64,000 nt of DNA, taken from an uncultured Draconibacterium sp. GTDB taxonomy: Bacteria; Bacteroidota; Bacteroidia; Bacteroidales; Prolixibacteraceae. The stretch is taken from contig NZ_OY776414.1 in the NCBI RefSeq assembly GCF_963675585.1, forward strand, positions 2,955,001 to 3,019,000, given 5' to 3'. Shown here piece by piece: positions 1-64,000 of this stretch; positions within the stretch are counted from its first letter, which is position 1, and each line of letters starts with the position of its first letter. The notes under the pieces are model-generated. The model searched no databases. It saw nothing but the letters and a program-made list of their open reading frames with translations, and was not told the DNA's origin. The translations under genes were made by a program, and so were the position numbers.

Positions 1-11
1 AACTGCAGACT

Positions 12-1136
12 ATGAAAAATCGGATTATTGTTTTGGGAGCCGGATTGGTTGGAAGTGCCATTGCAATGGATTTATCGAAAAACCACGCTGTTACAAGTGT
101 CGATAAAAATCAGGAATCATTTAAAAAATTTGAAAGTTACCCTTCCATAGAAACCATTCAGGCTGATTTATCTAATACCGAAACCATAAAATCGATAGTG
201 GCTGATTTTGATATGGTGATTGGAGCTGTTCCGGGATTTATGGGCTACCAAACCATGAAAGCGGTTATTGAAGCAGGGAAAAACATGGTGGATATTTCGT
301 TTATGCCTGAAGATTTTCTGCAACTGGATGGCCTGGCAAAAAAACACAAGGTTACAATTGTAGCAGACTGTGGTGTTGCACCGGGAATGGGAAACATAAT
401 TTTGGGGCACCACAACAAAAACATGCATGTAAAAAAATACGAATGTTTAGTGGGAGGATTGCCTGTTATTCGCGAGTGGCCTTACGAATACAAAGCCGTA
501 TTTTCGCCAATAGATGTTATTGAAGAATACATCCGCCCGGCGCGTTATATACAAAACTACGAGATGATTACAAAGGAGGCACTTTCCGATCCTGAATTAA
601 TCCATTTTGAAGGCATCGGCACTTTGGAGTCGTGGAATTCGGATGGTCTACGCTCCTTAATGCAGAGCATGAAAAACATTCCGGATATGATTGAAAAAAC
701 CTTACGTTATCCGGGCTGTATCGAATACTTAAAAGTACTGCGCGAATCCGGGTTTTTCTCGTATGACGAGATTGAAGTAAACGGAAACAAAATACGACCT
801 ATTGATGTAACTGCGAAGTTACTATTTCCGAAATGGAAGCTAAAGGAAGGAGAAGAAGATTTTACAATTATGCGAATTGTGGTGGAAGGTATTGAAAACG
901 GTGAACCTAAAAAATATACTTACAATTTACTGGATCGGTTCGATCGGGAAAACAATATTATTTCAATGGCAAGAACCACTGGTTACACCTGTACATCGGT
1001 GGCTAATTTAATACTCGACGGAGGATTTAAAACCGAAGGTGTAAGTGCTCCGGAAACGGTTGGCGAACAAACCGGAAACCTTGCTTACATTTTAAAGTAC
1101 CTGAAAGAACGGGGTGTAAAATACAACATCGTATAG
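12..1136 (+). CDS. Saccharopine dehydrogenase family oxidoreductase
   Basis: A 374-residue NAD(P)-dependent oxidoreductase. An N-terminal Rossmann fold carries the dinucleotide motif GAGLVGS (residues 9-15), followed by an acidic VDKN strand end. The central segment DCGVAPGMGN (about residues 119-128) is characteristic of saccharopine reductases and lysine 6-dehydrogenases, and the length fits that family. The reaction is probably oxidation or reduction at the lysine epsilon-amino/saccharopine level, but the substrate is inferred from the family only. The ATG at 12 is the first in-frame start visible; the window edge leaves only 11 bases upstream. The next gene lies 187 bases downstream, so it is probably transcribed alone or ends an operon that starts outside the window. 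Confidence 0.8.
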   Translation: MKNRIIVLGAGLVGSAIAMDLSKNHAVTSVDKNQESFKKFESYPSIETIQADLSNTETIKSIVADFDMVIGAVPGFMGYQTMKAVIEAGKNMVDISFMPEDFLQLDGLAKKHKVTIVADCGVAPGMGNIILGHHNKNMHVKKYECLVGGLPVIREWPYEYKAVFSPIDVIEEYIRPARYIQNYEMITKEALSDPELIHFEGIGTLESWNSDGLRSLMQSMKNIPDMIEKTLRYPGCIEYLKVLRESGFFSYDEIEVNGNKIRPIDVTAKLLFPKWKLKEGEEDFTIMRIVVEGIENGEPKKYTYNLLDRFDRENNIISMARTTGYTCTSVANLILDGGFKTEGVSAPETVGEQTGNLAYILKYLKERGVKYNIV

Positions 1137-1323
1137 TTTATTATTTATTTCTGGTTTGAATACGTAGCCAGACCAATAAAAGCCGGAATTAATACTACGA
1201 ACAGTTTGATATTTACTGACTTTTAATCGAAAAATACAATTCCGGATTAAATCATTCATTAAAAATATTTAAAACAATAGTGCTATAAAATTCGTTGTAT
1301 TATCATTTTTATATTTTTGCGGC

Positions 1324-1719
1324 ATGGAATTATATGTTGGAATTATTATTGGTTTGTTTACGGTTATAGGCATGGCCCTTTTGGTAAAAGTAAACCGCGG
1401 CAGAAAAAAAACAACCGACGTTAAAGAAGAAGTTTCAGCACCTGCATCGGACTGTTGTGGTGCACACGAAGTTTGTGAATTCGACCAGCTAAAAATGGAC
1501 GAAAGTATTATCGAATATTACGACGATGAAGAACTTGATGTATATAAAAACATCGACGAAAAAGAATATACCACAAGTCAGATCGATCAGTTTCGCGAAG
1601 TTCTTTATACTTTAAAAACCCATGAAATTAAAAACTGGCTATTAAGCATTGAAAGAAGAAAAATTACGCTTCCTTCAATTTTGGTAAGTGAAGCCCGTTT
1701 TTTAATGGCAGAGAGCTAA
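1324..1719 (+). CDS. Small membrane-anchored protein of unknown function
   Basis: A 131-residue protein I cannot assign to a named family. Residues 3-22 form one hydrophobic helix followed by a basic stretch (NRGRKKT), so an N-out/C-in signal anchor is likely. Next comes a motif DCCGAHEVCEFDQL (about residues 43-56) with three cysteines and a histidine, then an acidic region (YYDDEELD) and a helical C-terminal domain. The Cys/His cluster could bind metal or form disulfides; this is inference. A TATTTTTG box matching the Bacteroidota -7 consensus ends only 5 bases before the ATG, so the transcript may be nearly leaderless. It is followed by a clear terminator at 1777-1802. Confidence 0.75.
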   Translation: MELYVGIIIGLFTVIGMALLVKVNRGRKKTTDVKEEVSAPASDCCGAHEVCEFDQLKMDESIIEYYDDEELDVYKNIDEKEYTTSQIDQFREVLYTLKTHEIKNWLLSIERRKITLPSILVSEARFLMAES

Positions 1720-1776
1720 CCGAAGCTCATCTGAATGAGTAAACTACAAACTTACAAGCAAATTAATTGCAAATAA

Positions 1777-1802
1777 AAAGGCCGATGAAAACACCGGCCT
1801 TT
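1777..1802. terminator. Bidirectional intrinsic terminator
   Basis: Perfect 8-bp arms AAAGGCCG and CGGCCTTT around a 10-base loop, with A-rich sequence on the left and T-rich on the right. It sits between the convergent genes ending at 1719 (+) and 1835 (-) and can serve both. Confidence 0.8.
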
Positions 1803-1834
1803 AACAGAATATCGTTTTTTGTTCTTCTTACTTT

Positions 1835-2521
1835 CTATTCATCATCCCCTCTTTTGGTTTCAATAATTACAACTCCATTTGCTCCTCTTGCTCCGTATAT
1901 CGCTGAACTTCCATCTTTAAGTATATTTATGCTTTTTACGTTGGTAGGCGAAATACTCGATAGCAGACTTTGATCAACGGTCATACCGTCAACAACAATT
2001 AAGGCTGCACTGCTTAAAGTGATTGAATTAACTCCTCTGATAATTATATCTCCGTTTGACTGAACCTGAACCCCCGCAAAGCGGCCTCTTATAAGGTCAT
2101 AAATATCGGAATACTGTGAAAAATCCATGTCTTTGTTCGACAATTGAGCAACAGCATTTAGTTTTTCAGCATCTTTTACATACCCATAACCAATGGCATA
2201 TTCTTTTGATTTTTCTCCCGGTTTAAGCTTCAAATTTACGGCTACAAGTTTGGTATTATCTTCAAGTTTTACTTTTTCAGAAGAAAATCCTTTTGCCTGA
2301 ACTTTTAACTGATCACCTGGATTCACTTTTACCGTAAACTGTCCAAGCGTATCCGATTTTATTATCTCCTTAGTACTTTTTACAATAATCTCTGCACCAA
2401 TAACTGCGATACTATCAAAAGTTGTTACTATTCCCCTAATCATTTGACTCTGTGCATTAACCTGAACTCCAAAGACAACAAAAAGGCAAATAACGATAAG
2501 TTTTAGAAAGTTGATTTTCAT
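1835..2521 (-). CDS. Stand-alone TonB receptor plug domain protein (SusC-like, no barrel)
   Basis: About 228 residues from the ATG at 2521. That start is preferred over the upstream one at 2554 because it begins a typical signal peptide (MKINFLKLIVICLFVVFG...NAQS). After the signal peptide come a carboxypeptidase-D-like regulatory beta-sandwich (about residues 25-100) and a TonB-dependent receptor plug domain. The plug ends in the SusC/RagA signature, with the stretch ILKDGSSAIYGARGANGV near the C-terminus. The roughly 600-residue outer-membrane beta-barrel that normally follows is absent: the protein stops soon after GVVIIETKRG, and the downstream DNA does not continue it. It may act in the periplasm as a TonB-interacting or structural module. 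No SusD gene is adjacent. Confidence 0.75.
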   Translation of the reverse strand: MKINFLKLIVICLFVVFGVQVNAQSQMIRGIVTTFDSIAVIGAEIIVKSTKEIIKSDTLGQFTVKVNPGDQLKVQAKGFSSEKVKLEDNTKLVAVNLKLKPGEKSKEYAIGYGYVKDAEKLNAVAQLSNKDMDFSQYSDIYDLIRGRFAGVQVQSNGDIIIRGVNSITLSSAALIVVDGMTVDQSLLSSISPTNVKSINILKDGSSAIYGARGANGVVIIETKRGDDE

Positions 2522-2803
2522 AATGATATTTTTAGATTCTTTTACTAAAGACAATTCTAAATAAACAAACCCTTAATGTACTTATAGACTTTTGAACTCC
2601 AATTAGGTTTAATGAACTTCGTGTTCCGCTTTCGACAAGACTTTTGAACAATTGGTCGATAACGTTTACATCAGAATCAATACATTAGAAACTCTGCTCT
2701 ACAAATAGTATACCGCTAAATGTTAACTCATTGTATAAAGCTGGACATTTACATTTGGAGTTGCAATTTACAAAATCATTACCGGCTCTCGTTTGCCATC
2801 CAA

Positions 2804-3748
2804 CTAATCTTCTTTTGCCGGAACAACTCGTTTTACCCGATACGGTTTTTTCTGCTGCGATTCGAAATAAGTTCGCATTTGCAACTCGGCAATTATTCCC
2901 GTTGTAATAAACTGAATACCACCTAAAACCAATAATATTCCAAGCAACAATAATGGTTTCCCCCAAATATCGTTACCCATTAATTTTAGCACCAGCAAAT
3001 AGAAATTGATTAACACCCCAAAGGCCAGTGTAAAAATGCCAATGTTTCCGAAAAAGTGCATCGGACGCTGTAAGTATTTTTTAAAGAATACCATTAATAC
3101 CAAATCGCTCAAAACACGTGTTGTTCTGTTGATTCCGTATTTAGATGTTCCAAACTCACGTGAGCGATGATTTACGTCAACCTGTGTAATTTTCGTGGCA
3201 CCTTCGAGCGTAACAAGTGCTGGAATATAACGATGTAACTCGCCGTAGATATGAATATTTTTGATTGTTTCGTTGGTAAAAATTTTAAGGGTACAACCTA
3301 AATCTTTCATGTAAATACCGGTTGCACGACGAATAAGGTAGTTGGCTATTTTTGAAGGTACTTTTCGCAAAAACATACCATCTTTACGATTGGCACGAAC
3401 GCCGGCAACCATATCCCATTCTTCTTCTTCAATCATTTTCAACATCATTGGCACGTCGGCCGGATCATTTTGTAAATCGCCATCAATTAAGGCAATAAAC
3501 TCGCCTTCTGCCTGATCTATACCTGCCTGCAATGCCGAACTTTGTCCGTAATTTCGTTTGAGTTCAACCAAAATAAAACGGTCGTCGTTTATCTTTTTAA
3601 TTTCAGAACGTGTGTTATCGGTTGATCCATCGTCAACAAAAATAGCTTCAAAGTCGTAGCCGTTTAATGCCTGTTTTATTTGATCTGCCAACGGAAGTAT
3701 ATTCTCTTCCTCGTTCCAGACACAAATTACCAGTGATAGTTTTTTCAT
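2804..3748 (-). CDS. Family 2 glycosyltransferase with C-terminal membrane helices (GtrB/ArnC type)
   Basis: A GT-A fold glycosyltransferase of about 314 residues. The nucleotide-sugar site is seen as VICVWNEEEN near the start, VDDGSTDNT (about residues 37-45) and the DXD-like GDLQNDP. Two hydrophobic helices in the last 90 residues place it at the inner membrane. Proteins of this shape transfer a sugar from UDP- or GDP-sugar to undecaprenyl or dolichyl phosphate, or decorate glycolipids. The exact sugar cannot be read from sequence. The start at 3748 (MKKLSLVICVW) is preferred over the ATG at 3772, which adds eight residues unlike the family. It is monocistronic; the flanking gaps exceed 120 bases. 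Confidence 0.82.
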   Translation of the reverse strand: MKKLSLVICVWNEEENILPLADQIKQALNGYDFEAIFVDDGSTDNTRSEIKKINDDRFILVELKRNYGQSSALQAGIDQAEGEFIALIDGDLQNDPADVPMMLKMIEEEEWDMVAGVRANRKDGMFLRKVPSKIANYLIRRATGIYMKDLGCTLKIFTNETIKNIHIYGELHRYIPALVTLEGATKITQVDVNHRSREFGTSKYGINRTTRVLSDLVLMVFFKKYLQRPMHFFGNIGIFTLAFGVLINFYLLVLKLMGNDIWGKPLLLLGILLVLGGIQFITTGIIAELQMRTYFESQQKKPYRVKRVVPAKED

Positions 3749-3874
3749 GTTTTTTAATTGAATGTTTTCCAATGAAGACGTGTTTCAGGAATTTCTAAAC
3801 AGCGAATTCATTTTTAAGTTGTTCTATATCTGTTTTCAAGCGCAAATTTACACAAAACAATTGCAAAACAATTT

Positions 3875-4770
3875 TTATTTAACAGGATTAAATTTCCAGA
3901 TAAATGAGAAACGAACCGTTCTGTACATCCAATCGTGTAATCCGTGCTGGTACTGAACTCTAAACGCTTTTTTATTGTAGTCTTTTCTTAATTCAAAGTT
4001 AAGCTGCATGGGTCGGTCGCCATTATTTTTGTAACCATAATATCCCGACCACGACGAAACAAACCTCCAGTTATTCTTTTCAAAATCGGTTCCGATACCG
4101 TAAAGCAAAGCATCGTTTTGCAAATTTAATTCGTCGTTGGTTTGCCAGGTATAAAATCCAAGCATTGCATAAGGCCTGAAAACCATTGCCTCTTTGGCTC
4201 CAAAATCCTTTGAAAAACTGAGATCAAAAAAATACGCGGGTGTGTGTCGGCATAACGGGCACCTTCAAGGTTACTCCCCGAAGCAGTTTTGGCTCCAAAG
4301 CGAAATAAGGTGTTCGGAAATTTCCGATCCTTTAACAACTGAATTAGTGTGGTAAAATTCAAATCGCCAAAAGCAGTTCCTTTGCAATCGGCGTCACGCG
4401 AAATCCGCTCATTTCTTATCTCCGTTGTATAGGAATAATGTTCCAGAATAACACCATAAATTTCAACTGCGATTTTTCCATCGGCAAAAGGAACATAGGC
4501 ACGAGCGGAAATATCCTGTGTTGGATCGCCGGAATGAAAATGATTTGAAGCAGTGATCTCCATCTCTGTTTCATTGCTAAGAAAGCCTCTTCTTACATCG
4601 GGAACGGGCAAAGCATTCGGGCCGAAATATCCGGGCGAAATAATCATCCAGTTTCGCCAGCCCGGATCGCCGGGTTCCCATCCATGCTGTTCATTCCACG
4701 ACCAGTCGTCCTGACCGTAAGCTGCCAAATTAGCGAGAAAAATAACAATGAAAAAAAGATGTTTTCTCAT
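3875..4770 (-). pseudogene. Outer-membrane beta-rich protein, interrupted by a 2-base frameshift
   Basis: Two minus-strand frames join into one protein of about 297 residues. The first (from 4770) has a signal peptide (MRKHLFFIVIFLANLAAYGQ) and aromatic-rich beta strands. It leaves frame in the run ACACAC at about 4245-4250. Removing one AC restores ADTPAYFFDLSFSKDF and runs directly into the second frame (GAKEAMVFRPYAMLGFY...), which ends with the typical outer-membrane C-terminal aromatic pattern (RTVRFSFIWKFNPVK). The family is unnamed; it is probably a porin-like or surface beta-barrel. The shift may be a real short-repeat slippage event or a base-calling error. Confidence 0.65.
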
Positions 4771-4802
4771 TTCCGGAATTTGAATCCATCAAAGATAAAA
4801 AA

Positions 4803-4825
4803 ACCCTTCAGAAGCTCTGAAGGGT
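4803..4825 (-). terminator. Intrinsic terminator after the peptidase gene
   Basis: Arms ACCCTTCAGA and TCTGAAGGGT (10 bp, perfect) around a 3-base loop. On the minus strand the hairpin is followed by seven T's. It starts 8 bases past the stop of the C1 peptidase gene. Confidence 0.88.
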
Positions 4826-4832
4826 CGTTGAA

Positions 4833-6042
4833 CTATAGCTCAAGTTTTTCTTTTATATTTTGTGGAATGGCATCTTTATGTACCATAATACACATGGTTT
4901 TGTAATCAACATATGCTTTCGAAGCATAAAAATAACCGTTGTATTTGTTGTAATCACCCCACGAGTTTTTCACTTTATAAAACAAATGGCCTTCCTGGTC
5001 TTTGGCTGTGCCAACAATGTGCATTCCATGATCGTCAGTGGTTTGGTAATTGTCGAAAGCGATTTGGCGCATTTCCTGAGTAACCTCCAACTCCGGAACC
5101 GGCTGATCCAGTTTGTACAATTCTTTTTCCTTTTCCTTTTCCGGCATCGCTTCCCATTTTGCAATTTCGGCATCGCTCATATCTTCGCTTGGAGCTGCAG
5201 GTAAAACTGCTACTCCTTTATTACTTGTCGCAAATCCTTTTTCGCTAACATCAGCAGCCCATGCAATAGTGTAGTTATTCTTTAAAGCATATTCAATAAT
5301 CTCCGACAATTCATTTACCGGAACATTGTAAACCTCGTCCCACGACCAGTTATCAGGAACCTCTAAAATAAATTTTGAGTAAAACGGATGGTGTGTATAC
5401 GAACTGATCTCTACGTAATCGTCCATGTTTAAGCCAATGTAATCACTGGCAAAACTTTGCGGAGTGTATTGTTTTCCTTCGTATTCGAATTTCTGAGGAA
5501 GTTCGCCCAGGTACGAGTTTAAAGTACCATCAATCGATTCGTGCCAAACCGTGCTCAGTTTCCTGTTTTTATTCTCAACTACAGCATCAACATGTTGTTT
5601 TAATACGCGGTCCATTTCGCCATGCACATGTTTCTCTTCGCCATAATTTAATCCGTCGTAAACTGATTCCGGAACAATTCCGTACTGGCGAATTACATGT
5701 TAGTTACATCATGGAAAGCTCCTCCTGCCGCAAAAATTAAGGCTTACCGTGCAACACGAATATGTTTTTTAGCTTTTTCAGAATAGGTGTGCCAAACCAC
5801 AAACATTTCAGAAAGATCTACTTCGGGTTTTCCCAAACGCAACATTTCCGACTCTAAAAACGAAAGTCCTGAAAAAGACCAGCACGTACCTGAACGATAT
5901 TGATTTTTTTACGGGTGTTGTTGGCAACTTTATCTCGTCTTCAAAAACGTATCCCTTTATTTCTTCTTTTTTATCGTTTTCTGCAAAAACACTAAAAGTA
6001 AACACTTGCAATTAAAGCAGTAAAAAGTAAGCGCAGCTTCAT
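4833..6042 (-). pseudogene. C1B cysteine peptidase (bleomycin hydrolase/aminopeptidase C type), N-terminal third frameshifted
   Basis: The intact 264-codon 3' part (from 5627) carries the catalytic His in DDHGMHIVG and the Asn in VKNSWG. The N-terminal part can be rebuilt upstream from the ATG at 6042, but it needs at least six small corrections, all removing inserted bases. They lie in a T run at about 5998 (after MKLRLLFTALIASVYF), an A run at about 5908, three single bases at 5738-5755 and two bases near 5697. The rebuilt frame has a signal peptide, the catalytic Cys motif RSGTCWSFS, then DLSEMFVVWHTYSEKAKK and the conserved NFAAGGAFHDV. The family normally hydrolyses peptides as a papain-fold aminopeptidase; the signal peptide suggests periplasmic or lipid-anchored placement. 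As read, the gene cannot make the catalytic Cys and His in one chain. Confidence 0.75.
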
Positions 6043-6166
6043 TATTATTAAATTAAATATTACCCCTCAAAATTGAACTGACGTCAAAAATAATAAATTA
6101 ATTTCTTTAGAAAAGCCAGAATTAATAAAAATTAGCTTCGCGGCCTGTACGATAACTACTTATTGT

Positions 6167-6739
6167 TCAATATAATTTTTGAACTTCGGAATACCGAAAA
6201 CAATCCACAAGATGGTCGTTCACCATTCCGGTGGCCTGCATGTGCGCATAAATTACCGTACTACCTACGAATTTGAATCCACGTTTTTTTAAATCTTCCG
6301 AAATCCGGTCTGACAGCTCTGTTTTTGCCGGCAATTCCGATTGTGTTTTGAAAGTATTTACGATGGATTTAAAATCAACAAATCCCCAAATATAGGTATC
6401 AAAACTCCCAAATTCTTTCTGAATTTCGATAAAACGTTGTGCATTATTTACACATGCTGCGAGTTTCATTTTATTACGGATGATGGATTTGTTTTGAACC
6501 AGCTCGTCAAGTTTTTTCTGATCGTAACGGGCAACTACCTCGGGTTTAAACTGATCGAATGCCAGTCTGAAATTTTCGCGTTTGTTTAGCACAATTTGCC
6601 AACTTAACCCGGCCTGAAAACCTTCGAGCACAAAAAACTCAAACAACTTTTGGTCGTCGTGTAAAGGCACTCCCCACTCTTCGTCGTGGTATTTAATCAT
6701 CAAGTCGTTTTTTGTTCCCCAGTCGCAGCGTTTACACAT
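6167..6739 (-). CDS. tag: DNA-3-methyladenine glycosylase I
   Basis: A 190-residue base-excision repair enzyme that removes 3-methyladenine from alkylated DNA. It begins CKRCDWG and shows YHDEEWGVPLHDD, FEFFVLEGFQAGLSW and the C-terminal TGMVNDHLVDCFRY. These regions contain the cysteine/histidine ligands of the Tag zinc snap and the catalytic glutamate region. Length and order match the family. It is intact, although it lies between two genes with frameshifts. It is divergent from the TPR gene, with 93 bases between the starts. Confidence 0.93.
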   Translation of the reverse strand: MCKRCDWGTKNDLMIKYHDEEWGVPLHDDQKLFEFFVLEGFQAGLSWQIVLNKRENFRLAFDQFKPEVVARYDQKKLDELVQNKSIIRNKMKLAACVNNAQRFIEIQKEFGSFDTYIWGFVDFKSIVNTFKTQSELPAKTELSDRISEDLKKRGFKFVGSTVIYAHMQATGMVNDHLVDCFRYSEVQKLY

Positions 6740-6832
6740 TTTATCAGATTTTTTGGTAAAAGTTAAATAAAATTAATCAGAACAACAGCTAAGCTGGTAA
6801 AATGTTATTTTTGCTTTTCAGAATAAAACAGA

Positions 6833-8805
6833 ATGAAGAAACTTACTGTATTTTTTGTGCTGCTATTGTCGCTTTCCTTTGTGGCAGAGGCACAACTAAA
6901 TATCAACCATTTTATACGAGTTGGTCGCACACGAATTTCAATTGGCAACTATACCGGTGCAATTGAATACTTTAATATTGTAATTGAATTTAAACCCTAT
7001 TTGGCCGAAGCGTACTTGTACCGGGGTATTGCCAAACACTCGCTGGAAGATTACCGCGGAGCCATTACCGATTACGATAAAGCCATTGATATTAAACCTT
7101 ATTATCCGCAGGCATACAACAACCGTGGAATGGCTTATCACAACTTAAAGAAATACGACGATGCAATTGCCAATTACAATCGTGCGCTTGAGTTTGATCA
7201 GAACGACGAAAGTATATACAACAACCGCGGAGTGGCTAAAATGGCATTAAAAAACCTCGATGGCGCCATTGAAGACTTTAACAAAGCTCTGGCAATTAAT
7301 CCGAAATCGACCGACGCTTTAATGCGGCGAAGCAATGCAAAAATTGTAAGTGGCGATACAAAAGGAGCCATAAAAGACCTTAACGAAGTAATTATTATCA
7401 GGCCGCATTATGCCGCAGCTTATTTAAACCGCGGACTGGCACGTTTCGAATTAGATGATTATGCCTCGGCCTTACGCGATTACGATCAGTCAATTAAATT
7501 CGATCCGCAAAATGCCTTGGCTTTTAACAACCGCGGGATTGTAAAACACAAGCTGGAAGATTACAACAGTGCCATTATGGATTACGACATGGCGCTTCAA
7601 CTGGATCCGGAAATGGCCAGCGCCTATTTTAACAGAGCCATGGCACGCGAAATATTAAAACGCCCGGGTTACGAAAACGACTACAAAATTGCAGCACAAC
7701 TGAATCCCTCAGTTTGATTTATCTACCCGACGTTTAGATGCCGAACAAATGGCGCAGCAGCAACAAAATCAGAAAAACCAGAGTAACGCGCAACAACAAA
7801 ATTCGGGTAGCTCACAACAAAGCAGCCAGGCTGCAAACAATACTTCAACACAAAATCAGCAACAGCAAAACAACCAGAGCTTGGCTCAAAACAACAGCAA
7901 CGATAAAGAAGAGGAGGAAGCTGAAGAAGAAGCACGCAACCGCAGAAGAAAAATGAATCTGATTGTTGAGGATTCACGCGATTTACCATCCGAACAGGAA
8001 GAAGAGGAAGTGGATGACGGGCGAATTCAGAACAAAAACATTGTAATCGACTTGCAACCTTTGTTCCTGATTGCTGCTTTCGAGAAAAACGGCGTGGATT
8101 ACGATCGTTTCCAATATTACAACATTGTAATCGACGATTTAAATGCCAAAAACAATTACGATCCATTGCTGTCAATTTCCAATAAACCGGTAACAACGTA
8201 TCAATCGGTATTCGAAAATTTCATTCTCTTTTTTAACGAAAAAATCGGCATTCAGGAAAATGCACACAACTATTTAAACCGGGGTATTTTTTACAGTTTA
8301 ACAGGCGATTACAACCGGGCTTTACAAGATTTGAATAAATCAATTGAATTGGATGACAAAGCATCGATTGCCTATTTTACACGTGCCAACAGTTTGTATA
8401 AAATGCAGGAACAAATAGAATTGTTGGCCGGCGCACAGAAAAATGTTTCGATAACCATGCGAGACAAAAATTCAACTGCAGATCCGGAAACAGAAAAAGT
8501 TACTTCGCTTGATTACGCCAAAATTTTGGAAGATTACGAATTAACACTTTTCTTAAATCCCGAATTCTTTTTTGGCTATTACAACCGTGCCTACATAAAA
8601 CTTCGACTGGGAGAATATAAAAGTGCAGTGGAAGATCTGAACCGTGCCATTGAACTGGAACCCGAAATTTGCCGAAGCTTATTTCAACCGCGGATTAACA
8701 AAGATTTTCCTTAACGATGTGGAAGGCGGAGCAATGGATTTAAGCCGCGCCGGAGAATTGGGAATCAGCGGAGCATACAACATTATAAAACGGTATTGCA
8801 ATTAA
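6833..8805 (+). pseudogene. Secreted TPR-repeat protein with Gln/Asn-rich linker, two frameshifts
   Basis: Three consecutive frames form one protein of about 655 residues. Frame one (6833-7717) has a signal peptide (MKKLTVFFVLLLSLSFVAEAQ) and about eight TPR units of the type AYNNRGMAYHNLKKYDDAIANYNRALE. It leaves frame at CCC near 7706; removing one base gives AAQLNPQFDLSTRRLDAEQ and joins frame two. Frame two begins with a Gln/Asn-rich stretch of about 50 residues, then an EEEEAEEEA patch, a globular segment and more TPRs. It leaves frame at GAAATTT near 8670; removing one base restores EAYFNRGLTKIFLNDVEGGAMDLSRA and the stop at 8803. TPR arrays bind proteins; the partner is unknown. Confidence 0.7.
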
Positions 8806-8850
8806 ATTTGAAGAAAGATTGAAGGGATTGATAAAGATCGATGTAGATTG

Positions 8851-8916
8851 AACCTTTTGCCTTTATACTTTTGCCTTCTATTTTTTTACTTTTGCCTTTG
8901 TACTTTATACTTTTGC
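8851..8916 (+). repeat. 21-bp-period tandem repeat with -7-like boxes upstream of rarA
   Basis: The octamer TACTTTTG occurs at 8866, 8887 and 8908, exactly 21 bases apart, each followed by CC and a T-rich spacer. A degenerate fourth copy (CCTTTTG) lies at about 8853. Each octamer fits the Bacteroidota -7 consensus TAnnTTTG. The last one ends 8 bases before the rarA ATG. No good -33 TTG lies 19 bases upstream of any copy, so promoter function is uncertain. Confidence 0.55.
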
Positions 8917-8923
8917 CTTAATT

Positions 8924-10191
8924 ATGAATCAACCATTAGCAGAACGTCTTCGACCTAAAACACTTGACGATTACATCGGGCAGGAACATCTTGTGGGTAA
9001 AAATGCCGTTTTGCGAAAAATGATTGAATCGGGCAATATCTCATCGTTGATTTTGTGGGGGCCGCCGGGAGTTGGCAAAACAACACTGGCAAAAATTATT
9101 GCCAACACCTTAGAGCGCCCGTTTTTTATTTTAAGTGCTATTAACTCCGGTGTTAAAGACATTCGCGAAGTAATCGACAAGGCTAAAAAACAACAGTTTT
9201 TCAGTCGACCGAATCCGATACTTTTTATCGACGAAATCCATCGTTTTAGTAAATCGCAGCAAGATTCGTTGCTGGGTGCCGTTGAAGATGGGACCATTAC
9301 TTTAATTGGAGCAACCACCGAAAATCCTTCGTTCGAAGTAATATCTCCCCTGCTCTCGCGCTGCCAGGTGTATATTTTGGAACATTTGGATAAAGAAGCG
9401 CTGCTAAAAATTATAAAGCTGGCCACCCAAAAAGATAGCTTTTTAAAGCAGAAAAAAATTACACTTCGCGAAGACAATGCCATTTTACGTTTTTCGGGTG
9501 GTGATGCACGAAAACTTTTAAATGTATTGGAACTGGTGGTGGTTGGCGAAGAAAGTGATACGATAGTTATTACCGATAAAAAAGTAACCGACCGCCTTCA
9601 GAAGAACCTGACCATTTACGATAAAAAAGGCGAAATGCATTACGACATTATTTCGGCCTTTATAAAAAGTATTCGTGGTGGCGATCCGGATGCAGCAGTT
9701 TACTGGCTGGCGCGCATGCTCGAAGGTGGCGAAGATGTAAAATTTATTGCCCGCCGTTTGCTGATTCTGGCAGCAGAAGATGTTGGCCTGGCCAACCCGA
9801 ATGGCCTGCTACTGGCACAAAGCACTTTTGATGCAGTGCATAAAATTGGCCCTCCCGAATCAAGAATTATATTATCGGAATGTACCATTTACCTGGCTAC
9901 CTCGCCAAAAAGTAATTCGGCTACGAAGCCATCGACAATGCCATTGCACTGGTAAAACAAACCGGTGACCTTCCGGTTCCACTGCACATTAGAAATGCAC
10001 CAACCAAACTGATGAAAGAAATCGGTTACGGAAAAGATTACAAATACGCCCACGCTTACGACGGCAACTTTGTGGAACAGGATTTTCTTCCAAAAGAGAT
10101 AAAAAGCAAACGCCTTTACCAACCACAAAATAACGCAGCCGAAATCAAAATTCTGGAGCGTTTGCGGCAATGGTGGGGGAAGAGGTTTTAG
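8924..10191 (+). pseudogene. rarA: Replication-associated recombination ATPase RarA/MgsA, one-base deletion near the 3' end
   Basis: A clamp-loader-like AAA+ ATPase acting at stalled replication forks. It opens with PLAERLRPKTLDDYIGQEH. Walker A is GPPGVGKTT, Walker B is FIDEIHRF, and the sensor region is GATTENPSFEVISPLLSRC. The reading frame holds to SPKSNSA, then a missing T at about 9923 sends it into a stop at 9953. Restoring one base gives SAYEAIDNALALVKQTGDLPVPLHIRN and continues to KILERLRQWWGKRF with a stop at 10189-10191. That is the full family length, about 422 residues. The truncated form keeps the ATPase core but loses about 80 C-terminal residues that are part of the tetramerisation domain. 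A sequencing error is possible. Confidence 0.85.
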
Positions 10192-10263
10192 TCATTGGTT
10201 ATTGGTTATTGGTTATTGGTTATTAGGCATTGGTCATTTGGCATTTGTCATTAGGCATTGGTA
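10192..10263 (+). repeat. Short tandem repeat (TTATTGG/TCATTGG)
   Basis: About 70 bases built from heptamer-like units TTATTGG, TCATTTGG and GCATTGG directly after the rarA stop. Low-complexity sequence with no coding sense. Confidence 0.75.
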
Positions 10264-10496
10264 GTCATTTCGCGGGAGATACTGGAGAATTGAAAATCAG
10301 CGAAGCTAAATCTGTACACAACACTCAAATAATCTTAAAAGATGCCATTACAAAACTGCGCTAGTGAGTGATTTCGAAAAGAAATCCTTTCAGACCCGCA
10401 GGAAAGTGAGCAGAAGGTCTGACTTGTCAGACCGCTAAGGCACCCGCCTGCCATATACAATTGTTAACGCCTGGCATTTTCTTTATTTTATTCTTT
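10264..10496. other. Intergenic stretch with a hairpin and one copy of the cassette-flank motif
   Basis: No gene is visible. An 8-bp perfect inverted repeat GGTCTGAC/GTCAGACC lies at 10416-10433, with a further TCAGACC copy upstream at about 10390. At 10455-10472 the plus strand reads TATACAATTGTTAACGCC. It resembles, in opposite orientation, the sequence on the far side of the adjacent ATPase gene (11773-11791). Confidence 0.5.
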
Positions 10497-11666
10497 TTAA
10501 TAATTTAATCCAAAAGCCCAAAGAGGAATCACATTTAGATATCCATATTCAATGTCATCTTTTACAACAAATGATTTACCGTCCTTTTCTATTTGGTTTT
10601 GTTGCTTGCTTTTTCCTCCAACTTCAAATGTGAAACTATCAATTACAAAATCAGCTTTTATTGATGAAATTACTTCATTTTTCACTCGCATTTGATTGAA
10701 GAAAAAGGTCTCGCGAGTGTTTCCAATATTTGATTTATCTCCAACCAGGTTGAATATAATATTTGTATTATCTAAATAAACTTTATCAACTTTTCCTAAT
10801 CCACGGATACCGCTTGTTTCATTGCGTAACTGCCCTATTAGTCCTGCTTTTTCCATATATGTAAAATAATCATCTAAGGAATTCCGACTTACATTAATCA
10901 TTTCTGATATTTTGGAAAAATTTGGTTTAAAGGGCACACTTTCGGCAATAATGGAAAGCAATCTTTTCAGTTTTTTACTTGTGCCAACATTTAAATTTGC
11001 GTATTGCGGAATATCAGATTCTAGTGTTTGCACTATTATTTGTCCTAATCGCAAATCTATTTCATTTTCAACTCCGAAAGGATAATATCCGCGTTTTAAA
11101 TAGTCATTAAACAATGGCAAAGGATGTTCTATATTTGAAAGTTTTACTTCGTTATTGATAATTTGATTTAAAGTGTAAACTGTTGTTTCGTAGTTATGAA
11201 ATAATTTTAAATATTCGCGAAAGGAGAGTCCTTCTAATTTGTAAATTATTGCTCTACGACTTAAATCAGCCGAACCTTTCAGAATATCAAGTACAGAAGA
11301 ACCAGTGAAAACTACTTTTAGCGTTGGAAAGGAATCGTAAATGTTTTTTAATTCGCGAGACCAGTCACTGTATTTGTGTATTTCATCGATAAACAAATAT
11401 TCCCCGGCATTTTTATAAAAATTATCAGCTAAATCGAGAAGTCTTTTCTCACTAAAGTACATGTCGTCTGCCGACACATATAAAGCTTTTTTGCTATCTA
11501 ATTTTTCCTTGATATGTTGTAGAATCATTGTTGTTTTGCCAACTCCACGAGCACCAATAATTCCGACCATTCGGCTATCCCACGAGATATTATCGTATAA
11601 ATAACGTTTAAAATCTGTTGTTGTATTTTGTAAAAGTGTCTCAAATTTCTGATATAGTGTCCTCAT
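10497..11666 (-). CDS. AAA ATPase with DUF4143-type C-terminus (AAA_14 family)
   Basis: A 389-residue P-loop ATPase of the archaeal-type AAA_14/DUF4143 group. Walker A is GARGVGKTT (residues 38-46), Walker B is LFIDEIHKY (D94, E95) and sensor 1 is VVFTGSS. A winged-helix segment (KISEMINVSRNSLDDYFTYMEKAGLI) follows, and then a C-terminal domain with FEVGGKSK that resembles a degenerate PD-(D/E)XK fold. Such genes are frequent, scattered accessory genes whose biological role is mostly unknown; some accompany toxin-antitoxin or defence loci. The gene is flanked on both sides by related motifs in opposite orientation, suggesting movement as a unit. It is intact. Confidence 0.85.
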   Translation of the reverse strand: MRTLYQKFETLLQNTTTDFKRYLYDNISWDSRMVGIIGARGVGKTTMILQHIKEKLDSKKALYVSADDMYFSEKRLLDLADNFYKNAGEYLFIDEIHKYSDWSRELKNIYDSFPTLKVVFTGSSVLDILKGSADLSRRAIIYKLEGLSFREYLKLFHNYETTVYTLNQIINNEVKLSNIEHPLPLFNDYLKRGYYPFGVENEIDLRLGQIIVQTLESDIPQYANLNVGTSKKLKRLLSIIAESVPFKPNFSKISEMINVSRNSLDDYFTYMEKAGLIGQLRNETSGIRGLGKVDKVYLDNTNIIFNLVGDKSNIGNTRETFFFNQMRVKNEVISSIKADFVIDSFTFEVGGKSKQQNQIEKDGKSFVVKDDIEYGYLNVIPLWAFGLNY

Positions 11667-11772
11667 AATTTGAAAATCTATTTTTCACAAAGATACAAAA
11701 TGCACAACGAATTCAACAATTCCTATTGTTTATTGCACATTTAAATGTGCATAATCTTGTTTTCTTCATGTT

Positions 11773-11913
11773 TGGCGTTAACGGTTAGTATAAGAATAGT
11801 AGCCGATTGCGTGGCACTTTCCTGTCAAGTTACAAGAAGGTTGAAGCGGGCTACAACCCTTTAAATTACTACTATCCCGGCTATTATTTTTATACATTGT
11901 TGTGCTTTGGTGC
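11773..11913. repeat. Long imperfect palindrome (attC-like shape) upstream of the ATPase
   Basis: Arms GTATAAGAATAGTAGCC (11788-11804) and GGCTATTATTTTTATAC (11879-11895) pair at 15 of 17 positions around a 74-base interior that itself holds partly complementary segments. The outer flanks are GGCGTTAACGG on the left and ATTGTTGTGC on the right. The shape, a roughly 120-base stem-loop at a gene boundary, recalls integron attC sites, but the strict RYYYAAC/GTTRRRY core is not matched. Confidence 0.55.
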
Positions 11914-11915
11914 TT

Positions 11916-12827
11916 TTACACTAATTTATCAAATGTGACATATATTTTTCCGGTCTCATTTGCTTTACGTCTTTTTTTGTATAGTAAATCCGGAAGGCTT
12001 ATTCTTCCGTCTAATATTGCAATTAAGTCCATGCCATCCATTATAATCACGGATTTAAACTCAGGGGAAATGGCTTCAGGAGTGAGCCCATCAACCGAAA
12101 TTAGTAACCCCATTGCAATTTTTAATTTACCTTCTACTTTAAATGTAAAAGATGCTAAATCTGTTCTATTTACTTGTTGCTTCCATTTTGCTTCAAGAAG
12201 ATAGTCTGTTCCATCAAATGTAAAAGCACCATCAATTTGTTCTCCTTGATTTTTGAATGAACCTTTAGGGTCTAATTCATATAAAAGAAATAAGTCATTT
12301 AGAAATTTTTCAAATTGGAAACCTCGTTGCTGGAAATTATTATTGATGGCAAGAGTATTGAAAAGTTTCTTAAGTTCAACTAATTCGGACTCTATCGAAG
12401 TATTTTTAGCAATCTTCTTTTCAACTTCCTGCCTTCTTTTATTCGCTTCTTCTTGCTCTTTTGTTAACTGAATAAAGCCAATAGTATGTTTCCTAAGGTT
12501 TTCTACAGCTTGCTTTGCTTTTTTCCGTTTGCTTCCATCTTCATCCCAATATTCTAATTGAGGAAAATCTCTCATATCTGTTACAGCATACAATAAAGCC
12601 ATTAAGTCATTTTCAAATAAGTCAAGGCGTGAAGTCATCCTTTCAACAAGCTCTTTTACACTTTCTCTTTTTAAACCGCTCCAATTTATTGTGGAAATTA
12701 TTGTTTGATTTTCCATTGTAAGCTTAAGGAAATCCCTTAAATCATCCTTTTTCCAAAAGATAACAGATAAAGCCTCTTTCAAAGCCATAATTGCTTGCGG
12801 GGATATTTTTTTCTTACTACTAACCAT
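11916..12827 (-). CDS. Mrr-like PD-(D/E)XK restriction endonuclease with helical N-terminal domain
   Basis: A 303-residue protein. The N-terminal domain (about residues 8-115, ALKEALSVIFWKKDDLRDFL...) is helical and is shared by many restriction-endonuclease-like proteins. A charged coiled coil follows (about 120-155), then a nuclease fold: GFQFEKFLNDLF, QIDG (D199) and LLEAKWK (E212, K214), the D-ExK catalytic set of the Mrr/type IV group. The expected activity is DNA cleavage; specificity is unknown. It starts 45 bases downstream of the reverse transcriptase stop on the same strand, so the two are likely co-transcribed. Whether they form one system is inference. Confidence 0.82.
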   Translation of the reverse strand: MVSSKKKISPQAIMALKEALSVIFWKKDDLRDFLKLTMENQTIISTINWSGLKRESVKELVERMTSRLDLFENDLMALLYAVTDMRDFPQLEYWDEDGSKRKKAKQAVENLRKHTIGFIQLTKEQEEANKRRQEVEKKIAKNTSIESELVELKKLFNTLAINNNFQQRGFQFEKFLNDLFLLYELDPKGSFKNQGEQIDGAFTFDGTDYLLEAKWKQQVNRTDLASFTFKVEGKLKIAMGLLISVDGLTPEAISPEFKSVIIMDGMDLIAILDGRISLPDLLYKKRRKANETGKIYVTFDKLV

Positions 12828-12871
12828 GCTAATTTATGTTATACAAAAATGAATTAAGTCCATTAATACAA

Positions 12872-14407
12872 TTATTCATAAGTGTATCTTCTTCTCTTAA
12901 TGATTTTCTTAATTTCCTTTTTAGAGGCTTTTACCCTTAGTTTCTTAATTGTTTCCTCTTGAACAATCGGTGTCTTATCAATAATGTTTTTCAAACCACC
13001 ATTTAGCCATTCTGTATTCCAAACTTTTTCGTTATTATCAATGACTTTTTTACAAATTAATTCATCGTACTCAATTGATTTATTAATCTTCAAATACAAC
13101 CTTTGTAACCAAACTTTTAATAATGATGAATTTGGAACTTGTTTAAACTTAGTTTGTATTTTTCTAATTAACTTTCTTTTATCCTGTTTTTCTTTAATGC
13201 TACCCACTAAGAGACTTAAAATTGAAATAGCAATTGGACTAACTCTTGGATTTCTAAATGCAATCTCTGTTACTAAACTTATTAACACTTCTACGTTTTG
13301 AACTTTACGTTTACTTTTTTCAAGTGATTTTAAAAATTCCCTCATTTGAGTATCAAGAGTTCCGGAATTAGGGAATTTCTCTGAAAGTAAGTGCATTTGA
13401 ATTAACCATTTTTGTTTATTTTCAGTTATCCTTTTGTTTTCTATCCAATAACGTTTATCATCTTTTATTGAACTCTTTATAATATTGTCAGACGCAATAG
13501 TTTTATCCGCATTTAATTTTAATCCTAAATTCGATAAAATTTCGGATAAGAGTTTAGCAATTTGTTCTGCTTCAAATGGATTATTTGTAAAAATACGATA
13601 GTCGTCTCGGTATCTTAAAATTCTATATTCCGTTATGTTTAACTCTTCAATCTTTTCAGTTAGTAATAAATCTACATAACCAAGTACAATTTCTGCAATA
13701 AAATCCATTAGAACACTTCCTTGGGGAATACCATTTGTTTGACCATAACTCATATTTTGAAGATGAGTATCAATAGCAACACCAATTAAATCTTGGTTAT
13801 TTCTATTTGCTCTTTTCTTAGCTTCTGTCTTTGTATGTAAAGCCCAGGAAATAGAGTGAGTATAAATTGAACCATAACAGTCAGTTATGTCTGTGTGAAG
13901 AACGTAGCGATAATCAATTGCAAGTAAAATTGATTTTTGTTCGATTTCCTGCCACCAAGTTAAAATTTGTGCTTCTTTGTTAGTTCTATCTTCTTCTTCA
14001 GAAATAATTGGCAAACTATGACATTCTATTTTTTTATTTTCCCTAAAAATTTCAAACCGGTCTTTTATAACCTGCCAATTTTCTTCTTCGGATATTGTAT
14101 TTATTAATGAAACATAGATTGCAGGATTAATTATTTGAAATGGTCTCCAAGCAAATTTCCCATCTTTATTTGTAAGCAAATGATAATTTACATTCTCAAA
14201 GTCACGAGGCTGGGAATTTTGAAAACCTTTTAATTTTTTACCTGATAATTTATTGTCAACCTTGTCTAATAAAGTTTGAAATGAAAAGTATAACGGTAAG
14301 TCAAAATTGATATAATTTTCTTCTTTGAGAAAAAAATCTTTCAATTCATCTTCATTAAGTTCTAATATATTTTTCATATGTTGAATGTCTTTTTCAGCAT
14401 GAAGCAC
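12872..14407 (-). CDS. Reverse transcriptase of unknown-group/defence type
   Basis: A 511-residue RNA-directed DNA polymerase. Visible RT motifs: RPFQIINPAIYVSL (fingers), TDITDCYGSIY with catalytic D173, GIPQGSVLMDFIAEI (226-240), RYRDDYRIF with D268/D269, and LGLKLNADKT (294-303). About 200 further helical residues follow, rich in Lys and Ile. There is no maturase X or HNH domain, no thumb-associated LTR module and no DGR-type SQ motif, so it is not a group II intron, LTR or diversity-generating RT. PQGS with YxDD and a helical C-terminal extension fits the unknown-group (UG) reverse transcriptases, many of which are antiviral (DRT systems). The class cannot be fixed by eye. ATG at 14407; an internal ATG 10 codons later is also possible. 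It heads an operon with the Mrr-like nuclease. Confidence 0.85.
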   Translation of the reverse strand: MLHAEKDIQHMKNILELNEDELKDFFLKEENYINFDLPLYFSFQTLLDKVDNKLSGKKLKGFQNSQPRDFENVNYHLLTNKDGKFAWRPFQIINPAIYVSLINTISEEENWQVIKDRFEIFRENKKIECHSLPIISEEEDRTNKEAQILTWWQEIEQKSILLAIDYRYVLHTDITDCYGSIYTHSISWALHTKTEAKKRANRNNQDLIGVAIDTHLQNMSYGQTNGIPQGSVLMDFIAEIVLGYVDLLLTEKIEELNITEYRILRYRDDYRIFTNNPFEAEQIAKLLSEILSNLGLKLNADKTIASDNIIKSSIKDDKRYWIENKRITENKQKWLIQMHLLSEKFPNSGTLDTQMREFLKSLEKSKRKVQNVEVLISLVTEIAFRNPRVSPIAISILSLLVGSIKEKQDKRKLIRKIQTKFKQVPNSSLLKVWLQRLYLKINKSIEYDELICKKVIDNNEKVWNTEWLNGGLKNIIDKTPIVQEETIKKLRVKASKKEIKKIIKRRRYTYE

Positions 14408-14711
14408 AACTACGATGTATCATCATTGTCATTATACCGCTTATAGTGGAACCAAAAGTGTATTTATACGCCCATATAGGGAGGTATTGTACACATATTA
14501 TGTTATTCTTGCTTTTTAGCGTTTTTTCAGGGTGCGTGTTCAATGCAGTTTGGTTTTTAGTTGAGGTTTAAATGTAGCAATTATTTCGTGATATGGTTTT
14601 ATGTAAAGTGGAATTGTTGCAAACATAGCAGTCCTGCGTCTATTCGATTGCTTCACCTTTCCGTCAGCTAACGGATCGGCTCGCAAAAACACGCGCTAGA
14701 ATGAACAGAGT

Positions 14712-14764
14712 GCCGCGGACGGGACGAAAATCGTGCCCGAACAAATAAGCCAATCGTCCGCGGC
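14712..14764. repeat. Nested inverted repeat, outer arms GCCGCGGACG/CGTCCGCGGC
   Basis: Perfect 10-bp outer arms at 14712-14721 and 14755-14764. Inside, CGGGACGA (14720-14727) and TCGTGCCCG (14731-14739) form a second hairpin with one bulged base. The GC content is far above the neighbouring RT gene. It could be a structured RNA or a recombination/replication fold. Confidence 0.6.
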
Positions 14765-14835
14765 GTTATACCACTTAACCATCTGTCATTGCGATGACGA
14801 TGAGTAATACGAATCGGGAGAAGCAATCCTTGCTA

Positions 14836-14944
14836 CCCCAGGCAAAAGCCTGGGGTTAAACATTATTTCTTAACCATGGCGAGAAACTAACCCCGGCATT
14901 AATGCCGAGGTTAAACACAACCCATCGACACCGGGCTTTAGCCC
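14836..14944. repeat. Cluster of three REP-like short palindromes
   Basis: Three related hairpins in a row: CCCCAGGC-AAAA-GCCTGGGG (14836-14855), TAACCCCGGCATTAATGCCG followed by AGGTTA (14888-14913) and GGGC-TTTA-GCCC (14933-14944). The first two end in GGTTAAAC and the third in TTAACC. Shared core and spacing suggest a REP/BIME-like cluster of the kind mobilised by RAYT transposases; no RAYT gene is present in the window. Confidence 0.6.
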
Positions 14945-15105
14945 TTAACCTTTGCGCGGGCGGGCTACCCCAAGTTACAAACCAGGGGCAGCCCGGGTAG
15001 CAAAATCGTGGGGTGCCGCGAATTCCATTTCGCGATTACAGTGGCGTGCCGGCAATAAAACAAATCGCGGTTTGGAAACCACGATACCCGGAACAGGTGA
15101 GGGTT

Positions 15106-15153
15106 GAGAGATCCGATCCTTAAACGTTTTAACCAATAAGGATCGGATCTCTC
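15106..15153. repeat. Perfect 17-bp inverted repeat
   Basis: GAGAGATCCGATCCTTA (15106-15122) and TAAGGATCGGATCTCTC (15137-15153) are exact reverse complements around a 14-base loop. Flanking GATACCCGGAACAGGTGA and GATACCGGAAGTGA form an imperfect direct repeat around it. It is not followed by a T-run, so it is not a standard terminator. Confidence 0.7.
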
Positions 15154-15430
15154 GATACCGGAAGTGAATTTGCGAACCACTGGCCCACTGGCAGGGATTG
15201 CAGCGGTAGCTTGCCGCAGCATTTGGCTGTTTGACACCCGGCATTTGGGAGCAAGCGCAGGGAGCTACCCGAATGCCGTTGGTGGAAATGCCAAAAGCTG
15301 TGGCAACTTTAGCGGAAAGCCTGGCCGCCAGCCCAAAAAATCATTTGTCATTTGGTATTACGCAATGCCCTAAGGATGACATCCTTTTTAGTTGAACTAA
15401 TTACGGTGCATCCGTTTGCCTTTAAAATGA

Positions 15431-15462
15431 AAAAGCCGGAATGTATAAACAAACCGGCTTTT
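15431..15462 (-). terminator. Intrinsic terminator of the ribosomal supercluster
   Basis: Arms AAAAGCCGG and CCGGCTTTT (9 bp, perfect) lie just past the rplQ stop. On the minus strand the hairpin ends in a T-rich tail (TTTTTCATTTT). Confidence 0.85.
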
Positions 15463-15482
15463 CAATATAGTAAAGAAATACT

Positions 15483-16043
15483 CTATTCTTCTTTCTTTTC
15501 TTCAGCTGACTCATCAGCTTTAGGCTCTTCTGTAGTTTCTTCCGCTTTAACTTCGGCAGCTGGTGCTTCTTCAACAACTTTAGCTTTAGCAACAGGGGCA
15601 GCAGCTTCAGTAGTTTTAGCACCACCACGACGCGAACGACGTTTTTTAGGTGCTGCAGCTTCTTCTTTTGCAGCCAACATTGCTTCGTTGTAGTCAACCA
15701 ACTCAATAATACACATTTCAGCGTTGTCACCTAAACGGTTACCTGTTTTAAGAATACGAGTGTATCCTCCAGGACGATCAGCTACTTTTTCAGCTACGTC
15801 GCGGAATAATTCCGAAACAGCTTCTTTGTCTTGCAAGTAACTAAATACAATTCTACGCGAGTGAGTAGTATCTTTTTTTGCTTTCGTAATTAGCGGTTCA
15901 ACGTACATACGCAAAGCTTTCGCTTTAGCAACAGTAGTTGAAATTCTCTTATGCGCGATAAGAGAACTTGCCATGTTTGCCAACATCGCTTTACGATGTG
16001 CAGACTTACGGCCTAAATGATTAAATTTCTTATTATGTCTCAT
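15483..16043 (-). CDS. rplQ: 50S ribosomal protein L17 with acidic C-terminal tail
   Basis: 186 residues: the L17 core ([24 protein letters not shown]...) fills about the first 115, and an added Ala/Glu/Lys-rich tail of about 60 residues follows ([20 protein letters not shown]). Tails of this kind are common on L17 in Bacteroidota. It is the last gene of the alpha operon, 6 bases after rpoA. Confidence 0.96.
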
Positions 16044-16049
16044 TGCCTT

Positions 16050-17042
16050 TTACTCCTTATCAAGTTTATACTTGGAAATATCCATCCCAAAATTCAGTCC
16101 CATGTTATCTAAAAGGTCGTCTAATTCTGTCAACGACTTTTTACCAAAGTTTCTAAATTTCAGCAGATCGTTTCTGTTGTAGGTTACCAAATCACCCAAT
16201 GTATCAACATCGGCAGCTTTCAAACAGTTCAATGCACGAACTGAAAGATCCATGTCAACTAATTTGGTTTTCAACAATTGACGCATGTGAAGTACTTCTT
16301 CATCGAATTCTTCATTTGCAAATTTTTCGTCAGTGTCAAGAGTAATCTTTTCGTCTGAGAACAACATGAAATGATAGATCAGAATTTTAGCTGCTTCTTT
16401 TAATGCATCTTTTGGGTGAATTGAACCATCAGTAGCAATATCCATAACTAATTTTTCGTAGTCGGTTTTTTGCTCCACACGATAGTTTTCAACAGCGTAT
16501 TTCACCTTTTTGATAGGAGTAAATATTGAGTCGATTGGAATTACGCCAAACTCTTCTTCTACAGGCTTGTTCTCAACTGCAGGAACGTAACCACGTCCTT
16601 TGTTGATTGTCAATTCCATATGAATCTTAACGTCTGACTCCATTCTGCAGATAACCAATTCAGGGTTTAATACTCTGAAACCAGTCATAAACTTGTTAAT
16701 GTCGCCGGCAGTTAATTCTTCCTGTCCGGTAATTGTAATCGAAACTTTTTCACTGTCAAAATCTTCCACCTCGTTTTTAAATCGAACCTGCTTCAGATTA
16801 AGGATAATATCAGTTACATCTTCAATAACACCTTTAATCGTAGAAAACTCATGGTCAACACCTTCTATTTTAACAGTAGTAATTGCATAACCCTCCAACG
16901 ACGATAACAGAATTCGACGCAGCGCATTACCGATTGTAATACCGTATCCTGGTTCTAAAGGACGAAACTCGAATTGTCCGAATTTTTCATCGGATTCTAA
17001 CATTATCACCTTGTCAGGCTTTTGGAATGCTAATATTGCCAT
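16050..17042 (-). CDS. rpoA: DNA-directed RNA polymerase subunit alpha
   Basis: 330 residues. The N-terminal assembly domain ([24 protein letters not shown] at about 33-56) is followed by a flexible linker and the C-terminal domain that contacts UP elements and activators ([37 protein letters not shown]). Standard place between rpsD and rplQ. Confidence 0.97.
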
Positions 17043-17061
17043 AATAACCTAAGTAAATTTA

Positions 17062-17670
17062 TTATTTTGAATACAACTCTACGATAAGTTGTTCTTTGAT
17101 GTTTTCTGGAATTTCTTCGCGCTCCGGACGGTTCAGGAATTTACCGGTCATTAAATCACCGTTCCACTCCAACCATTCGTATTGTGAACTTCTGCGCGAA
17201 TGCAATGAGTCTGTAATTTCTTCCAATGATTTCGATTTCTCACGAACGCCAACAACGTCGCCGGGTTTAACCGAATAAGAAGGAATATTTACTACACTTC
17301 CATTAACTGTAATATGTTTGTGCGAAACAAACTGACGAGCTGCTGCCCGTGTTTTAGCGATACCCATACGGAAAACAACATTGTCCAATCTCGATTCGAG
17401 TAATTGTAACAATACTTCACCGGTAATCCCTTTTGAAGCCGAAGCTTTTTTAAAGAGTCCACGGAATTGTTTTTCCAAAATACCATAGGTATATTTTGCT
17501 TTTTGCTTTTCTTTCAACTGTAGCCCGTATTCAGACTTTTTTCTTCTTTTCGAAGACAAACCGTGCATCCCCGGAGGGTAGTTTTTGTGTTCGAAAGCTT
17601 TGTCTGGTCCGAAAATCGGTTCACCGAATTTACGAGCTATCTTAGATTTTGGTCCTCTATATCTTGCCAT
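17062..17670 (-). CDS. rpsD: 30S ribosomal protein S4
   Basis: 202 residues beginning [21 protein letters not shown], with the S4 RNA-binding domain ([34 protein letters not shown]). A 16S primary-binding protein and, in many bacteria, the translational regulator of the alpha operon. It has no zinc-knuckle cysteines near the N-terminus, so it is the zinc-independent form. Confidence 0.97.
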
Positions 17671-17689
17671 TTCCTTTTCGTTTTAAAAA

Positions 17690-18079
17690 TTAAACACGTC
17701 TTCTTTTTGCTGGTCTACAACCATTATGTGGAAGTGGAGTCACATCAACAATTTCAGTTACCTGGATACCGATGGTAGCCAAAGCTCTGATTGCAGATTC
17801 GCGACCGTTACCAGGTCCTTTAACGTATACTTTAACTTTACGAAGTCCAAGGTCGTAAGCAGTTTTAGCACACTCTTCAGAAGCTACCTGAGCTGCATAG
17901 GGAGTGTTCTTTTTCGAACCACGGAATCCTTTTTTCCCCGCTGACGACCAAGAGATAACCTCTCCGTTCATATTAGTCAGCGTAACGATGATATTGTTGA
18001 AAGACGAGTGGATGTGTGCCATACCATTGGCTTCAACCACCACCGTTCTCTTTCTACTTGATCCTGTCTTTTTTGCCAT
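17690..18079 (-). CDS. rpsK: 30S ribosomal protein S11
   Basis: 129 residues with the S11 core [18 protein letters not shown] and the C-terminal [23 protein letters not shown]. Part of the platform of the small subunit. Located between rpsM and rpsD with short gaps. Confidence 0.97.
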
Positions 18080-18091
18080 AATTCAAATTCC

Positions 18092-18469
18092 TTATTTAGT
18101 GGCCATTTTCTTATTAGCAACAGTTTTACGTTTCCCTTTACGGGTACGTGCATTGTTCTTGGTACTTTGTCCACGAACCGGCATACCGATACGATGACGG
18201 ATGCCACGGTAACAACCAATATCCATTAGTCGTTTAATGTTCATCTGGATTTCAGAACGTAATTCACCTTCAACTTTAAAGTTGTCACCGATTATCTCAC
18301 GAACAGCTGCGAACTGGTCGTCGTTCCAATCTTGAACTTTTGAGTTAAGATCAATTCCCGCTTCTTCAAGAATACTTTTTGCCCTGCTGCGGCCAATACC
18401 ATAAATATAGGTAAGGGCTACCTCACCTCTTTTATTATTTGGAATATCAACACCTACAATACGTGCCAT
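18092..18469 (-). CDS. rpsM: 30S ribosomal protein S13
   Basis: 125 residues: [26 protein letters not shown] at the start and [28 protein letters not shown] in the tail that contacts tRNA. It follows rpmJ as usual. Confidence 0.97.
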
Positions 18470-18493
18470 AAATTTAATTTTAACAGATTAATG

Positions 18494-18610
18494 CTACCCT
18501 TGTCTTTGTTTAAACTTTGGGTTCTTTTTATTAATCACATACAAACGTCCTTTTCTACGAATGATTTTACAATCTTCGCTACGTTTTTTTACTGAAACAC
18601 GAGTTTTCAT
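18494..18610 (-). CDS. rpmJ: 50S ribosomal protein L36 (zinc-independent form)
   Basis: A 38-codon gene from the ATG at 18610 to the TAG at 18494: it begins [20 protein letters not shown] and ends NPKFKQRQG. Only one cysteine of the usual CxxC...C...H zinc set remains, so it is the C-minus type that folds without zinc. It lies between infA and rpsM, the standard place. Confidence 0.95.
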
Positions 18611-18624
18611 CTTTTATACAATTT

Positions 18625-18846
18625 TTAATTTTTGTATCTAAATGTAATTCTACCTTTAGTTAAATCGTAAGGAGACATTTCAACTTTAACTTTATCTCCT
18701 GGCAAAATTTTAATATAATGCATTCTCATTTTACCGGAAATGTGACCTGTAATAACATGTCCATTTTCCAATTCCACCCGAAACATCGCGTTCGATAATG
18801 CTTCTATAATTGTTCCATCTTGTTCTATGGAAGGTATTTTTGCCAT
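18625..18846 (-). CDS. infA: Translation initiation factor IF-1
   Basis: 73 residues of OB fold: [46 protein letters not shown]. Binds the 30S A site during initiation. It sits 63 bases after secY; the map gene that usually lies between them is absent. Confidence 0.97.
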
Positions 18847-18909
18847 AAAAAACTCTTTTACAAATTTTTAAATAAAGTTTAACTTAAAATATTCTTTTTA
18901 CAATTTTCA

Positions 18910-20238
18910 TTACATTCCTCCACCCGGACGTCCTTTAATTCGACCTGATTTCATCAGACCATCATAATGACGCATTAACAAGTGGCTTTCAATCTGTTGT
19001 AATGTATCTAACACAACACCTACAAGGATTAACAGCGATGTTCCACCATAAAAATAAGCGAACGATTGGCTAATTCCTGCCATCATGGCGAATGCCGGAA
19101 GAATGGTTACCAAACCAAGGAAAATAGATCCCGGTAAAGTTATTCTCGACATAACAGTATCAAGAAATTCAACAGTTTTCTTTCCTGGTTTAACACCCGG
19201 AATAAAACCACCGTTTTTCTTCATATCCTCTGCCATTTGGGTAGGGTTAATAGTAATAGCGGTGTAAAAATACGTAAAAGCTACCACTAATAAAAATTGT
19301 GTAAAATTATACCAAAACCCGGTAATGTTTGACAATGCAGCCGCAACACCACGAAGGTTTTCAGAATTAGCAACACCAACAATTGTAATAGGCACCATCA
19401 TAATTGCCTGAGCAAAAATGATAGGCATTACACCTGCAGCATTAACTTTAAGAGGAATGTACTGACGTACTCCACCGTATTGTTTGTTACCCACAATTCG
19501 TTTCGCGTATTGTACAGGAATCCTGCGGGTTCCTTGAACCAGCGCAATGGATGCCATAAACACGATGAACAGAATAACAAACTCAATTAGGAACATAACC
19601 AGACCGCCACCGTTGATACGTGATCCAAATTCCTGAACCACTGCCATCGGTAAACGAGCTATAATACCAATCATAATAATCAGCGAAATACCATTCCCAA
19701 TTCCTTTATCAGTAATACGCTCTCCTAACCAGAGAACGAACATCGATCCTGCAGTAAGAATAACAATGGATGGAATATTAAACCATACACCTGACATTGC
19801 AAACGCCGAATCGGGCAACTGATAATGTAAATTAGTTAGATATGCTGATGCCTGAGGAATCAAAATAAGCACTGTTAAATAGCGCGTAATTTGATTTATT
19901 TTCCTTCTTCCTGACTCTCCCTCCTTCTGCAACCTCTGGAAGTAGGGAACTGCGATACCCATTAACTGGATAACGATTGAGGCAGAAATATACGGCATGA
20001 TTCCTAAAGCAAAGATAGAAGCCTGTGCAAAGGCACCACCTGAAAACATATTGATCAAGCCCAGTAAACCATCAGAAGTTTGATTCTGAAGGTTTTCTAA
20101 CTGCGCAGGATCTATTCCCGGTAACGAAACAAACGAGCCTAACCTGTAAATTAACAGGAGAAACAATGTTGTTCCAATTCTGAACCTTAGGTCTTCAATC
20201 TTATAAATGTTCTTTAGGGTCTCGATAAATCGTTTCAT
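18910..20238 (-). CDS. secY: Preprotein translocase subunit SecY
   Basis: 442 residues with ten predicted membrane helices. Landmarks: RLGSFVSLPGIDP, the plug-region FSGGAFAQASIFALGIMPYISASI and GKKTVEFLDTVMSRITLPGSIFLG. It forms the protein-conducting channel of the inner membrane. Six bases after rplO in the spc operon. Confidence 0.97.
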   Translation of the reverse strand: MKRFIETLKNIYKIEDLRFRIGTTLFLLLIYRLGSFVSLPGIDPAQLENLQNQTSDGLLGLINMFSGGAFAQASIFALGIMPYISASIVIQLMGIAVPYFQRLQKEGESGRRKINQITRYLTVLILIPQASAYLTNLHYQLPDSAFAMSGVWFNIPSIVILTAGSMFVLWLGERITDKGIGNGISLIIMIGIIARLPMAVVQEFGSRINGGGLVMFLIEFVILFIVFMASIALVQGTRRIPVQYAKRIVGNKQYGGVRQYIPLKVNAAGVMPIIFAQAIMMVPITIVGVANSENLRGVAAALSNITGFWYNFTQFLLVVAFTYFYTAITINPTQMAEDMKKNGGFIPGVKPGKKTVEFLDTVMSRITLPGSIFLGLVTILPAFAMMAGISQSFAYFYGGTSLLILVGVVLDTLQQIESHLLMRHYDGLMKSGRIKGRPGGGM

Positions 20239-20244
20239 TCCGGT

Positions 20245-20691
20245 TTACAGTATTTCGGTTGTTCCTTCTAATTTTTCTATTGCTTCTTTCGCGCTTTTTG
20301 AAAATGCACTGGCTTTAACTTCTAACTTTTTAGTTAAAGTTCCACCACCAAGAATTTTAATTCTGTCGTTTTTCGACGCGACTCCTGCTTTAATCAAGGA
20401 TTCTAAATCGATAACAGTCAGGTTATTCTTAACGGCTACATTTTCTAAAACATCAAGGTTGATTGCTTTGTATTCAACACGATTGATGTTTTTGAATCCC
20501 ATTTTAGGAACAACACGCTGCAAAGGCATTTGACCACCTTCGAAACCAATTTTCCTTGAATAACCTGATCTTGATTTTTGACCTTTGTGACCACGAGTAG
20601 ATGTTCCTCCACGTCCCGATCCCTGGCCACGACCGATACGTTTTTCGGTCTTTGTTGATCCTTCAGCAGGTTTTAAGTTACTTAAATTCAT
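20245..20691 (-). CDS. rplO: 50S ribosomal protein L15
   Basis: 148 residues: N-terminal extension rich in Gly/Arg (GRGQGSGRGGTSTRGHKGQKSRSG), then the globular part ending KSAKEAIEKLEGTTEIL. Binds 23S rRNA late in assembly. Confidence 0.96.
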   Translation of the reverse strand: MNLSNLKPAEGSTKTEKRIGRGQGSGRGGTSTRGHKGQKSRSGYSRKIGFEGGQMPLQRVVPKMGFKNINRVEYKAINLDVLENVAVKNNLTVIDLESLIKAGVASKNDRIKILGGGTLTKKLEVKASAFSKSAKEAIEKLEGTTEIL

Positions 20692-20709
20692 CTTTCAATA
20701 TTTGAAATA

Positions 20710-20892
20710 TTATTTAACTTCTTCAACACTAATTAAATGTCTCATTTTGTTGATCATTCCAACAACCTGAGGAGTAGCTTCATGTTCGATCGGATTGTTT
20801 AGTTTTTTCAATCCTAAAGCTTCTAAAGTTGCTTTTTGACGCTTAGTTGCACCAATGCTACTTTTTACCTGTGTAATTCTAAGTTTTGCCAT
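20710..20892 (-). CDS. rpmD: 50S ribosomal protein L30
   Basis: 60 residues from the ATG at 20892 (MAKLRITQVKSSIGATKRQK). An upstream in-frame ATG at 20955 would overlap rpsE by about 60 bases and add residues foreign to L30, so the internal start is chosen. The core LGLKKLNNPIEHEATPQVVGMINKM is typical. Confidence 0.95.
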   Translation of the reverse strand: MAKLRITQVKSSIGATKRQKATLEALGLKKLNNPIEHEATPQVVGMINKMRHLISVEEVK

Positions 20893-20896
20893 AGTG

Positions 20897-21412
20897 TTAC
20901 CCTTTAAAAACTTTTTGTAATGATACACCTCTTTGTTGAGCCACCTGGTTCGCATCTCTCAGTTCAAGTAAAGCAGCCATAGTTGCTTTTACAAGGTTGT
21001 GAGGGTTTGATGAACCTTTTGATTTTGCTAAGATATCGTGAATACCAACACTTTCGAGTACTGCACGCATCGCACCACCGGCTTTAACACCGGTACCCGA
21101 CGAAGCAGGTTTTAAAAGTACATTAGCACCACCAAATTTAGCGATTTGCTCGTGAGGGATTGTTCCATGAAGAATTGGAATTTTCACCAAATTCTTTTTA
21201 GCTGCGTCAACACCTTTTGCAATAGCGGTTGTTACTTCGCTAGCTTTACCAAGGCCCCAACCTACAATTCCATCCTCGTTACCAACGATAACAATGGCAG
21301 AAAAACTGAAAGTACGTCCACCTTTTGTTACTTTGGTTACACGGTTAATGGCTACCAACCTGTCTTTTAATTCCAGGTCGCTTGTTTTTACTTTATTACT
21401 AATTTTCGCCAT
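20897..21412 (-). CDS. rpsE: 30S ribosomal protein S5
   Basis: 171 residues. The dsRNA-binding-like N-terminal half ([31 protein letters not shown]) and C-terminal half ([36 protein letters not shown]) are both intact. Involved in decoding fidelity. Confidence 0.97.
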
Positions 21413-21418
21413 AATATA

Positions 21419-21775
21419 TTAGAATTTAAGGCCACCTTCGCGGGCAGCGTCAGCTAATTGTTTAACTCTTCCGTGGTATAAATATCCACCTCTATCGAAT
21501 ACAACTTCAGTAATTCCGGCAGCCAAAGCTTTTTCGGCTACTAATTTACCTACCATTGCAGCTTTTTCAATTTTGCTTCCAGCGTTTCCGGCAATTGCCT
21601 TATCGGTAGAAGCTGCTGCTACTATAGTTGTTCCTTGTACATCGTCGATTACTTGAGCGTAAATTGATTTGTTGCTTCTAAAAACACTCAATCTTGGACG
21701 CTCTGCTGAACCTGAAACAACTGTGCGAACACGGCTTTTAATCCTTGCGCGCCTTTGTAATTTTGTTATTGCCAT
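21419..21775 (-). CDS. rplR: 50S ribosomal protein L18
   Basis: 118 residues: [38 protein letters not shown] at the 5S-binding N-terminal part and [26 protein letters not shown] at the end. Carries 5S rRNA into the large subunit. Confidence 0.97.
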
Positions 21776-21796
21776 AATAATTAATCTTTTAAAAAA

Positions 21797-22354
21797 TTAT
21801 TTTCCAGCGGCTTTTCCAGCTTTACGCCTCAATACTTCGCCAACAAACTTAATACCTTTTCCTTTGTAAGGTTCAGGTTTACGGAATGATCTGATTTTTG
21901 CAGCAACCTGTCCAATTAATTGTTTATCATGACTTTTTAAAGTCACAATTGGGTTACTACGTTTATCTGATACTGCTTCAACTTTTACTTCCTGTGGAAG
22001 TTGAATGTAGGTGTGGTGAGCAAAACCTAATACAAGGTCAAGTACGTTATCGGGCAGTACTTCTGCACGATAACCTACACCAACTAATTCCAACTTCACT
22101 TCATAACCTTTGGAAACACCTTCAACCATGTTGTTTACCAAAGACCGGTACAGTCCATGCATTGATTTTTGGCTTTTTGTTTCGCCAGTCCTGTTTACAT
22201 TTATAGTGCCGTCTTCAACAGCAACTTCAATTGCAGGATCAATTTTTTGTGTCAACTCCCCAAGAGCTCCTTTAACGCTAACTACGTTTTCGTCGCTAAC
22301 TTTAACTTCTACTCCTGCAGGAATTGTAATGGGTAATTTACCTATTCTTGACAT
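21797..22354 (-). CDS. rplF: 50S ribosomal protein L6
   Basis: 185 residues from the ATG at 22354 (MSRIGKLPITIPAGVEV). The ATG at 22384 lies inside the end of rpsH and adds ten atypical residues, so it is rejected. Two L6 domains are seen; the C-terminal RKPEPYKGKGIKFVGEVLRRKAGKAAGK is characteristic. Confidence 0.96.
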   Translation of the reverse strand: MSRIGKLPITIPAGVEVKVSDENVVSVKGALGELTQKIDPAIEVAVEDGTINVNRTGETKSQKSMHGLYRSLVNNMVEGVSKGYEVKLELVGVGYRAEVLPDNVLDLVLGFAHHTYIQLPQEVKVEAVSDKRSNPIVTLKSHDKQLIGQVAAKIRSFRKPEPYKGKGIKFVGEVLRRKAGKAAGK

Positions 22355-22368
22355 GACCGTTCCTCCTA

Positions 22369-22776
22369 TTAATATACGTAACATAAAACTTCTCCACCGA
22401 TGTTAAGCTCACGAGCTTCTTTGTCGGTAATTACACCTTTCGATGTGGAGATAATTGCTATGCCTAAACCATTTAGTACACGTGGAATACTTGTGCTGTC
22501 ACAGTATTGACGCAAACCTGGTTTACTAATGCGTTCTAACGCTTTTATTGCAGATAATTTTGTCTCTGGATTGTATTTTAATGCAATCTTGATATTACCC
22601 TGGTAGCCTACTTCATCTTCGAATTTGTAGTTAAGGATGTACCCTTTGTCTTTCAACAATTTGGTCATTTCCTTTTTTACGTTTGAAGCTGGAATATCAA
22701 CTACGCGGTGTTTCGCCATAATTGCATTTCTTACCCTTGTCAGATAATCTGCTATTGGATCTGTTACTTTACTCAT
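22369..22776 (-). CDS. rpsH: 30S ribosomal protein S8
   Basis: 135 residues: [26 protein letters not shown] at the start and [38 protein letters not shown] at the end. In E. coli S8 represses the spc operon by binding its mRNA; whether that holds here is not visible. Confidence 0.97.
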
Positions 22777-22797
22777 TATTCAAGTTTTTTTAAACGA

Positions 22798-23067
22798 TTA
22801 CCAACTTGCCTTTTTAACTCCCGGAATTAAGCCATTTGAAGCCATTTCCCTAAAATTAATCCTGCTGATACCGAATTGACGCATATAACCTTTTGGGCGT
22901 CCGGTAAGTTTACAACGGTTGTGTAAACGAACTTTCGACGAGTTTTTAGGAAGTTTTTGCAAACCTTCCCAGTCGCCATCCGCTTTCAGCTGGGCACGTT
23001 TTTCGGCGTATTTCTCAACTAATTTTGCACGTTTTACTTCGCGTGCTTTCATTGATTCTTTAGCCAT
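22798..23067 (-). CDS. rpsN: 30S ribosomal protein S14 (long, zinc-free form)
   Basis: 89 residues ending [40 protein letters not shown]. It has a single cysteine and lacks the CxxC pairs of the short zinc form. Spacing to rplE is 2 bases. Confidence 0.97.
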
Positions 23068-23069
23068 TA

Positions 23070-23627
23070 CTAGTTCTTTTTAACGTTTTTAAATGGTAAA
23101 CCTAATTCTTTTAACAAAGCAAAACCTTCTTCGTCGGTTTGCGCAGAAGTGACAAAGGTAATGTTCATCCCGTTGATTTTACTTACTTTATCAAGTACAA
23201 TTTCCGGGAAAACTATTTGTTCCGGAACACCAAGAGTGTAATTTCCACGTCCGTCCATTTTGCTTTCGATACCGCGGAAATCGCGGATACGTGGCAATGC
23301 CACTGCAATTAAACGATCCAGGAATTCATACATTTGGTCGCGACGTAATGTAACACGCACGCCAATTGGCATTTTTTTCCTCAACTTAAAATTAGAGATG
23401 TCCTTCTTTGACAAAGTTTGTACGGCTTTTTGACCGGCGATCATTGTCATTTCGGTTGTTGCAACATCGATCAATTTTTTATCGGCGATTGCTGCTCCAA
23501 TACCTTGGTTAAGAACTATTTTTTCTAATTTCGGAACCTGCATTACAGAAGAGTAATCGAACTCTTTCTTTAATGTAGGGATTATTTCTTCCTGATATTT
23601 CTTTTTAAGAGTTGGTACGTAAGCCAT
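23070..23627 (-). CDS. rplE: 50S ribosomal protein L5
   Basis: 185 residues: [46 protein letters not shown] and the C-terminal [27 protein letters not shown]. Binds 5S rRNA and the P-site tRNA elbow. Overlaps rplX by one base. Confidence 0.97.
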
Positions 23628-23950
23628 TACTTTATTTCCTCCCCTGATTTTTTCGAAATACGAACTAATTTACCATCATCATTCAATTTCCTTCCCACAC
23701 GTGTGGCAGTTCCTGTTTTAGGATCTACTAACATAAGGTTAGAAATATGCACTGGTGCTTCTTTTTCAACAATTCCTCCCTGTGGCGTTTCCGCGTTAGG
23801 TTTGGTATGTTTTTTCATCAAATTCACACCTTCTACAATTGCTCTGTCGGTTTTTCTGATTACTTCCAACACACGGCCTTTTTTGCCTTTGTCGTTACCC
23901 GTAATCACAACCACAGTGTCACCTTTTTTTATGTGTAACTTTTTCTGCAT
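23627..23950 (-). CDS. rplX: 50S ribosomal protein L24
   Basis: 107 residues with a KOW motif ([23 protein letters not shown]) and [23 protein letters not shown]. Early assembly protein. Stop overlaps the rplE start. Confidence 0.97.
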
Positions 23951-23967
23951 TTTGAGCTTTTTTCTTA

Positions 23968-24333
23968 TTACAATACTTCTGGTGCGAGTGAAATAATCTT
24001 CATATTCTTCTCGCGCAATTCACGTGCAACAGGCCCAAAAATACGTGTTCCACGCATTTCGCCGGCTTGGTTTAACAATACCACTGCGTTGTCGTCGAAA
24101 CGAATGTAAGAACCGTCCTGACGACGATTTTCTTTTTTCGTACGAACTACAATAGCACGTGAAACTGATCCTTTTTTAACCTCGCCACCTGGCATTGCAC
24201 TTTTTACAGTAACCACTACAGTGTCGCCTAATGTTGCATAACGTTTGCGGGTTCCGCCTAAAACACGGATTACCAAAACTTCTTTTGCTCCACTATTATC
24301 GGCTACTGAACATCTTGATTCTTGTTGTACCAT
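23968..24333 (-). CDS. rplN: 50S ribosomal protein L14
   Basis: 121 residues: [40 protein letters not shown] and [27 protein letters not shown]. Two bases separate it from rpsQ. Confidence 0.97.
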
Positions 24334-24335
24334 GA

Positions 24336-24602
24336 TTACTTAGCTCTTTCAATTATTTCAACTACTCTCCAACATTTGGTTTTACTTAAAGGACGTGTTT
24401 CCATAATCCTTACTGTATCACCTTCGTTGCAATCATTTGTCTCATCATGGACATGGTATTTCGTAGTTTTGTTAACGAACTTACCATAAATAGGGTGCTT
24501 CACTTTTTTCTTTTCAGCAACCACTATCGATTTGTCCATTTTATTACTAACAACGATACCGATTCTCTCTTTACGGAGATTTCTTACTTTATTTTCTTCC
24601 AT
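24336..24602 (-). CDS. rpsQ: 30S ribosomal protein S17
   Basis: 88 residues of OB fold: [45 protein letters not shown] and [22 protein letters not shown]. Binds 16S helix 11. Confidence 0.97.
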
Positions 24603-24609
24603 CGTTGAA

Positions 24610-24813
24610 TTAATTCTGATTTTCGTTTAATTCCCTTTCGCGAAGAATTGTTTTTAACCTTGCAATGTTTTGCTTGCTTTCCTTCAATTTATTCGGATTT
24701 TCAAGCGGCGATACTGCATGGTTCAATCTTAGGCGAACAAGATTTTCTTTTTCAATCTGTAAGCGTTCGACGATTTCTTTACTCGTCAATTCTTTGATTT
24801 CTGATACTTTCAT
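24610..24813 (-). CDS. rpmC: 50S ribosomal protein L29
   Basis: 67 residues: [61 protein letters not shown], the two-helix L29 fold near the peptide exit. Confidence 0.96.
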
Positions 24814-24827
24814 GATTCACCTAATTT

Positions 24828-25250
24828 TTATTCTTCAACATAATCACGTCTTACCACAAACTTTGTTTGTACCGGTAATTTCTGAGCGGCTAATCTTAAA
24901 GCTTCTTTGGCCATTGCAAATGGCACACCTTCTGCTTCAATAATAATACGCCCCGGAGAAATCGGTGCAACAAATGCTTCAGGAGCTCCTTTACCTTTAC
25001 CCATCCTTACTTCGGCTGGCTTTTTGGTAATTGGTTTATCGGGAAAAACCCTAATCCATATTTGACCACGACGTTGCATGTGACGAGTTACCGCAACCCT
25101 TGCTGCCTCAATCTGGCGACCTGTAAGCCACGCTTCATCCAACGACTTTATTCCAAATGAACCGAATGCTAATTCAGTACCGCGTTGCGCGTTACCTTTC
25201 ATTCGACCCTTTTGTACTCTTCTAAATTTTACTTTTTTCGGCTGTAACAT
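24828..25250 (-). CDS. rplP: 50S ribosomal protein L16
   Basis: 140 residues: [24 protein letters not shown] and [52 protein letters not shown]. Shapes the A-site tRNA channel. Confidence 0.97.
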
Positions 25251-25277
25251 CCTTAATTAAATTGTGAGTGTTAAACC

Positions 25278-25994
25278 CTATTTTCGTCTTCTGTTACGGT
25301 TACCGCCGCCGCCTTTGTTACCACCCGGACGTCCGGACTTTTGTCCGAGGTTAGGTGAAAGGTCGCGATTTCCATAAACCATACCCTTACAAATCCAAAC
25401 TTTTACACCGATTAAACCGGTTTTAGTTAGTGCTTCAGCCAATGCGTAGTCAATATCTGCACGCAAAGTATGAAGTGGAGTACGGCCGTCTTTATACATT
25501 TCAGAACGAGCCATTTCTGCTCCGTTTAACCTACCAGAAACCAATACTTTGATTCCTTCGGCACCCATTCTCATGGTTGAAGCGATGGCCATCTTAGTCG
25601 CCCTGCGGTAAGCAATCTTACCCTCGATTTGACGTGCAATGTTAGTTGCTACGATTTTCGCGTCGAGTTCCGGACGTTTAATCTCGAAAATGTTGATTTG
25701 AACCTCTTTGTTGGTAATTTTCTTCAATTCTTCTTTCAACTTGTCAACTTCTTGACCGCCTTTACCAATAATAATACCGGGGCGTGAAGTATGTACAGTG
25801 ATGGTAATCAGCTTCAAGGTACGTTCAATAACGATTCTTGAAATACTGGCTTTGGCCAAACGAGCGTTCAGGTATGTCCTGATCTTTTGGTCTTCAACCA
25901 GCTTGTCGCCGTAATTATCACCACCGAACCAATTTGAGTCCCATCCTTTGATGAATCCCAAACGATTTGCTATCGGATTTACTTTTTGTCCCAT
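25278..25994 (-). CDS. rpsC: 30S ribosomal protein S3
   Basis: 238 residues: KH domain with [20 protein letters not shown], and C-terminal [45 protein letters not shown] Gly/Arg-rich tail ([15 protein letters not shown]) ends the protein. Lies at the mRNA entry site. Confidence 0.97.
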
Positions 25995-25999
25995 TATTA

Positions 26000-26419
26000 T
26001 TAATTAAGATTTTCTTCAACAACACTTTCTTTCCTGTCAACGTACAAGGTTACGTGGTTCGAACGTTTTCTGATACGGTGAGCGCGGCCTTGTGGAGCCG
26101 GACGCAAACGTTTCAAAATACGACCTGAATCTACCATAATCTGTGATACGTATAGTTCACTTTCTTCTAAACGAATTCCTTCGTTTTTAGCCTGCCAATT
26201 GGCTACGGCTGAAAGCAGAAGTTTTTCTACCCTGCCTGATGCTTCTTTTGAAGAGTACTTCAATACATCAAGTGCTTTATTAACTTCCATTCCGCGAATC
26301 ATATCGGCTACAAGCCTCATTTTTCTTGGAGAAGTAGGGCAGTTTCTCAAAACAGCAAAATATTGTTGTTTCTTTTCTTCCTTTCTTTTCTCTGCTGCTA
26401 GTCTTTTTCTGGCACCCAT
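26000..26419 (-). CDS. rplV: 50S ribosomal protein L22
   Basis: 139 residues: [54 protein letters not shown], and the loop lining the exit tunnel ([28 protein letters not shown]). Confidence 0.97.
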
Positions 26420-26451
26420 TTTCTTTTCTTTTTAAAATTAATAGTTATGCC

Positions 26452-26721
26452 CTAACGCTTTTTATTTCCACCATGACCCCTGAATGTACGGGTTGGAGCA
26501 AATTCGCCTAAACGGTGACCTACCATGTTTTCGGTAACATACACCGGGATGAATTTATTTCCGTTATGTACAGCAATTGTATGACCTACAAAATCAGGAG
26601 AAATTACTGATGCTCTGGCCCATGTTTTCACTACCGATTTTTTGTTGGCATCGTTTAGCGCCAAAACTTTTCTTTCAAGTTTGAAATCGATAAAAGGACC
26701 TTTTTTTAATGAACGACTCAT
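26452..26721 (-). CDS. rpsS: 30S ribosomal protein S19
   Basis: 89 residues: [71 protein letters not shown]. Located in the small-subunit head. Confidence 0.97.
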
Positions 26722-26736
26722 AATTATTCCTCTTTA

Positions 26737-27561
26737 CTATTTTTTCCTACGTTCTACAATATACTTGCTGGAAGCCTTCTTTTTCGAACGGGTTTTGTAC
26801 CCTTTCGCCAGAACACCTGTACGCGAGCGTGGGTGTCCACCTGAAGATTTACCTTCACCACCACCCATTGGGTGATCAACTGGGTTCATCACAACACCAC
26901 GAACGCGTGGTCTTCTTCCTAACCATCTTGAGCGACCGGCTTTACCCGATTTCTCTAAGTTGTGTTCTGTATTTCCAACAGTACCTACTGTAGCCCTACA
27001 GGACGTAAGTACCATACGAGATTCGCCTGATGGTAATTTCAAAATTGCGAATTTACCATCACGTGAGGTCAGCTGTGCATAAGCACCTGCACTACGAGCC
27101 ATAACACCACCCTGTCCAGGGTGAAGTTCAATGTTGTGAACCAAAGTACCAAGAGGTATTTCAGCCAGGGGAAGAGCATTTCCAACTTCAGGATCACTTC
27201 CTGTACCGCTCATTACTGTTTGGCCAACTTGCAACCCGTTGGGCGCCAACATGTAACGTTTCTCACCATCTTCATATTTCAGAAGGGCGATGCGAGCAGT
27301 ACGGTTTGGATCGTACTGAATGGAATCGACAACAGCTGCAACTCCGTCTTTATTGCGCATAAAGTCAATAATACGGTATTTGCGTTTGTGTCCCCCGCCT
27401 CTATACCTCATTGTCATACGTCCTTGGTTATTACGACCACCGGACTTTTTGAGGGGCTCCAACAATGATTTCTCAGGCGTAGATGCAGTAATGGTATCAA
27501 AAGCCCCAATTATCTTGTGCCTTTGACCCGGAGTTACTGGTTTTAATTTTCTTACTGCCAT
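26737..27561 (-). CDS. rplB: 50S ribosomal protein L2
   Basis: 274 residues: [21 protein letters not shown] and, near the peptidyl transferase centre, [30 protein letters not shown]. This includes the essential conserved histidine of the DHPMGGGEG segment. Confidence 0.97.
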
Positions 27562-27567
27562 TTTATA

Positions 27568-27858
27568 TTAAATATTACTATAAAAGTCGATACTATCTCC
27601 TTCTACCAAAGTAACAATTGCTTTTTTGTATGCTTTTGTTTTACCGGTAATTACACCACCTTTGGTATATCTTGATTTCACTTTACCTCCGTAAACCATG
27701 GTATTCACGGTTTCAACCGACACATTATAAAGGCTTTCAACGGCCTTTTTAATTTCCGGCTTACTTGCTCTGCGATCTACCACAAAACCGTAACGGTTAA
27801 AACGTTCCGACATGTCGGTCATTTTTTCGGTAACTAATGGTTTTACTAAAATATCCAT
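27568..27858 (-). CDS. rplW: 50S ribosomal protein L23
   Basis: 96 residues: MDILVKPLVTEKMTDMSE, YGFVVDRRASKPEIKKAVESLYNVSVETVNTMVYGGKVK. Docking site for trigger factor and SRP at the tunnel exit. Confidence 0.97.
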   Translation of the reverse strand: MDILVKPLVTEKMTDMSERFNRYGFVVDRRASKPEIKKAVESLYNVSVETVNTMVYGGKVKSRYTKGGVITGKTKAYKKAIVTLVEGDSIDFYSNI

Positions 27859-27870
27859 CTCTTTTTTCCG

Positions 27871-28500
27871 TTAAAGTTTAAATGCTTCTTCAATTTTCGC
27901 AACAGAACCTTCCAAAAGCACAATGGCTTTTGCGTTCAATATCTGATAAGTACTTAACTCTGAAGCAATTACAACTGATACGTCCTGCAGATTTCGCGAC
28001 GACAAATATATATTATTATTTTCAGTTGGTAAAACGAAAAGTGCCTTTTTTTCAGCTATTTGCAAATTGCTTTTCAAAGCCACCATTTCTTTTGTTTTTG
28101 GAGCTTCAAAATTGAAGTCTTCAACAATTAAAATACTGTTTTCGTTTGCCTTATAAGTTAATGCTGATTTACGGGCCAAATGCTTCACTTTTTTGTTCAG
28201 CTTGAAACCGTAACTACGAGGACGTGGACCAAAAACGGTACCACCACCGCGAAATAATGGAGACTTAATGCTACCTGCACGAGCTGTACCTGTACCTTTT
28301 TGTCTTTTAATTTTGCGAGTACTTCCTGCTATTTCAGCACGTTCTTTACTCTTGCTTGTACCCTGGCGCTGATTAGCCATGTATTGTTTTACATCCAAAT
28401 AAATGGCGTGATCGCTGGGCTCGATACCGAAAATCTGGTCGTTTAAAGTGACTTTTTTTCCGGTTTCTTTTCCTTCTTTATTCAGTACACTTAGTTCCAT
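27871..28500 (-). CDS. rplD: 50S ribosomal protein L4
   Basis: 209 residues: the tunnel loop [53 protein letters not shown] is intact. It overlaps the rplC end by 10 bases, suggesting translational coupling. In E. coli L4 autoregulates the S10 operon. Confidence 0.96.
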
Positions 28501-29120
28501 TGTTTTCTAATAATTAAGTATGAACCTTTGGCGCCAGGTACTGAACCTTTAACCACTAATAAATTCTTTTCAGGCATAACTTTTACCACTTCCAGGTTTT
28601 CGATTGTAACGGTTTTGCCACCATCTCTACCTGCCATGCGCATACCTTTAAAAACACGTGAAGGCCAAGATGAAGCTCCGATAGAACCCGGTGCTCTTAA
28701 CCTGTTGTGCTGTCCGTGTGTTGCATCGTTTACACCACGGAAGTTGTGTCTTTTTACAACACCCTGGAAACCTTTTCCTTTTGAAACGCCAACGATGTCA
28801 ACATAATCCAATTCCTGGAAAATACCAACATTTACTTCTTGTCCCAATTCAAATTCTTCCTGAAACGTGTTGTGAAACTCTACTACTTTGCGCTTTGGAG
28901 ATACTCCGGCCTTTTTAAAGTGACCAAATTCAGCTTTTGTGGTGTGCTTTTCTTTTTTGTCACCATAAGCCAACTGAAGCGCTTCGTAGCCATCGGTTTC
29001 GTTGGTCTTCACTTGTGTAACAACACAAGGTCCGGCCTCAATCACAGTGCATGGGATGTTTTTCCCCTCAACACTGAATACGGATGTCATTCCGATTTTT
29101 TTTCCAATAATACCAGCCAT
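28491..29120 (-). CDS. rplC: 50S ribosomal protein L3
   Basis: 209 residues: [80 protein letters not shown]. Early assembly protein of the large subunit. Confidence 0.97.
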
Positions 29121-29141
29121 TTTTCGACTACTTTTAAATTA

Positions 29142-29447
29142 TCAAACTTTAATTTCTACTTCAACGCCACTTGGAAGCTCTAGCTTCATTAATGCGTCGA
29201 TTGTTTTAGCGGTTGAGCTATAAATGTCAATCAACCTCTTGTAAGAAGATAACTCGAACTGCTCCCTCGATTTTTTATTTACGAAGGTTGAACGTAATAC
29301 AGTAAATACTCTTCGGTGTGTAGGAAGTGGAATAGGACCACTTACTACTGCACCTGTAGTTTTTACAGTTTTTACGATTTTCTCAGCCGACTTGTCTACC
29401 AAGTTGTGATCGTACGATTTTAGCTTAATCCTGATCTTTTGACTCAT
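29142..29447 (-). CDS. rpsJ: 30S ribosomal protein S10
   Basis: 101 residues: [53 protein letters not shown]. Follows fusA by 18 bases, so the str and S10 operons are joined without a tuf gene between. Confidence 0.97.
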
Positions 29448-29465
29448 AAGAGAAAATTGTTATAA

Positions 29466-31580
29466 TTATTTTAATAAATCTGTTTTACCTTGTACATCCT
29501 CAAGTACTTTCATGGCTAAACCTTTTGGTACTTCAGCGTAGTGGCTAAACTCCATTGAAGAAGTAGCTCTACCCGATGAAAGCGTACGTAATACGGTTAC
29601 ATAACCAAATTGCTCGGCCAATGGTACTTTTGCTGTAATAACCTTAGCACCGGCTTTATCAATCATTCCGGCTACTTCACCTCTACGGCGGTTTAAGTCA
29701 CCAATAATATCACCCATGTATTCTTCCGGAGTAACAATCTCCACTTTCATAATAGGCTCTAATAATTTTGGTCCCGCTTTTGAAGCTCCGTTACGGAATG
29801 CTTGTTTCGCACAAATCTCGAATGACAGTTGGTCTGAATCCACAGGGTGGAACGAACCGTCAATCAATGTTACTTTTAAACTATCAACCTGGAATCCGGC
29901 AAGAGGTCCGTTTCTTAAAGCTTCGGTGAAACCTTTTTGTACCGAAGGAATATATTCTTTTGGAATACGTCCACCTTTTACTTCATCAACAAACTCCAAA
30001 CCTTGTTTTCCTTCTTCACATGGTTCGATTTTAACGATGATATCAGCAAATTTACCACGACCACCAGTTTGTTTTTTGAATACTTCACGGAATTCAAGTG
30101 CTTGACTAATCGCTTCTTTGTATGCAACCTGAGGTGCTCCCTGATTACATTCAACTTTAAATTCGCGACGTAAACGGTCAACAAGAATTTCAAGGTGAAG
30201 CTCACCCATTCCACGAATTACAGTTTGACCTGAATCTTCGTCGGTATGTACCTGGAAAGTTGGATCTTCTTCAGCCAGTTTGGCCAAACCGTTTCCAAGT
30301 TTATCCACATCTTTTTGCGATTTAGGCTCAATTGCCACACCAATTACCGGTTCAGGGAAGTCCATGCTTTCCAGAACAATTGGGTGTTTGATATCACAAA
30401 GTGTATCTCCGGTACGAATATTTTTAAAACCTACTGCTGCACAAATATCACCTGCTTCGATTACATCTTTTGCATTTTGTTTATTTGAGTGCATTTGGAA
30501 CAAACGAGAAATACGTTCTTTTTTACCAGTACGAGTATTCAACATTGTACCACCAGCTTCGATTTTACCTGAGTAAACTCGCATAAAACACAATCTACCA
30601 ACAAATGGGTCGGTTGCAATTTTAAATGCTAATGCTGCAAATGGTTCTTCAACGTCAGCGTGACGAGCAATCACTTTATCAGTTCCTGGCTCAACACCTT
30701 TAATATCACCACTATCAAGCGGACTTGGCAAGAATGCACATACATTGTCTAATAAACGTTGTACACCTTTATTTTTGAAAGCTGATCCACACATCATTGG
30801 AATAATTACTCCTTCTAATGTTGCTTTACGAATTACAGCCATCATTTCTTCTTTGGTAATTGAATCCGGATCTTCGAAATAACGCTCTAAAAGTGCATCA
30901 TCTACTTCAGCTACCGATTCTACCAATTTACCTCTCCACTCTTCAGCTTGTTCAACTAAATCTTCAGGAATTTCTTCCAGACTATATGTTGTACCTTTGT
31001 TCTCATCATCAAACCAGCGAACTGCTTTCATTTCGATAAGGTCGATAACCCCTTCGAATTTTTCTTCAGCACCGATTGGAATTTGAACTGGTACAGGGTT
31101 AGCGCCAAGTTTTTCGATAATATCGTTGTATACACCGAAGAAATCAGCACCTGAACGGTCCATTTTGTTTACGAATGCAATACGTGGAACACCATATTTT
31201 TCAGCCTGACGCCAAACGGTTTCCGATTGCGCTTCAACACCACCTACAGCACAGAAAAGTGCAACAGTACCATCAAGAATACGTAACGAACGCTCAACCT
31301 CTACAGTAAAGTCAACGTGTCCGGGAGTATCAATGATGTTAATTTTATGCTCTACATCTTTATAATTCCAGAAAGTAGTAGTTGCAGCCGAAGTAATAGT
31401 AATACCTCTTTCCTGCTCCTGCTCCATCCAGTCCATAGTAGCAGCGCCATCATGCACTTCACCAATACGGTGTGTTAAACCGGTATAATATAAAATACGC
31501 TCCGACACAGTTGTTTTACCTGCATCGATGTGCGCCATAATACCAATATTCCTTGTATATTTCAGATCTTGCTTAGCCAT
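29466..31580 (-). CDS. fusA: Elongation factor G
   Basis: 704-residue translocase GTPase with canonical motifs: G1 [10 protein letters not shown]2 region [11 protein letters not shown]3 DTPGHVD with the catalytic His, and G4 NKMD. All five EF-G domains are present, ending [13 protein letters not shown]. This is the housekeeping EF-G; a divergent paralogue lies at 52996. Confidence 0.97.
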
Positions 31581-31621
31581 TTTTTACCAATTTTCTAATT
31601 TCTACTAAACTATTTACTAAA

Positions 31622-32098
31622 CTAAAATCTGAAGTGTGCGAATGCACGGTTAGCTTCGGCCATACGGTGAGTATCTTCTTTTTTCTTGTAAGCACCACCT
31701 TCTTCGTTGTATGCAGCAACAATTTCTGCAGACAATTTATCAGCCATTGATTTGCCTGAACGTTTACGAGCAAACAAAATCATATTTTTAATACTGATTG
31801 ATTGTTTTCTCTCCGGACGAACTTCCATTGGCACCTGAAAAGTAGCACCACCTACACGGCGGCTTTTTACCTCAACTGCAGGAGTAATGTTCTCCAATGC
31901 TTTTTTCCAAACATCAAGAGGAGACAACTCAGTATCTTTAACTCTTTTTTCTACCATTTCAATAGCCTCGTAAAATACGGTGTAGGCTGTTGATTTTTTA
32001 CCGTCAACCATTAGGTCATTCACAAACCTGGTTACTAAAGTGTCGTTGAATTTTGGATCCGGCAAAAGGATCCTCTTCTTTGGTTTCGACTTTCTCAT
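31622..32098 (-). CDS. rpsG: 30S ribosomal protein S7
   Basis: 158 residues: [58 protein letters not shown] and [13 protein letters not shown]. Codons 8-12 (KRILL) fall in a 13-base segment that is complementary to the leader upstream. Confidence 0.97.
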
Positions 32099-32183
32099 TT
32101 TAAAACTTTTTAGCGTTATCTAAATCGGCTGCCCTAAGGCGGTCTTCAATTTTCCTCCGGAAGACATTCTAAGAGGATCCTTT
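32065..32183 (-). promoter_or_regulatory. Possible folded rpsL-rpsG intercistronic leader
   Basis: AAGAGGATCCTTT (32171-32183 on the plus strand) and AAAGGATCCTCTT (32065-32077, inside the rpsG start) are perfect 13-bp complements. A smaller stem GTCTTC/GAAGAC lies between them. Folding would cover the rpsG start. In E. coli the S12-S7 intercistronic region is the S7 autoregulation site; equivalence here is inferred. Confidence 0.45.
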
Positions 32184-32239
32184 ACTCAACCAAACCACTA
32201 GAAATAACAATAGTTAATTACTCTTTTTTACTTTTCTGT

Positions 32240-32614
32240 TTATTTTTTCGGTCTTTTAGCACCGTACTTCGAACGACGTTGCGTACGTCCTTCAACACCT
32301 GCTGTATCCAAAGCACCACGAATTAAGTGATAACGAACACCTGGAAGGTCTTTTACCCTACCTCCACGAACAAGCACGATTGAGTGCTCCTGTAGATTGT
32401 GGCCTTCTCCCGGAATGTAAGCATTCACTTCTTTTCCATTGGTTAACCTCACCCTGGCTACCTTACGCATTGCTGAGTTAGGTTTTTTAGGTGTAGTTGT
32501 ATAAACACGAACACATACTCCACGACGTTGTGGGCATGAATCTAAAGCCGGAGACTTACTTTTCTCCACTTTACTTTGTCTTCCTTTTCTAACTAACTGT
32601 GAAATAGTTGGCAT
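32240..32614 (-). CDS. rpsL: 30S ribosomal protein S12
   Basis: 124 residues: [57 protein letters not shown]. The streptomycin-relevant lysine in TPKKPNS is wild type. First gene of the supercluster, with a consensus promoter 49 bases upstream. Confidence 0.97.
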
Positions 32615-32662
32615 AACTACCTGTTTTTTATATAGTTAATAATCTTTTCTCAAAATGGACTG

Positions 32663-32692
32663 CAAAACTATGCAAAAATCCTTAATAATCAA
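32663..32692 (-). promoter_or_regulatory. Bacteroidota-type promoter of the str operon
   Basis: On the minus strand TTG (32692-32690), a 19-base spacer and TAGTTTTG (32670-32663), an exact fit to TTG-N19-TAnnTTTG. The start site should lie near 32656, giving a 5' leader of about 40 bases before rpsL. The rest of the 32615-33003 gap holds AGATTGATT-type simple repeats (about 32800-32930) and no gene. Confidence 0.7.
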
Positions 32693-33003
32693 TCGTTTCG
32701 GGACGAAAATGCATACTTTCCCCTTAAAACGGCTCGCAAAAGTACGATTTTTAATTAAATTACAATAGCATTTAAACTTTTTTTTCAAAAAATTAAGATT
32801 GGAATAGATTGAGAGAGAGGGATGTTAGAAGTTGAAATCCGGAAGTTGAAAGTGCGTAGTTGGAAGCCGGTGAAGAACTATAAATAACGATTGATTGAGA
32901 TTGATAAAAGATTGTTGGAGATTGATTAAATAAACGCTTCCCTTAGTTTCTCCCATAAAAACCTACACTTCTTGACCTCCAAGCATCGAACACTGAATAC
33001 TGT

Positions 33004-34308
33004 CTACTGATTCACTCTTTCTTTCCACAAAGCTTTTAGCGGATTAAAAAAGCGCTGTATCAAACGTAGGTCTTCTGTAATAATTTCAGCCTGCCCCATT
33101 AATTGATTTTGCATTTGCAGGTTATTACCGTAATTGGTTACCAGCCCATTGGGAAACTCCACCTCTACCATATAAAAATTATCCTCTGGCACGAGCGATA
33201 CGCTTTTTACTTTGCCCCGAACAAGCCCAAATTCCATGTACGGATAGTTGTCGAATTTAACGTTAACATCGAGCCCCTCTTTTACTTTCCCTGATCCACG
33301 CACAGGCAATTCAACTTTCCCAATAACTTCACCAACATCACCGGGCACAATGGTAAAAGCACGATCACCTTCGTTCAGGTTTTGATTTTCGGCATAAAAG
33401 TTATTAAACGAAACAACTCCATTAATTGGCGACCGAATCAAAAATGTAAGATTCCAGTTACTTACTTCGCTTTTTAAATTATTAAAGGCTTCAATGATTG
33501 CCGACTCATACTGAATTTTATTATCATGAAACTCTTTGTCGTTTTCGATAATTCGCTGATCAAGTTCACTAATATCTATTTGTTTTTGTGCCAAATCGGA
33601 TCGCAGTCCATCCAGCTCCGATTTCTTTGATAACATTTCAGACTCTGCTTTTTCGAGCTCTGTATTCGAAACAACTTCGCCGGCAAGTAACTTTTTCTGA
33701 CGTTCGTAATTTCGTTGCTTAATTTGGTATTCTTTGTCAACTGCTACTTTTTGTTCCCACAGCCTGTCGTATAATATTCGTGCATTTTTTAACTGATCTC
33801 TATACGACTCTTCTTTTAATTTATAATAATTGCGTTGATTAAATTCATACAACTCTTCGTACTTCGTTAAAAACTGCGAATAATATTCCTGAAGTGTTCC
33901 AAGTTGCAGGCTTTTATTAAATCTCGTGTCAACCGAAAAGTTCAGCGTATCAAACGATGGCTGTATCATTGAAATTAAATCATCCAGTTCCAGCACATCG
34001 TTGTAATCTGCAGGATTTTCAATCAAAGCAATCATTTGCCCCGACTCAACCTTGTCTTTATCCTTTACAAAAAGTTTATGGATTTTACCTGTTGCCCTGG
34101 CCACCAAAGTTGCCGGTGGATTTTCAGTTGTAACTACAATGTTCGATCGTAAAATATCGGGATAATGAAAAACAAACGAGAAGATAATAATCAATGCAAA
34201 AATAGCTGCAAAAACCAGAACACCATAACGCACCAGTCCCGAAGGAACTCCCCCAAGAATTTCCTGAACTTCGCCCGATCGTATTTCTATTTTTTTATCG
34301 TCTGTCAT
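33004..34308 (-). CDS. HlyD-family secretion adaptor (membrane fusion protein)
   Basis: 434 residues. Cytoplasmic N-tail, one membrane helix (about residues 27-49), a lipoyl-type half (ATLVARATGKIHKLFVKDKDKVESGQMIALIENP), a long coiled coil (about 130-280) and the second lipoyl/beta-barrel part (RSPINGVVSFNNFYAENQNLNEGD). It bridges an inner-membrane ABC exporter to an outer-membrane channel. It follows the C39-peptidase ABC exporter by 27 bases and is its partner. No TolC-like gene is in the window. Confidence 0.88.
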   Translation of the reverse strand: MTDDKKIEIRSGEVQEILGGVPSGLVRYGVLVFAAIFALIIIFSFVFHYPDILRSNIVVTTENPPATLVARATGKIHKLFVKDKDKVESGQMIALIENPADYNDVLELDDLISMIQPSFDTLNFSVDTRFNKSLQLGTLQEYYSQFLTKYEELYEFNQRNYYKLKEESYRDQLKNARILYDRLWEQKVAVDKEYQIKQRNYERQKKLLAGEVVSNTELEKAESEMLSKKSELDGLRSDLAQKQIDISELDQRIIENDKEFHDNKIQYESAIIEAFNNLKSEVSNWNLTFLIRSPINGVVSFNNFYAENQNLNEGDRAFTIVPGDVGEVIGKVELPVRGSGKVKEGLDVNVKFDNYPYMEFGLVRGKVKSVSLVPEDNFYMVEVEFPNGLVTNYGNNLQMQNQLMGQAEIITEDLRLIQRFFNPLKALWKERVNQ

Positions 34309-34335
34309 TTGTCAATAGTCAATAGTCATTGATCA

Positions 34336-36525
34336 TTAGTTCCCCAACTCAAGCTGGTTTTTCACCAATTCAAAATATTTCCCTTTTTTGGCAATCAGTT
34401 CTTCATGATTTCCGCGCTCCACAATTTCACCTGCTTCGAGTACGACAATCTGGTCGGCATTTTTTACCGTACTTAAGCGGTGTGCCACAACAACCACCGT
34501 TTTTCCTTTCGAAAACTTATCCATGTTTTCCATAATCATTTTTTCATTATTGGCATCAAGAGCATTGGTTGCCTCATCCAAAAACAGGTATTTTGGCGAT
34601 TTATAAATGGCGCGCGCAATTAATATACGTTGCTTCTGTCCCTGACTCAGCCCCACTCCTTCCTGTCCAATTTTTGTATTGTAACTTAAAGGAAGCGATT
34701 CGATGTAATCCTGAATATTTGCCATTTTTACTGCATTCAACAAACGCGTTTCATCCACCAGTTCATCGTTTACAATAATATTTTTGGCAATACTATCCGA
34801 AAAAATAAAACCATCCTGCATGACAACGCCGCAACTGTTTCTCCACATTTTTGGAGAAAAATTTGCAAGTCGTGTACCGCCAATTTTTATGTCGCCACTG
34901 CCCGGAGGATAAAATCCTAGTAATAACTTAATCAGAGTAGTTTTTCCACTTCCACTGGTTCCTACAATGGCAGTTACTTTATTTTCAGGAATTTCGAGAT
35001 TAATATTATTTAATACTTTCGGAGAACGAGGTCCTTCGTATTGAAATACCAGGTTCGAAACTGAAATATCTTTTTTCTCGGGTAAAAGTTTAACGTTTGC
35101 AGCACTGGCTTCGCTTTCATCCTTTTTATCATGAATTTCAGCCAAACGCTCCAAACTAATTTTTGCGTCCTGTGCATTGTGCATAAAACTAATTAACTGG
35201 CGAAGCGGAGAATTTAACTGCCCTATTATATATTGTATAGCCAACATCATACCTAATGTCAACTCACCATTTACAACCGCAGTTGCCGATATAATAACAA
35301 TAAGTATGTTTTTTGTTTCATTTATAAAAACCGATCCGGCATCCTGGTACTGTTGCAGCGACAAACTTTTTACGCTCACTTTAAACAATCCGGCCTGAAC
35401 ACGCTCCCACTCCCAACGTTTTTCCTTTTCGTAGTTGTTCAGTTTAATTTCCTGCATCCCATTTATTATCTGTATCAGTTTACTCTGATTTTCAGAAAGT
35501 TTTGAAAAACGTTTAAAATCGAGCTCGCGACGGCGTTTCATAAAAATGTAAATCCATGCAAAATAAAGCGCCGATCCCAACAGGAAGATAAAAAAGATGG
35601 TCCAGCTGTAAATGGCCAAAACGATGGCAAAAATTACCAAACTAAATACCGAGAACAAAACGCCTATGGACTGTGCGGTTAAAAAACGTTCAATTCGGTC
35701 GTGATCTTCAATACGTTGCAAAATATCGCCAATCATTTTCGAATCGAAAAAGCCCAGTGGCAATTTCATTAATTTGATCAAAAAATCGGAAATGATTGAA
35801 ATATTAATTCGGGTACTTATGTGAAGTAAAATCCACGAGCGTATAAACTCAACCGACATCCGGCTAATAAACAAAACCAACTGCGCAATAAGCACCAAAT
35901 ATATAAATCCGATATCCTGATTATTGATACCAATGTCGACTACGCTTTGGGTAAGAAAAGGCAAAACCAGTTGAATTAAACTCCCGAGGAAAAAACCCAA
36001 AATAAGTTGAATGACGAGCTTTTTGTATGGTTTCAGGTAATTCAGCACAAAACGGAATCCGGTACGACTCACCTTTTCATCGGCTTCGTTGTAAAAGTCG
36101 GGAGATGGTTGCAACAACAAACAAATCCCTTTCTCTTCGCCATTTGCAACCGTTGAAATCCAGTGTTCACAAAACTCTTTTTCAGAATATTCCAAACGGC
36201 CAAAAGCCGGGTCGGCCACCAACACTTTGCCTTTGTGAAACTTGTACACCACCACAAAGTGCTCTTGCCCCCAATGTACAATACATGGCAGAGGCGCCTC
36301 CTTTTTTAGCTGCTCAAAGGTAATTTTTACACCCATCGACCGCATTCCGATCGACTCGGCAGCATCGCTGATTCCAAGCAAGGATACACCCTCCCGGGTA
36401 ATGTATGATTTTTCGCGAAGTGATTCGGTGCTAAAATGTTTCCCGTAATATTTGGCCACCATACGCAAACAGGTGGGACCACAATCCATGGCATCAAACT
36501 GCTGAAAAAACGGGAACTTTGACAT
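34336..36525 (-). CDS. Peptidase C39-containing ABC exporter
   Basis: 729 residues in three parts. The N-terminal C39 protease has FDAMDCGPTCLRM (Cys15), EHFVVVYKF (His) and VADPAFG (Asp); it cleaves double-glycine leaders. Six membrane helices follow (about residues 165-440), then an ABC ATPase with Walker A GTSGSGKTT, signature LSQGQKQRI and Walker B LFLDEATNALD. All catalytic residues are present. It exports and matures a peptide substrate together with the HlyD-type protein downstream. No obvious double-glycine precursor gene is next to it. Confidence 0.92.
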   Translation of the reverse strand: MSKFPFFQQFDAMDCGPTCLRMVAKYYGKHFSTESLREKSYITREGVSLLGISDAAESIGMRSMGVKITFEQLKKEAPLPCIVHWGQEHFVVVYKFHKGKVLVADPAFGRLEYSEKEFCEHWISTVANGEEKGICLLLQPSPDFYNEADEKVSRTGFRFVLNYLKPYKKLVIQLILGFFLGSLIQLVLPFLTQSVVDIGINNQDIGFIYLVLIAQLVLFISRMSVEFIRSWILLHISTRINISIISDFLIKLMKLPLGFFDSKMIGDILQRIEDHDRIERFLTAQSIGVLFSVFSLVIFAIVLAIYSWTIFFIFLLGSALYFAWIYIFMKRRRELDFKRFSKLSENQSKLIQIINGMQEIKLNNYEKEKRWEWERVQAGLFKVSVKSLSLQQYQDAGSVFINETKNILIVIISATAVVNGELTLGMMLAIQYIIGQLNSPLRQLISFMHNAQDAKISLERLAEIHDKKDESEASAANVKLLPEKKDISVSNLVFQYEGPRSPKVLNNINLEIPENKVTAIVGTSGSGKTTLIKLLLGFYPPGSGDIKIGGTRLANFSPKMWRNSCGVVMQDGFIFSDSIAKNIIVNDELVDETRLLNAVKMANIQDYIESLPLSYNTKIGQEGVGLSQGQKQRILIARAIYKSPKYLFLDEATNALDANNEKMIMENMDKFSKGKTVVVVAHRLSTVKNADQIVVLEAGEIVERGNHEELIAKKGKYFELVKNQLELGN

Positions 36526-36596
36526 AATCAGGTTTTGAGTTGGAAAGATAGAAAAAAAAATGTGTGATAAAATAGAATAAATCCCCTACTTATGAA

Positions 36597-36887
36597 CTAC
36601 ACAATGAGGAAAACTATAAAAAGCAAGGCAGGCAAAAATCCGAGCAAAGCCAGTTGTCTGGCCTTGGTCTGGTACTTTTCTTTGTCGTTCAAGTAGTAAA
36701 AAATACCAATGGGCAAAAGTGCTATCGACAAACTCACTCCTACAAAATTAAAAAACTCGTCGCGATCGCTTAAAAACGAAAGCCGATGCACACCCTCGTC
36801 GAAATACCAAATGCAGGCCGATAACACTGTTGCAATTAAAATACTTACAATGGGAAAAATCCGGCAACAAAGTTTGTTATTTGTCAT
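36597..36887 (-). CDS. Small three-helix membrane protein of unknown function
   Basis: About 96 residues from the ATG at 36887 (MTNNKLCCRIF); an upstream ATG at 36902 adds five residues. Three hydrophobic segments are seen (about 10-27, 46-65 and 77-95), with a loop DRDEFFNF. No named family is recognised. It lies upstream of the exporter on the same strand, 71 bases away, and may be co-transcribed with it. Confidence 0.55.
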   Translation of the reverse strand: MTNNKLCCRIFPIVSILIATVLSACIWYFDEGVHRLSFLSDRDEFFNFVGVSLSIALLPIGIFYYLNDKEKYQTKARQLALLGFLPALLFIVFLIV

Positions 36888-36980
36888 GGTGCAATTTAGC
36901 AAAGTGAAAATTAACCAACAAAAATAATTAGTAGCAGGAGCATGAAAAGTTATTATCTTGCAATTTGAAAAAAGGGATGC

Positions 36981-37664
36981 ATGAAGATTCTCATTATCGA
37001 AGATGAAAAAGCCTTATCGGATGCCATGTTTCAATACCTGACCGACGAAGGTTATGTGTGTGAAACAGCCTATGATTTTAACACTGCAGCCGAAAACATT
37101 GAGCTGCATTCATATGATTGTATTTTGGTAGATATTAATCTGCCCGGAGGCAGCGGGCTCGATCTTATCCGTTCGGTAAAAAACGACAATAAAAAAATGG
37201 GGATTATCATAATTTCGGCCCGCGATTCGCTGGACAACAGAATTGAAGGACTGGAAATTGGTGCCGACAACTACCTCACAAAACCCTTTCATCTGGCCGA
37301 GTTAAATGCTCACCTAAAATCGATTAACCGCAGAATTAATTTCGACGGCAATAACCAGGTTCTCGTAAATGAAATAAAAATCCTACCCGATTCGCACCAG
37401 GTTTTTGTGCACGACAAAGAATTACAACTCACAAAAAAAGAATATGAATTGCTCCAGTTTTTTGTGGCAAACAAAAACAAAGTAATTACAAAAACCGGTT
37501 TGGCTGAACACCTTTGGGGCGACTACATGGACATTGCCGATTCGTTTGATTTTATATACGGACACATAAAAAACCTGCGCAAAAAACTGATAAAAAAAGG
37601 GTGCGCCGATTATATAAAAACCATTTATGGTGTGGGTTACAAATTTGATCTCACCAATAACTAA
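36981..37664 (+). CDS. OmpR-family response regulator
   Basis: 227 residues. The receiver domain has acidic pocket EDE (7-9), phospho-acceptor Asp51 in ILVDINLP, the conserved Thr/Ser region IIISARD and Lys in YLTKPF. The C-terminal winged helix (about 130-225) ends KTIYGVGYKFDL, typical of OmpR/PhoB. It pairs with the kinase 34 bases downstream. Targets are unknown; the divergent small membrane protein and exporter are candidates by position only. Confidence 0.93.
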   Translation: MKILIIEDEKALSDAMFQYLTDEGYVCETAYDFNTAAENIELHSYDCILVDINLPGGSGLDLIRSVKNDNKKMGIIIISARDSLDNRIEGLEIGADNYLTKPFHLAELNAHLKSINRRINFDGNNQVLVNEIKILPDSHQVFVHDKELQLTKKEYELLQFFVANKNKVITKTGLAEHLWGDYMDIADSFDFIYGHIKNLRKKLIKKGCADYIKTIYGVGYKFDLTNN

Positions 37665-37698
37665 CTACAAGTAAATTTTCTGAAAACAAAAAGCCACA

Positions 37699-38961
37699 AT
37701 GAAGCTACTTACCAAAATAAGTTTAAACTTTCTTTCCATATCGCTATTTATTTTTCTGGTAGGATTGATTGTGTTTTATTTTGTGCTTCGTCAGCAGGTG
37801 AACGAAAACATAAACATTGAACTGGAGAAAAGGCAAACTTCCATTCAAAACCAGATGCATTCGGCACACGGAGCTCCATCGGCGCCATCGGGGATAGAAC
37901 AAAAAATTGTAATTGAACCCATAAGTGGAGAAATGCTTCCACAGAAAAGTTATTCTGACACGTTGATTTTTGACACTGAAACCAACCGATACATCGCTTA
38001 CCGCCAATTACAATTTATAACTGAAATAAACCAGCAAAAATATCTGGTTAAAATCTTCAAATCGCACGCCGAAACCGACAACCTCATTGTTCGGATTATT
38101 TTGTTGATGACTGTTTTAGTAGTGGCTCTAATTTTGGGACTATTAATATTAAACCGACACATTTCTCAAAAAACGTGGAAATCGTTTTATTTCACCATTA
38201 ATAAAATAAAGAATTACGATTTAAACTTGCACGAAGATTTTTTGCTTCAGGAAACCGATATTAAAGAGTTTAACGACTTAAACAGCGTGCTGACTTCGAT
38301 GACCGAAAGAATCAAAGAAGATTACTACAACCTGAAGGAATACACCGAAAATGCCTCGCACGAGTTGCAAACTCCCATTGCTGTAATTATTTCAAAAATG
38401 GAATTGTTGCTTCAGTCGGAATACCTTAAGGAAAAGGAATTAAAAACGATAAGCGATGCCTACGAAGCAAGCACAAAACTCTCTCGTTTAACCAACACTT
38501 TACTGCTACTTTCGAAAATTGGAAACCGGCAATTCCCCGAAGTGGAGAAAGTGGATTTCAAAAATATAATTGAAAATCAACTACAGGATCTGGAAGAGGT
38601 AATCGACGCTAAAAGAATCACAATTCAAGGACCCGACAACAGCCATTTAACTGAAATGAATCCTTATTTAGCTGAAATCCTGATTTCGAACCTGATTAAA
38701 AATGCCATCCGACACAACAAAAAAAACGGTATCATTTCATTTTCTATAACCGAAAAACAGTTGCTTGTTGCCAATAGCGGAGATGAAATCACGGGCGATC
38801 CTGACCAACTTTTTAAGCGTTTTTACAAAGCCTCCTCTTCCGATAGTTCTGTCGGTTTGGGTTTGGCAATTGTTCAAAAAATATGCGAGGTTTCAGGTTT
38901 TAATGCTGTCTATTCTTTTGAAAACAAAATGCACAATTTCACCATTCATTTTGAAGCTTAA
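37699..38961 (+). CDS. Sensor histidine kinase
   Basis: 420 residues. Two membrane helices (about 8-29 and 131-150) enclose a periplasmic sensor of about 100 residues. H-box ENASHELQTPIAV with His221; N-box LISNLIKNAIRHN; G-box SSVGLGLAIVQKI. It phosphorylates the OmpR-type regulator encoded just upstream. The DNA from 38962 to 39256 holds a direct repeat TTTTCTACAGA before hemA but no gene. Confidence 0.93.
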   Translation: MKLLTKISLNFLSISLFIFLVGLIVFYFVLRQQVNENINIELEKRQTSIQNQMHSAHGAPSAPSGIEQKIVIEPISGEMLPQKSYSDTLIFDTETNRYIAYRQLQFITEINQQKYLVKIFKSHAETDNLIVRIILLMTVLVVALILGLLILNRHISQKTWKSFYFTINKIKNYDLNLHEDFLLQETDIKEFNDLNSVLTSMTERIKEDYYNLKEYTENASHELQTPIAVIISKMELLLQSEYLKEKELKTISDAYEASTKLSRLTNTLLLLSKIGNRQFPEVEKVDFKNIIENQLQDLEEVIDAKRITIQGPDNSHLTEMNPYLAEILISNLIKNAIRHNKKNGIISFSITEKQLLVANSGDEITGDPDQLFKRFYKASSSDSSVGLGLAIVQKICEVSGFNAVYSFENKMHNFTIHFEA

Positions 38962-39256
38962 TTCCACAAAAAACAGCAATTGATTAATATCAATTTGATT
39001 TAAATAAAGCAAACTATTGCGAATAATCCTACAACTAAGCGAAACAGCAACAACTACACCATCCCACTGTTTTACTGCAACTTAAAGCAATTCAAACTCA
39101 GTCCATTTCGAATTTTACAGAACTTAAGCTCTTCTTATTCAAACGCACTTTTCCCCTTTTCATTTAGCGCTTTGGTAAATCTGAATTTTTCTACAGATTT
39201 TCTACAGATTGTTTTAATAATATTGATGCTGAAATCAATAGAAAAGAACAACAAGT

Positions 39257-40510
39257 ATGATAGGATTACTTGGATTAAACCACAAAACAGCTCCAATTAA
39301 AGTTCGCGAAAAATTCGTTTTTTGTGAAGAGGATGTGAAGCGTTTTGTGCCACAACTAATCGAAATAGGTTTAAATGGTGCCATTGTTGTATCAACATGT
39401 AACCGCACCGAAATTTATTTTGACTACTCAGGAAAAAATATTCAAAGTTTTACAGATACAATTGAGGATAAACTTTTTGAATGGAGACGAGCGGACAAAA
39501 GTGTTAGTACACATTTTTACCGCAAGTACCAGGAAGAAGCCTCAAAACATTTATTTCGTGTAGCTTCGGGTCTCGACTCAATGGCACTTGGCGAATACCA
39601 GATTGTTGGTCAGCTTAAAGATGCGTTTGCCATTGCCGAAAAACACCAGGTAAACAGTTCTACTTTAATTCGTTTGTTTAACAAAGCATTCGAAGCCGGA
39701 AAAAAAGTTAGAACACAAACCGAACTTTCAAAAGGAGCAGTTTCGATAAGTTATGCAGCTGTTGAACTGGCCAATAAAAAATTACACAACCTTACTTCTC
39801 ACCCGACATTGCTTGTTGGTGCGGGTCAAACCGGAGAACTTACTTTGCAAAACCTGATAAAAAAAGGGTGCGACAAGTTTACTATTATCAACCGTACTTT
39901 TGAGAAAGCCTGCGAATTGGCCGACCGCCACAAAGGTATTGCAAAAGATTTCTCGGAATTGGAAAATCAACTGGTTGTAAACGACATTGTAATTGCATCT
40001 ACGGCATCGAAAAAAGCGCTAATCACAAAAGAGATGGTTGAAAAGGTGATGATCGAACGCCAAAACAAACCCATGTTTTTTGTCGATCTTTCGGTACCAC
40101 ACAACATTGCTACTGATGTGAACGAAGTGGAAAATGTTTTTCTGTTTGATGTGGACGATTTGAATGCAGTGGTTGACGAAACTTTTGGAAAACGTCAGGG
40201 AGAAATTAAAAAAGCAGAAAAAATTATTGCTGAAGTGGTTAGCGAATTTTCCGACTGGCAATACACACGTAACCTGACTCCAACATTTCAAAATATAAGC
40301 GACAATTTTCAAAAAATTAATAAAACCGAACTCGAAGGTTTTATGAAACGTCAGATTAATAATGACGGTGAAGACGCTTCGTTGTATGCCGACCACATCA
40401 CCAACAAATTTATCCGTTTGATGATTAAAAATGTTAAATCGATTACTGATAACGGTCGCAAAAAAGAATACATCGAACTTGTTAACGACCTGTTCAACCT
40501 TGCTCCATGA
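39257..40510 (+). CDS. hemA: Glutamyl-tRNA reductase
   Basis: 417 residues; reduces glutamyl-tRNA(Glu) to glutamate-1-semialdehyde, the first committed step of C5 heme synthesis. Catalytic Cys48 in VVSTCNRTEIY, NADPH domain with VGAGQTGELTLQNL and C-terminal dimerisation helix. First gene of the hem operon; hemL, which takes its product, is three genes downstream. Confidence 0.96.
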   Translation: MIGLLGLNHKTAPIKVREKFVFCEEDVKRFVPQLIEIGLNGAIVVSTCNRTEIYFDYSGKNIQSFTDTIEDKLFEWRRADKSVSTHFYRKYQEEASKHLFRVASGLDSMALGEYQIVGQLKDAFAIAEKHQVNSSTLIRLFNKAFEAGKKVRTQTELSKGAVSISYAAVELANKKLHNLTSHPTLLVGAGQTGELTLQNLIKKGCDKFTIINRTFEKACELADRHKGIAKDFSELENQLVVNDIVIASTASKKALITKEMVEKVMIERQNKPMFFVDLSVPHNIATDVNEVENVFLFDVDDLNAVVDETFGKRQGEIKKAEKIIAEVVSEFSDWQYTRNLTPTFQNISDNFQKINKTELEGFMKRQINNDGEDASLYADHITNKFIRLMIKNVKSITDNGRKKEYIELVNDLFNLAP

Positions 40511-40625
40511 TACAAGAATGCAACTATCATTTTACACAAAAGAGTAAGCACAAACGAGTTCCCTGTCTGACCTGGGGAAGCCAGGCAGGCATCGGTTACC
40601 TTTGAATATTCTGAATTAAATTGAG

Positions 40626-42338
40626 ATGAAAAACACAATTCGCATTGGCACACGAGGCAGTAAACTTGCCTTGTATCAAGCTTATCGGGTAAAAGAATCG
40701 CTGGAGCAAAAATTCCCTGAGAAACAATTTGAAATTGTAATTGTAAAAACCAAAGGCGACAAAATTTTGGATGTGCCGCTTTCGAAAATTGGCGACAAAG
40801 GCCTTTTTACAAAAGAACTGGAAGTGGCCATGTTCAACAACGAAATTGATATGGCCGTGCACAGTTTAAAAGACCTGCCAACCGTTTTTCCGGAAGGTAC
40901 AAAACTGGGAGCGGTTCTCGAGCGGGGCACAGTAAACGATGCCTTGGTGAGTAGAAATCATCTGAAAATTTCGGAATTTACTTCTGAACATACAGTGGCT
41001 ACTTCGAGTCTGCGACGTAAAGCACAGCTTTTAAAGTTAAATCCGAATTTAAATATTGTTGAAATCAGGGGCAATGTAAATACCCGAATCCGTAAAATGG
41101 AAGAAGGCTATTGCGACGCAATGATTATGGCTGCTGCCGGATTGCAACGCCTGGAAATGGATGCGTACATTACAGAAATTATTGAACCTGAAGTTATGAT
41201 TCCGGCTTGCGGACAGGGTGCCATGGCAATCGAAATAAAAGATAACGATCCGGAAATTGAAAAACTGGTGAGCGCCATTAATCATGAAGAAACCATGATT
41301 ACCAGTTCGGCAGAACGTGCCTTTTTAAATACTTTGGAAGGCGGTTGCCAGATTCCGGTTGGAAGTACATGCCAAATCAACGGCAACCTGGTAAAAATTA
41401 CAGGCTTTGTTTCCAGCATCGATGGAAGTAACTTTTTAAAAGAATCGGCAAACGGACCGGTTGAAAATGCCAAACAAATCGCTATCGATCTGGCTAAGAA
41501 ATTATTTGCCGCAGGAGGGAAACAAATACTAGATTCCATTCGAACAGAAAACTTCCCGGAGCAAAAAGTTGAACTTCCGTTACAAGATAAAATTATAATA
41601 TCTACTCGCCCGGCTGATGCCAGCGACGATCTTCCGCAGCTCTTACAAAATGCCGGAAGCAAAGTTGTTTCCCTGCCCATGATTCAAATTGAGTCTGCCG
41701 GTTTAAGCTCTGACGAAGTGATAAAGCTTAAAAATCTGGAGCAATTTAACTGGGTAATTTTTACAAGTAAAAACGGGGTGGCTTCATTTTTCAAACAACT
41801 GATCGAGATTAATGGAAATACCACTTTGCCTGCTTCATTAAAGATTGCAGTAGTTGGAGAAAAAACAGCAGCCGAACTCGATTATTACGGTTACGCACCT
41901 TTCCTTTCGGGCGAAAAGAACACTTCGGAAAACTTACTAAACGAACTGATTGGCAAATACAATCCACAGGCACAGAATATATTGTTGCCCATTGGAAACC
42001 TGGCTGACAATTCCATTCAGAACCGACTATCACCGGCCAACAAAGTTACCCGAATAAACATTTACAGCACAGTAAAACCTGCAACTGCAGATCAAAAAAT
42101 AATGGACCTTGTAACAAACAACAGCTACGATCTGATTGTTTTTACAAGTCCGTCTACCTTCAATAATTTCTGTTATTTTTATGGAACCGCGAATCTTTCG
42201 AAATTAAAAATTGCAAGTATCGGAACAACTACAACATCCGCCATTGAAGCAATGGGAGTTGCGCCATTAATTACTGCTGAAAAATCGAATGCCGGGGGTC
42301 TTTATCAATCAATTATTGAATACTATAAACGAAAGTAA
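40626..42338 (+). CDS. hemC/hemD: Fused porphobilinogen deaminase and uroporphyrinogen-III synthase
   Basis: 570 residues in one frame. Residues 1 to about 305 are HemC: IRIGTRGSKLALYQA, SLRRKAQLL and the dipyrromethane-cofactor Cys241 in LEGGCQIPVG. Residues about 318-570 are a HemD fold: DKIIISTRPADASDDL, FNWVIFTSKNGVASFF, VVGEKTAAEL and YDLIVFTSPSTFNNF. The protein should turn four porphobilinogens into hydroxymethylbilane and close it to uroporphyrinogen III. Most bacteria use two separate genes. No stop or frameshift occurs at the junction. Confidence 0.92.
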   Translation: MKNTIRIGTRGSKLALYQAYRVKESLEQKFPEKQFEIVIVKTKGDKILDVPLSKIGDKGLFTKELEVAMFNNEIDMAVHSLKDLPTVFPEGTKLGAVLERGTVNDALVSRNHLKISEFTSEHTVATSSLRRKAQLLKLNPNLNIVEIRGNVNTRIRKMEEGYCDAMIMAAAGLQRLEMDAYITEIIEPEVMIPACGQGAMAIEIKDNDPEIEKLVSAINHEETMITSSAERAFLNTLEGGCQIPVGSTCQINGNLVKITGFVSSIDGSNFLKESANGPVENAKQIAIDLAKKLFAAGGKQILDSIRTENFPEQKVELPLQDKIIISTRPADASDDLPQLLQNAGSKVVSLPMIQIESAGLSSDEVIKLKNLEQFNWVIFTSKNGVASFFKQLIEINGNTTLPASLKIAVVGEKTAAELDYYGYAPFLSGEKNTSENLLNELIGKYNPQAQNILLPIGNLADNSIQNRLSPANKVTRINIYSTVKPATADQKIMDLVTNNSYDLIVFTSPSTFNNFCYFYGTANLSKLKIASIGTTTTSAIEAMGVAPLITAEKSNAGGLYQSIIEYYKRK

Positions 42339-42358
42339 CACATTAAAACTGCACAGAT

Positions 42359-43339
42359 ATGATGTTTCCAGAAACAAGGTTAAGAAGATTAAGATACAAT
42401 ACAGTATTGCGCAACATGGTAACCGAAACCAAATTATCGCTTGATGATCTGGTAATGCCACTTTTTGTTTGCGCCGGCACCAATGTCAGAAATCCGATCA
42501 GTTCGATGCCCGGCAACTATCAGTTATCGGTTGAGAACCTGGTTGAAGAATGCAAAAAGGTGTATGCTTCGGGAGTTAAAGCGGTACTTCTATTTGGTAT
42601 TCCGGCCGAGAAAGACGAAGACGGAACAGTGGCTTGTCAACACAACGGAATTGTACAACAGGCCATTCGTGCCATTAAAGCTGAACTGGCTGACTTATAC
42701 ATTATTGCTGATGTTTGCAACTGCGAATACACCACACACGGACATTGCGGCACAATAATAGATGGCGACGTTGACAACGACAGCACGCTGGAAACACTGG
42801 CTGCACAATCGGTTTCGCTGGCAGAAGCAGGTGCCGACATGATTGCTCCGAGCGATATGATGGACGGACGTGTGGGAAGAATCCGGGAAGCACTCGACGA
42901 TAATAAATTTGAGAAAATTCCGATTATGGCCTACTCGGCAAAGTACGCATCCGGATTTTACGGTCCGTTCAGAGAAGCCGCCGAGAGTGCTCCAAAATTT
43001 GGAAACCGGTCGACTTATCAAATGAATCCGGCCAACTCAGACGAAGCGCTTCGCGAAGTGGAACTCGACATTGCAGAAGGAGCCGATATTGTAATGGTGA
43101 AACCTGCCCTGTCGTACCTCGATGTAATTTACCGGGTAAAAACTGAATTTAAAATGCCAACAGCGGCCTACAATGTAAGTGGCGAATTTTCGATGTTAAA
43201 AGCTGCTGAAGAAAAAGACTGGATCGACGGTGCACGTGTAATGATGGAAATTCTGACCTCGATAAAAAGAGCCGGAGCCGACATTATTATCACCTACTCA
43301 GCAGTTGAAGCAGCAAATATTTTAAACGGAATTAAGTAA
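42359..43339 (+). CDS. hemB: Delta-aminolevulinic acid dehydratase (porphobilinogen synthase)
   Basis: 326 residues; condenses two 5-aminolevulinates. Zinc-type metal site [14 protein letters not shown], Schiff-base Lys195 in [13 protein letters not shown] and Lys248 in VMVKPA. Two adjacent ATGs (42359, 42362) could start it. It sits 20 bases after hemCD and 6 before hemL. Confidence 0.96.
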
Positions 43340-43345
43340 ACAAAC

Positions 43346-44641
43346 ATGCAGTTTTCAAAAAGTATAGAAGCTTTTCAACAAGCTCAAAAATCGATACCCG
43401 GCGGGGTGAACTCTCCGGTTCGGGCCTTTAAAAGCGTAAAATTAAATCCTGTTTTTATCGAAAGTGCCAAAGGTGCATGCATTATTGATATCGATGGAAA
43501 TAAATTCACTGATTTTGTTGCATCGTGGGGACCGCTGATTTTTGGGCATGCGCACGAAAAAATTGTTGCTGCAATAAATGAAGCGGCACTAAAAGGAACC
43601 AGTTACGGTGCACCAACAACCTACGAAACCGAAATGGCCGAGTTGATTGTTGAGATGGTACCTTCGGTTGAAAAGGTTAGAATGGTAAATTCGGGCACAG
43701 AAGCAACAATGAGCGCAATCCGTTTGGCTCGCGGTTATACCGGTCGCGAAAAAATACTAAAGTTTGTGGGCAACTACCACGGACACGGCGATAGTTTTCT
43801 GATTAAAGCCGGTTCGGGAGCAATCACTTTGGGATTACCCGATAGTCCGGGAGTAACTGCAGGAAATGCAAAAGACACTTTGCTGGCCAACTACAACGAT
43901 CTGGATTCTGTTGAGAAGATATTTGCTGAAGAAGGTAAAAACATTGCGGCAATAATTGTTGAACCGGTTGCAGGAAACATGGGCGTTGTTGTACCAGGAA
44001 AAGGATTCTTGGAAGGGCTCCGTGAGATTACAACACAAAACGGTGCACTTCTTATTTTCGATGAAGTAATTACCGGTTTTCGTTTGGCCAAAGGTGGCGC
44101 ACAGGAATATTTTGGTGTGATGCCCGATATTACCACTCTGGGTAAAATTATTGGTGGAGGTTTGCCGGTGGGCGCTTATGGTGGTAAAAAAGAAATTATG
44201 GATCAGCTGGCTCCGGTCGGACCAGTTTACCAGGCCGGAACGTTATCGGGAAATCCGCTAGCCATGGCTGCCGGAAGCACCATGCTTAAGTTAATTCTGA
44301 ACACTCCGGACTTTTATTCCGAACTGGAAAGAAAAGCCAAAAAATTACATGAAGGAATTTTAAATAACCTTAAAACAACGGGAATTAAAGGTGTTGTAAA
44401 CCGCGTTGGTTCAATGATGACACTGTTTTTTACGGACGAAGAAAAAGTGAGCTCATTTGATGAAGCAATGAATTCGAACACCGATTGGTATGCACAATAC
44501 TTCAAACTCTCGCTTGAAAGTGGGATTTACATTGCACCATCGCAGTTTGAGTGTTTGTTTGTGTCGTACGCTCACAGCGATGAAGATATTGACAACATAA
44601 TCAACGCCAATTTAAACGCGTTAAAAAAACTAAAAGATTGA
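43346..44641 (+). CDS. hemL: Glutamate-1-semialdehyde 2,1-aminomutase
   Basis: 431 residues of fold-type I PLP enzyme. [10 protein letters not shown] near the start, [23 protein letters not shown] and the PLP lysine Lys267 in [18 protein letters not shown]. It makes 5-aminolevulinate for HemB. It is followed by 155 bases of GATTGA-type simple repeat before hemE. Confidence 0.96.
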
Positions 44642-44740
44642 TGAAGATTGATACGAGATTGAAAACAGATTGATAGAGTTTGATTTAGATTAACTCAATC
44701 TCAGCAATCCAATCAATCATTTCAATCTAAAACCAGTTGA
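44642..44740 (+). repeat. GATTGA-type simple repeat between hemL and hemE
   Basis: Repeated GATTGA/AATC units (TGAAGATTGATACGAGATTG and similar, then the complementary CAATC...AATCAATC units). The two halves can pair with each other. Similar AGATTGATT tracts occur at about 32800-32930 and 8812-8850. Confidence 0.55.
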
Positions 44741-44796
44741 AAATATTTTGCAAACAGCTACACGAATCTTATAGATAAGAAATAACATCAAAATAA

Positions 44797-45828
44797 ATGG
44801 AAAAGGGAATTTTTGTAAGAACACTTGAGGGAGAAAAAACGGAAAGACCACCGGTGTGGTTTATGCGTCAGGCAGGAAGAGTATTACCATCGTATCTGGA
44901 AATGCGCAAGGACTATAGTTTTAAGGAATTGATGCGCGATCCGGAGCTGGCTGCAAAAGTAACCTTGCTCCCCATTTACGACCTTGGAGTGGATGCTGCA
45001 ATCCTTTTTTCCGACATACTTGTTATTCCTGAAGCGCTTGGCATGGAACTGGCATTTACCGATTCGGGGCCTCGTTTTACCACTGCGTTGAAAGACGTTG
45101 CAAATCCGGTAAAATCCCTGAATGCCGATGCATCGAAACTGGAATACATTTATGATGTCATCGATAAAATTCAGGTAACAAAACCTGCCGGTATTCCGCT
45201 AATCGGATTCTGCGGTGCACCTTTTACAACACTGTGTTACATGGTGCAGGGTTTGGGAACCAACCACACTTTCCCCGATGCGGTTTCCTTGTTGTACAAG
45301 GACAAAAAACTGGCAAAACAACTCCTGAGTGCAATTACCGATCTGTCTATTGAATACGCTTTAAACCAGGTAAAACACGGCATAGCCGCTTTCCAGATTT
45401 TTGAAACCCATGCGGGACTAATTCCTTCGGATTTGTACATGGAACTGATTATGCCTTTTGTTCGAAAGATTTCGGCTGCTGTGATGAATGCAGGAGTCCC
45501 AACCATATTTTTACCCAAAGGTTTGGGAGTTGGATTAACACAACTGCAACCCGGCGATGCCGACATTATTAGCATCGACTGGCAAGTACCAATTAAGGAA
45601 GCCCGGAAAATGGTTCCTAAGGAAATGGGACTTCAGGGAAATTTGGATCCGCGTATTTTATTAGCCGACCAGAAAGTTATCGAAAACAAACTGGAAGAAT
45701 ACCTTTCATTTGGCGCAGAAGAAAGCAACTGGATTTTTAACGTTGGACATGGATTTATTCCAGGCATCCCGGTTGAAAATGCCAAATTTGTAGTCGACTG
45801 GATTAAAAAAGCAAACTGGAACAGATAA
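44797..45828 (+). CDS. hemE: Uroporphyrinogen decarboxylase
   Basis: 343 residues: PPVWFMRQAGRVLPSYLEMRK with the substrate-binding arginine, catalytic-site Asp in ILFSDILVIPEALG, GFCGAPFTTLCYMVQG and LQGNLDPRILLA. It converts uroporphyrinogen III to coproporphyrinogen III, the branch to heme. The next ORF starts 4 bases after its stop. Confidence 0.96.
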   Translation: MEKGIFVRTLEGEKTERPPVWFMRQAGRVLPSYLEMRKDYSFKELMRDPELAAKVTLLPIYDLGVDAAILFSDILVIPEALGMELAFTDSGPRFTTALKDVANPVKSLNADASKLEYIYDVIDKIQVTKPAGIPLIGFCGAPFTTLCYMVQGLGTNHTFPDAVSLLYKDKKLAKQLLSAITDLSIEYALNQVKHGIAAFQIFETHAGLIPSDLYMELIMPFVRKISAAVMNAGVPTIFLPKGLGVGLTQLQPGDADIISIDWQVPIKEARKMVPKEMGLQGNLDPRILLADQKVIENKLEEYLSFGAEESNWIFNVGHGFIPGIPVENAKFVVDWIKKANWNR

Positions 45829-45832
45829 AAAA

Positions 45833-46291
45833 ATGACATCAATACTGACCGAAATAGTGACACACGATACTGTAAAAATAATTCACTACCTGATTAGTGT
45901 TTCTTTTTTATTCTTTGCCGTATTCCTTGTTGTGCGCTCGGTTCGGGGAATTTCCAAAAACTTGTCCTACTCACCTTTCGACAAGTTTTTGGCAGTAGCT
46001 TTTATTGTTACTTTGTACCTGCAGTTGGTTTTTGGTCTGTTTCTGTTTACAAATCTGGGCACAGGGCTCGACTTTCATTACATGCCCAACGAAGGCAGTA
46101 ATATGGTTGCGAAAAGATTGTGGCCGGTTGAACACATTGTATTAATGCTGTTCGCCCTTTTTATTGCAAACCTTGGTTTGATTTTTTCTTTTCAAACCCG
46201 GGAAAGCAAAAGCCGCTTCAAAAAAATATTGATTTACTATTCCATCGCGGTGGTGCTTATTGCCTTTTCGCTGATCTCCGTTTATGCCTAA
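45833..46291 (+). CDS. Four-helix membrane protein at the end of the heme operon
   Basis: 152 residues with four hydrophobic helices (about 18-36, 50-72, 100-119 and 130-150). Conserved-looking His residues stand at the edges of helices (IVTHDTVKIIHY, RLWPVEHIVLMLF). I do not recognise a named family. The His/helix pattern is reminiscent of small heme-binding cytochrome b-like bundles. It starts 4 bases after hemE, so it is surely co-transcribed, which supports a heme-related role. It converges with cobA, 22 bases away. Confidence 0.7.
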   Translation: MTSILTEIVTHDTVKIIHYLISVSFLFFAVFLVVRSVRGISKNLSYSPFDKFLAVAFIVTLYLQLVFGLFLFTNLGTGLDFHYMPNEGSNMVAKRLWPVEHIVLMLFALFIANLGLIFSFQTRESKSRFKKILIYYSIAVVLIAFSLISVYA

Positions 46292-46313
46292 AAGTGGCCT
46301 GTTAAAAGCTGCT

Positions 46314-47039
46314 TTACTCTTCCTTTCTTAAATAAATTAATGCGGGTGTTTTAATCGGACTTTCCTCGTTTAGCCGAACCATCTCCTGAAGATTTCCCTG
46401 GTACATTGCAGAATCACTACGCCCCGACCGTGATACAATAGTAGTGTGAATGGTTTCGCGGTGAATTGAATCAAGTGCTTCATAAATTTCTTCCAGTACC
46501 TTTGTTCCCATATAAATTACTGCGGTTCCCCTGTTCTCAACAATACTTAGCAATTGATTCACGCTTAAAAGTTTTCCCATCACATCGCGCCCCGAAAGCA
46601 GGTGCAGAGAATTACTCCCGCGGCGATCGGTTAAAGGAATTCCAAATTCAGCAGATGCAGCGTTAAAAGCCGAAATTCCAGGAACAAGTTCAAATAAAAT
46701 GTTATGCTCCTGCAAAAAAGAAGTTTCCTCGGCACCCCGGCTAAAAATCATCGGATCGCCGGATTTAACACGAACAACCACCTTCCCCATTTGCGCATGT
46801 TGCACTAATTTTTTATGAATTGAGTTTTGTCGTTCGGTAACATCAATTCCATCGCCGGCGCGTTTACCAACAAATATAAGTTCCGCACTTTCCGGAAAGA
46901 GCTCCCGAACATCGCGCGAAATCAATGCATCGTACAAAATCACATCGGCTTGTTTTATGCAGTTAAATGCTTTAACCGTCAACAGATCTGCCGGCCCGGG
47001 CCCCGCTCCTACAATGTATACTTTTCCTGTATTTTCCAT
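46314..47039 (-). CDS. cobA: Uroporphyrinogen-III C-methyltransferase (SUMT)
   Basis: 241 residues; methylates uroporphyrinogen III twice to precorrin-2 using SAM. Motifs: VYIVGAGPGPADLLTVKAF, ADVILYDALIS, VVRVKSGDPMIFSRGAEE and VPGISAFNAASAEFGIPLTDR. It is the stand-alone SUMT form, without the CysG dehydrogenase half, which is encoded at 51606. Last gene of the sulfite/siroheme operon, 6 bases after the SDR gene. Confidence 0.94.
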   Translation of the reverse strand: MENTGKVYIVGAGPGPADLLTVKAFNCIKQADVILYDALISRDVRELFPESAELIFVGKRAGDGIDVTERQNSIHKKLVQHAQMGKVVVRVKSGDPMIFSRGAEETSFLQEHNILFELVPGISAFNAASAEFGIPLTDRRGSNSLHLLSGRDVMGKLLSVNQLLSIVENRGTAVIYMGTKVLEEIYEALDSIHRETIHTTIVSRSGRSDSAMYQGNLQEMVRLNEESPIKTPALIYLRKEE

Positions 47040-47045
47040 TTCCTT

Positions 47046-47885
47046 CTATATTCGGTATGCCCACTCTTCCACCTCTTTTAAATAATCCATCGGACTCTGG
47101 TATTTAAATTTATAGTCCAATGTTTTTATCAATTTTTCGCTGTTTACGATCTTGTAATTTTCCTGTGTTTTTGAAAAAACCGGGGCCGGCAATTCACTTA
47201 TCTGAGCTGCTTTGCTGTAAAATTCTCGTTTTACAGGATGTTCCGGACTTGAGGCATTAAACACTTCTCCCCAAATATCCTTTTCAATAATTTGGGTAAT
47301 AATCCCCACGCAATCATCCCGGTGAATCAGATTAACAGGAGTTTCTCCGGCAACCTCCTGTTTATACTTCAGAAAATTTGCAGGATTTCTGTTGTAACCG
47401 ATCAAACCCCCAAAACGCAGCACAGTAGTTTTAAAGTTAGGATTCCCCAAAAGCAGCTTTTCCGCTTTTATCAAGGCCCGCCCGCTTTGTTTCTCAGGGC
47501 TGCCCTCATCGCCTTCTTGCACTTCTTTGTTTTGTGATTCGTAAACCGAAGTAGATGAAATAAAAAGCACTTTAGAAATTCCAATCTCTTCTGCTTTTAT
47601 AGCAATCTGACTTATTTTTTGCGGATACGACTCTTCTACACAATCCGTTCGGGTAGGTGGAATTGAAACAATTAATACATCAGTACTAAAAAAACTGTTG
47701 TAGTCTACTTCCACTCCCTTCGGTTTTACTTTTACATAAAAAGTACTTATTCCGGTCATCTCCAATTCGTTGTAACTTTGACTCGAACTGGTTGAACCTT
47801 TTACATTCCATCCTTTGCGAAGCAGGGATTTGCCAAGGGCAGTGCCCAGCCATCCACATCCTAATATTGAAACAGTTGTACTCAT
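47046..47885 (-). CDS. NAD(P)-binding SDR/epimerase-family protein
   Basis: 279 residues with a Rossmann start (ILGCGWLGTALGKSLLRKG), a YxxxK-region variant (SSTSVYESQ) and LRFGGLIGYNRNP. It belongs to the extended/atypical SDR group with YeeZ-type proteins. Substrate unknown. Its place between cysI and cobA suggests a link to sulfur or siroheme metabolism, but that rests on context only. Confidence 0.78.
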   Translation of the reverse strand: MSTTVSILGCGWLGTALGKSLLRKGWNVKGSTSSSQSYNELEMTGISTFYVKVKPKGVEVDYNSFFSTDVLIVSIPPTRTDCVEESYPQKISQIAIKAEEIGISKVLFISSTSVYESQNKEVQEGDEGSPEKQSGRALIKAEKLLLGNPNFKTTVLRFGGLIGYNRNPANFLKYKQEVAGETPVNLIHRDDCVGIITQIIEKDIWGEVFNASSPEHPVKREFYSKAAQISELPAPVFSKTQENYKIVNSEKLIKTLDYKFKYQSPMDYLKEVEEWAYRI

Positions 47886-47952
47886 GATTGCATGTATTTA
47901 TTGTTTTTTGAATTTAATTTCACCTGCCTTTTTTGTGGCGCACAGCAGGATT

Positions 47953-49653
47953 TTAGTGTTTAAAATCTTTCCCCTCTTTAATTTCCTTCACATATTCGTT
48001 ACGGATGACAAAATCGCCAAAGTGTTCTCCATTCGATCTGTTCTCCGCAAAATCTGCAATTAACATTCGTAATTCTGTCAGAATCTCTTCTTCCGGAATG
48101 GTTTCGCGGTACAGCGTATTCAAGCGTGTTCCCTCAAAACTTCCTCCCAGGTACAAATTATAATAGCCCGGAGATTTTCCGATCAAGCCGATTTCTGCCA
48201 GATAAGGTCGCCCACAGCCATTGGGGCAGCCCGTCATACGAATTACTATTTCTTCTTTAAAGAGATTAAATTCATTCAGAATGAGTTCAACTTTTGATAT
48301 CAAAGTAGGCAAATAGCGTTCGGCCTCGGCAAATGCCAACGGACACGTTGGTAGTGCCACACAAGCAATTGAGTTTTTACGCAGTCCGGAAAGTTCAGAT
48401 GGCGCAACTCCATTCTTTTTCAAAATCGTGTCTACCTTCTTTTTTACCGTTTCGGAAACGCCACTTACAATCAGGTTCTGGTTTCCGGTAAGAATAAAAT
48501 CGCCGTCACTAATTTTGGCAACTTCGCGCAGCGCTGTTTTAATGTTTTGGTTGCCGTTATCTTTCACACGTCCACCTTCAACAAAATACGTTAAGTGCCA
48601 TTTTTCATCGGTTCCTTTTTTCCAGCCAAAATCATCGCCGTTGCGATCGAACTTAAACGCTCTTGCAGACTCTAGCTTGTACCCCAAACGTTGCTCCACT
48701 TCAGCGGTAAAAACCTCAACTCCCATTCGGTCGATTGTGTATTTAAGGCGAGCCTGTTTCCGGTTTTTTCGGTTTCCGTTATCCCGTTGTGTCAGAAGAA
48801 CTTTTTCGGCAACATCAACAACCTGCACGGGCGTACAAAAACCAATTATTGTTCCGGTTCGGGGATAGGTTTCAGGCATTCCAAATGTTGAACCAAATCC
48901 ACCGCCAACCGATACATTGTAACCCACAATTTTAGCTTTTTCCACAATGGCAATAAATCCCAAATCCTGCGAAAACACATCTGAATCGTTATTGGGCGGA
49001 ATTACAATTCCGATTTTAAATTTTCGGGGCAAATACCGGTCGCCATACAAGGGTTCAACATCAGTTTTGCTATCTGCAATCAATTTTTTGTCGAGCCATA
49101 TTTCGTGATAAGCAGTGGTATTCGGCAATAAATGCTCACTTACTTTCTTTGCCAAATCAATCACCTCTGAATGAAACGGAGATTCAGCCGGGTTTGCATG
49201 ACTCATCACATTCCGATTCACATCGCCACAAGCCGCAATGGTATCCATCAAACTATCATTCATTTCCTGAATGGTCTTTTTCAGGTTCTTTTTTAAAACA
49301 CCATGCAACTGAAAAGTTTGACGTGTTGTGAGTTTTAGAGTGTTGTTGGCATATTTGTCGGCAAGTGCATCCATTTTTAGCCATTGTTCCGGGGTAAAAC
49401 GTCCGCCGGGCATTCTTAAACGAATAAGAAACGAAAATGCCGGCTCCAGTTTTTGCCGTTTACGCTCTTTGTCTAAATCGCGGTCCCACTGCAAATACAT
49501 GCCATGAAACTTTGAGATTTGGGTATCGCCATCGGCAATTGCCCCGGTGATTGGATCTGCTAAACTTTCAACTAAAGTACCACGCAAATAATTGCTGTCG
49601 TACTTTAGTTTTTCCACTTCTGAAAGTTCCTTCCAGTTAATAATATCGGTCAT
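47953..49653 (-). CDS. cysI: Assimilatory sulfite reductase hemoprotein subunit
   Basis: 566 residues; reduces sulfite to sulfide with siroheme and a 4Fe-4S cluster. Cluster and heme cysteines are seen in CVALPTCPLAFAEAER and RMTGCPNGCGRPYLAEIGLIGKS. N-terminal YLRGTLVES and RMPGGRFTPEQW match the ferredoxin-like parachute domain. It lies downstream of cysJ with a 135-base gap holding two hairpins. Confidence 0.95.
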   Translation of the reverse strand: MTDIINWKELSEVEKLKYDSNYLRGTLVESLADPITGAIADGDTQISKFHGMYLQWDRDLDKERKRQKLEPAFSFLIRLRMPGGRFTPEQWLKMDALADKYANNTLKLTTRQTFQLHGVLKKNLKKTIQEMNDSLMDTIAACGDVNRNVMSHANPAESPFHSEVIDLAKKVSEHLLPNTTAYHEIWLDKKLIADSKTDVEPLYGDRYLPRKFKIGIVIPPNNDSDVFSQDLGFIAIVEKAKIVGYNVSVGGGFGSTFGMPETYPRTGTIIGFCTPVQVVDVAEKVLLTQRDNGNRKNRKQARLKYTIDRMGVEVFTAEVEQRLGYKLESARAFKFDRNGDDFGWKKGTDEKWHLTYFVEGGRVKDNGNQNIKTALREVAKISDGDFILTGNQNLIVSGVSETVKKKVDTILKKNGVAPSELSGLRKNSIACVALPTCPLAFAEAERYLPTLISKVELILNEFNLFKEEIVIRMTGCPNGCGRPYLAEIGLIGKSPGYYNLYLGGSFEGTRLNTLYRETIPEEEILTELRMLIADFAENRSNGEHFGDFVIRNEYVKEIKEGKDFKH

Positions 49654-49677
49654 AATTTTTCGGGTTATAAAGTTAAT

Positions 49678-49780
49678 GGGTGCGCATGGTTGGTTAGGCC
49701 AAGCACCCTAAATTTTTCGGGAAATTTTAATCCCCGAATTTGTCGACACCCAAGCTTCAACCCGGTTACTGTTGAAGCTT
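49678..49780 (-). other. Two hairpins between cysJ and cysI
   Basis: AAGCTTCAA/TTGAAGCTT (49752-49780, 9-bp perfect arms) and GGGTGC/GCACCC (49678-49708). They may stabilise the cysJ 3' end or tune the cysJ:cysI ratio. No T-run follows, so they are probably not terminators. Confidence 0.5.
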
Positions 49781-49788
49781 ATGTCTAC

Positions 49789-51597
49789 TTAATAAACATC
49801 GGTTTGGAAACGTTTCTCACGTTTCAGATTTTTCACATATTTTTCTGCTTGTTCTTCGGTTACTCCGCCCTGTGTTTGTATAATTTCCAGCAGCGTTTTG
49901 TTCACATCTTTTGCCATGTATTTCATATCGCCACACAGGTAAAAATGAGCGCCGTTTTCAATCCATTCAAAAACCTCTTTCTGATTCTCTTTTAATTTGT
50001 GCTGCACATAAATTTTCTCTTCCTGATCGCGTGAAAAGGCCACATCCAGTTTGCTTAAATGTTCCGATTTTAATAGCTTTTGCCATTCGGACTGGTAGAG
50101 AAAATCGGAGCTAAAACGGCGATCGCCAAAAAACAACCACGACTCACCTTTAACTCCAAGACTTTCGCGATGCTGCATAAAAGCCCGGTAAGGAGCAACA
50201 CCGGTTCCGGCGCCAACCATAATTATTTTTGATCCGTTAGCCGGAAGTTTAAACGATGGATTTTTATCGACGTAAATAGGAAGCTGATCGTCAATTTCTA
50301 TTGTATCAGCAAGATGAGATGAACACGCCCCGTTTCTTAAACGGTCTTTACGCTCGTAGCGCACAACTGAAACGGTTACATGCACTTCTTCCCCAACGCT
50401 TTCCATACTCGACGAAATGGAATACAATCGCGGAGGAATAGGACGCAATACTTCTGCCAGTTTATTGGCGTTCCATTCAAAAGGAAAATCTTCCAGCAGA
50501 TCAAGTACATCGTGGCCGTATAAATAATCATCGGACAACTTATCGTCGTTGATAATTTTTGCCAACTCCGGATTTTTAACTTTTTCCTGGTACTTTTTAA
50601 GCACATCAAAAGTCAGCGTTGTAATTTCCAGGTGATGAGAAAAAGCATCTTTTATTGTAATCTCGTCCTCTTTTACATCTACTTTTTGTTCCGGATTAAA
50701 ACCGGTTTTCTCAAGAATTTGCTCCACCAGTGCTTCCGGATTTTTTGCAAATATTCCGATGGAATCACCTGGTTCGTATTCCAGCCCCGAACCTTCAAGC
50801 GACAACTCCACATGGTATACTTCCTTGTCCGAATCGCGTCCGGTAATTTTTACTTTCTCGAGCACCGTTGCCATGTATGGATTTGATTTTGAAAACTCAT
50901 CAAAAGCCAACGAACTTCCTTCCGACACTATACCTGCAGAAGTGACTGTTGAAACCGATGCTTGCTCTGCCGGTTGCGCCGACAAAAGACTTACAAGAAA
51001 ATTATTCATCCAGATTTCGGCGTCGCGGTCGTAATCCACATCGCATTTTGCCAACGAACAAACCGAATGCGCACCCAAAGCTTTTAAAGCTGAATAAATA
51101 TCTTCTCCGGTTTTACAAAAATGCTTATACGTTTTGTCACCCATCGCTAAAACCGAATAATTCAGTTTCTCCAATTGCGGAGCACGTGTTCCAGTAACAA
51201 ATTTGTAAAAATCTTCAGCCATATCAGGCGGTTCTCCTTCGCCATGTGTACTCACGATAATGGCTACGTTTTCTTCTTCTTTCAGCTTTTTGTAGTTAAA
51301 ATCGTACATGCTAAGAACCTGCGCATTGATGTTCTTATTCGTCGCTTTTTGGGCCAGTTTTTCAGCCAAACCATGCGAATGTCCGGTTTCGGTACCGTAA
51401 AGAATGGTAAGTTTTGTAGAACTTTCAGGCAGTACCACAGCAGCAGGTTGCGGTGAAACGGCAACTCCACCTTCTACAGCCAACCTTCCTTCGAGGTAGC
51501 CGCTCAGCCATAAAATCTGTTCTTTTGTTAAGCCGGGCAACAGCTGATTTAAAGTCGCTAACTGTTGCTCGTTAAATGGTTTTGTTTTCAAACTCAT
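49789..51597 (-). CDS. cysJ: Sulfite reductase flavoprotein subunit
   Basis: 602 residues. Flavodoxin-type FMN domain (ILYGTETGHSHGLAEKLAQ; STHGEGEPPDMAEDFYKF), FAD-binding reductase domain (RLYSISSSMES; NGACSSHLAD) and NADPH-binding C-terminus (MVGAGTGVAPYRAFMQ; YLCGDMKYMAKDV). It passes electrons from NADPH to CysI. It starts 8 bases after the precorrin-2 dehydrogenase gene. Confidence 0.95.
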   Translation of the reverse strand: MSLKTKPFNEQQLATLNQLLPGLTKEQILWLSGYLEGRLAVEGGVAVSPQPAAVVLPESSTKLTILYGTETGHSHGLAEKLAQKATNKNINAQVLSMYDFNYKKLKEEENVAIIVSTHGEGEPPDMAEDFYKFVTGTRAPQLEKLNYSVLAMGDKTYKHFCKTGEDIYSALKALGAHSVCSLAKCDVDYDRDAEIWMNNFLVSLLSAQPAEQASVSTVTSAGIVSEGSSLAFDEFSKSNPYMATVLEKVKITGRDSDKEVYHVELSLEGSGLEYEPGDSIGIFAKNPEALVEQILEKTGFNPEQKVDVKEDEITIKDAFSHHLEITTLTFDVLKKYQEKVKNPELAKIINDDKLSDDYLYGHDVLDLLEDFPFEWNANKLAEVLRPIPPRLYSISSSMESVGEEVHVTVSVVRYERKDRLRNGACSSHLADTIEIDDQLPIYVDKNPSFKLPANGSKIIMVGAGTGVAPYRAFMQHRESLGVKGESWLFFGDRRFSSDFLYQSEWQKLLKSEHLSKLDVAFSRDQEEKIYVQHKLKENQKEVFEWIENGAHFYLCGDMKYMAKDVNKTLLEIIQTQGGVTEEQAEKYVKNLKREKRFQTDVY

Positions 51598-51605
51598 TTT
51601 GTATT

Positions 51606-52067
51606 TTAATTTATCTGTAATTTGTCTTTAATCAGGTTTCTAATCCGAATCGATTCGTATACATTTTCGCCATTCGATGCTACCGCAATTGTAATGTTGC
51701 CTTGTTTGTGTATGGCCGGCGATACAAACTGGCAGAGGTCGGGTTTGTCGTGAATATTTACCAAAACGCCCGCTTCCTTGCAATCCTTTACAATTTGCTT
51801 GTCAAGCTCATCATTGTTTAAACACGAATAAAGCATCATATAGTTTTGCAGGTACTTTTTATCGTACGCTGTTTCGAAATACTTCACTCCGCTATTTTTA
51901 ATTTCTTCGCACACTTTCAATGCTAGTATTTCTACCACTGCATCAAAGCGCTGAAGAATTTTAAGCTTTTTAAACGCATCTTGCCCGCCACCAACAATCA
52001 GTATTTTTTGATCTGCAATATTTATCGATATGGGTAAAAAATTCTTTTTCATCTTTGTAGAAGTCAA
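51606..52067 (-). CDS. Precorrin-2 dehydrogenase (short Met8/CysG-N type)
   Basis: About 153 residues. Rossmann start FLPISINIADQKILIVGGGQDAFKKLKIL and PAIHKQGNITIAVASNG are the hallmarks of the CysG N-terminal/Met8 dehydrogenase. It should oxidise precorrin-2 to sirohydrochlorin for the siroheme of CysI. It is shorter than full Met8/CysG-N (about 200), so the chelatase step may need another protein. It overlaps the upstream DUF2061 gene by 4 bases. An internal start five codons in (MKKNFLPISI) is equally plausible. Confidence 0.87.
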   Translation of the reverse strand: MTSTKMKKNFLPISINIADQKILIVGGGQDAFKKLKILQRFDAVVEILALKVCEEIKNSGVKYFETAYDKKYLQNYMMLYSCLNNDELDKQIVKDCKEAGVLVNIHDKPDLCQFVSPAIHKQGNITIAVASNGENVYESIRIRNLIKDKLQIN

Positions 52068-52321
52068 ATTTCATATTCAATAGGCGTTTCTTTAACACGT
52101 CCGAAGTTGCTTTTGTTCCACGCCCGCTCGTGAAAAAAATAAAGTATCATTTTTGTAAACACCTCAACACCTCCAATTGTAACTGCAAAATTTATGTCGC
52201 CCACTACAAACCACGAGATAATGATGGTATCGATGGTTCCAAGTGTTCGCCACGAAATTGTTTTTAAAATGCTCCTCCTCTTCCGATCAACCAGTTTTAC
52301 ATTATTTTCAACTTTCTCCAT
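52064..52321 (-). CDS. DUF2061 small membrane protein
   Basis: 85 residues with two hydrophobic segments and the DUF2061 pattern SILKTISWRTLGTIDTIIISWFVVGD and FTKMILYFFHERAWNKSNFGR. The family is of unknown function and is repeatedly found with sulfate-assimilation genes. It is the first structural gene of the operon and overlaps the next by 4 bases. It begins about 98 bases past the attenuator terminator. Confidence 0.85.
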   Translation of the reverse strand: MEKVENNVKLVDRKRRSILKTISWRTLGTIDTIIISWFVVGDINFAVTIGGVEVFTKMILYFFHERAWNKSNFGRVKETPIEYEI

Positions 52322-52418
52322 TTGATTGATTTGTTTTTGAAAATTTCAATCTCATTTATACTATTTTACAGCTACATCCTCATTTTTTTCTGGTATTACC
52401 CCGGCCTTGAACTGTTAT

Positions 52419-52451
52419 AAAAAAAAAGCCCTCCTGCAACTGCAGAAGGGC
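52419..52451 (-). terminator. Attenuator terminator of the sulfite/siroheme operon
   Basis: On the minus strand GCCCTTCTGCA and TGCAGGAGGGC pair over 11 positions (one G-U), followed by nine T's. It lies after the leader ORF and before the DUF2061 gene. Its 5' arm can instead pair with TGCAGAAGG in the leader ORF (52493-52501). Confidence 0.85.
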
Positions 52452-52478
52452 GAACAAATATTAGTAGTTATAAGCTAT

Positions 52479-52577
52479 TTACATATCAATTTCCTTCTGC
52501 ATAAAATCGGCACAACAACACATATACATCATACATGTCATGGAATTCAATTTTATTTCAGAAGAATTTATTTTCAT
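52479..52577 (-). CDS. Cys/Met-rich leader peptide of the sulfite-reduction operon
   Basis: A 32-residue ORF from the ATG at 52577 to the TAA at 52479. Its core reads MTCMMYMCCCADF, with four cysteines, three of them consecutive TGT codons (52512-52520), and seven methionines. Ten bases past the Cys triplet, TGCAGAAGG (52501-52493) is a perfect 9-base complement of the 5' arm of the terminator at 52419-52451. In the classical model, ribosome stalling at Cys codons when cysteine is scarce leaves this segment free to disrupt the terminator. Rapid translation to the stop covers it and lets the terminator form. The genes controlled make sulfide for cysteine, so the logic fits. Cys codons rule out chance less strictly than the combined layout does. 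Confidence 0.82.
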   Translation of the reverse strand: MKINSSEIKLNSMTCMMYMCCCADFMQKEIDM

Positions 52578-52594
52578 AATCATCAAGCATAAAC

Positions 52595-52622
52595 GTGACT
52601 TTTGTCACACTTTGCAAATGTA
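52595..52622 (-). promoter_or_regulatory. Leader promoter -7 box and CRP/FNR-like palindrome
   Basis: TACATTTG on the minus strand (52622-52615) matches TAnnTTTG; a TTTG lies upstream, but the spacing (about 15) is short. Immediately downstream, at 52595-52608, GTGAC-TTTT-GTCAC gives GTGA-N6-TCAC, the CRP/FNR-family half-site arrangement. It overlaps the expected start site, where a bound regulator would repress. Confidence 0.45.
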
Positions 52623-52903
52623 AATCTTTATTTCAGACAAAAAAGACTTTTAATGATTTTTTTTTATCCAGTCTAAATAAATTAACAAAACATACAAATA
52701 ATCATTCCCTTCATGCTTTCAACTGTATTTTTTTTGGTTCTTTTTGCAGCAAAATTCAAGGCATAGGCAAGTACGCTTATTTATAATGATTTCAGACAAT
52801 AACATTTATTAACAAAACCCGCTTAAACACTGTGATATAGAGCATTAACACAAATCAGCAATTAGGGCCGGATAATATATTTTTTCATGCTGATTTTAGC
52901 TTG

Positions 52904-52933
52904 TTGATTGTTAACAAATTATTACTATTTTTG
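52904..52933 (+). promoter_or_regulatory. Promoter of the EF-G paralogue
   Basis: TTG (52904-52906), a 19-base spacer and TATTTTTG (52926-52933): exact Bacteroidota consensus. The start near 52940 leaves a leader of about 55 bases before the ATG at 52996. Confidence 0.7.
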
Positions 52934-52995
52934 AAATCCTTGCTTCCAAAAAAGAAGATTACAAGGATTTAACAAATCAATAAAACTGATATAAT

Positions 52996-55152
52996 ATGAA
53001 GGTTTATAAAACTGAAGAAATTCGGAACATTGCTTTAATTGGTAATGCCGGCAGTGGGAAAACCACCCTTGCAGAAGCTATGCTTTTTGAGGGTGGAATT
53101 ATAAGTCGCAGAGGTGAAGTAACCGCAAAAAATACGGTTTCTGACTACACACAAATCGAGCAGGATTATGGCAATTCTGTTTTTTCTACTCTATTATATA
53201 CTGAATACAACGGGAAAAAAATCAACATTCTTGATACTCCCGGAATGGATGACCTATGCGGAAGTGTTGTTCAGGCATTGAGTGTAACTGCATTAAGCTT
53301 GATTACTATAAATGCATCGAACGGTGTTGAAGCCGGAACAGAAGCAGCGGGTCGTCAGGCCGCAGCAGCCGACACTCCACTTGTTTTTGTTTTTAATCAG
53401 TTAGACCACGATAATTCAAATTTCGACAGTACTTTAGACCAATGTAAATCAGCTTTCGGTAACAAAGTAACCGTAGTACAATATCCGGTTGATGCCGGCG
53501 CAACTTTCTCTTCAATTATTGATGTTTTGAAGATGAAAATGTATAAGTATCCAAAAGGCGGAGGTACTCCTGAAATTTTGGACATTCCGGCTTCGGAAAA
53601 AGACAAAGCCGACGAATTGCACAACGAACTGGTTGAGATGGCAGCCGAAAACGAAGAAGCTTTAATGGAGCTTTACTTCGACAAAGGTACGCTTAGCGAA
53701 GACGAAATGCGCAAAGGGATTAAACTGGGTATGTTGGAACGTGGAATTTTCCCTGTATTCTGTACCTGCGCCAAACAAAACATTGGAGTTGGTCGTTTGA
53801 TGGAGTTTATTACCAATATTTCTCCGGCACCAAGCGAGAAAAAAATGACAGAAATAGTAAAAGGCAAAGAAGTGAAGATGGATGCTTCTGACACCCCAAG
53901 TATTTTTGTTTTTAAAACTTCTGTTGAATCACACGTTGGCGAGATTACATACTTTAAAGTAATGTCGGGAACCATTACAGAAGGTTTGGATTTAGTAAAT
54001 AGCAAATCGGGAAATAAAGAACGTTTATCACAGGTATTTGTATCGGCCGGTAAAAACCGCGAGAAAGTTGAAAAACTGGTAGCAGGTGATTTAGGTTGTA
54101 CCGTAAAACTAAAAGAAACCAAATACAACCAGACATTATCGCCAAAAGAAGCCGGTATAAAGTTTAAGGAAATTACATTCCCTGCATCGCGCCACACAGT
54201 TGCCGTTAAGGCAAAAAATGATTCGGACGATGAAAAAGTAGGAGAAATTTTAAGTAAGATTAAATACGAAGATCCAACCTACGTAATTGAATATTCAAAA
54301 GAATTAAAACAATTGCTGGTTCACGGACAGGGCGAATACCACTTGAACGTTTTGAAATGGTATTTTGATACCGTTTACAAAATTGATGTTGATTATTTGG
54401 CTCCAAAAATTCCTTATCGTGAAACGATTACCAAGTTTGCCCAGGCTGATTATCGCCATAAAAAACAATCGGGCGGATCAGGACAATTTGGTGAGGTACA
54501 TTTAATTATCGAACCATACGAACCAGGCTCAGAACCTAAAAAAATGTTCAAGTTTGGCGACAAAGAGCAAAAATTATCTGTTCGTGCCGTTGAAGAACAT
54601 GAACTACCCTGGGGTGGAAAATTGATTTTCTGCAACTGTATTGTTGGAGGTTCTATCGACGCTCGTTTCCTTCCTGCCATTCTGAAAGGAATTATGGAAA
54701 AAATGAACGAAGGCCCGCTTACCGGATCGTATGCACGTGATATCCGCGTATATGTGTACGACGGTAAAATGCACCCGGTTGATTCAAACGAAATTTCGTT
54801 TAAACTGGCCGGACGTAATGCATTTAGCATGGCCTTTAAAAATGCCGGTGCAAAAATTCTTGAACCTATTTACGATCTTGAAGTTTGGACACCATCAGAC
54901 CGCATGGGTGATGTAATGAGTGACCTTCAGGGACGTCGTGCCATGATTATGGGTATGGGTTCGGAAAAAGGCCTGGAGAAAATTTCGGCCAAAGTTCCGT
55001 TAAAGGAAATGAACAAGTATACCACATCCCTGAGTTCGATTACAGGTGGACGCGGTGTATTTAAAATGAAATTCGACGATTACGAAAAAGTACCTGCCGA
55101 TGTTCAAGACGAATTGCTGAAAGCATACGAAGCAGAGCAGGAAGAAGAATAG
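52996..55152 (+). CDS. fusA2: EF-G paralogue (EF-G2 type) with altered GTPase site
   Basis: 718 residues with the EF-G domain order, but the nucleotide site differs from the housekeeping copy. G1 is GNAGSGKT (16-23) instead of [10 protein letters not shown]3 is DTPGMDD (80-86) with Met84 in place of the catalytic His. G4 is NQLD (134-137) instead of NKMD. Domain IV/V are well kept (RYKKQSGG-like HKKQSGGSGQFGEV, YDLEVWTPSDRMGDVMSDLQGRRAMIMGM). In Bacteroides a comparable EF-G2 supports translation with little GTP hydrolysis during carbon starvation; the same role here is inferred. It has its own promoter and terminator. Confidence 0.88.
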   Translation: MKVYKTEEIRNIALIGNAGSGKTTLAEAMLFEGGIISRRGEVTAKNTVSDYTQIEQDYGNSVFSTLLYTEYNGKKINILDTPGMDDLCGSVVQALSVTALSLITINASNGVEAGTEAAGRQAAAADTPLVFVFNQLDHDNSNFDSTLDQCKSAFGNKVTVVQYPVDAGATFSSIIDVLKMKMYKYPKGGGTPEILDIPASEKDKADELHNELVEMAAENEEALMELYFDKGTLSEDEMRKGIKLGMLERGIFPVFCTCAKQNIGVGRLMEFITNISPAPSEKKMTEIVKGKEVKMDASDTPSIFVFKTSVESHVGEITYFKVMSGTITEGLDLVNSKSGNKERLSQVFVSAGKNREKVEKLVAGDLGCTVKLKETKYNQTLSPKEAGIKFKEITFPASRHTVAVKAKNDSDDEKVGEILSKIKYEDPTYVIEYSKELKQLLVHGQGEYHLNVLKWYFDTVYKIDVDYLAPKIPYRETITKFAQADYRHKKQSGGSGQFGEVHLIIEPYEPGSEPKKMFKFGDKEQKLSVRAVEEHELPWGGKLIFCNCIVGGSIDARFLPAILKGIMEKMNEGPLTGSYARDIRVYVYDGKMHPVDSNEISFKLAGRNAFSMAFKNAGAKILEPIYDLEVWTPSDRMGDVMSDLQGRRAMIMGMGSEKGLEKISAKVPLKEMNKYTTSLSSITGGRGVFKMKFDDYEKVPADVQDELLKAYEAEQEEE

Positions 55153-55191
55153 ACCATTTTCTAATCCATTTTACTATAAACTAAAATGAAG

Positions 55192-55222
55192 CCCTGGTTC
55201 GTTAATTACGAATCGGGGTTTT
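55192..55222 (+). terminator. Intrinsic terminator after the EF-G paralogue
   Basis: CCCTGGTTCGT pairs with ACGAATCGGGG (11 positions, two G-U wobbles) around a 5-base loop, followed by TTTTTGTTTT. It lies 40 bases after the stop. Confidence 0.8.
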
Positions 55223-55312
55223 TGTTTTATACCACAGTTGGAAAAACCAGTAATTAATTTAAAATTTGCCGCAAACTATTTTCAGCATAAAGAATTAACG
55301 AGCAAAGCTGCT

Positions 55313-55780
55313 ATGAAAAAAACCAATGCCATGCGAATCCTCGATCGCTCCAAAGTAAGCTACAACGCAATTACGTATCAGGTTGACGAGTCGGATTTGA
55401 GTGCAAGTCATGTGGCAGAAAGTTTACATCAGGATGTTTCGAAAGTATTTAAAACGCTTGTGCTTGAAGGCGACAAAACAGGTTTTATTGTGGCTTGCAT
55501 TCCCGGAGCAGAAGAAGTACACCTTAAAAACTTGGCAGCACTAAGTGGCAATAAAAAGTGTGCCATGATCCCCATGAAAGACATTCTTAAAGTTACCGGT
55601 TACATTCGTGGCGGCTGTTCTCCTTTTGGCATGAAAAAACAATTTCCGACTTTTATCGATGAAAGTGTTTTACTTTTTAACAAAGTATATGTTAGTGCCG
55701 GGGTACGTGGCATGCAAGTTGAAATCTCCCCTGCCGATCTGATTCAATTAACCCGTGGGAAAACAGGTAAAATAACCTAA
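55313..55780 (+). CDS. ybaK: Cys-tRNA(Pro)/YbaK-type deacylase
   Basis: 155 residues from the ATG at 55313 (MKKTNAMRILDRSKVSY). An earlier ATG at 55238 is rejected because it overlaps the terminator tail and adds residues foreign to the family. YbaK/EbsC landmarks: VFKTLVLEGDKTGFIVACIPG, GYIRGGCSPFGMKKQFPTFIDES and SAGVRGMQVEISPADL. The enzyme hydrolyses Cys mischarged on tRNA(Pro). Confidence 0.92.
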   Translation: MKKTNAMRILDRSKVSYNAITYQVDESDLSASHVAESLHQDVSKVFKTLVLEGDKTGFIVACIPGAEEVHLKNLAALSGNKKCAMIPMKDILKVTGYIRGGCSPFGMKKQFPTFIDESVLLFNKVYVSAGVRGMQVEISPADLIQLTRGKTGKIT

Positions 55781-55851
55781 GGAAAAAAGCTAACTCAATT
55801 TCGCTCAAATTAATTGCGGAGAACGAGTATTTCGAAAGTGGAAACGATAAA

Positions 55852-56445
55852 CTATTTACGTTGCAACTCCATCCTGGTTTTATGAAGTTCCATGTTCATT
55901 TTAGTGTAGCGATCGAGCGAATTCTTTTTATGTATTTCAAATTCCTCTTTTAGCTCTTCGTATTCCTTTTTGGTTCGAACAGTAATTGTATTGCTACGTT
56001 TAAACAACATAAAAACAATACCGGCCAAGACCAGCACTCCTAGTATAAAAGCATACATTGTATAAGAATATACATTCTTATTAATATTCATACCCAACAC
56101 AGTAATTGAGTTTTGAAGCTTTATACTTTCATCAAGATTTTTCTGAATGGCTGCGGTTTCAGTTTTATTGGTTTTTAATTCGTTTTGAAGCGATGAAACC
56201 TGGTTTAAATGATTGGATACCGCACTTTCCAACACCGAAATAGAATCTGTTAGAGATTTATGAAATTCATCCAGTTGTTGTGGTTTCATAAAATACGAGC
56301 CGCTCCAAAAATTCACATTATTTTTAAACACCTCATACTGATCCTCAATCGTATTTTCACTTTTCCAGGCATTGGTGTTTTTTTGTGCAAATCCCTGGAA
56401 CGAAACGGCAATCAAAAAAAGTAAGACAGCAATAAAACTTTTCAT
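55852..56445 (-). CDS. Secreted-then-anchored coiled-coil protein of unknown function
   Basis: 197 residues. A signal peptide (MKSFIAVLLFLIAVSFQGFAQ) is followed by a region with the aromatic pattern YEVFKNNVNFWSGSYFMKPQQLDEFH. A coiled coil follows (about 60-110), then a membrane helix (about 124-148, YAFILGVLVLAGIVFMLFK) and a charged helical cytoplasmic tail. I do not recognise a functional family. It is convergent with ybaK and separated from the next gene by about 390 bases, in which I see no gene or clear motif. Confidence 0.7.
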   Translation of the reverse strand: MKSFIAVLLFLIAVSFQGFAQKNTNAWKSENTIEDQYEVFKNNVNFWSGSYFMKPQQLDEFHKSLTDSISVLESAVSNHLNQVSSLQNELKTNKTETAAIQKNLDESIKLQNSITVLGMNINKNVYSYTMYAFILGVLVLAGIVFMLFKRSNTITVRTKKEYEELKEEFEIHKKNSLDRYTKMNMELHKTRMELQRK

Positions 56446-56838
56446 ATCTACAAATTAGAATATTCAACTAACGAATAACAATTACAATTGTTGCTTTTAT
56501 TTTAAACTTCAAAGCCGGAAAATATAAAGCATAACAACAAGGCCGGCATGCAAAACAACTGTATTAATTCCAAAAAGCTGTACAAAGATAACTTTTATTT
56601 TTAGTCGCTAAAAACACAATCACAATCCATTTCACTGTACATCAACACATTAATATACTTAATTATTTTATGTATTTATCAGCCAACTTTTTAATCACCG
56701 ATGTTGAACATTTGTTTTTTTCGCTCGTTTAAGATGTAATACTCAAATAAAAATAATGTTACACAGATATAATTACTCTCACAATTTCGATAACTAAAAA
56801 TCAATACTTATTTTGTTGATCCAGAAAGCGTACAATAA
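56446..56838. other. Divergent intergenic region, no gene seen
   Basis: 393 AT-rich bases between divergent starts. It must hold both promoters, but neither box pair matches the -33/-7 consensus with the right spacing. No hairpin or repeat stands out. Confidence 0.5.
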
Positions 56839-58542
56839 ATGCAACAATTAAACGAAAAATGGATTAAAGCATCCATTTTAGGAACAATATGGGCGGCTTC
56901 AGAAATAGTACTAGGTAGTTTCTTACATAATTTACGAATACCTTTTAGTGGGAATATTTTAACTGCTATTGGATTAGTGATTTTAATTTCGGCCAGCTAC
57001 AAATGGCGCGAAAAGGGTATTTTTTGGCGCGCCGGAGTAATTTGTGCTCTTCTGAAAACCATGTCGCCCAGTGCTGTAATTCTTGGACCATTCATTTCTA
57101 TTTTAAGTGAAGCTTTTTTACTCGAATTTACCACCCGCATGTTTGGCCGAACCTTTGCCGGATTTATTCTGGGATCAATACTGGCTATGTCGTGGAATTT
57201 GTTCCATAAAATAGTTAAAATGGTTATTTTTTACGGCAGCAACATAATTGAAGTCTATACAAACCTTATGCAATATGTAGAAGGACAAATCGGATTTCAG
57301 TTTAACGCAGTTTGGACACCTTTATTCTTCTTGCTGGTTATTCAAATTCTATTCGGAACTCTGGCGGCTCTCACCGGAATACGAACAGGACTTGAGGCAG
57401 AAAAAAATAAAATCGCCTATCAGTTTTCGGACAAAGAAGTTGATTTCAGACTAAGTATTGAGTCGGGCACTTTCACCCATTCTATTGTATGGATGACTGC
57501 AAACATTATTTTAATGATTGGAGCGCTAATAGCAGCAAGCCGCATTAATTTTGGTATTTGGGTGGTACTTATCAGCGTAATTGTTGTTATTTGGTCGGTG
57601 CGTTACCAAAGAGCGCTGAGACAACTCGTACGCCCTAAAATCTGGATATTTTTTGTGCTTACCACCATGATTACTGCACTTGTATTCACACGTCTTCATT
57701 CCGACACCAAATCGTTAACGGAAGCAATAATTATAGGTGTAGAAATGAACTTGCGCGCAATTCTGCTTATTATGGGATTTAGTGTTTTGGGTACCGAACT
57801 CTATAATCCAAAAATAAGAAACTGGTTTGCCGGAAGCTACTTCAACCAGGTGCCGGTTGCCCTTCAACTTTCGCTCGAAAGCCTTCCTTCAATGATTGCA
57901 CATACTCCGGAGCTAAAAACAATAATAAAAAACCCTACACTGTTTGTGTACCAAATAATGGCCTTTGCCGACTTTCGTTTAAAGGAATTAAACATGCGGA
58001 AGAAACAAAGGGGAAAAATATACATCGTTACAGGAGATATTGGTGCAGGAAAAACTTCGTGTTTGAAAAAAACAATTACCGGATTAAAACAAAATAATAT
58101 TTCGGTTTCTGGTATTATATGCGAGCGCGTGCTAGCCGGTAACGATACGGCGGGATACAACTTAACAGACATTTCAAGTGGGACACGCTGGCCCTTCCTG
58201 TCAAAAACAGGAAACAAAGCACAAGCAAAAGTCGGGTCCTATTTTATTGATGATGCCAGTTTTAAAACCGGAGAGAAGCTATTTAGAAAATGCACTACCG
58301 ATGTAATTGTTTTTGATGAAATTGGAAAGCTTGAACTTAGAGGAGATGGCTGGGCTAAATCGCTTAAATACATCTTAAGTACCGATTATAACTGTTTGAT
58401 CCTTACGCTTCGAAAAGAGATTCTCAACGAGCTGATCAATGAATTTCAGCTTCAAACAGCTGTTGTGTATGACGTCCAGGAAATGGAATACAATGATTTA
58501 ACGCTTAAAATTCAAGAACTAATAACTGCAGAAAACGATTAA
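56839..58542 (+). CDS. Membrane protein (possible ECF S/T-like) fused to a THEP1-type NTPase
   Basis: 567 residues. The N-terminal half has about five helices (residues 8-180) resembling an ECF-transporter substrate-binding component (IWAASEIVLGSFLHNLRIPFSG). A second block (about 205-370) has further helices and RAILLIMGFSVLGTELYNPKIRNWF, similar in shape to an ECF T component. The C-terminal 170 residues form a THEP1-like nucleoside-triphosphatase: P-loop GDIGAGKTS (399-407), GIICERVLAGNDTAGYNL and Walker B DVIVFDEIGKLEL (D488-). An energy-coupling membrane transporter driven by an unusual ATPase is one reading; substrate unknown. Its stop overlaps the converging gene by 4 bases. Confidence 0.7.
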   Translation: MQQLNEKWIKASILGTIWAASEIVLGSFLHNLRIPFSGNILTAIGLVILISASYKWREKGIFWRAGVICALLKTMSPSAVILGPFISILSEAFLLEFTTRMFGRTFAGFILGSILAMSWNLFHKIVKMVIFYGSNIIEVYTNLMQYVEGQIGFQFNAVWTPLFFLLVIQILFGTLAALTGIRTGLEAEKNKIAYQFSDKEVDFRLSIESGTFTHSIVWMTANIILMIGALIAASRINFGIWVVLISVIVVIWSVRYQRALRQLVRPKIWIFFVLTTMITALVFTRLHSDTKSLTEAIIIGVEMNLRAILLIMGFSVLGTELYNPKIRNWFAGSYFNQVPVALQLSLESLPSMIAHTPELKTIIKNPTLFVYQIMAFADFRLKELNMRKKQRGKIYIVTGDIGAGKTSCLKKTITGLKQNNISVSGIICERVLAGNDTAGYNLTDISSGTRWPFLSKTGNKAQAKVGSYFIDDASFKTGEKLFRKCTTDVIVFDEIGKLELRGDGWAKSLKYILSTDYNCLILTLRKEILNELINEFQLQTAVVYDVQEMEYNDLTLKIQELITAEND

Positions 58543-59828
58543 TTTTTGTCCCTGAACAGATGGACAAATCCATGTTCGGTTCGGTCCACTCCATCGCGCC
58601 CCTTGCCTACTACATCCCAGTAGTACACTCCCGGACTTGCATAACCGCCGCCAATTTTACCATCCCATACTGTTTCGCTCCAGGTACCTTCAAAACCCTG
58701 CACATCGCCACTTTTCCAATAATGAACACGACGTCCGTAGCGGTTATAAATATTTATTTCAATGCTTTTCATCGACCAGAACTTTACAATAAACTGATCG
58801 TTAACACCATCGCCATTGGGAGTAAACACATTGGGTACAGCCACAAACGAAGTATCCACAATAATATATTCTTCGAGTGCAAAAGTATCTACACAGGTAA
58901 AAAACTCCGACACATGTTTCGAAACGAGCTTAACCCAATATGCACCCGAGTTTTCATAGGTATAAACAGGACTGTCATCGTAGGCCACAAAATTTATGCT
59001 GTCAACCGGTTCGCTTGCTCCTTCCGATTCACGAGTTATCTCATCTATATCGCGATAAAAAAACCACTCGTAGTATCCGGGAGATCCGTTTTGAGAAGTA
59101 TTTGTAAAGTTTACCGTTAATGGGCCCTCACCACTTTCGGGATTAACCGTAAATTCAGCTTTTGTAACAATCGACTCATATGTAACCGTGTAATTAGCGC
59201 CACAGTTGAATTTATCAGAAACAAGTAAAACGTAGTCCGTATTTTCATACGGAGGATCAACAATCTCAAGGTTTAAAAGCGATGATATTTTATAACCGGC
59301 CTGCTGCCATTCTACATTTACATCTTTCAGAACTTCTAATTTTGTATTGTCGCTTAAATCGTAATAGTTTAATACAGCAGTTTTAAATTCTCCGTTTAAA
59401 CGAAACGATTCACAGTTTGAATCAGAAACATAAGCACTGGCAGTTGTCCAATTGTTAAAGACCCAGGCGCGGTTAATCTCAGTATCTCCGCCCACAGTTA
59501 TGGTTGAACGATAACACCCATCTGCCAAATTTTCAATCTGCGATGTAGCACCATCCGAACTTTCTTGAGAATAGGATTCAAACACCCCGGACACCTCGTT
59601 GTATTTTTCCCATAAAAATGTTTTAGTACCCGCCAGCTCTGTACGAACAAGCAAACTGCCAGATTCTGCCAGTGTATCGTTGGTACAAAAAATATAAATT
59701 GAATCGGTTTCGGCAAAAACAGGGTAATCCGTCACGTCTGTTCCATCAGCATTTGGGGATGAAATTTGTGCTTGCAAAGCAAACGAAAAAAGCATCAGAG
59801 TAACAAAAAAATAAAGACTTCTCTTCAT
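58539..59828 (-). CDS. Type IX secreted protein with PKD-like and CHU_C (type B sorting) domains
   Basis: 429 residues. Signal peptide MKRSLYFFVTLMLFSFALQAQ, beta-rich N-terminal part, a PKD-like domain (FTVNPESGEGPLTVNFTNTSQNGSPGYYEWFF) and a C-terminal gliding-motility-associated domain (VPNVFTPNGDGVNDQFIVKF; NIYNRYGRRVHYW). The latter is the type B sorting signal for the type IX secretion system. It is probably displayed on or released from the cell surface. It overlaps the converging gene by 4 bases. Confidence 0.9.
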   Translation of the reverse strand: MKRSLYFFVTLMLFSFALQAQISSPNADGTDVTDYPVFAETDSIYIFCTNDTLAESGSLLVRTELAGTKTFLWEKYNEVSGVFESYSQESSDGATSQIENLADGCYRSTITVGGDTEINRAWVFNNWTTASAYVSDSNCESFRLNGEFKTAVLNYYDLSDNTKLEVLKDVNVEWQQAGYKISSLLNLEIVDPPYENTDYVLLVSDKFNCGANYTVTYESIVTKAEFTVNPESGEGPLTVNFTNTSQNGSPGYYEWFFYRDIDEITRESEGASEPVDSINFVAYDDSPVYTYENSGAYWVKLVSKHVSEFFTCVDTFALEEYIIVDTSFVAVPNVFTPNGDGVNDQFIVKFWSMKSIEINIYNRYGRRVHYWKSGDVQGFEGTWSETVWDGKIGGGYASPGVYYWDVVGKGRDGVDRTEHGFVHLFRDKN

Positions 59829-60018
59829 AAATATTTATTCTTTGAGATACAATATTAACGTATAATTTTAATTTAATTGTCTGTAATCCTACAAAAATAG
59901 TCATCGCCCGCGGAAATAATGGCAGTCGGTATAATTTGTTAATAAATGAATCTGCAAATACCCACAAAAACAATGAACAACTTTTACTTTTGCTCCTTCT
60001 AATTGAAAAGAAATAAAA

Positions 60019-62346
60019 GTGTTCGATTATTTAAAAGAACTTAACGAAGCTCAGCGGGAAGCGGTTTTACGTACTGAAGGCCCTGCACTTGTTATAGCCG
60101 GTGCGGGATCGGGAAAAACCCGCGTTTTGACCTACCGAATTGCCAATTTGTTAAAACAGGGTGCACGCCCGTCCAGTATTTTATCGCTTACATTTACCAA
60201 TAAAGCGGCGCGCGAAATGAAAGAACGTATTTCGAAAGTGGTGGGCGAAAACACAGCACGCTACCTTTGGATGGGTACTTTCCACAGTATTTTTGCACGT
60301 ATTCTTCGTTACGAACACGAAACACTCGGCTACCCTTCGAACTTTACCATTTATGACAGTGCCGACAGTAAAAGCCTGATAAAAACAATCATAAAAAGTT
60401 TACAACTCGACGAAAAAACATACAAACCCAACGTAGTTGCAGGCCGTATTTCAATGGCAAAAAACAATTTGATTACGCCAAATGTATATGCAAATTCTCC
60501 GGAGATAAGAACGGTGGATAAAAACATGCGCATGCCTGCCATTGCAACCATTTACAAAGAGTATGCGAAGCGCTGTTTTCTTTCGGGAGCAATGGATTTT
60601 GATGATTTGCTGTTAAAAACCAACCTCCTGTTTCGCGACCATCCTGATGTTCTTCAGAAATACCAGGAACGTTTTGGATATGTTATGGTGGATGAGTACC
60701 AGGATACCAACTACTCGCAGTACCTGATTGTAAAAAAACTGGCAGCTGCCCATAAAAACATTTGTGTGGTAGGCGACGATGCCCAAAGTATTTATTCTTT
60801 CAGGGGAGCAAGAATCGAAAACATTCTGAACTTCAAAAGCGATTATCCGGAACACAAAATTTTTAAACTCGAACAAAATTACCGTTCAACACAAACCATT
60901 GTAAATGCCGCAAACAGTATTATAGCGCAAAACAAGAGGCAAATTCCTAAAAATGTTTTTTCTGAAAACGATGCAGGAAAACCAATCAAACTTATTTCGG
61001 CCTTAACCGATAATGAAGAAGGATTTTTGGTGGCGCAGGAAATTGCACAAACACAATTGCGCGACCATTACAAATACGAAGACTACGCCATTTTGTACCG
61101 TACAAATGCGCAATCGAGGATTTTTGAAGAATCGCTGCGTAAAAGAAATATTCCGTATAAAATTTACGGTGGACTGAGTTTTTATGCCCGCAAAGAGATT
61201 AAAGATTTGCTCAGTTATTTCAGAATGACCATTAATCCGGCCGACAACGAAGCACTGAAGCGAATTATAAATTATCCGGCCCGGGGAATTGGTGCCACCA
61301 CATTAACAAAACTCGAAACTGCAGCAGTAAACAGCGAAACTACCATCTGGAACATAATTACGGCACTGCCACTTGTTAATCATTCGAATTTAAACAAAGG
61401 CACCGTAAATAAAATATTGAGTTTTGTTGAACTGATTAAACGTTTTAAAAAAATTGCCGACGACAGTGATGCTTTTACAACAGCAAAAACCATTGCCGAA
61501 CAAACCGGGATTTTAAAAGAATTGTACACCGACAAATCGCCCGAAGGTTTGAGCCGTCACGAAAACATTCAGGAATTATTAAATGGTATTCAGGAGTTCA
61601 GCATAAATGCAAAAGAAACAGGCGAGCCCGAAAAACTAGAAAATTACCTCGAAGATGTTGCTTTGCTTACCGATCAGGACAACGAAAAAGACGAAGACAA
61701 AAACAAGGTTACCTTAATGACCGTGCACTCGGCCAAAGGACTGGAGTTTAAAAATGTATTTGTGGTTGGGTTGGAAGAAAACCTTTTCCCATCGCAACGT
61801 CAAGGTGAGGCAAACACACAGGAAGCACTGGAAGAAGAACGCCGCTTGTTTTATGTTGCCTTAACCCGGGCCGAAGAAAATGCCTGGTTTTCATACGCCA
61901 ACCAGCGCTACCGCTGGGGTAATCTGGATTTTTGCACACCCAGTCGTTTTCTGGAAGAAATGGATGAAAAATACCTCGACAGTTCGGGCGTAGAAACCCT
62001 GATGCGAAATTCGCGCCAGCACCAAAGCATGTCATCCACCGAAAGGCAAGTGCAGCAATTAACACGTCGTCCGTCGAGTTCACCAATAAAAACGAGCCAA
62101 TCGCATAACATTTTTAATAAAAAACTCGTTTCGTTAAAAGAAACAGGTAAAACACAAGATGCATTTGCAGGTGACGATCCGGCAAAAATACAGTCGGGAA
62201 TGGTGGTCGAACACCAGCGTTTTGGGAAAGGAAAAGTACTTCAGGTTGAAGGTGTAGCGCCGGATATAAAGGCAACAGTATACTTTCAAACCGGTGCACA
62301 AAAACAATTATTGCTTAAATTTGCCAAGCTGAAAATTATTGGATAA
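60019..62346 (+). CDS. pcrA/uvrD: UvrD/PcrA-family DNA helicase, GTG start
   Basis: 775 residues of superfamily 1A helicase. Q-motif LKELNEAQREAV, Walker A GAGSGKTR, motif II VDEYQDTN, motif III GDDAQSIYSFRGA, motif V VTLMTVHSAKGLEFKNVFVVGLEENLFP and motif VI RRLFYVALTRAEE. The C-terminal GMVVEHQRFGKGKVLQVEG is the RNA-polymerase-interacting tail type. It unwinds 3'-5' in repair and replication-conflict resolution. Translation must begin at GTG (60019), which places the family start MFDYLKELN correctly. Confidence 0.95.
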   Translation: MFDYLKELNEAQREAVLRTEGPALVIAGAGSGKTRVLTYRIANLLKQGARPSSILSLTFTNKAAREMKERISKVVGENTARYLWMGTFHSIFARILRYEHETLGYPSNFTIYDSADSKSLIKTIIKSLQLDEKTYKPNVVAGRISMAKNNLITPNVYANSPEIRTVDKNMRMPAIATIYKEYAKRCFLSGAMDFDDLLLKTNLLFRDHPDVLQKYQERFGYVMVDEYQDTNYSQYLIVKKLAAAHKNICVVGDDAQSIYSFRGARIENILNFKSDYPEHKIFKLEQNYRSTQTIVNAANSIIAQNKRQIPKNVFSENDAGKPIKLISALTDNEEGFLVAQEIAQTQLRDHYKYEDYAILYRTNAQSRIFEESLRKRNIPYKIYGGLSFYARKEIKDLLSYFRMTINPADNEALKRIINYPARGIGATTLTKLETAAVNSETTIWNIITALPLVNHSNLNKGTVNKILSFVELIKRFKKIADDSDAFTTAKTIAEQTGILKELYTDKSPEGLSRHENIQELLNGIQEFSINAKETGEPEKLENYLEDVALLTDQDNEKDEDKNKVTLMTVHSAKGLEFKNVFVVGLEENLFPSQRQGEANTQEALEEERRLFYVALTRAEENAWFSYANQRYRWGNLDFCTPSRFLEEMDEKYLDSSGVETLMRNSRQHQSMSSTERQVQQLTRRPSSSPIKTSQSHNIFNKKLVSLKETGKTQDAFAGDDPAKIQSGMVVEHQRFGKGKVLQVEGVAPDIKATVYFQTGAQKQLLLKFAKLKIIG

Positions 62347-62467
62347 ATTGGGTTTAACGATAATTAATTCGTGATTTGTCGGGAATTCATTAGTTTTGCA
62401 GTTCACTTCGGGAATAAATCCTACAAATTTACTTGAAGATTAGATTTATATCAAATACGATTTTTAG

Positions 62468-63064
62468 ATGGATTACAATTCAAACAGAAAAAAACTAGCT
62501 CTTCCTGAGTACGGAAGAAATATACAAAATATGGTCGATTATTTAATGACCATTGAAGACCGTGACAAAAGAAACAAATCGGCACAAACGGTTATCGATG
62601 TAATGGGAAATTTATATCCCTTTCTTCGTGATGTGGCCGAATTCAAGCACAAACTTTGGGATCACCTGGCCATCATGTCCGATTTTCAGTTAGACATTGA
62701 TTACCCTTATGATTTACCATCGCGTGAAATTCTTACATCCAAACCAAATCAGGTTCCATACAACCAGCATTTTATCCGCTGGAAACACTATGGAAGAACG
62801 ATGGAATTAATGATTGAGAAAGCATTGGAATACGAAGGCGAAGAACGTGAAATTATGATTGAACAATTGGCCAATCATATGAAAAAATCGTACCTGGCAT
62901 GGAACAAAGATGCCGTTGAGGATCAGAAAATCTTTACCGACCTTGAAATTTTGTCGGAAGGCCGGCTTAAAGTAAATGAAGACCTTCAACTTGCTGATTC
63001 AAAAACGCTGATCGGTAAAAAGAAAAAACCTCAGCAAAACAAACAGAATAAAAAGAAAAAATAA
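62468..63064 (+). CDS. DUF4290 protein
   Basis: 198 residues, intact. LPEYGRNIQNMVDYLMTIEDRDKRNKSAQTVIDVM and HFIRWKHYGRTMELMIEKALE define this Bacteroidota-specific family of unknown function. A Lys/Gln-rich tail (KKKKPQQNKQNKKKK) follows. It sits 27 bases before murA, a frequent pairing in this phylum, so a cell-wall link is possible but unproven. Confidence 0.88.
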   Translation: MDYNSNRKKLALPEYGRNIQNMVDYLMTIEDRDKRNKSAQTVIDVMGNLYPFLRDVAEFKHKLWDHLAIMSDFQLDIDYPYDLPSREILTSKPNQVPYNQHFIRWKHYGRTMELMIEKALEYEGEEREIMIEQLANHMKKSYLAWNKDAVEDQKIFTDLEILSEGRLKVNEDLQLADSKTLIGKKKKPQQNKQNKKKK

Positions 63065-63091
63065 TTTTTCCCATTTCAAATTGAATCTCCA

Positions 63092-64000
63092 ATGTCAACT
63101 TTCAAAATAGAAGGTGGATACAAATTACAAGGTGACCTCGAACCTCAGGGAGCAAAAAACGAGGCGCTGCAAATAATTTGTGCTACTTTGTTAACCGCCG
63201 AAAAAACCGTTATCGAAAACATTCCTGAAATTCGTGATGTTCTGAAACTGATCGAAATTCTTAAGGGACTTGGTGTTCGTTCTGAACGAATAAAAAAAGG
63301 CCATTTTGTTTTTGATGCATCCAGTATAAACATCGATTTTCTGAAAAGCCCCGAATATGCAAAACAAGCCGGAGTTTTACGTGGGTCGATTATGATTATT
63401 GGCCCGCTTTTGGCCCGCTTTGGCAGAGGATTTATACCTCAGCCCGGCGGCGACAAAATTGGCCGGCGACGAGTTGACACACATTTTATAGGCCTGCAAA
63501 AACTGGGGGCCGAGTTTGAATACGATGCCGAAAATCATTGGTATTCCATTTCTGCAAAAAAACTTACAGGCGCCTATATGTTGCTCGATGAAGCTTCTGT
63601 TACCGGAACAGCAAACATTGTTATGGCTGCGGTTCTGGCCGAAGGAACCACTACAATATATAACGCCGCCTGCGAACCCTACTTACAACAGCTTTGTAAA
63701 ATGCTGGTTTCGATGGGAGCTAAAATCAATGGCATTGGATCGAATTTACTTACTATTGAAGGTGTTACATCGCTTAGTACCTGCTCGCACCGAATACTTC
63801 CCGACATGATTGAGGTAGGTAGTTTTATTGGTTTAGCTGCCATGACTGCTTCTGAAATAAACATAAAAAATGTGGGAATCGAACACCTTGGAATTATTCC
63901 AGAATCGTTCCGCAGGCTTGGGATAAATGTGAAACAGGTTGGCGACGATTTATTGGTACGCGAAACCGAGCATTACGAAATTGAATCATACATTGATGGT
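63092..64000 (+). CDS. murA: UDP-N-acetylglucosamine 1-carboxyvinyltransferase, 5' part (runs off the window)
   Basis: 303 codons from the ATG at 63092, open to the window edge. It catalyses the first committed step of peptidoglycan synthesis, enolpyruvyl transfer from PEP. Landmarks: GGYKLQGDLEPQGAKNEALQIICATLL and LRGSIMIIGPLLARFGRGFIPQPGGDKIGRRRVDTHF. The loop residue that is the fosfomycin-reactive Cys115 in E. coli (PGGCAIG) is Asp here (PGGDKIG). Confidence 0.95.
   Translation, partial: MSTFKIEGGYKLQGDLEPQGAKNEALQIICATLLTAEKTVIENIPEIRDVLKLIEILKGLGVRSERIKKGHFVFDASSINIDFLKSPEYAKQAGVLRGSIMIIGPLLARFGRGFIPQPGGDKIGRRRVDTHFIGLQKLGAEFEYDAENHWYSISAKKLTGAYMLLDEASVTGTANIVMAAVLAEGTTTIYNAACEPYLQQLCKMLVSMGAKINGIGSNLLTIEGVTSLSTCSHRILPDMIEVGSFIGLAAMTASEINIKNVGIEHLGIIPESFRRLGINVKQVGDDLLVRETEHYEIESYIDG

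Follow-up and report, generated by a model that had tools for sequence, protein, structure and literature searches.

We found that the sulfite reductase operon of an uncultured Draconibacterium species, a member of the Prolixibacteraceae (Bacteroidota), is headed by what is, in all likelihood, a ribosome-mediated transcription attenuator of the trp type, acting on a DUF2061-cysG(N)-cysJ-cysI-siroheme operon within the 64,000-nucleotide stretch of DNA that we analysed (the window). The sequence and its comparison with relatives establish a leader ORF, its codons, alternative RNA helices, a terminator and linkage to the genes. On this basis, a trp-type mechanism is very likely the right one for cysteine, and the attenuator probably reads methionine besides cysteine.

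Leader, alternative helices and terminator upstream of the operon

Attenuators of the trp/his type combine a short ORF containing regulatory codons, four RNA segments (1 to 4) and an intrinsic terminator, and a ribosome that finishes the ORF covers segment 2. The window leader shares the ORF with regulatory codons, the four segments, the terminator and the placement of the stop codon, while differing in its Cys (and Met) codons, its occurrence in Bacteroidota and its position before a sulfite reductase operon. It is a 32-codon ORF on the minus strand (52577–52479) that translates as MKINSSEIKLNSMTCMMYMCCCADFMQKEIDM followed by a stop, and its Met/Cys core is recognizable in an alignment of 33 leader sequences (A1). 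Three consecutive TGT codons (Cys codons 20–22; 52520–52512, minus strand) are the putative main regulatory codons and a fourth Cys codon lies at 52535–52533. Cysteine being the end product of sulfide production, the short leader thus has end-product codons in a run.

All RNA segments lie on the minus strand. Folding and the comparison of leaders identified segment 1 (TTCTTCTG plus ATAAAATTG; 52566–52548) as the partner of segment 2 (CGATTTTAT plus TGCAGAAGG; 52510–52493). Segment 3 (52451–52441), recognized by conservation of its pairing, is both the 5′ arm of the terminator and the 3′ arm of the antiterminator; the last 9 bases of segment 2, TGCAGAAGG (52501–52493), are the perfect 9-bp complement of CCTTCTGCA (52449–52441). 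The terminator hairpin formed by segments 3 and 4 (52451–52428) has 10 bp, 7 of them GC, and a folding energy of −18.4 kcal/mol; it is conserved and is followed by a T9 tract (52427–52419). An intrinsic terminator precedes the first gene, and the 2:3 antiterminator is mutually exclusive with it. The region from 52600 to 52419 folded more stably than its dinucleotide shuffles (z = −3.31; 1 of 200 shuffles equally good). The next long gene upstream, encoding an EF-G-like protein (52996–55152), is on the plus strand, so there is no preceding gene for the terminator to end and it serves only the leader transcript.

After the terminator and a gap, the operon continues on the minus strand with genes for a DUF2061 membrane protein (52321–52064; PF09834, E = 3.6e-22), a CysG N-terminal-like protein of siroheme synthesis (52067–51606; TIGR01470), the sulfite reductase flavoprotein CysJ (51597–49789; TIGR01931) and hemoprotein CysI (49653–47953; TIGR02041), a gene at 47046–47885 without a Pfam match at 1e-5, and a uroporphyrinogen-III C-methyltransferase for siroheme (47039–46314; TIGR01469), the four TIGR matches being above their cut-offs. 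The first-pass annotation had described the 32-codon ORF, the TGT triplet, the 9-bp pairing, the terminator and its T9 tract; each was recovered at the same minus-strand position, and the placement it had proposed, ahead of cysJ, cysI and siroheme genes, was borne out by these NCBIfam and Pfam assignments.

Upstream of the leader, TACATTTG (52622–52615, minus strand) matches TAnnTTTG, reported as the −7 promoter consensus of Bacteroidota (PMC9723704). A possible −33 match, TTTG, is found at 52641–52638, and because the spacer is only 15 bases the promoter call is tentative. Just after TACATTTG, at the expected transcription start, lies a palindrome, GTGACAAAAGTCAC (52608–52595, minus strand), that could be an operator or a 5′ hairpin and that we take to resemble a Crp/Fnr-type site. 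The only match to GTGAYAAAARTCAY in this genome is the palindrome itself; inspection by eye showed similar sequence in relatives.

Ribosome position and predicted antiterminator formation

We modeled the leader by placing a ribosome footprint on it and calculating equilibrium folding before and after segment 4 was included. With the ribosome at Cys codons 20–22 of the window leader, the predicted probability of the antiterminator helix, P(2:3), was 0.97–0.98 before segment 4. It was 0.91–0.98 wherever the ribosome stood between codons 2 and 22, and then fell to 0.77 at codon 23, 0.26 at codon 24 and 0.00 at codons 25–32, with 0.05 at the stop codon. Therefore, the Cys codons are the last stops that leave segment 2 fully free, and the ribosome model alone does not single them out, since every earlier codon from the second onward is equally permissive. 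As in trp/his-type attenuators, a ribosome at the stop codon masked segment 2 in the model.

The same calculation on 36 leaders, some of them near-identical, yielded mean P(2:3) values of 0.36, 0.50 and 0.61 at three core codons in succession and of 0.025 at the stop codon (highest 0.34, in L002); without a ribosome the mean was 0.37. Three leaders kept a low P(2:3) at the final Cys of the core (0.06 in L010 and L280; 0.26 in L281). Although 1:2 pairing is conserved, the early P(2:3) of the window leader was still predicted to be 0.90 without a ribosome; unlike in trp, the ribosome-free model does not favour termination, and 1:2 pairing thus does not clearly enforce it. When segment 4 was included, the terminator's equilibrium probability was 0.97–1.00 at every ribosome position tried, so that antitermination would need kinetic trapping.

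We infer a mechanism in which ribosome stalling and a kinetic race underlie the responses to cysteine and to methionine. When charged Cys-tRNA (and probably Met-tRNA) is ample, the ribosome would reach the stop codon and cover segment 2, whereupon segments 3 and 4 would form the terminator and transcription would end ahead of the genes. Scarcity of charged Cys-tRNA would instead halt the ribosome at the Cys codons and leave segment 2 free to pair with segment 3 before segment 4 has been made; the terminator would then come too late and sulfide production would be switched on. A shortage of methionine probably acts alike, through the Met codons interwoven in the Cys run.

Conservation of the leader and its pairings

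The cysI gene was present in 24 of 37 genomes of the genus, and all 24 carried the leader motif 2.5–3.6 kb upstream of cysI on the same strand, as judged by coordinates, with a terminator after the leader. The presence of leader and terminator in every cysI-bearing genome indicates more than chance. Among the 13 genomes without cysI, the motif was matched only in G441 (75% complete), and one of its matches is a leader of the cysJI type with DUF2061 downstream. An apparent exception, L009, was rejected as such: its leader sits further upstream, before a hemA gene. Draconibacterium aestuarii, a close relative, also carries the leader, and the DUF2061 gene of G007 is 94% identical to that of the window. 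That an ordinary terminator merely follows a chance short ORF could be argued from a 13-kb scan, where terminator-like sites showed no excess over shuffles (14 versus 12.3); the linkage in 24 of 24 genomes and the conserved codons and pairings contradict this explanation, to which we give almost no credence.

We looked for relatives without the Cys codons or the pairing, which would have spoken against the attenuator, and found the opposite: codons, pairing and terminator are conserved. The core of every A1 sequence closes with CMCC (YMCCC for the window leader), preceded by gaps whose lengths are multiples of three. The window species is the outlier with MMYMCCC, the other 32 sequences having CMCC without a third Cys; the third Cys of the triplet described in the first-pass annotation is thus private to the window species. 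Across 30 distinct leaders, Cys was encoded by TGT 115 times and by TGC 9 times, as compared to 20 and 13 times in nine genes of the window.

We examined the pairings in 27 leaders selected by their core motif, the window's included, using shuffles that keep base composition only. The terminator was present in all 27. Duplex energies were lower than in shuffles both for 2:3 (z = −1.8 to −5.1, mean −3.3) and for 1:2 (z = −0.8 to −5.8, mean −3.8), and a leader's own segments paired better than segments combined across species (permutation P = 2e-4 for each helix, with kinship ignored). Single leaders were weak for 1:2 (L129 and L015, with 38 and 20 of 200 shuffles equally good) or for 2:3 (L010, with 11 of 200).

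A refined alignment (A2) retained 24 of the 33 A1 sequences, with the 5′ ends of L001 and L096 trimmed. The nine left out were L113, L131, L147, L149, L159 and L171, where segment 2 was misaligned, and L205, L277 and L278; the first seven of these remain in the 27-leader test, and L277 and L278 in the 36-leader ribosome model. In A2, the 2:3 antiterminator was paired in 192 of 192 cells, including one compensatory pair changed from A-U to G-C in 8 sequences (columns 97–144: 13 A-U, 8 G-C and 3 G-U). The 1:2 helix was paired in 83.1% of cells, with 19 cells changed on both sides versus a shuffle mean of 10.6 (columns 15–95: 14 U-A, 6 C-G and 4 U-G), and the 3:4 terminator in 99.6%. With kinship ignored, these percentages were matched by 0, 0 and 45 of 500 shuffles for 1:2, 2:3 and 3:4, respectively. 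Again ignoring kinship, pairs changed on both sides were not above shuffles (the observed number was reached by 262 of 500 shuffles for 1:2 and by 426 for 2:3), nor were further pair types (398 of 500 for 1:2 and 499 for 2:3). Sliding 1:2 by +1 column left the number of doubly changed cells the same, with far fewer paired cells. In L205, the leader's tail is in a different reading frame and GCAGAGGAA is retained, which means that the tail is conserved as RNA.

Met/Cys leaders before other genes

A DNA motif for MMCMCC (or MMYMCC) occurred in 4 of 395 genomes of the class: the window species' own and three with leader ORFs before cysH-cysD or metY, gene calls that NCBIfam confirmed for L024 and L025. 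The own-genome metY and cysH have no such leader upstream. Only 2 of 119 class genomes had cysI, too few for a class-wide survey of that gene. In four loci (L024, L027, L028 and L206), a tandem pair of Met/Cys leaders precedes cysH or metY.

A wider scan of genome contigs returned at least 119 motif stretches, at least 66 of them in Bacteroidota or Balneolota and at least 53 elsewhere. Using tblastn, relatives of sulfur genes were found within 4.5 kb downstream of 42 of the 119 matches listed; among these were 20 cysJI operons, 14 metY and 4 cysH genes, the rest being weak OsmC/cysK-class matches (L111, L123 and L189) and a distant one in Aneurinibacillus (L194). Classified by leader and first gene, the 66 listed Bacteroidota and Balneolota matches comprised 21 cysJI, 15 metY, 4 cysH, 6 OsmC/cysK, 6 TonB-receptor and 2 AhpC/TSA-like loci, with 12 others, some probably there by chance; one cysJI locus (L091) and one metY locus (L202) are truncated by the locus end. 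Family searches were run on single examples: the receptor in L127, AhpC/TSA in L192, OsmC in L111 and cysteine synthase in L189. The L189 cysteine synthase scored above its cut-off, and the cysteine-synthase-family gene after OsmC in L111 below the cut-offs. Leaders are not universal, being present at 4 (L056, L065, L066 and L068) of the 17 closest cysH homologues (L055–L071).

Several of these loci have a form of their own. A second Met/Cys leader (..MMCMCC.M..HVE..), which has a terminator to itself, was seen in Maribellus, Sunxiuqinia, Saccharicrinis and their relatives; the gene that follows is of the OsmC family (L105, L111, L114, L123, L124 and L276) or, in L189, cysK directly. In Flavobacterium and Myroides (L121, L127, L148, L176, L193 and L162), the leaders end in MMCMCC(CL), a stop codon closing the run, and lie about 50–115 bases before a TonB-receptor-like gene, with no obvious terminator; Pfam was run on L127, and L121 is truncated by the locus end. 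The receptor's cargo may be a sulfur compound. Mucilaginibacter leaders that end in SMMCMCCC(C) (L099 and L192) precede a gene for an AhpC/TSA-family protein, assigned by Pfam in L192.

A terminator was found within 300 bases of 43 of the 66 Bacteroidota and Balneolota matches versus 8 of the 53 elsewhere, among the matches listed. Of those 53, 43 lie inside open frames of at least 150 codons and are mostly due to chance. Six have the look of a leader with a terminator: L109, L135, L141, L151 and L155 from the other 10, and L203 from the 43. All are from Bacillota except L155 (Acholeplasmatales). Downstream are genes for MetN-, MetI- and MetQ-like proteins in L135 (MetI above its cut-off), for a protein with cystine-binding-like and MetQ-like parts in L151, for a cystine-binding-like protein in L155 and for an amino-acid ABC permease in L141; ABC-transporter genes thus follow Met/Cys leaders in four Bacillota-like records, being of the methionine or cystine type in three. 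Against base-composition shuffles, L109 and L151 showed strong 2:3 pairing and L203 and L135 fair pairing, and that of L141 (66 of 300 shuffles equally good) and L155 (18 of 300) was unconvincing.

This diversity bears on whether codons or the peptide are sensed. A nascent Cys/Met-rich peptide might itself sense a metal, the redox state or a thiol and arrest the ribosome, leaving the RNA logic unchanged. Within the family, the amino acids of the core show strong conservation, a CxxCxCC spacing could bind metal, and the gene after the Mucilaginibacter leader L192 is of the AhpC/TSA family. However, the number and spacing of Cys vary freely between families (CCCC, CMCMCCCCC, CCCCCCC), as codon counting predicts, and most linked genes that can be named serve the synthesis or uptake of cysteine or methionine. 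We therefore consider a peptide sensor improbable.

metY leaders and SAM riboswitches

SAM riboswitches (RF00162) bind SAM directly and control sulfur amino-acid genes, as the leaders probably do. The Rfam scan of the window returned no family at its cut-off, including RF00162 and Bacteroid-trp (RF01692), which is presumably a trp leader. Across the class, 75 of 395 genomes had metY at E = 1e-150 or better, and we defined a candidate leader as any ORF in the 900 bases upstream that has three or more Cys within eight codons. Such Cys-run ORFs preceded metY in 53 of the 75 Bacteroidia genomes, as compared to 9 of 75 on the antisense strand and a mean of 5.9 (maximum 12) in 20 dinucleotide shuffles. 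The other 22 loci had no candidate, and some of the 53 look weak (e.g. L228, L229 and L256). A SAM riboswitch was found within 1 kb upstream of metY in 48 of 75 loci, by a scan whose strict filters may lose weak riboswitches; G318 (L227), where the riboswitch is 1.6 kb upstream, was counted as without one, and likewise G401.

The 53 loci contain 56 leaders, and in 46 of these the last Cys is at most 3 residues from the end. The terminator finder placed a terminator before metY for 9 of the 56, the expectation from base-composition shuffles being 0.0. Where a leader was present, terminators occurred at 0 of 38 riboswitch loci versus 7 of 15 loci without a riboswitch (Fisher P = 4e-5, with kinship ignored). 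Between the first and last Cys, a stretch defined by Cys alone, 43 of 94 non-Cys residues are Met, versus 69 of 1517 (4.5%) elsewhere in the leaders; Met is therefore tied to Cys in the metY leader runs.

Riboswitch-linked leaders had fewer Met as a trend only (1.39 versus 2.47 per 10 residues; Mann–Whitney P = 0.079, or 0.085 by genus), and two or more Met were found in 16 of 38 versus 10 of 15 others (P = 0.13). Within the Cys-defined stretch, the comparison with the 38 riboswitch loci gave P = 0.0065 for the seven terminator-type loci and P = 0.050 for all loci without a riboswitch, under groupings chosen post hoc. A simple swap of Met codons for a riboswitch is contradicted by the Balneolaceae, where a Met/Cys leader, a SAM riboswitch and metY follow in series in 8 of 8 loci tested with Rfam (L094, L119, L146, L150, L160, L185, L199 and L204). 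The single SAM riboswitch found in the window species' own genome (L291:860–971) lies before a homocysteine-biosynthesis gene (PF01837), and a small ORF containing MCM (MKKLHYKLFFTSYLHGANMCMRWRF, followed by a stop) was seen by eye between the two.

These counts also touch on whether methionine is read at all. The same mechanism could respond to cysteine only, with the ATG/TGT repeats building a local hairpin over the run rather than sensing Met. The core does fold on itself, with columns 48–54 and 67–73 pairing in 23 or 24 of the 24 A2 sequences; in the L006 core (MACMVCMCC), Val replaces one Met, and 10 of the 38 riboswitch-linked metY leaders have no Met in a 10-residue sensor window. Against this stands the recurrence of Met, which is the preferred partner of Cys in the leaders of many other families and appears again in the Bacillota leader before MetN/MetI/MetQ-like genes, where a shared hairpin would not be expected. 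We accordingly regard a cysteine-only attenuator as a real though unlikely alternative to one that reads both amino acids.

Discussion

Relative to the first-pass annotation, segment 1, the recurrent Met/Cys signature and a predicted reach far past the cysJI operon are additions. The window leader belongs to a far larger group of leaders that are predicted to read cysteine and probably methionine. Several known systems resemble the window leader in part. Cys-run leaders of sulfur genes were reportedly described in a mycobacterial study. For the cys operons of Actinobacteria, Cys-run leaders are described in which the run lies close to the stop codon and no terminator was found to be conserved (PMC1262725). 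Both systems place a run of Cys codons ahead of sulfur genes, but the window run is internal, with 10 codons between it and the stop, and belongs to a leader with a conserved terminator and antiterminator; the terminator-free metY leaders resemble the Actinobacterial ones more than the window leader does. The Rhodobacterales uORFC-8-2, located before cysS, shares tandem Cys codons, a terminator and a proposed ribosome-mediated attenuation (PMC8632094). It belongs to another phylum and another gene (DUF2061, cysG(N), cysJ and cysI, not cysS, lie downstream here), and its description gives two Cys codons without a Met/Cys mixture.

The earlier statement that the phylum held no described example needs narrowing. 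Leader-peptide attenuation of amino-acid operons has been described in general terms for Flavobacterium psychrophilum (PMC9723704). Small ORFs that resemble leader peptides have been described in Bacteroides thetaiotaomicron (PMC7366714), and Bacteroid-trp, which had no match in the window, is an RNA motif of Bacteroidetes too (PMC2864571). What stands is the narrower statement: our literature search, covering titles and abstract openings of mostly non-subscription papers, found no Met/Cys leader, no cysteine leader in Bacteroidota and no account of leader peptides adjusting the supply of cysteine and methionine in Bacteroidota; some may be listed in supplementary material, for instance the F. 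psychrophilum tables.

Taken more broadly, the leaders could belong to a widespread sulfur regulon of Bacteroidota and Balneolota, whose leader peptides count both sulfur amino acids in at least three builds, with a renewed origin in Bacillota-like bacteria before methionine and cystine uptake genes. The first build would be a Met/Cys leader with an intrinsic terminator (cysJI, cysH-cysD, OsmC/cysK and some metY). The second would be a terminator-free Cys-run leader beside a SAM riboswitch, as in most of the Bacteroidia metY leaders found, where the riboswitch may take over the methionine side. The third would join both, as at metY in Balneolaceae. Because Met-bearing leaders and SAM riboswitches stand side by side there, we lowered our rating of this regulon from slightly better than even to an even chance.

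If true, a codon-counting sensor of both sulfur amino acids, variously joined with SAM riboswitches, would tie together the control of cysJI, cysH, cysK and metY across a large phylum of environmental and gut bacteria, giving meaning to many short Cys-rich ORFs. One leader should then respond to two different tRNAs.
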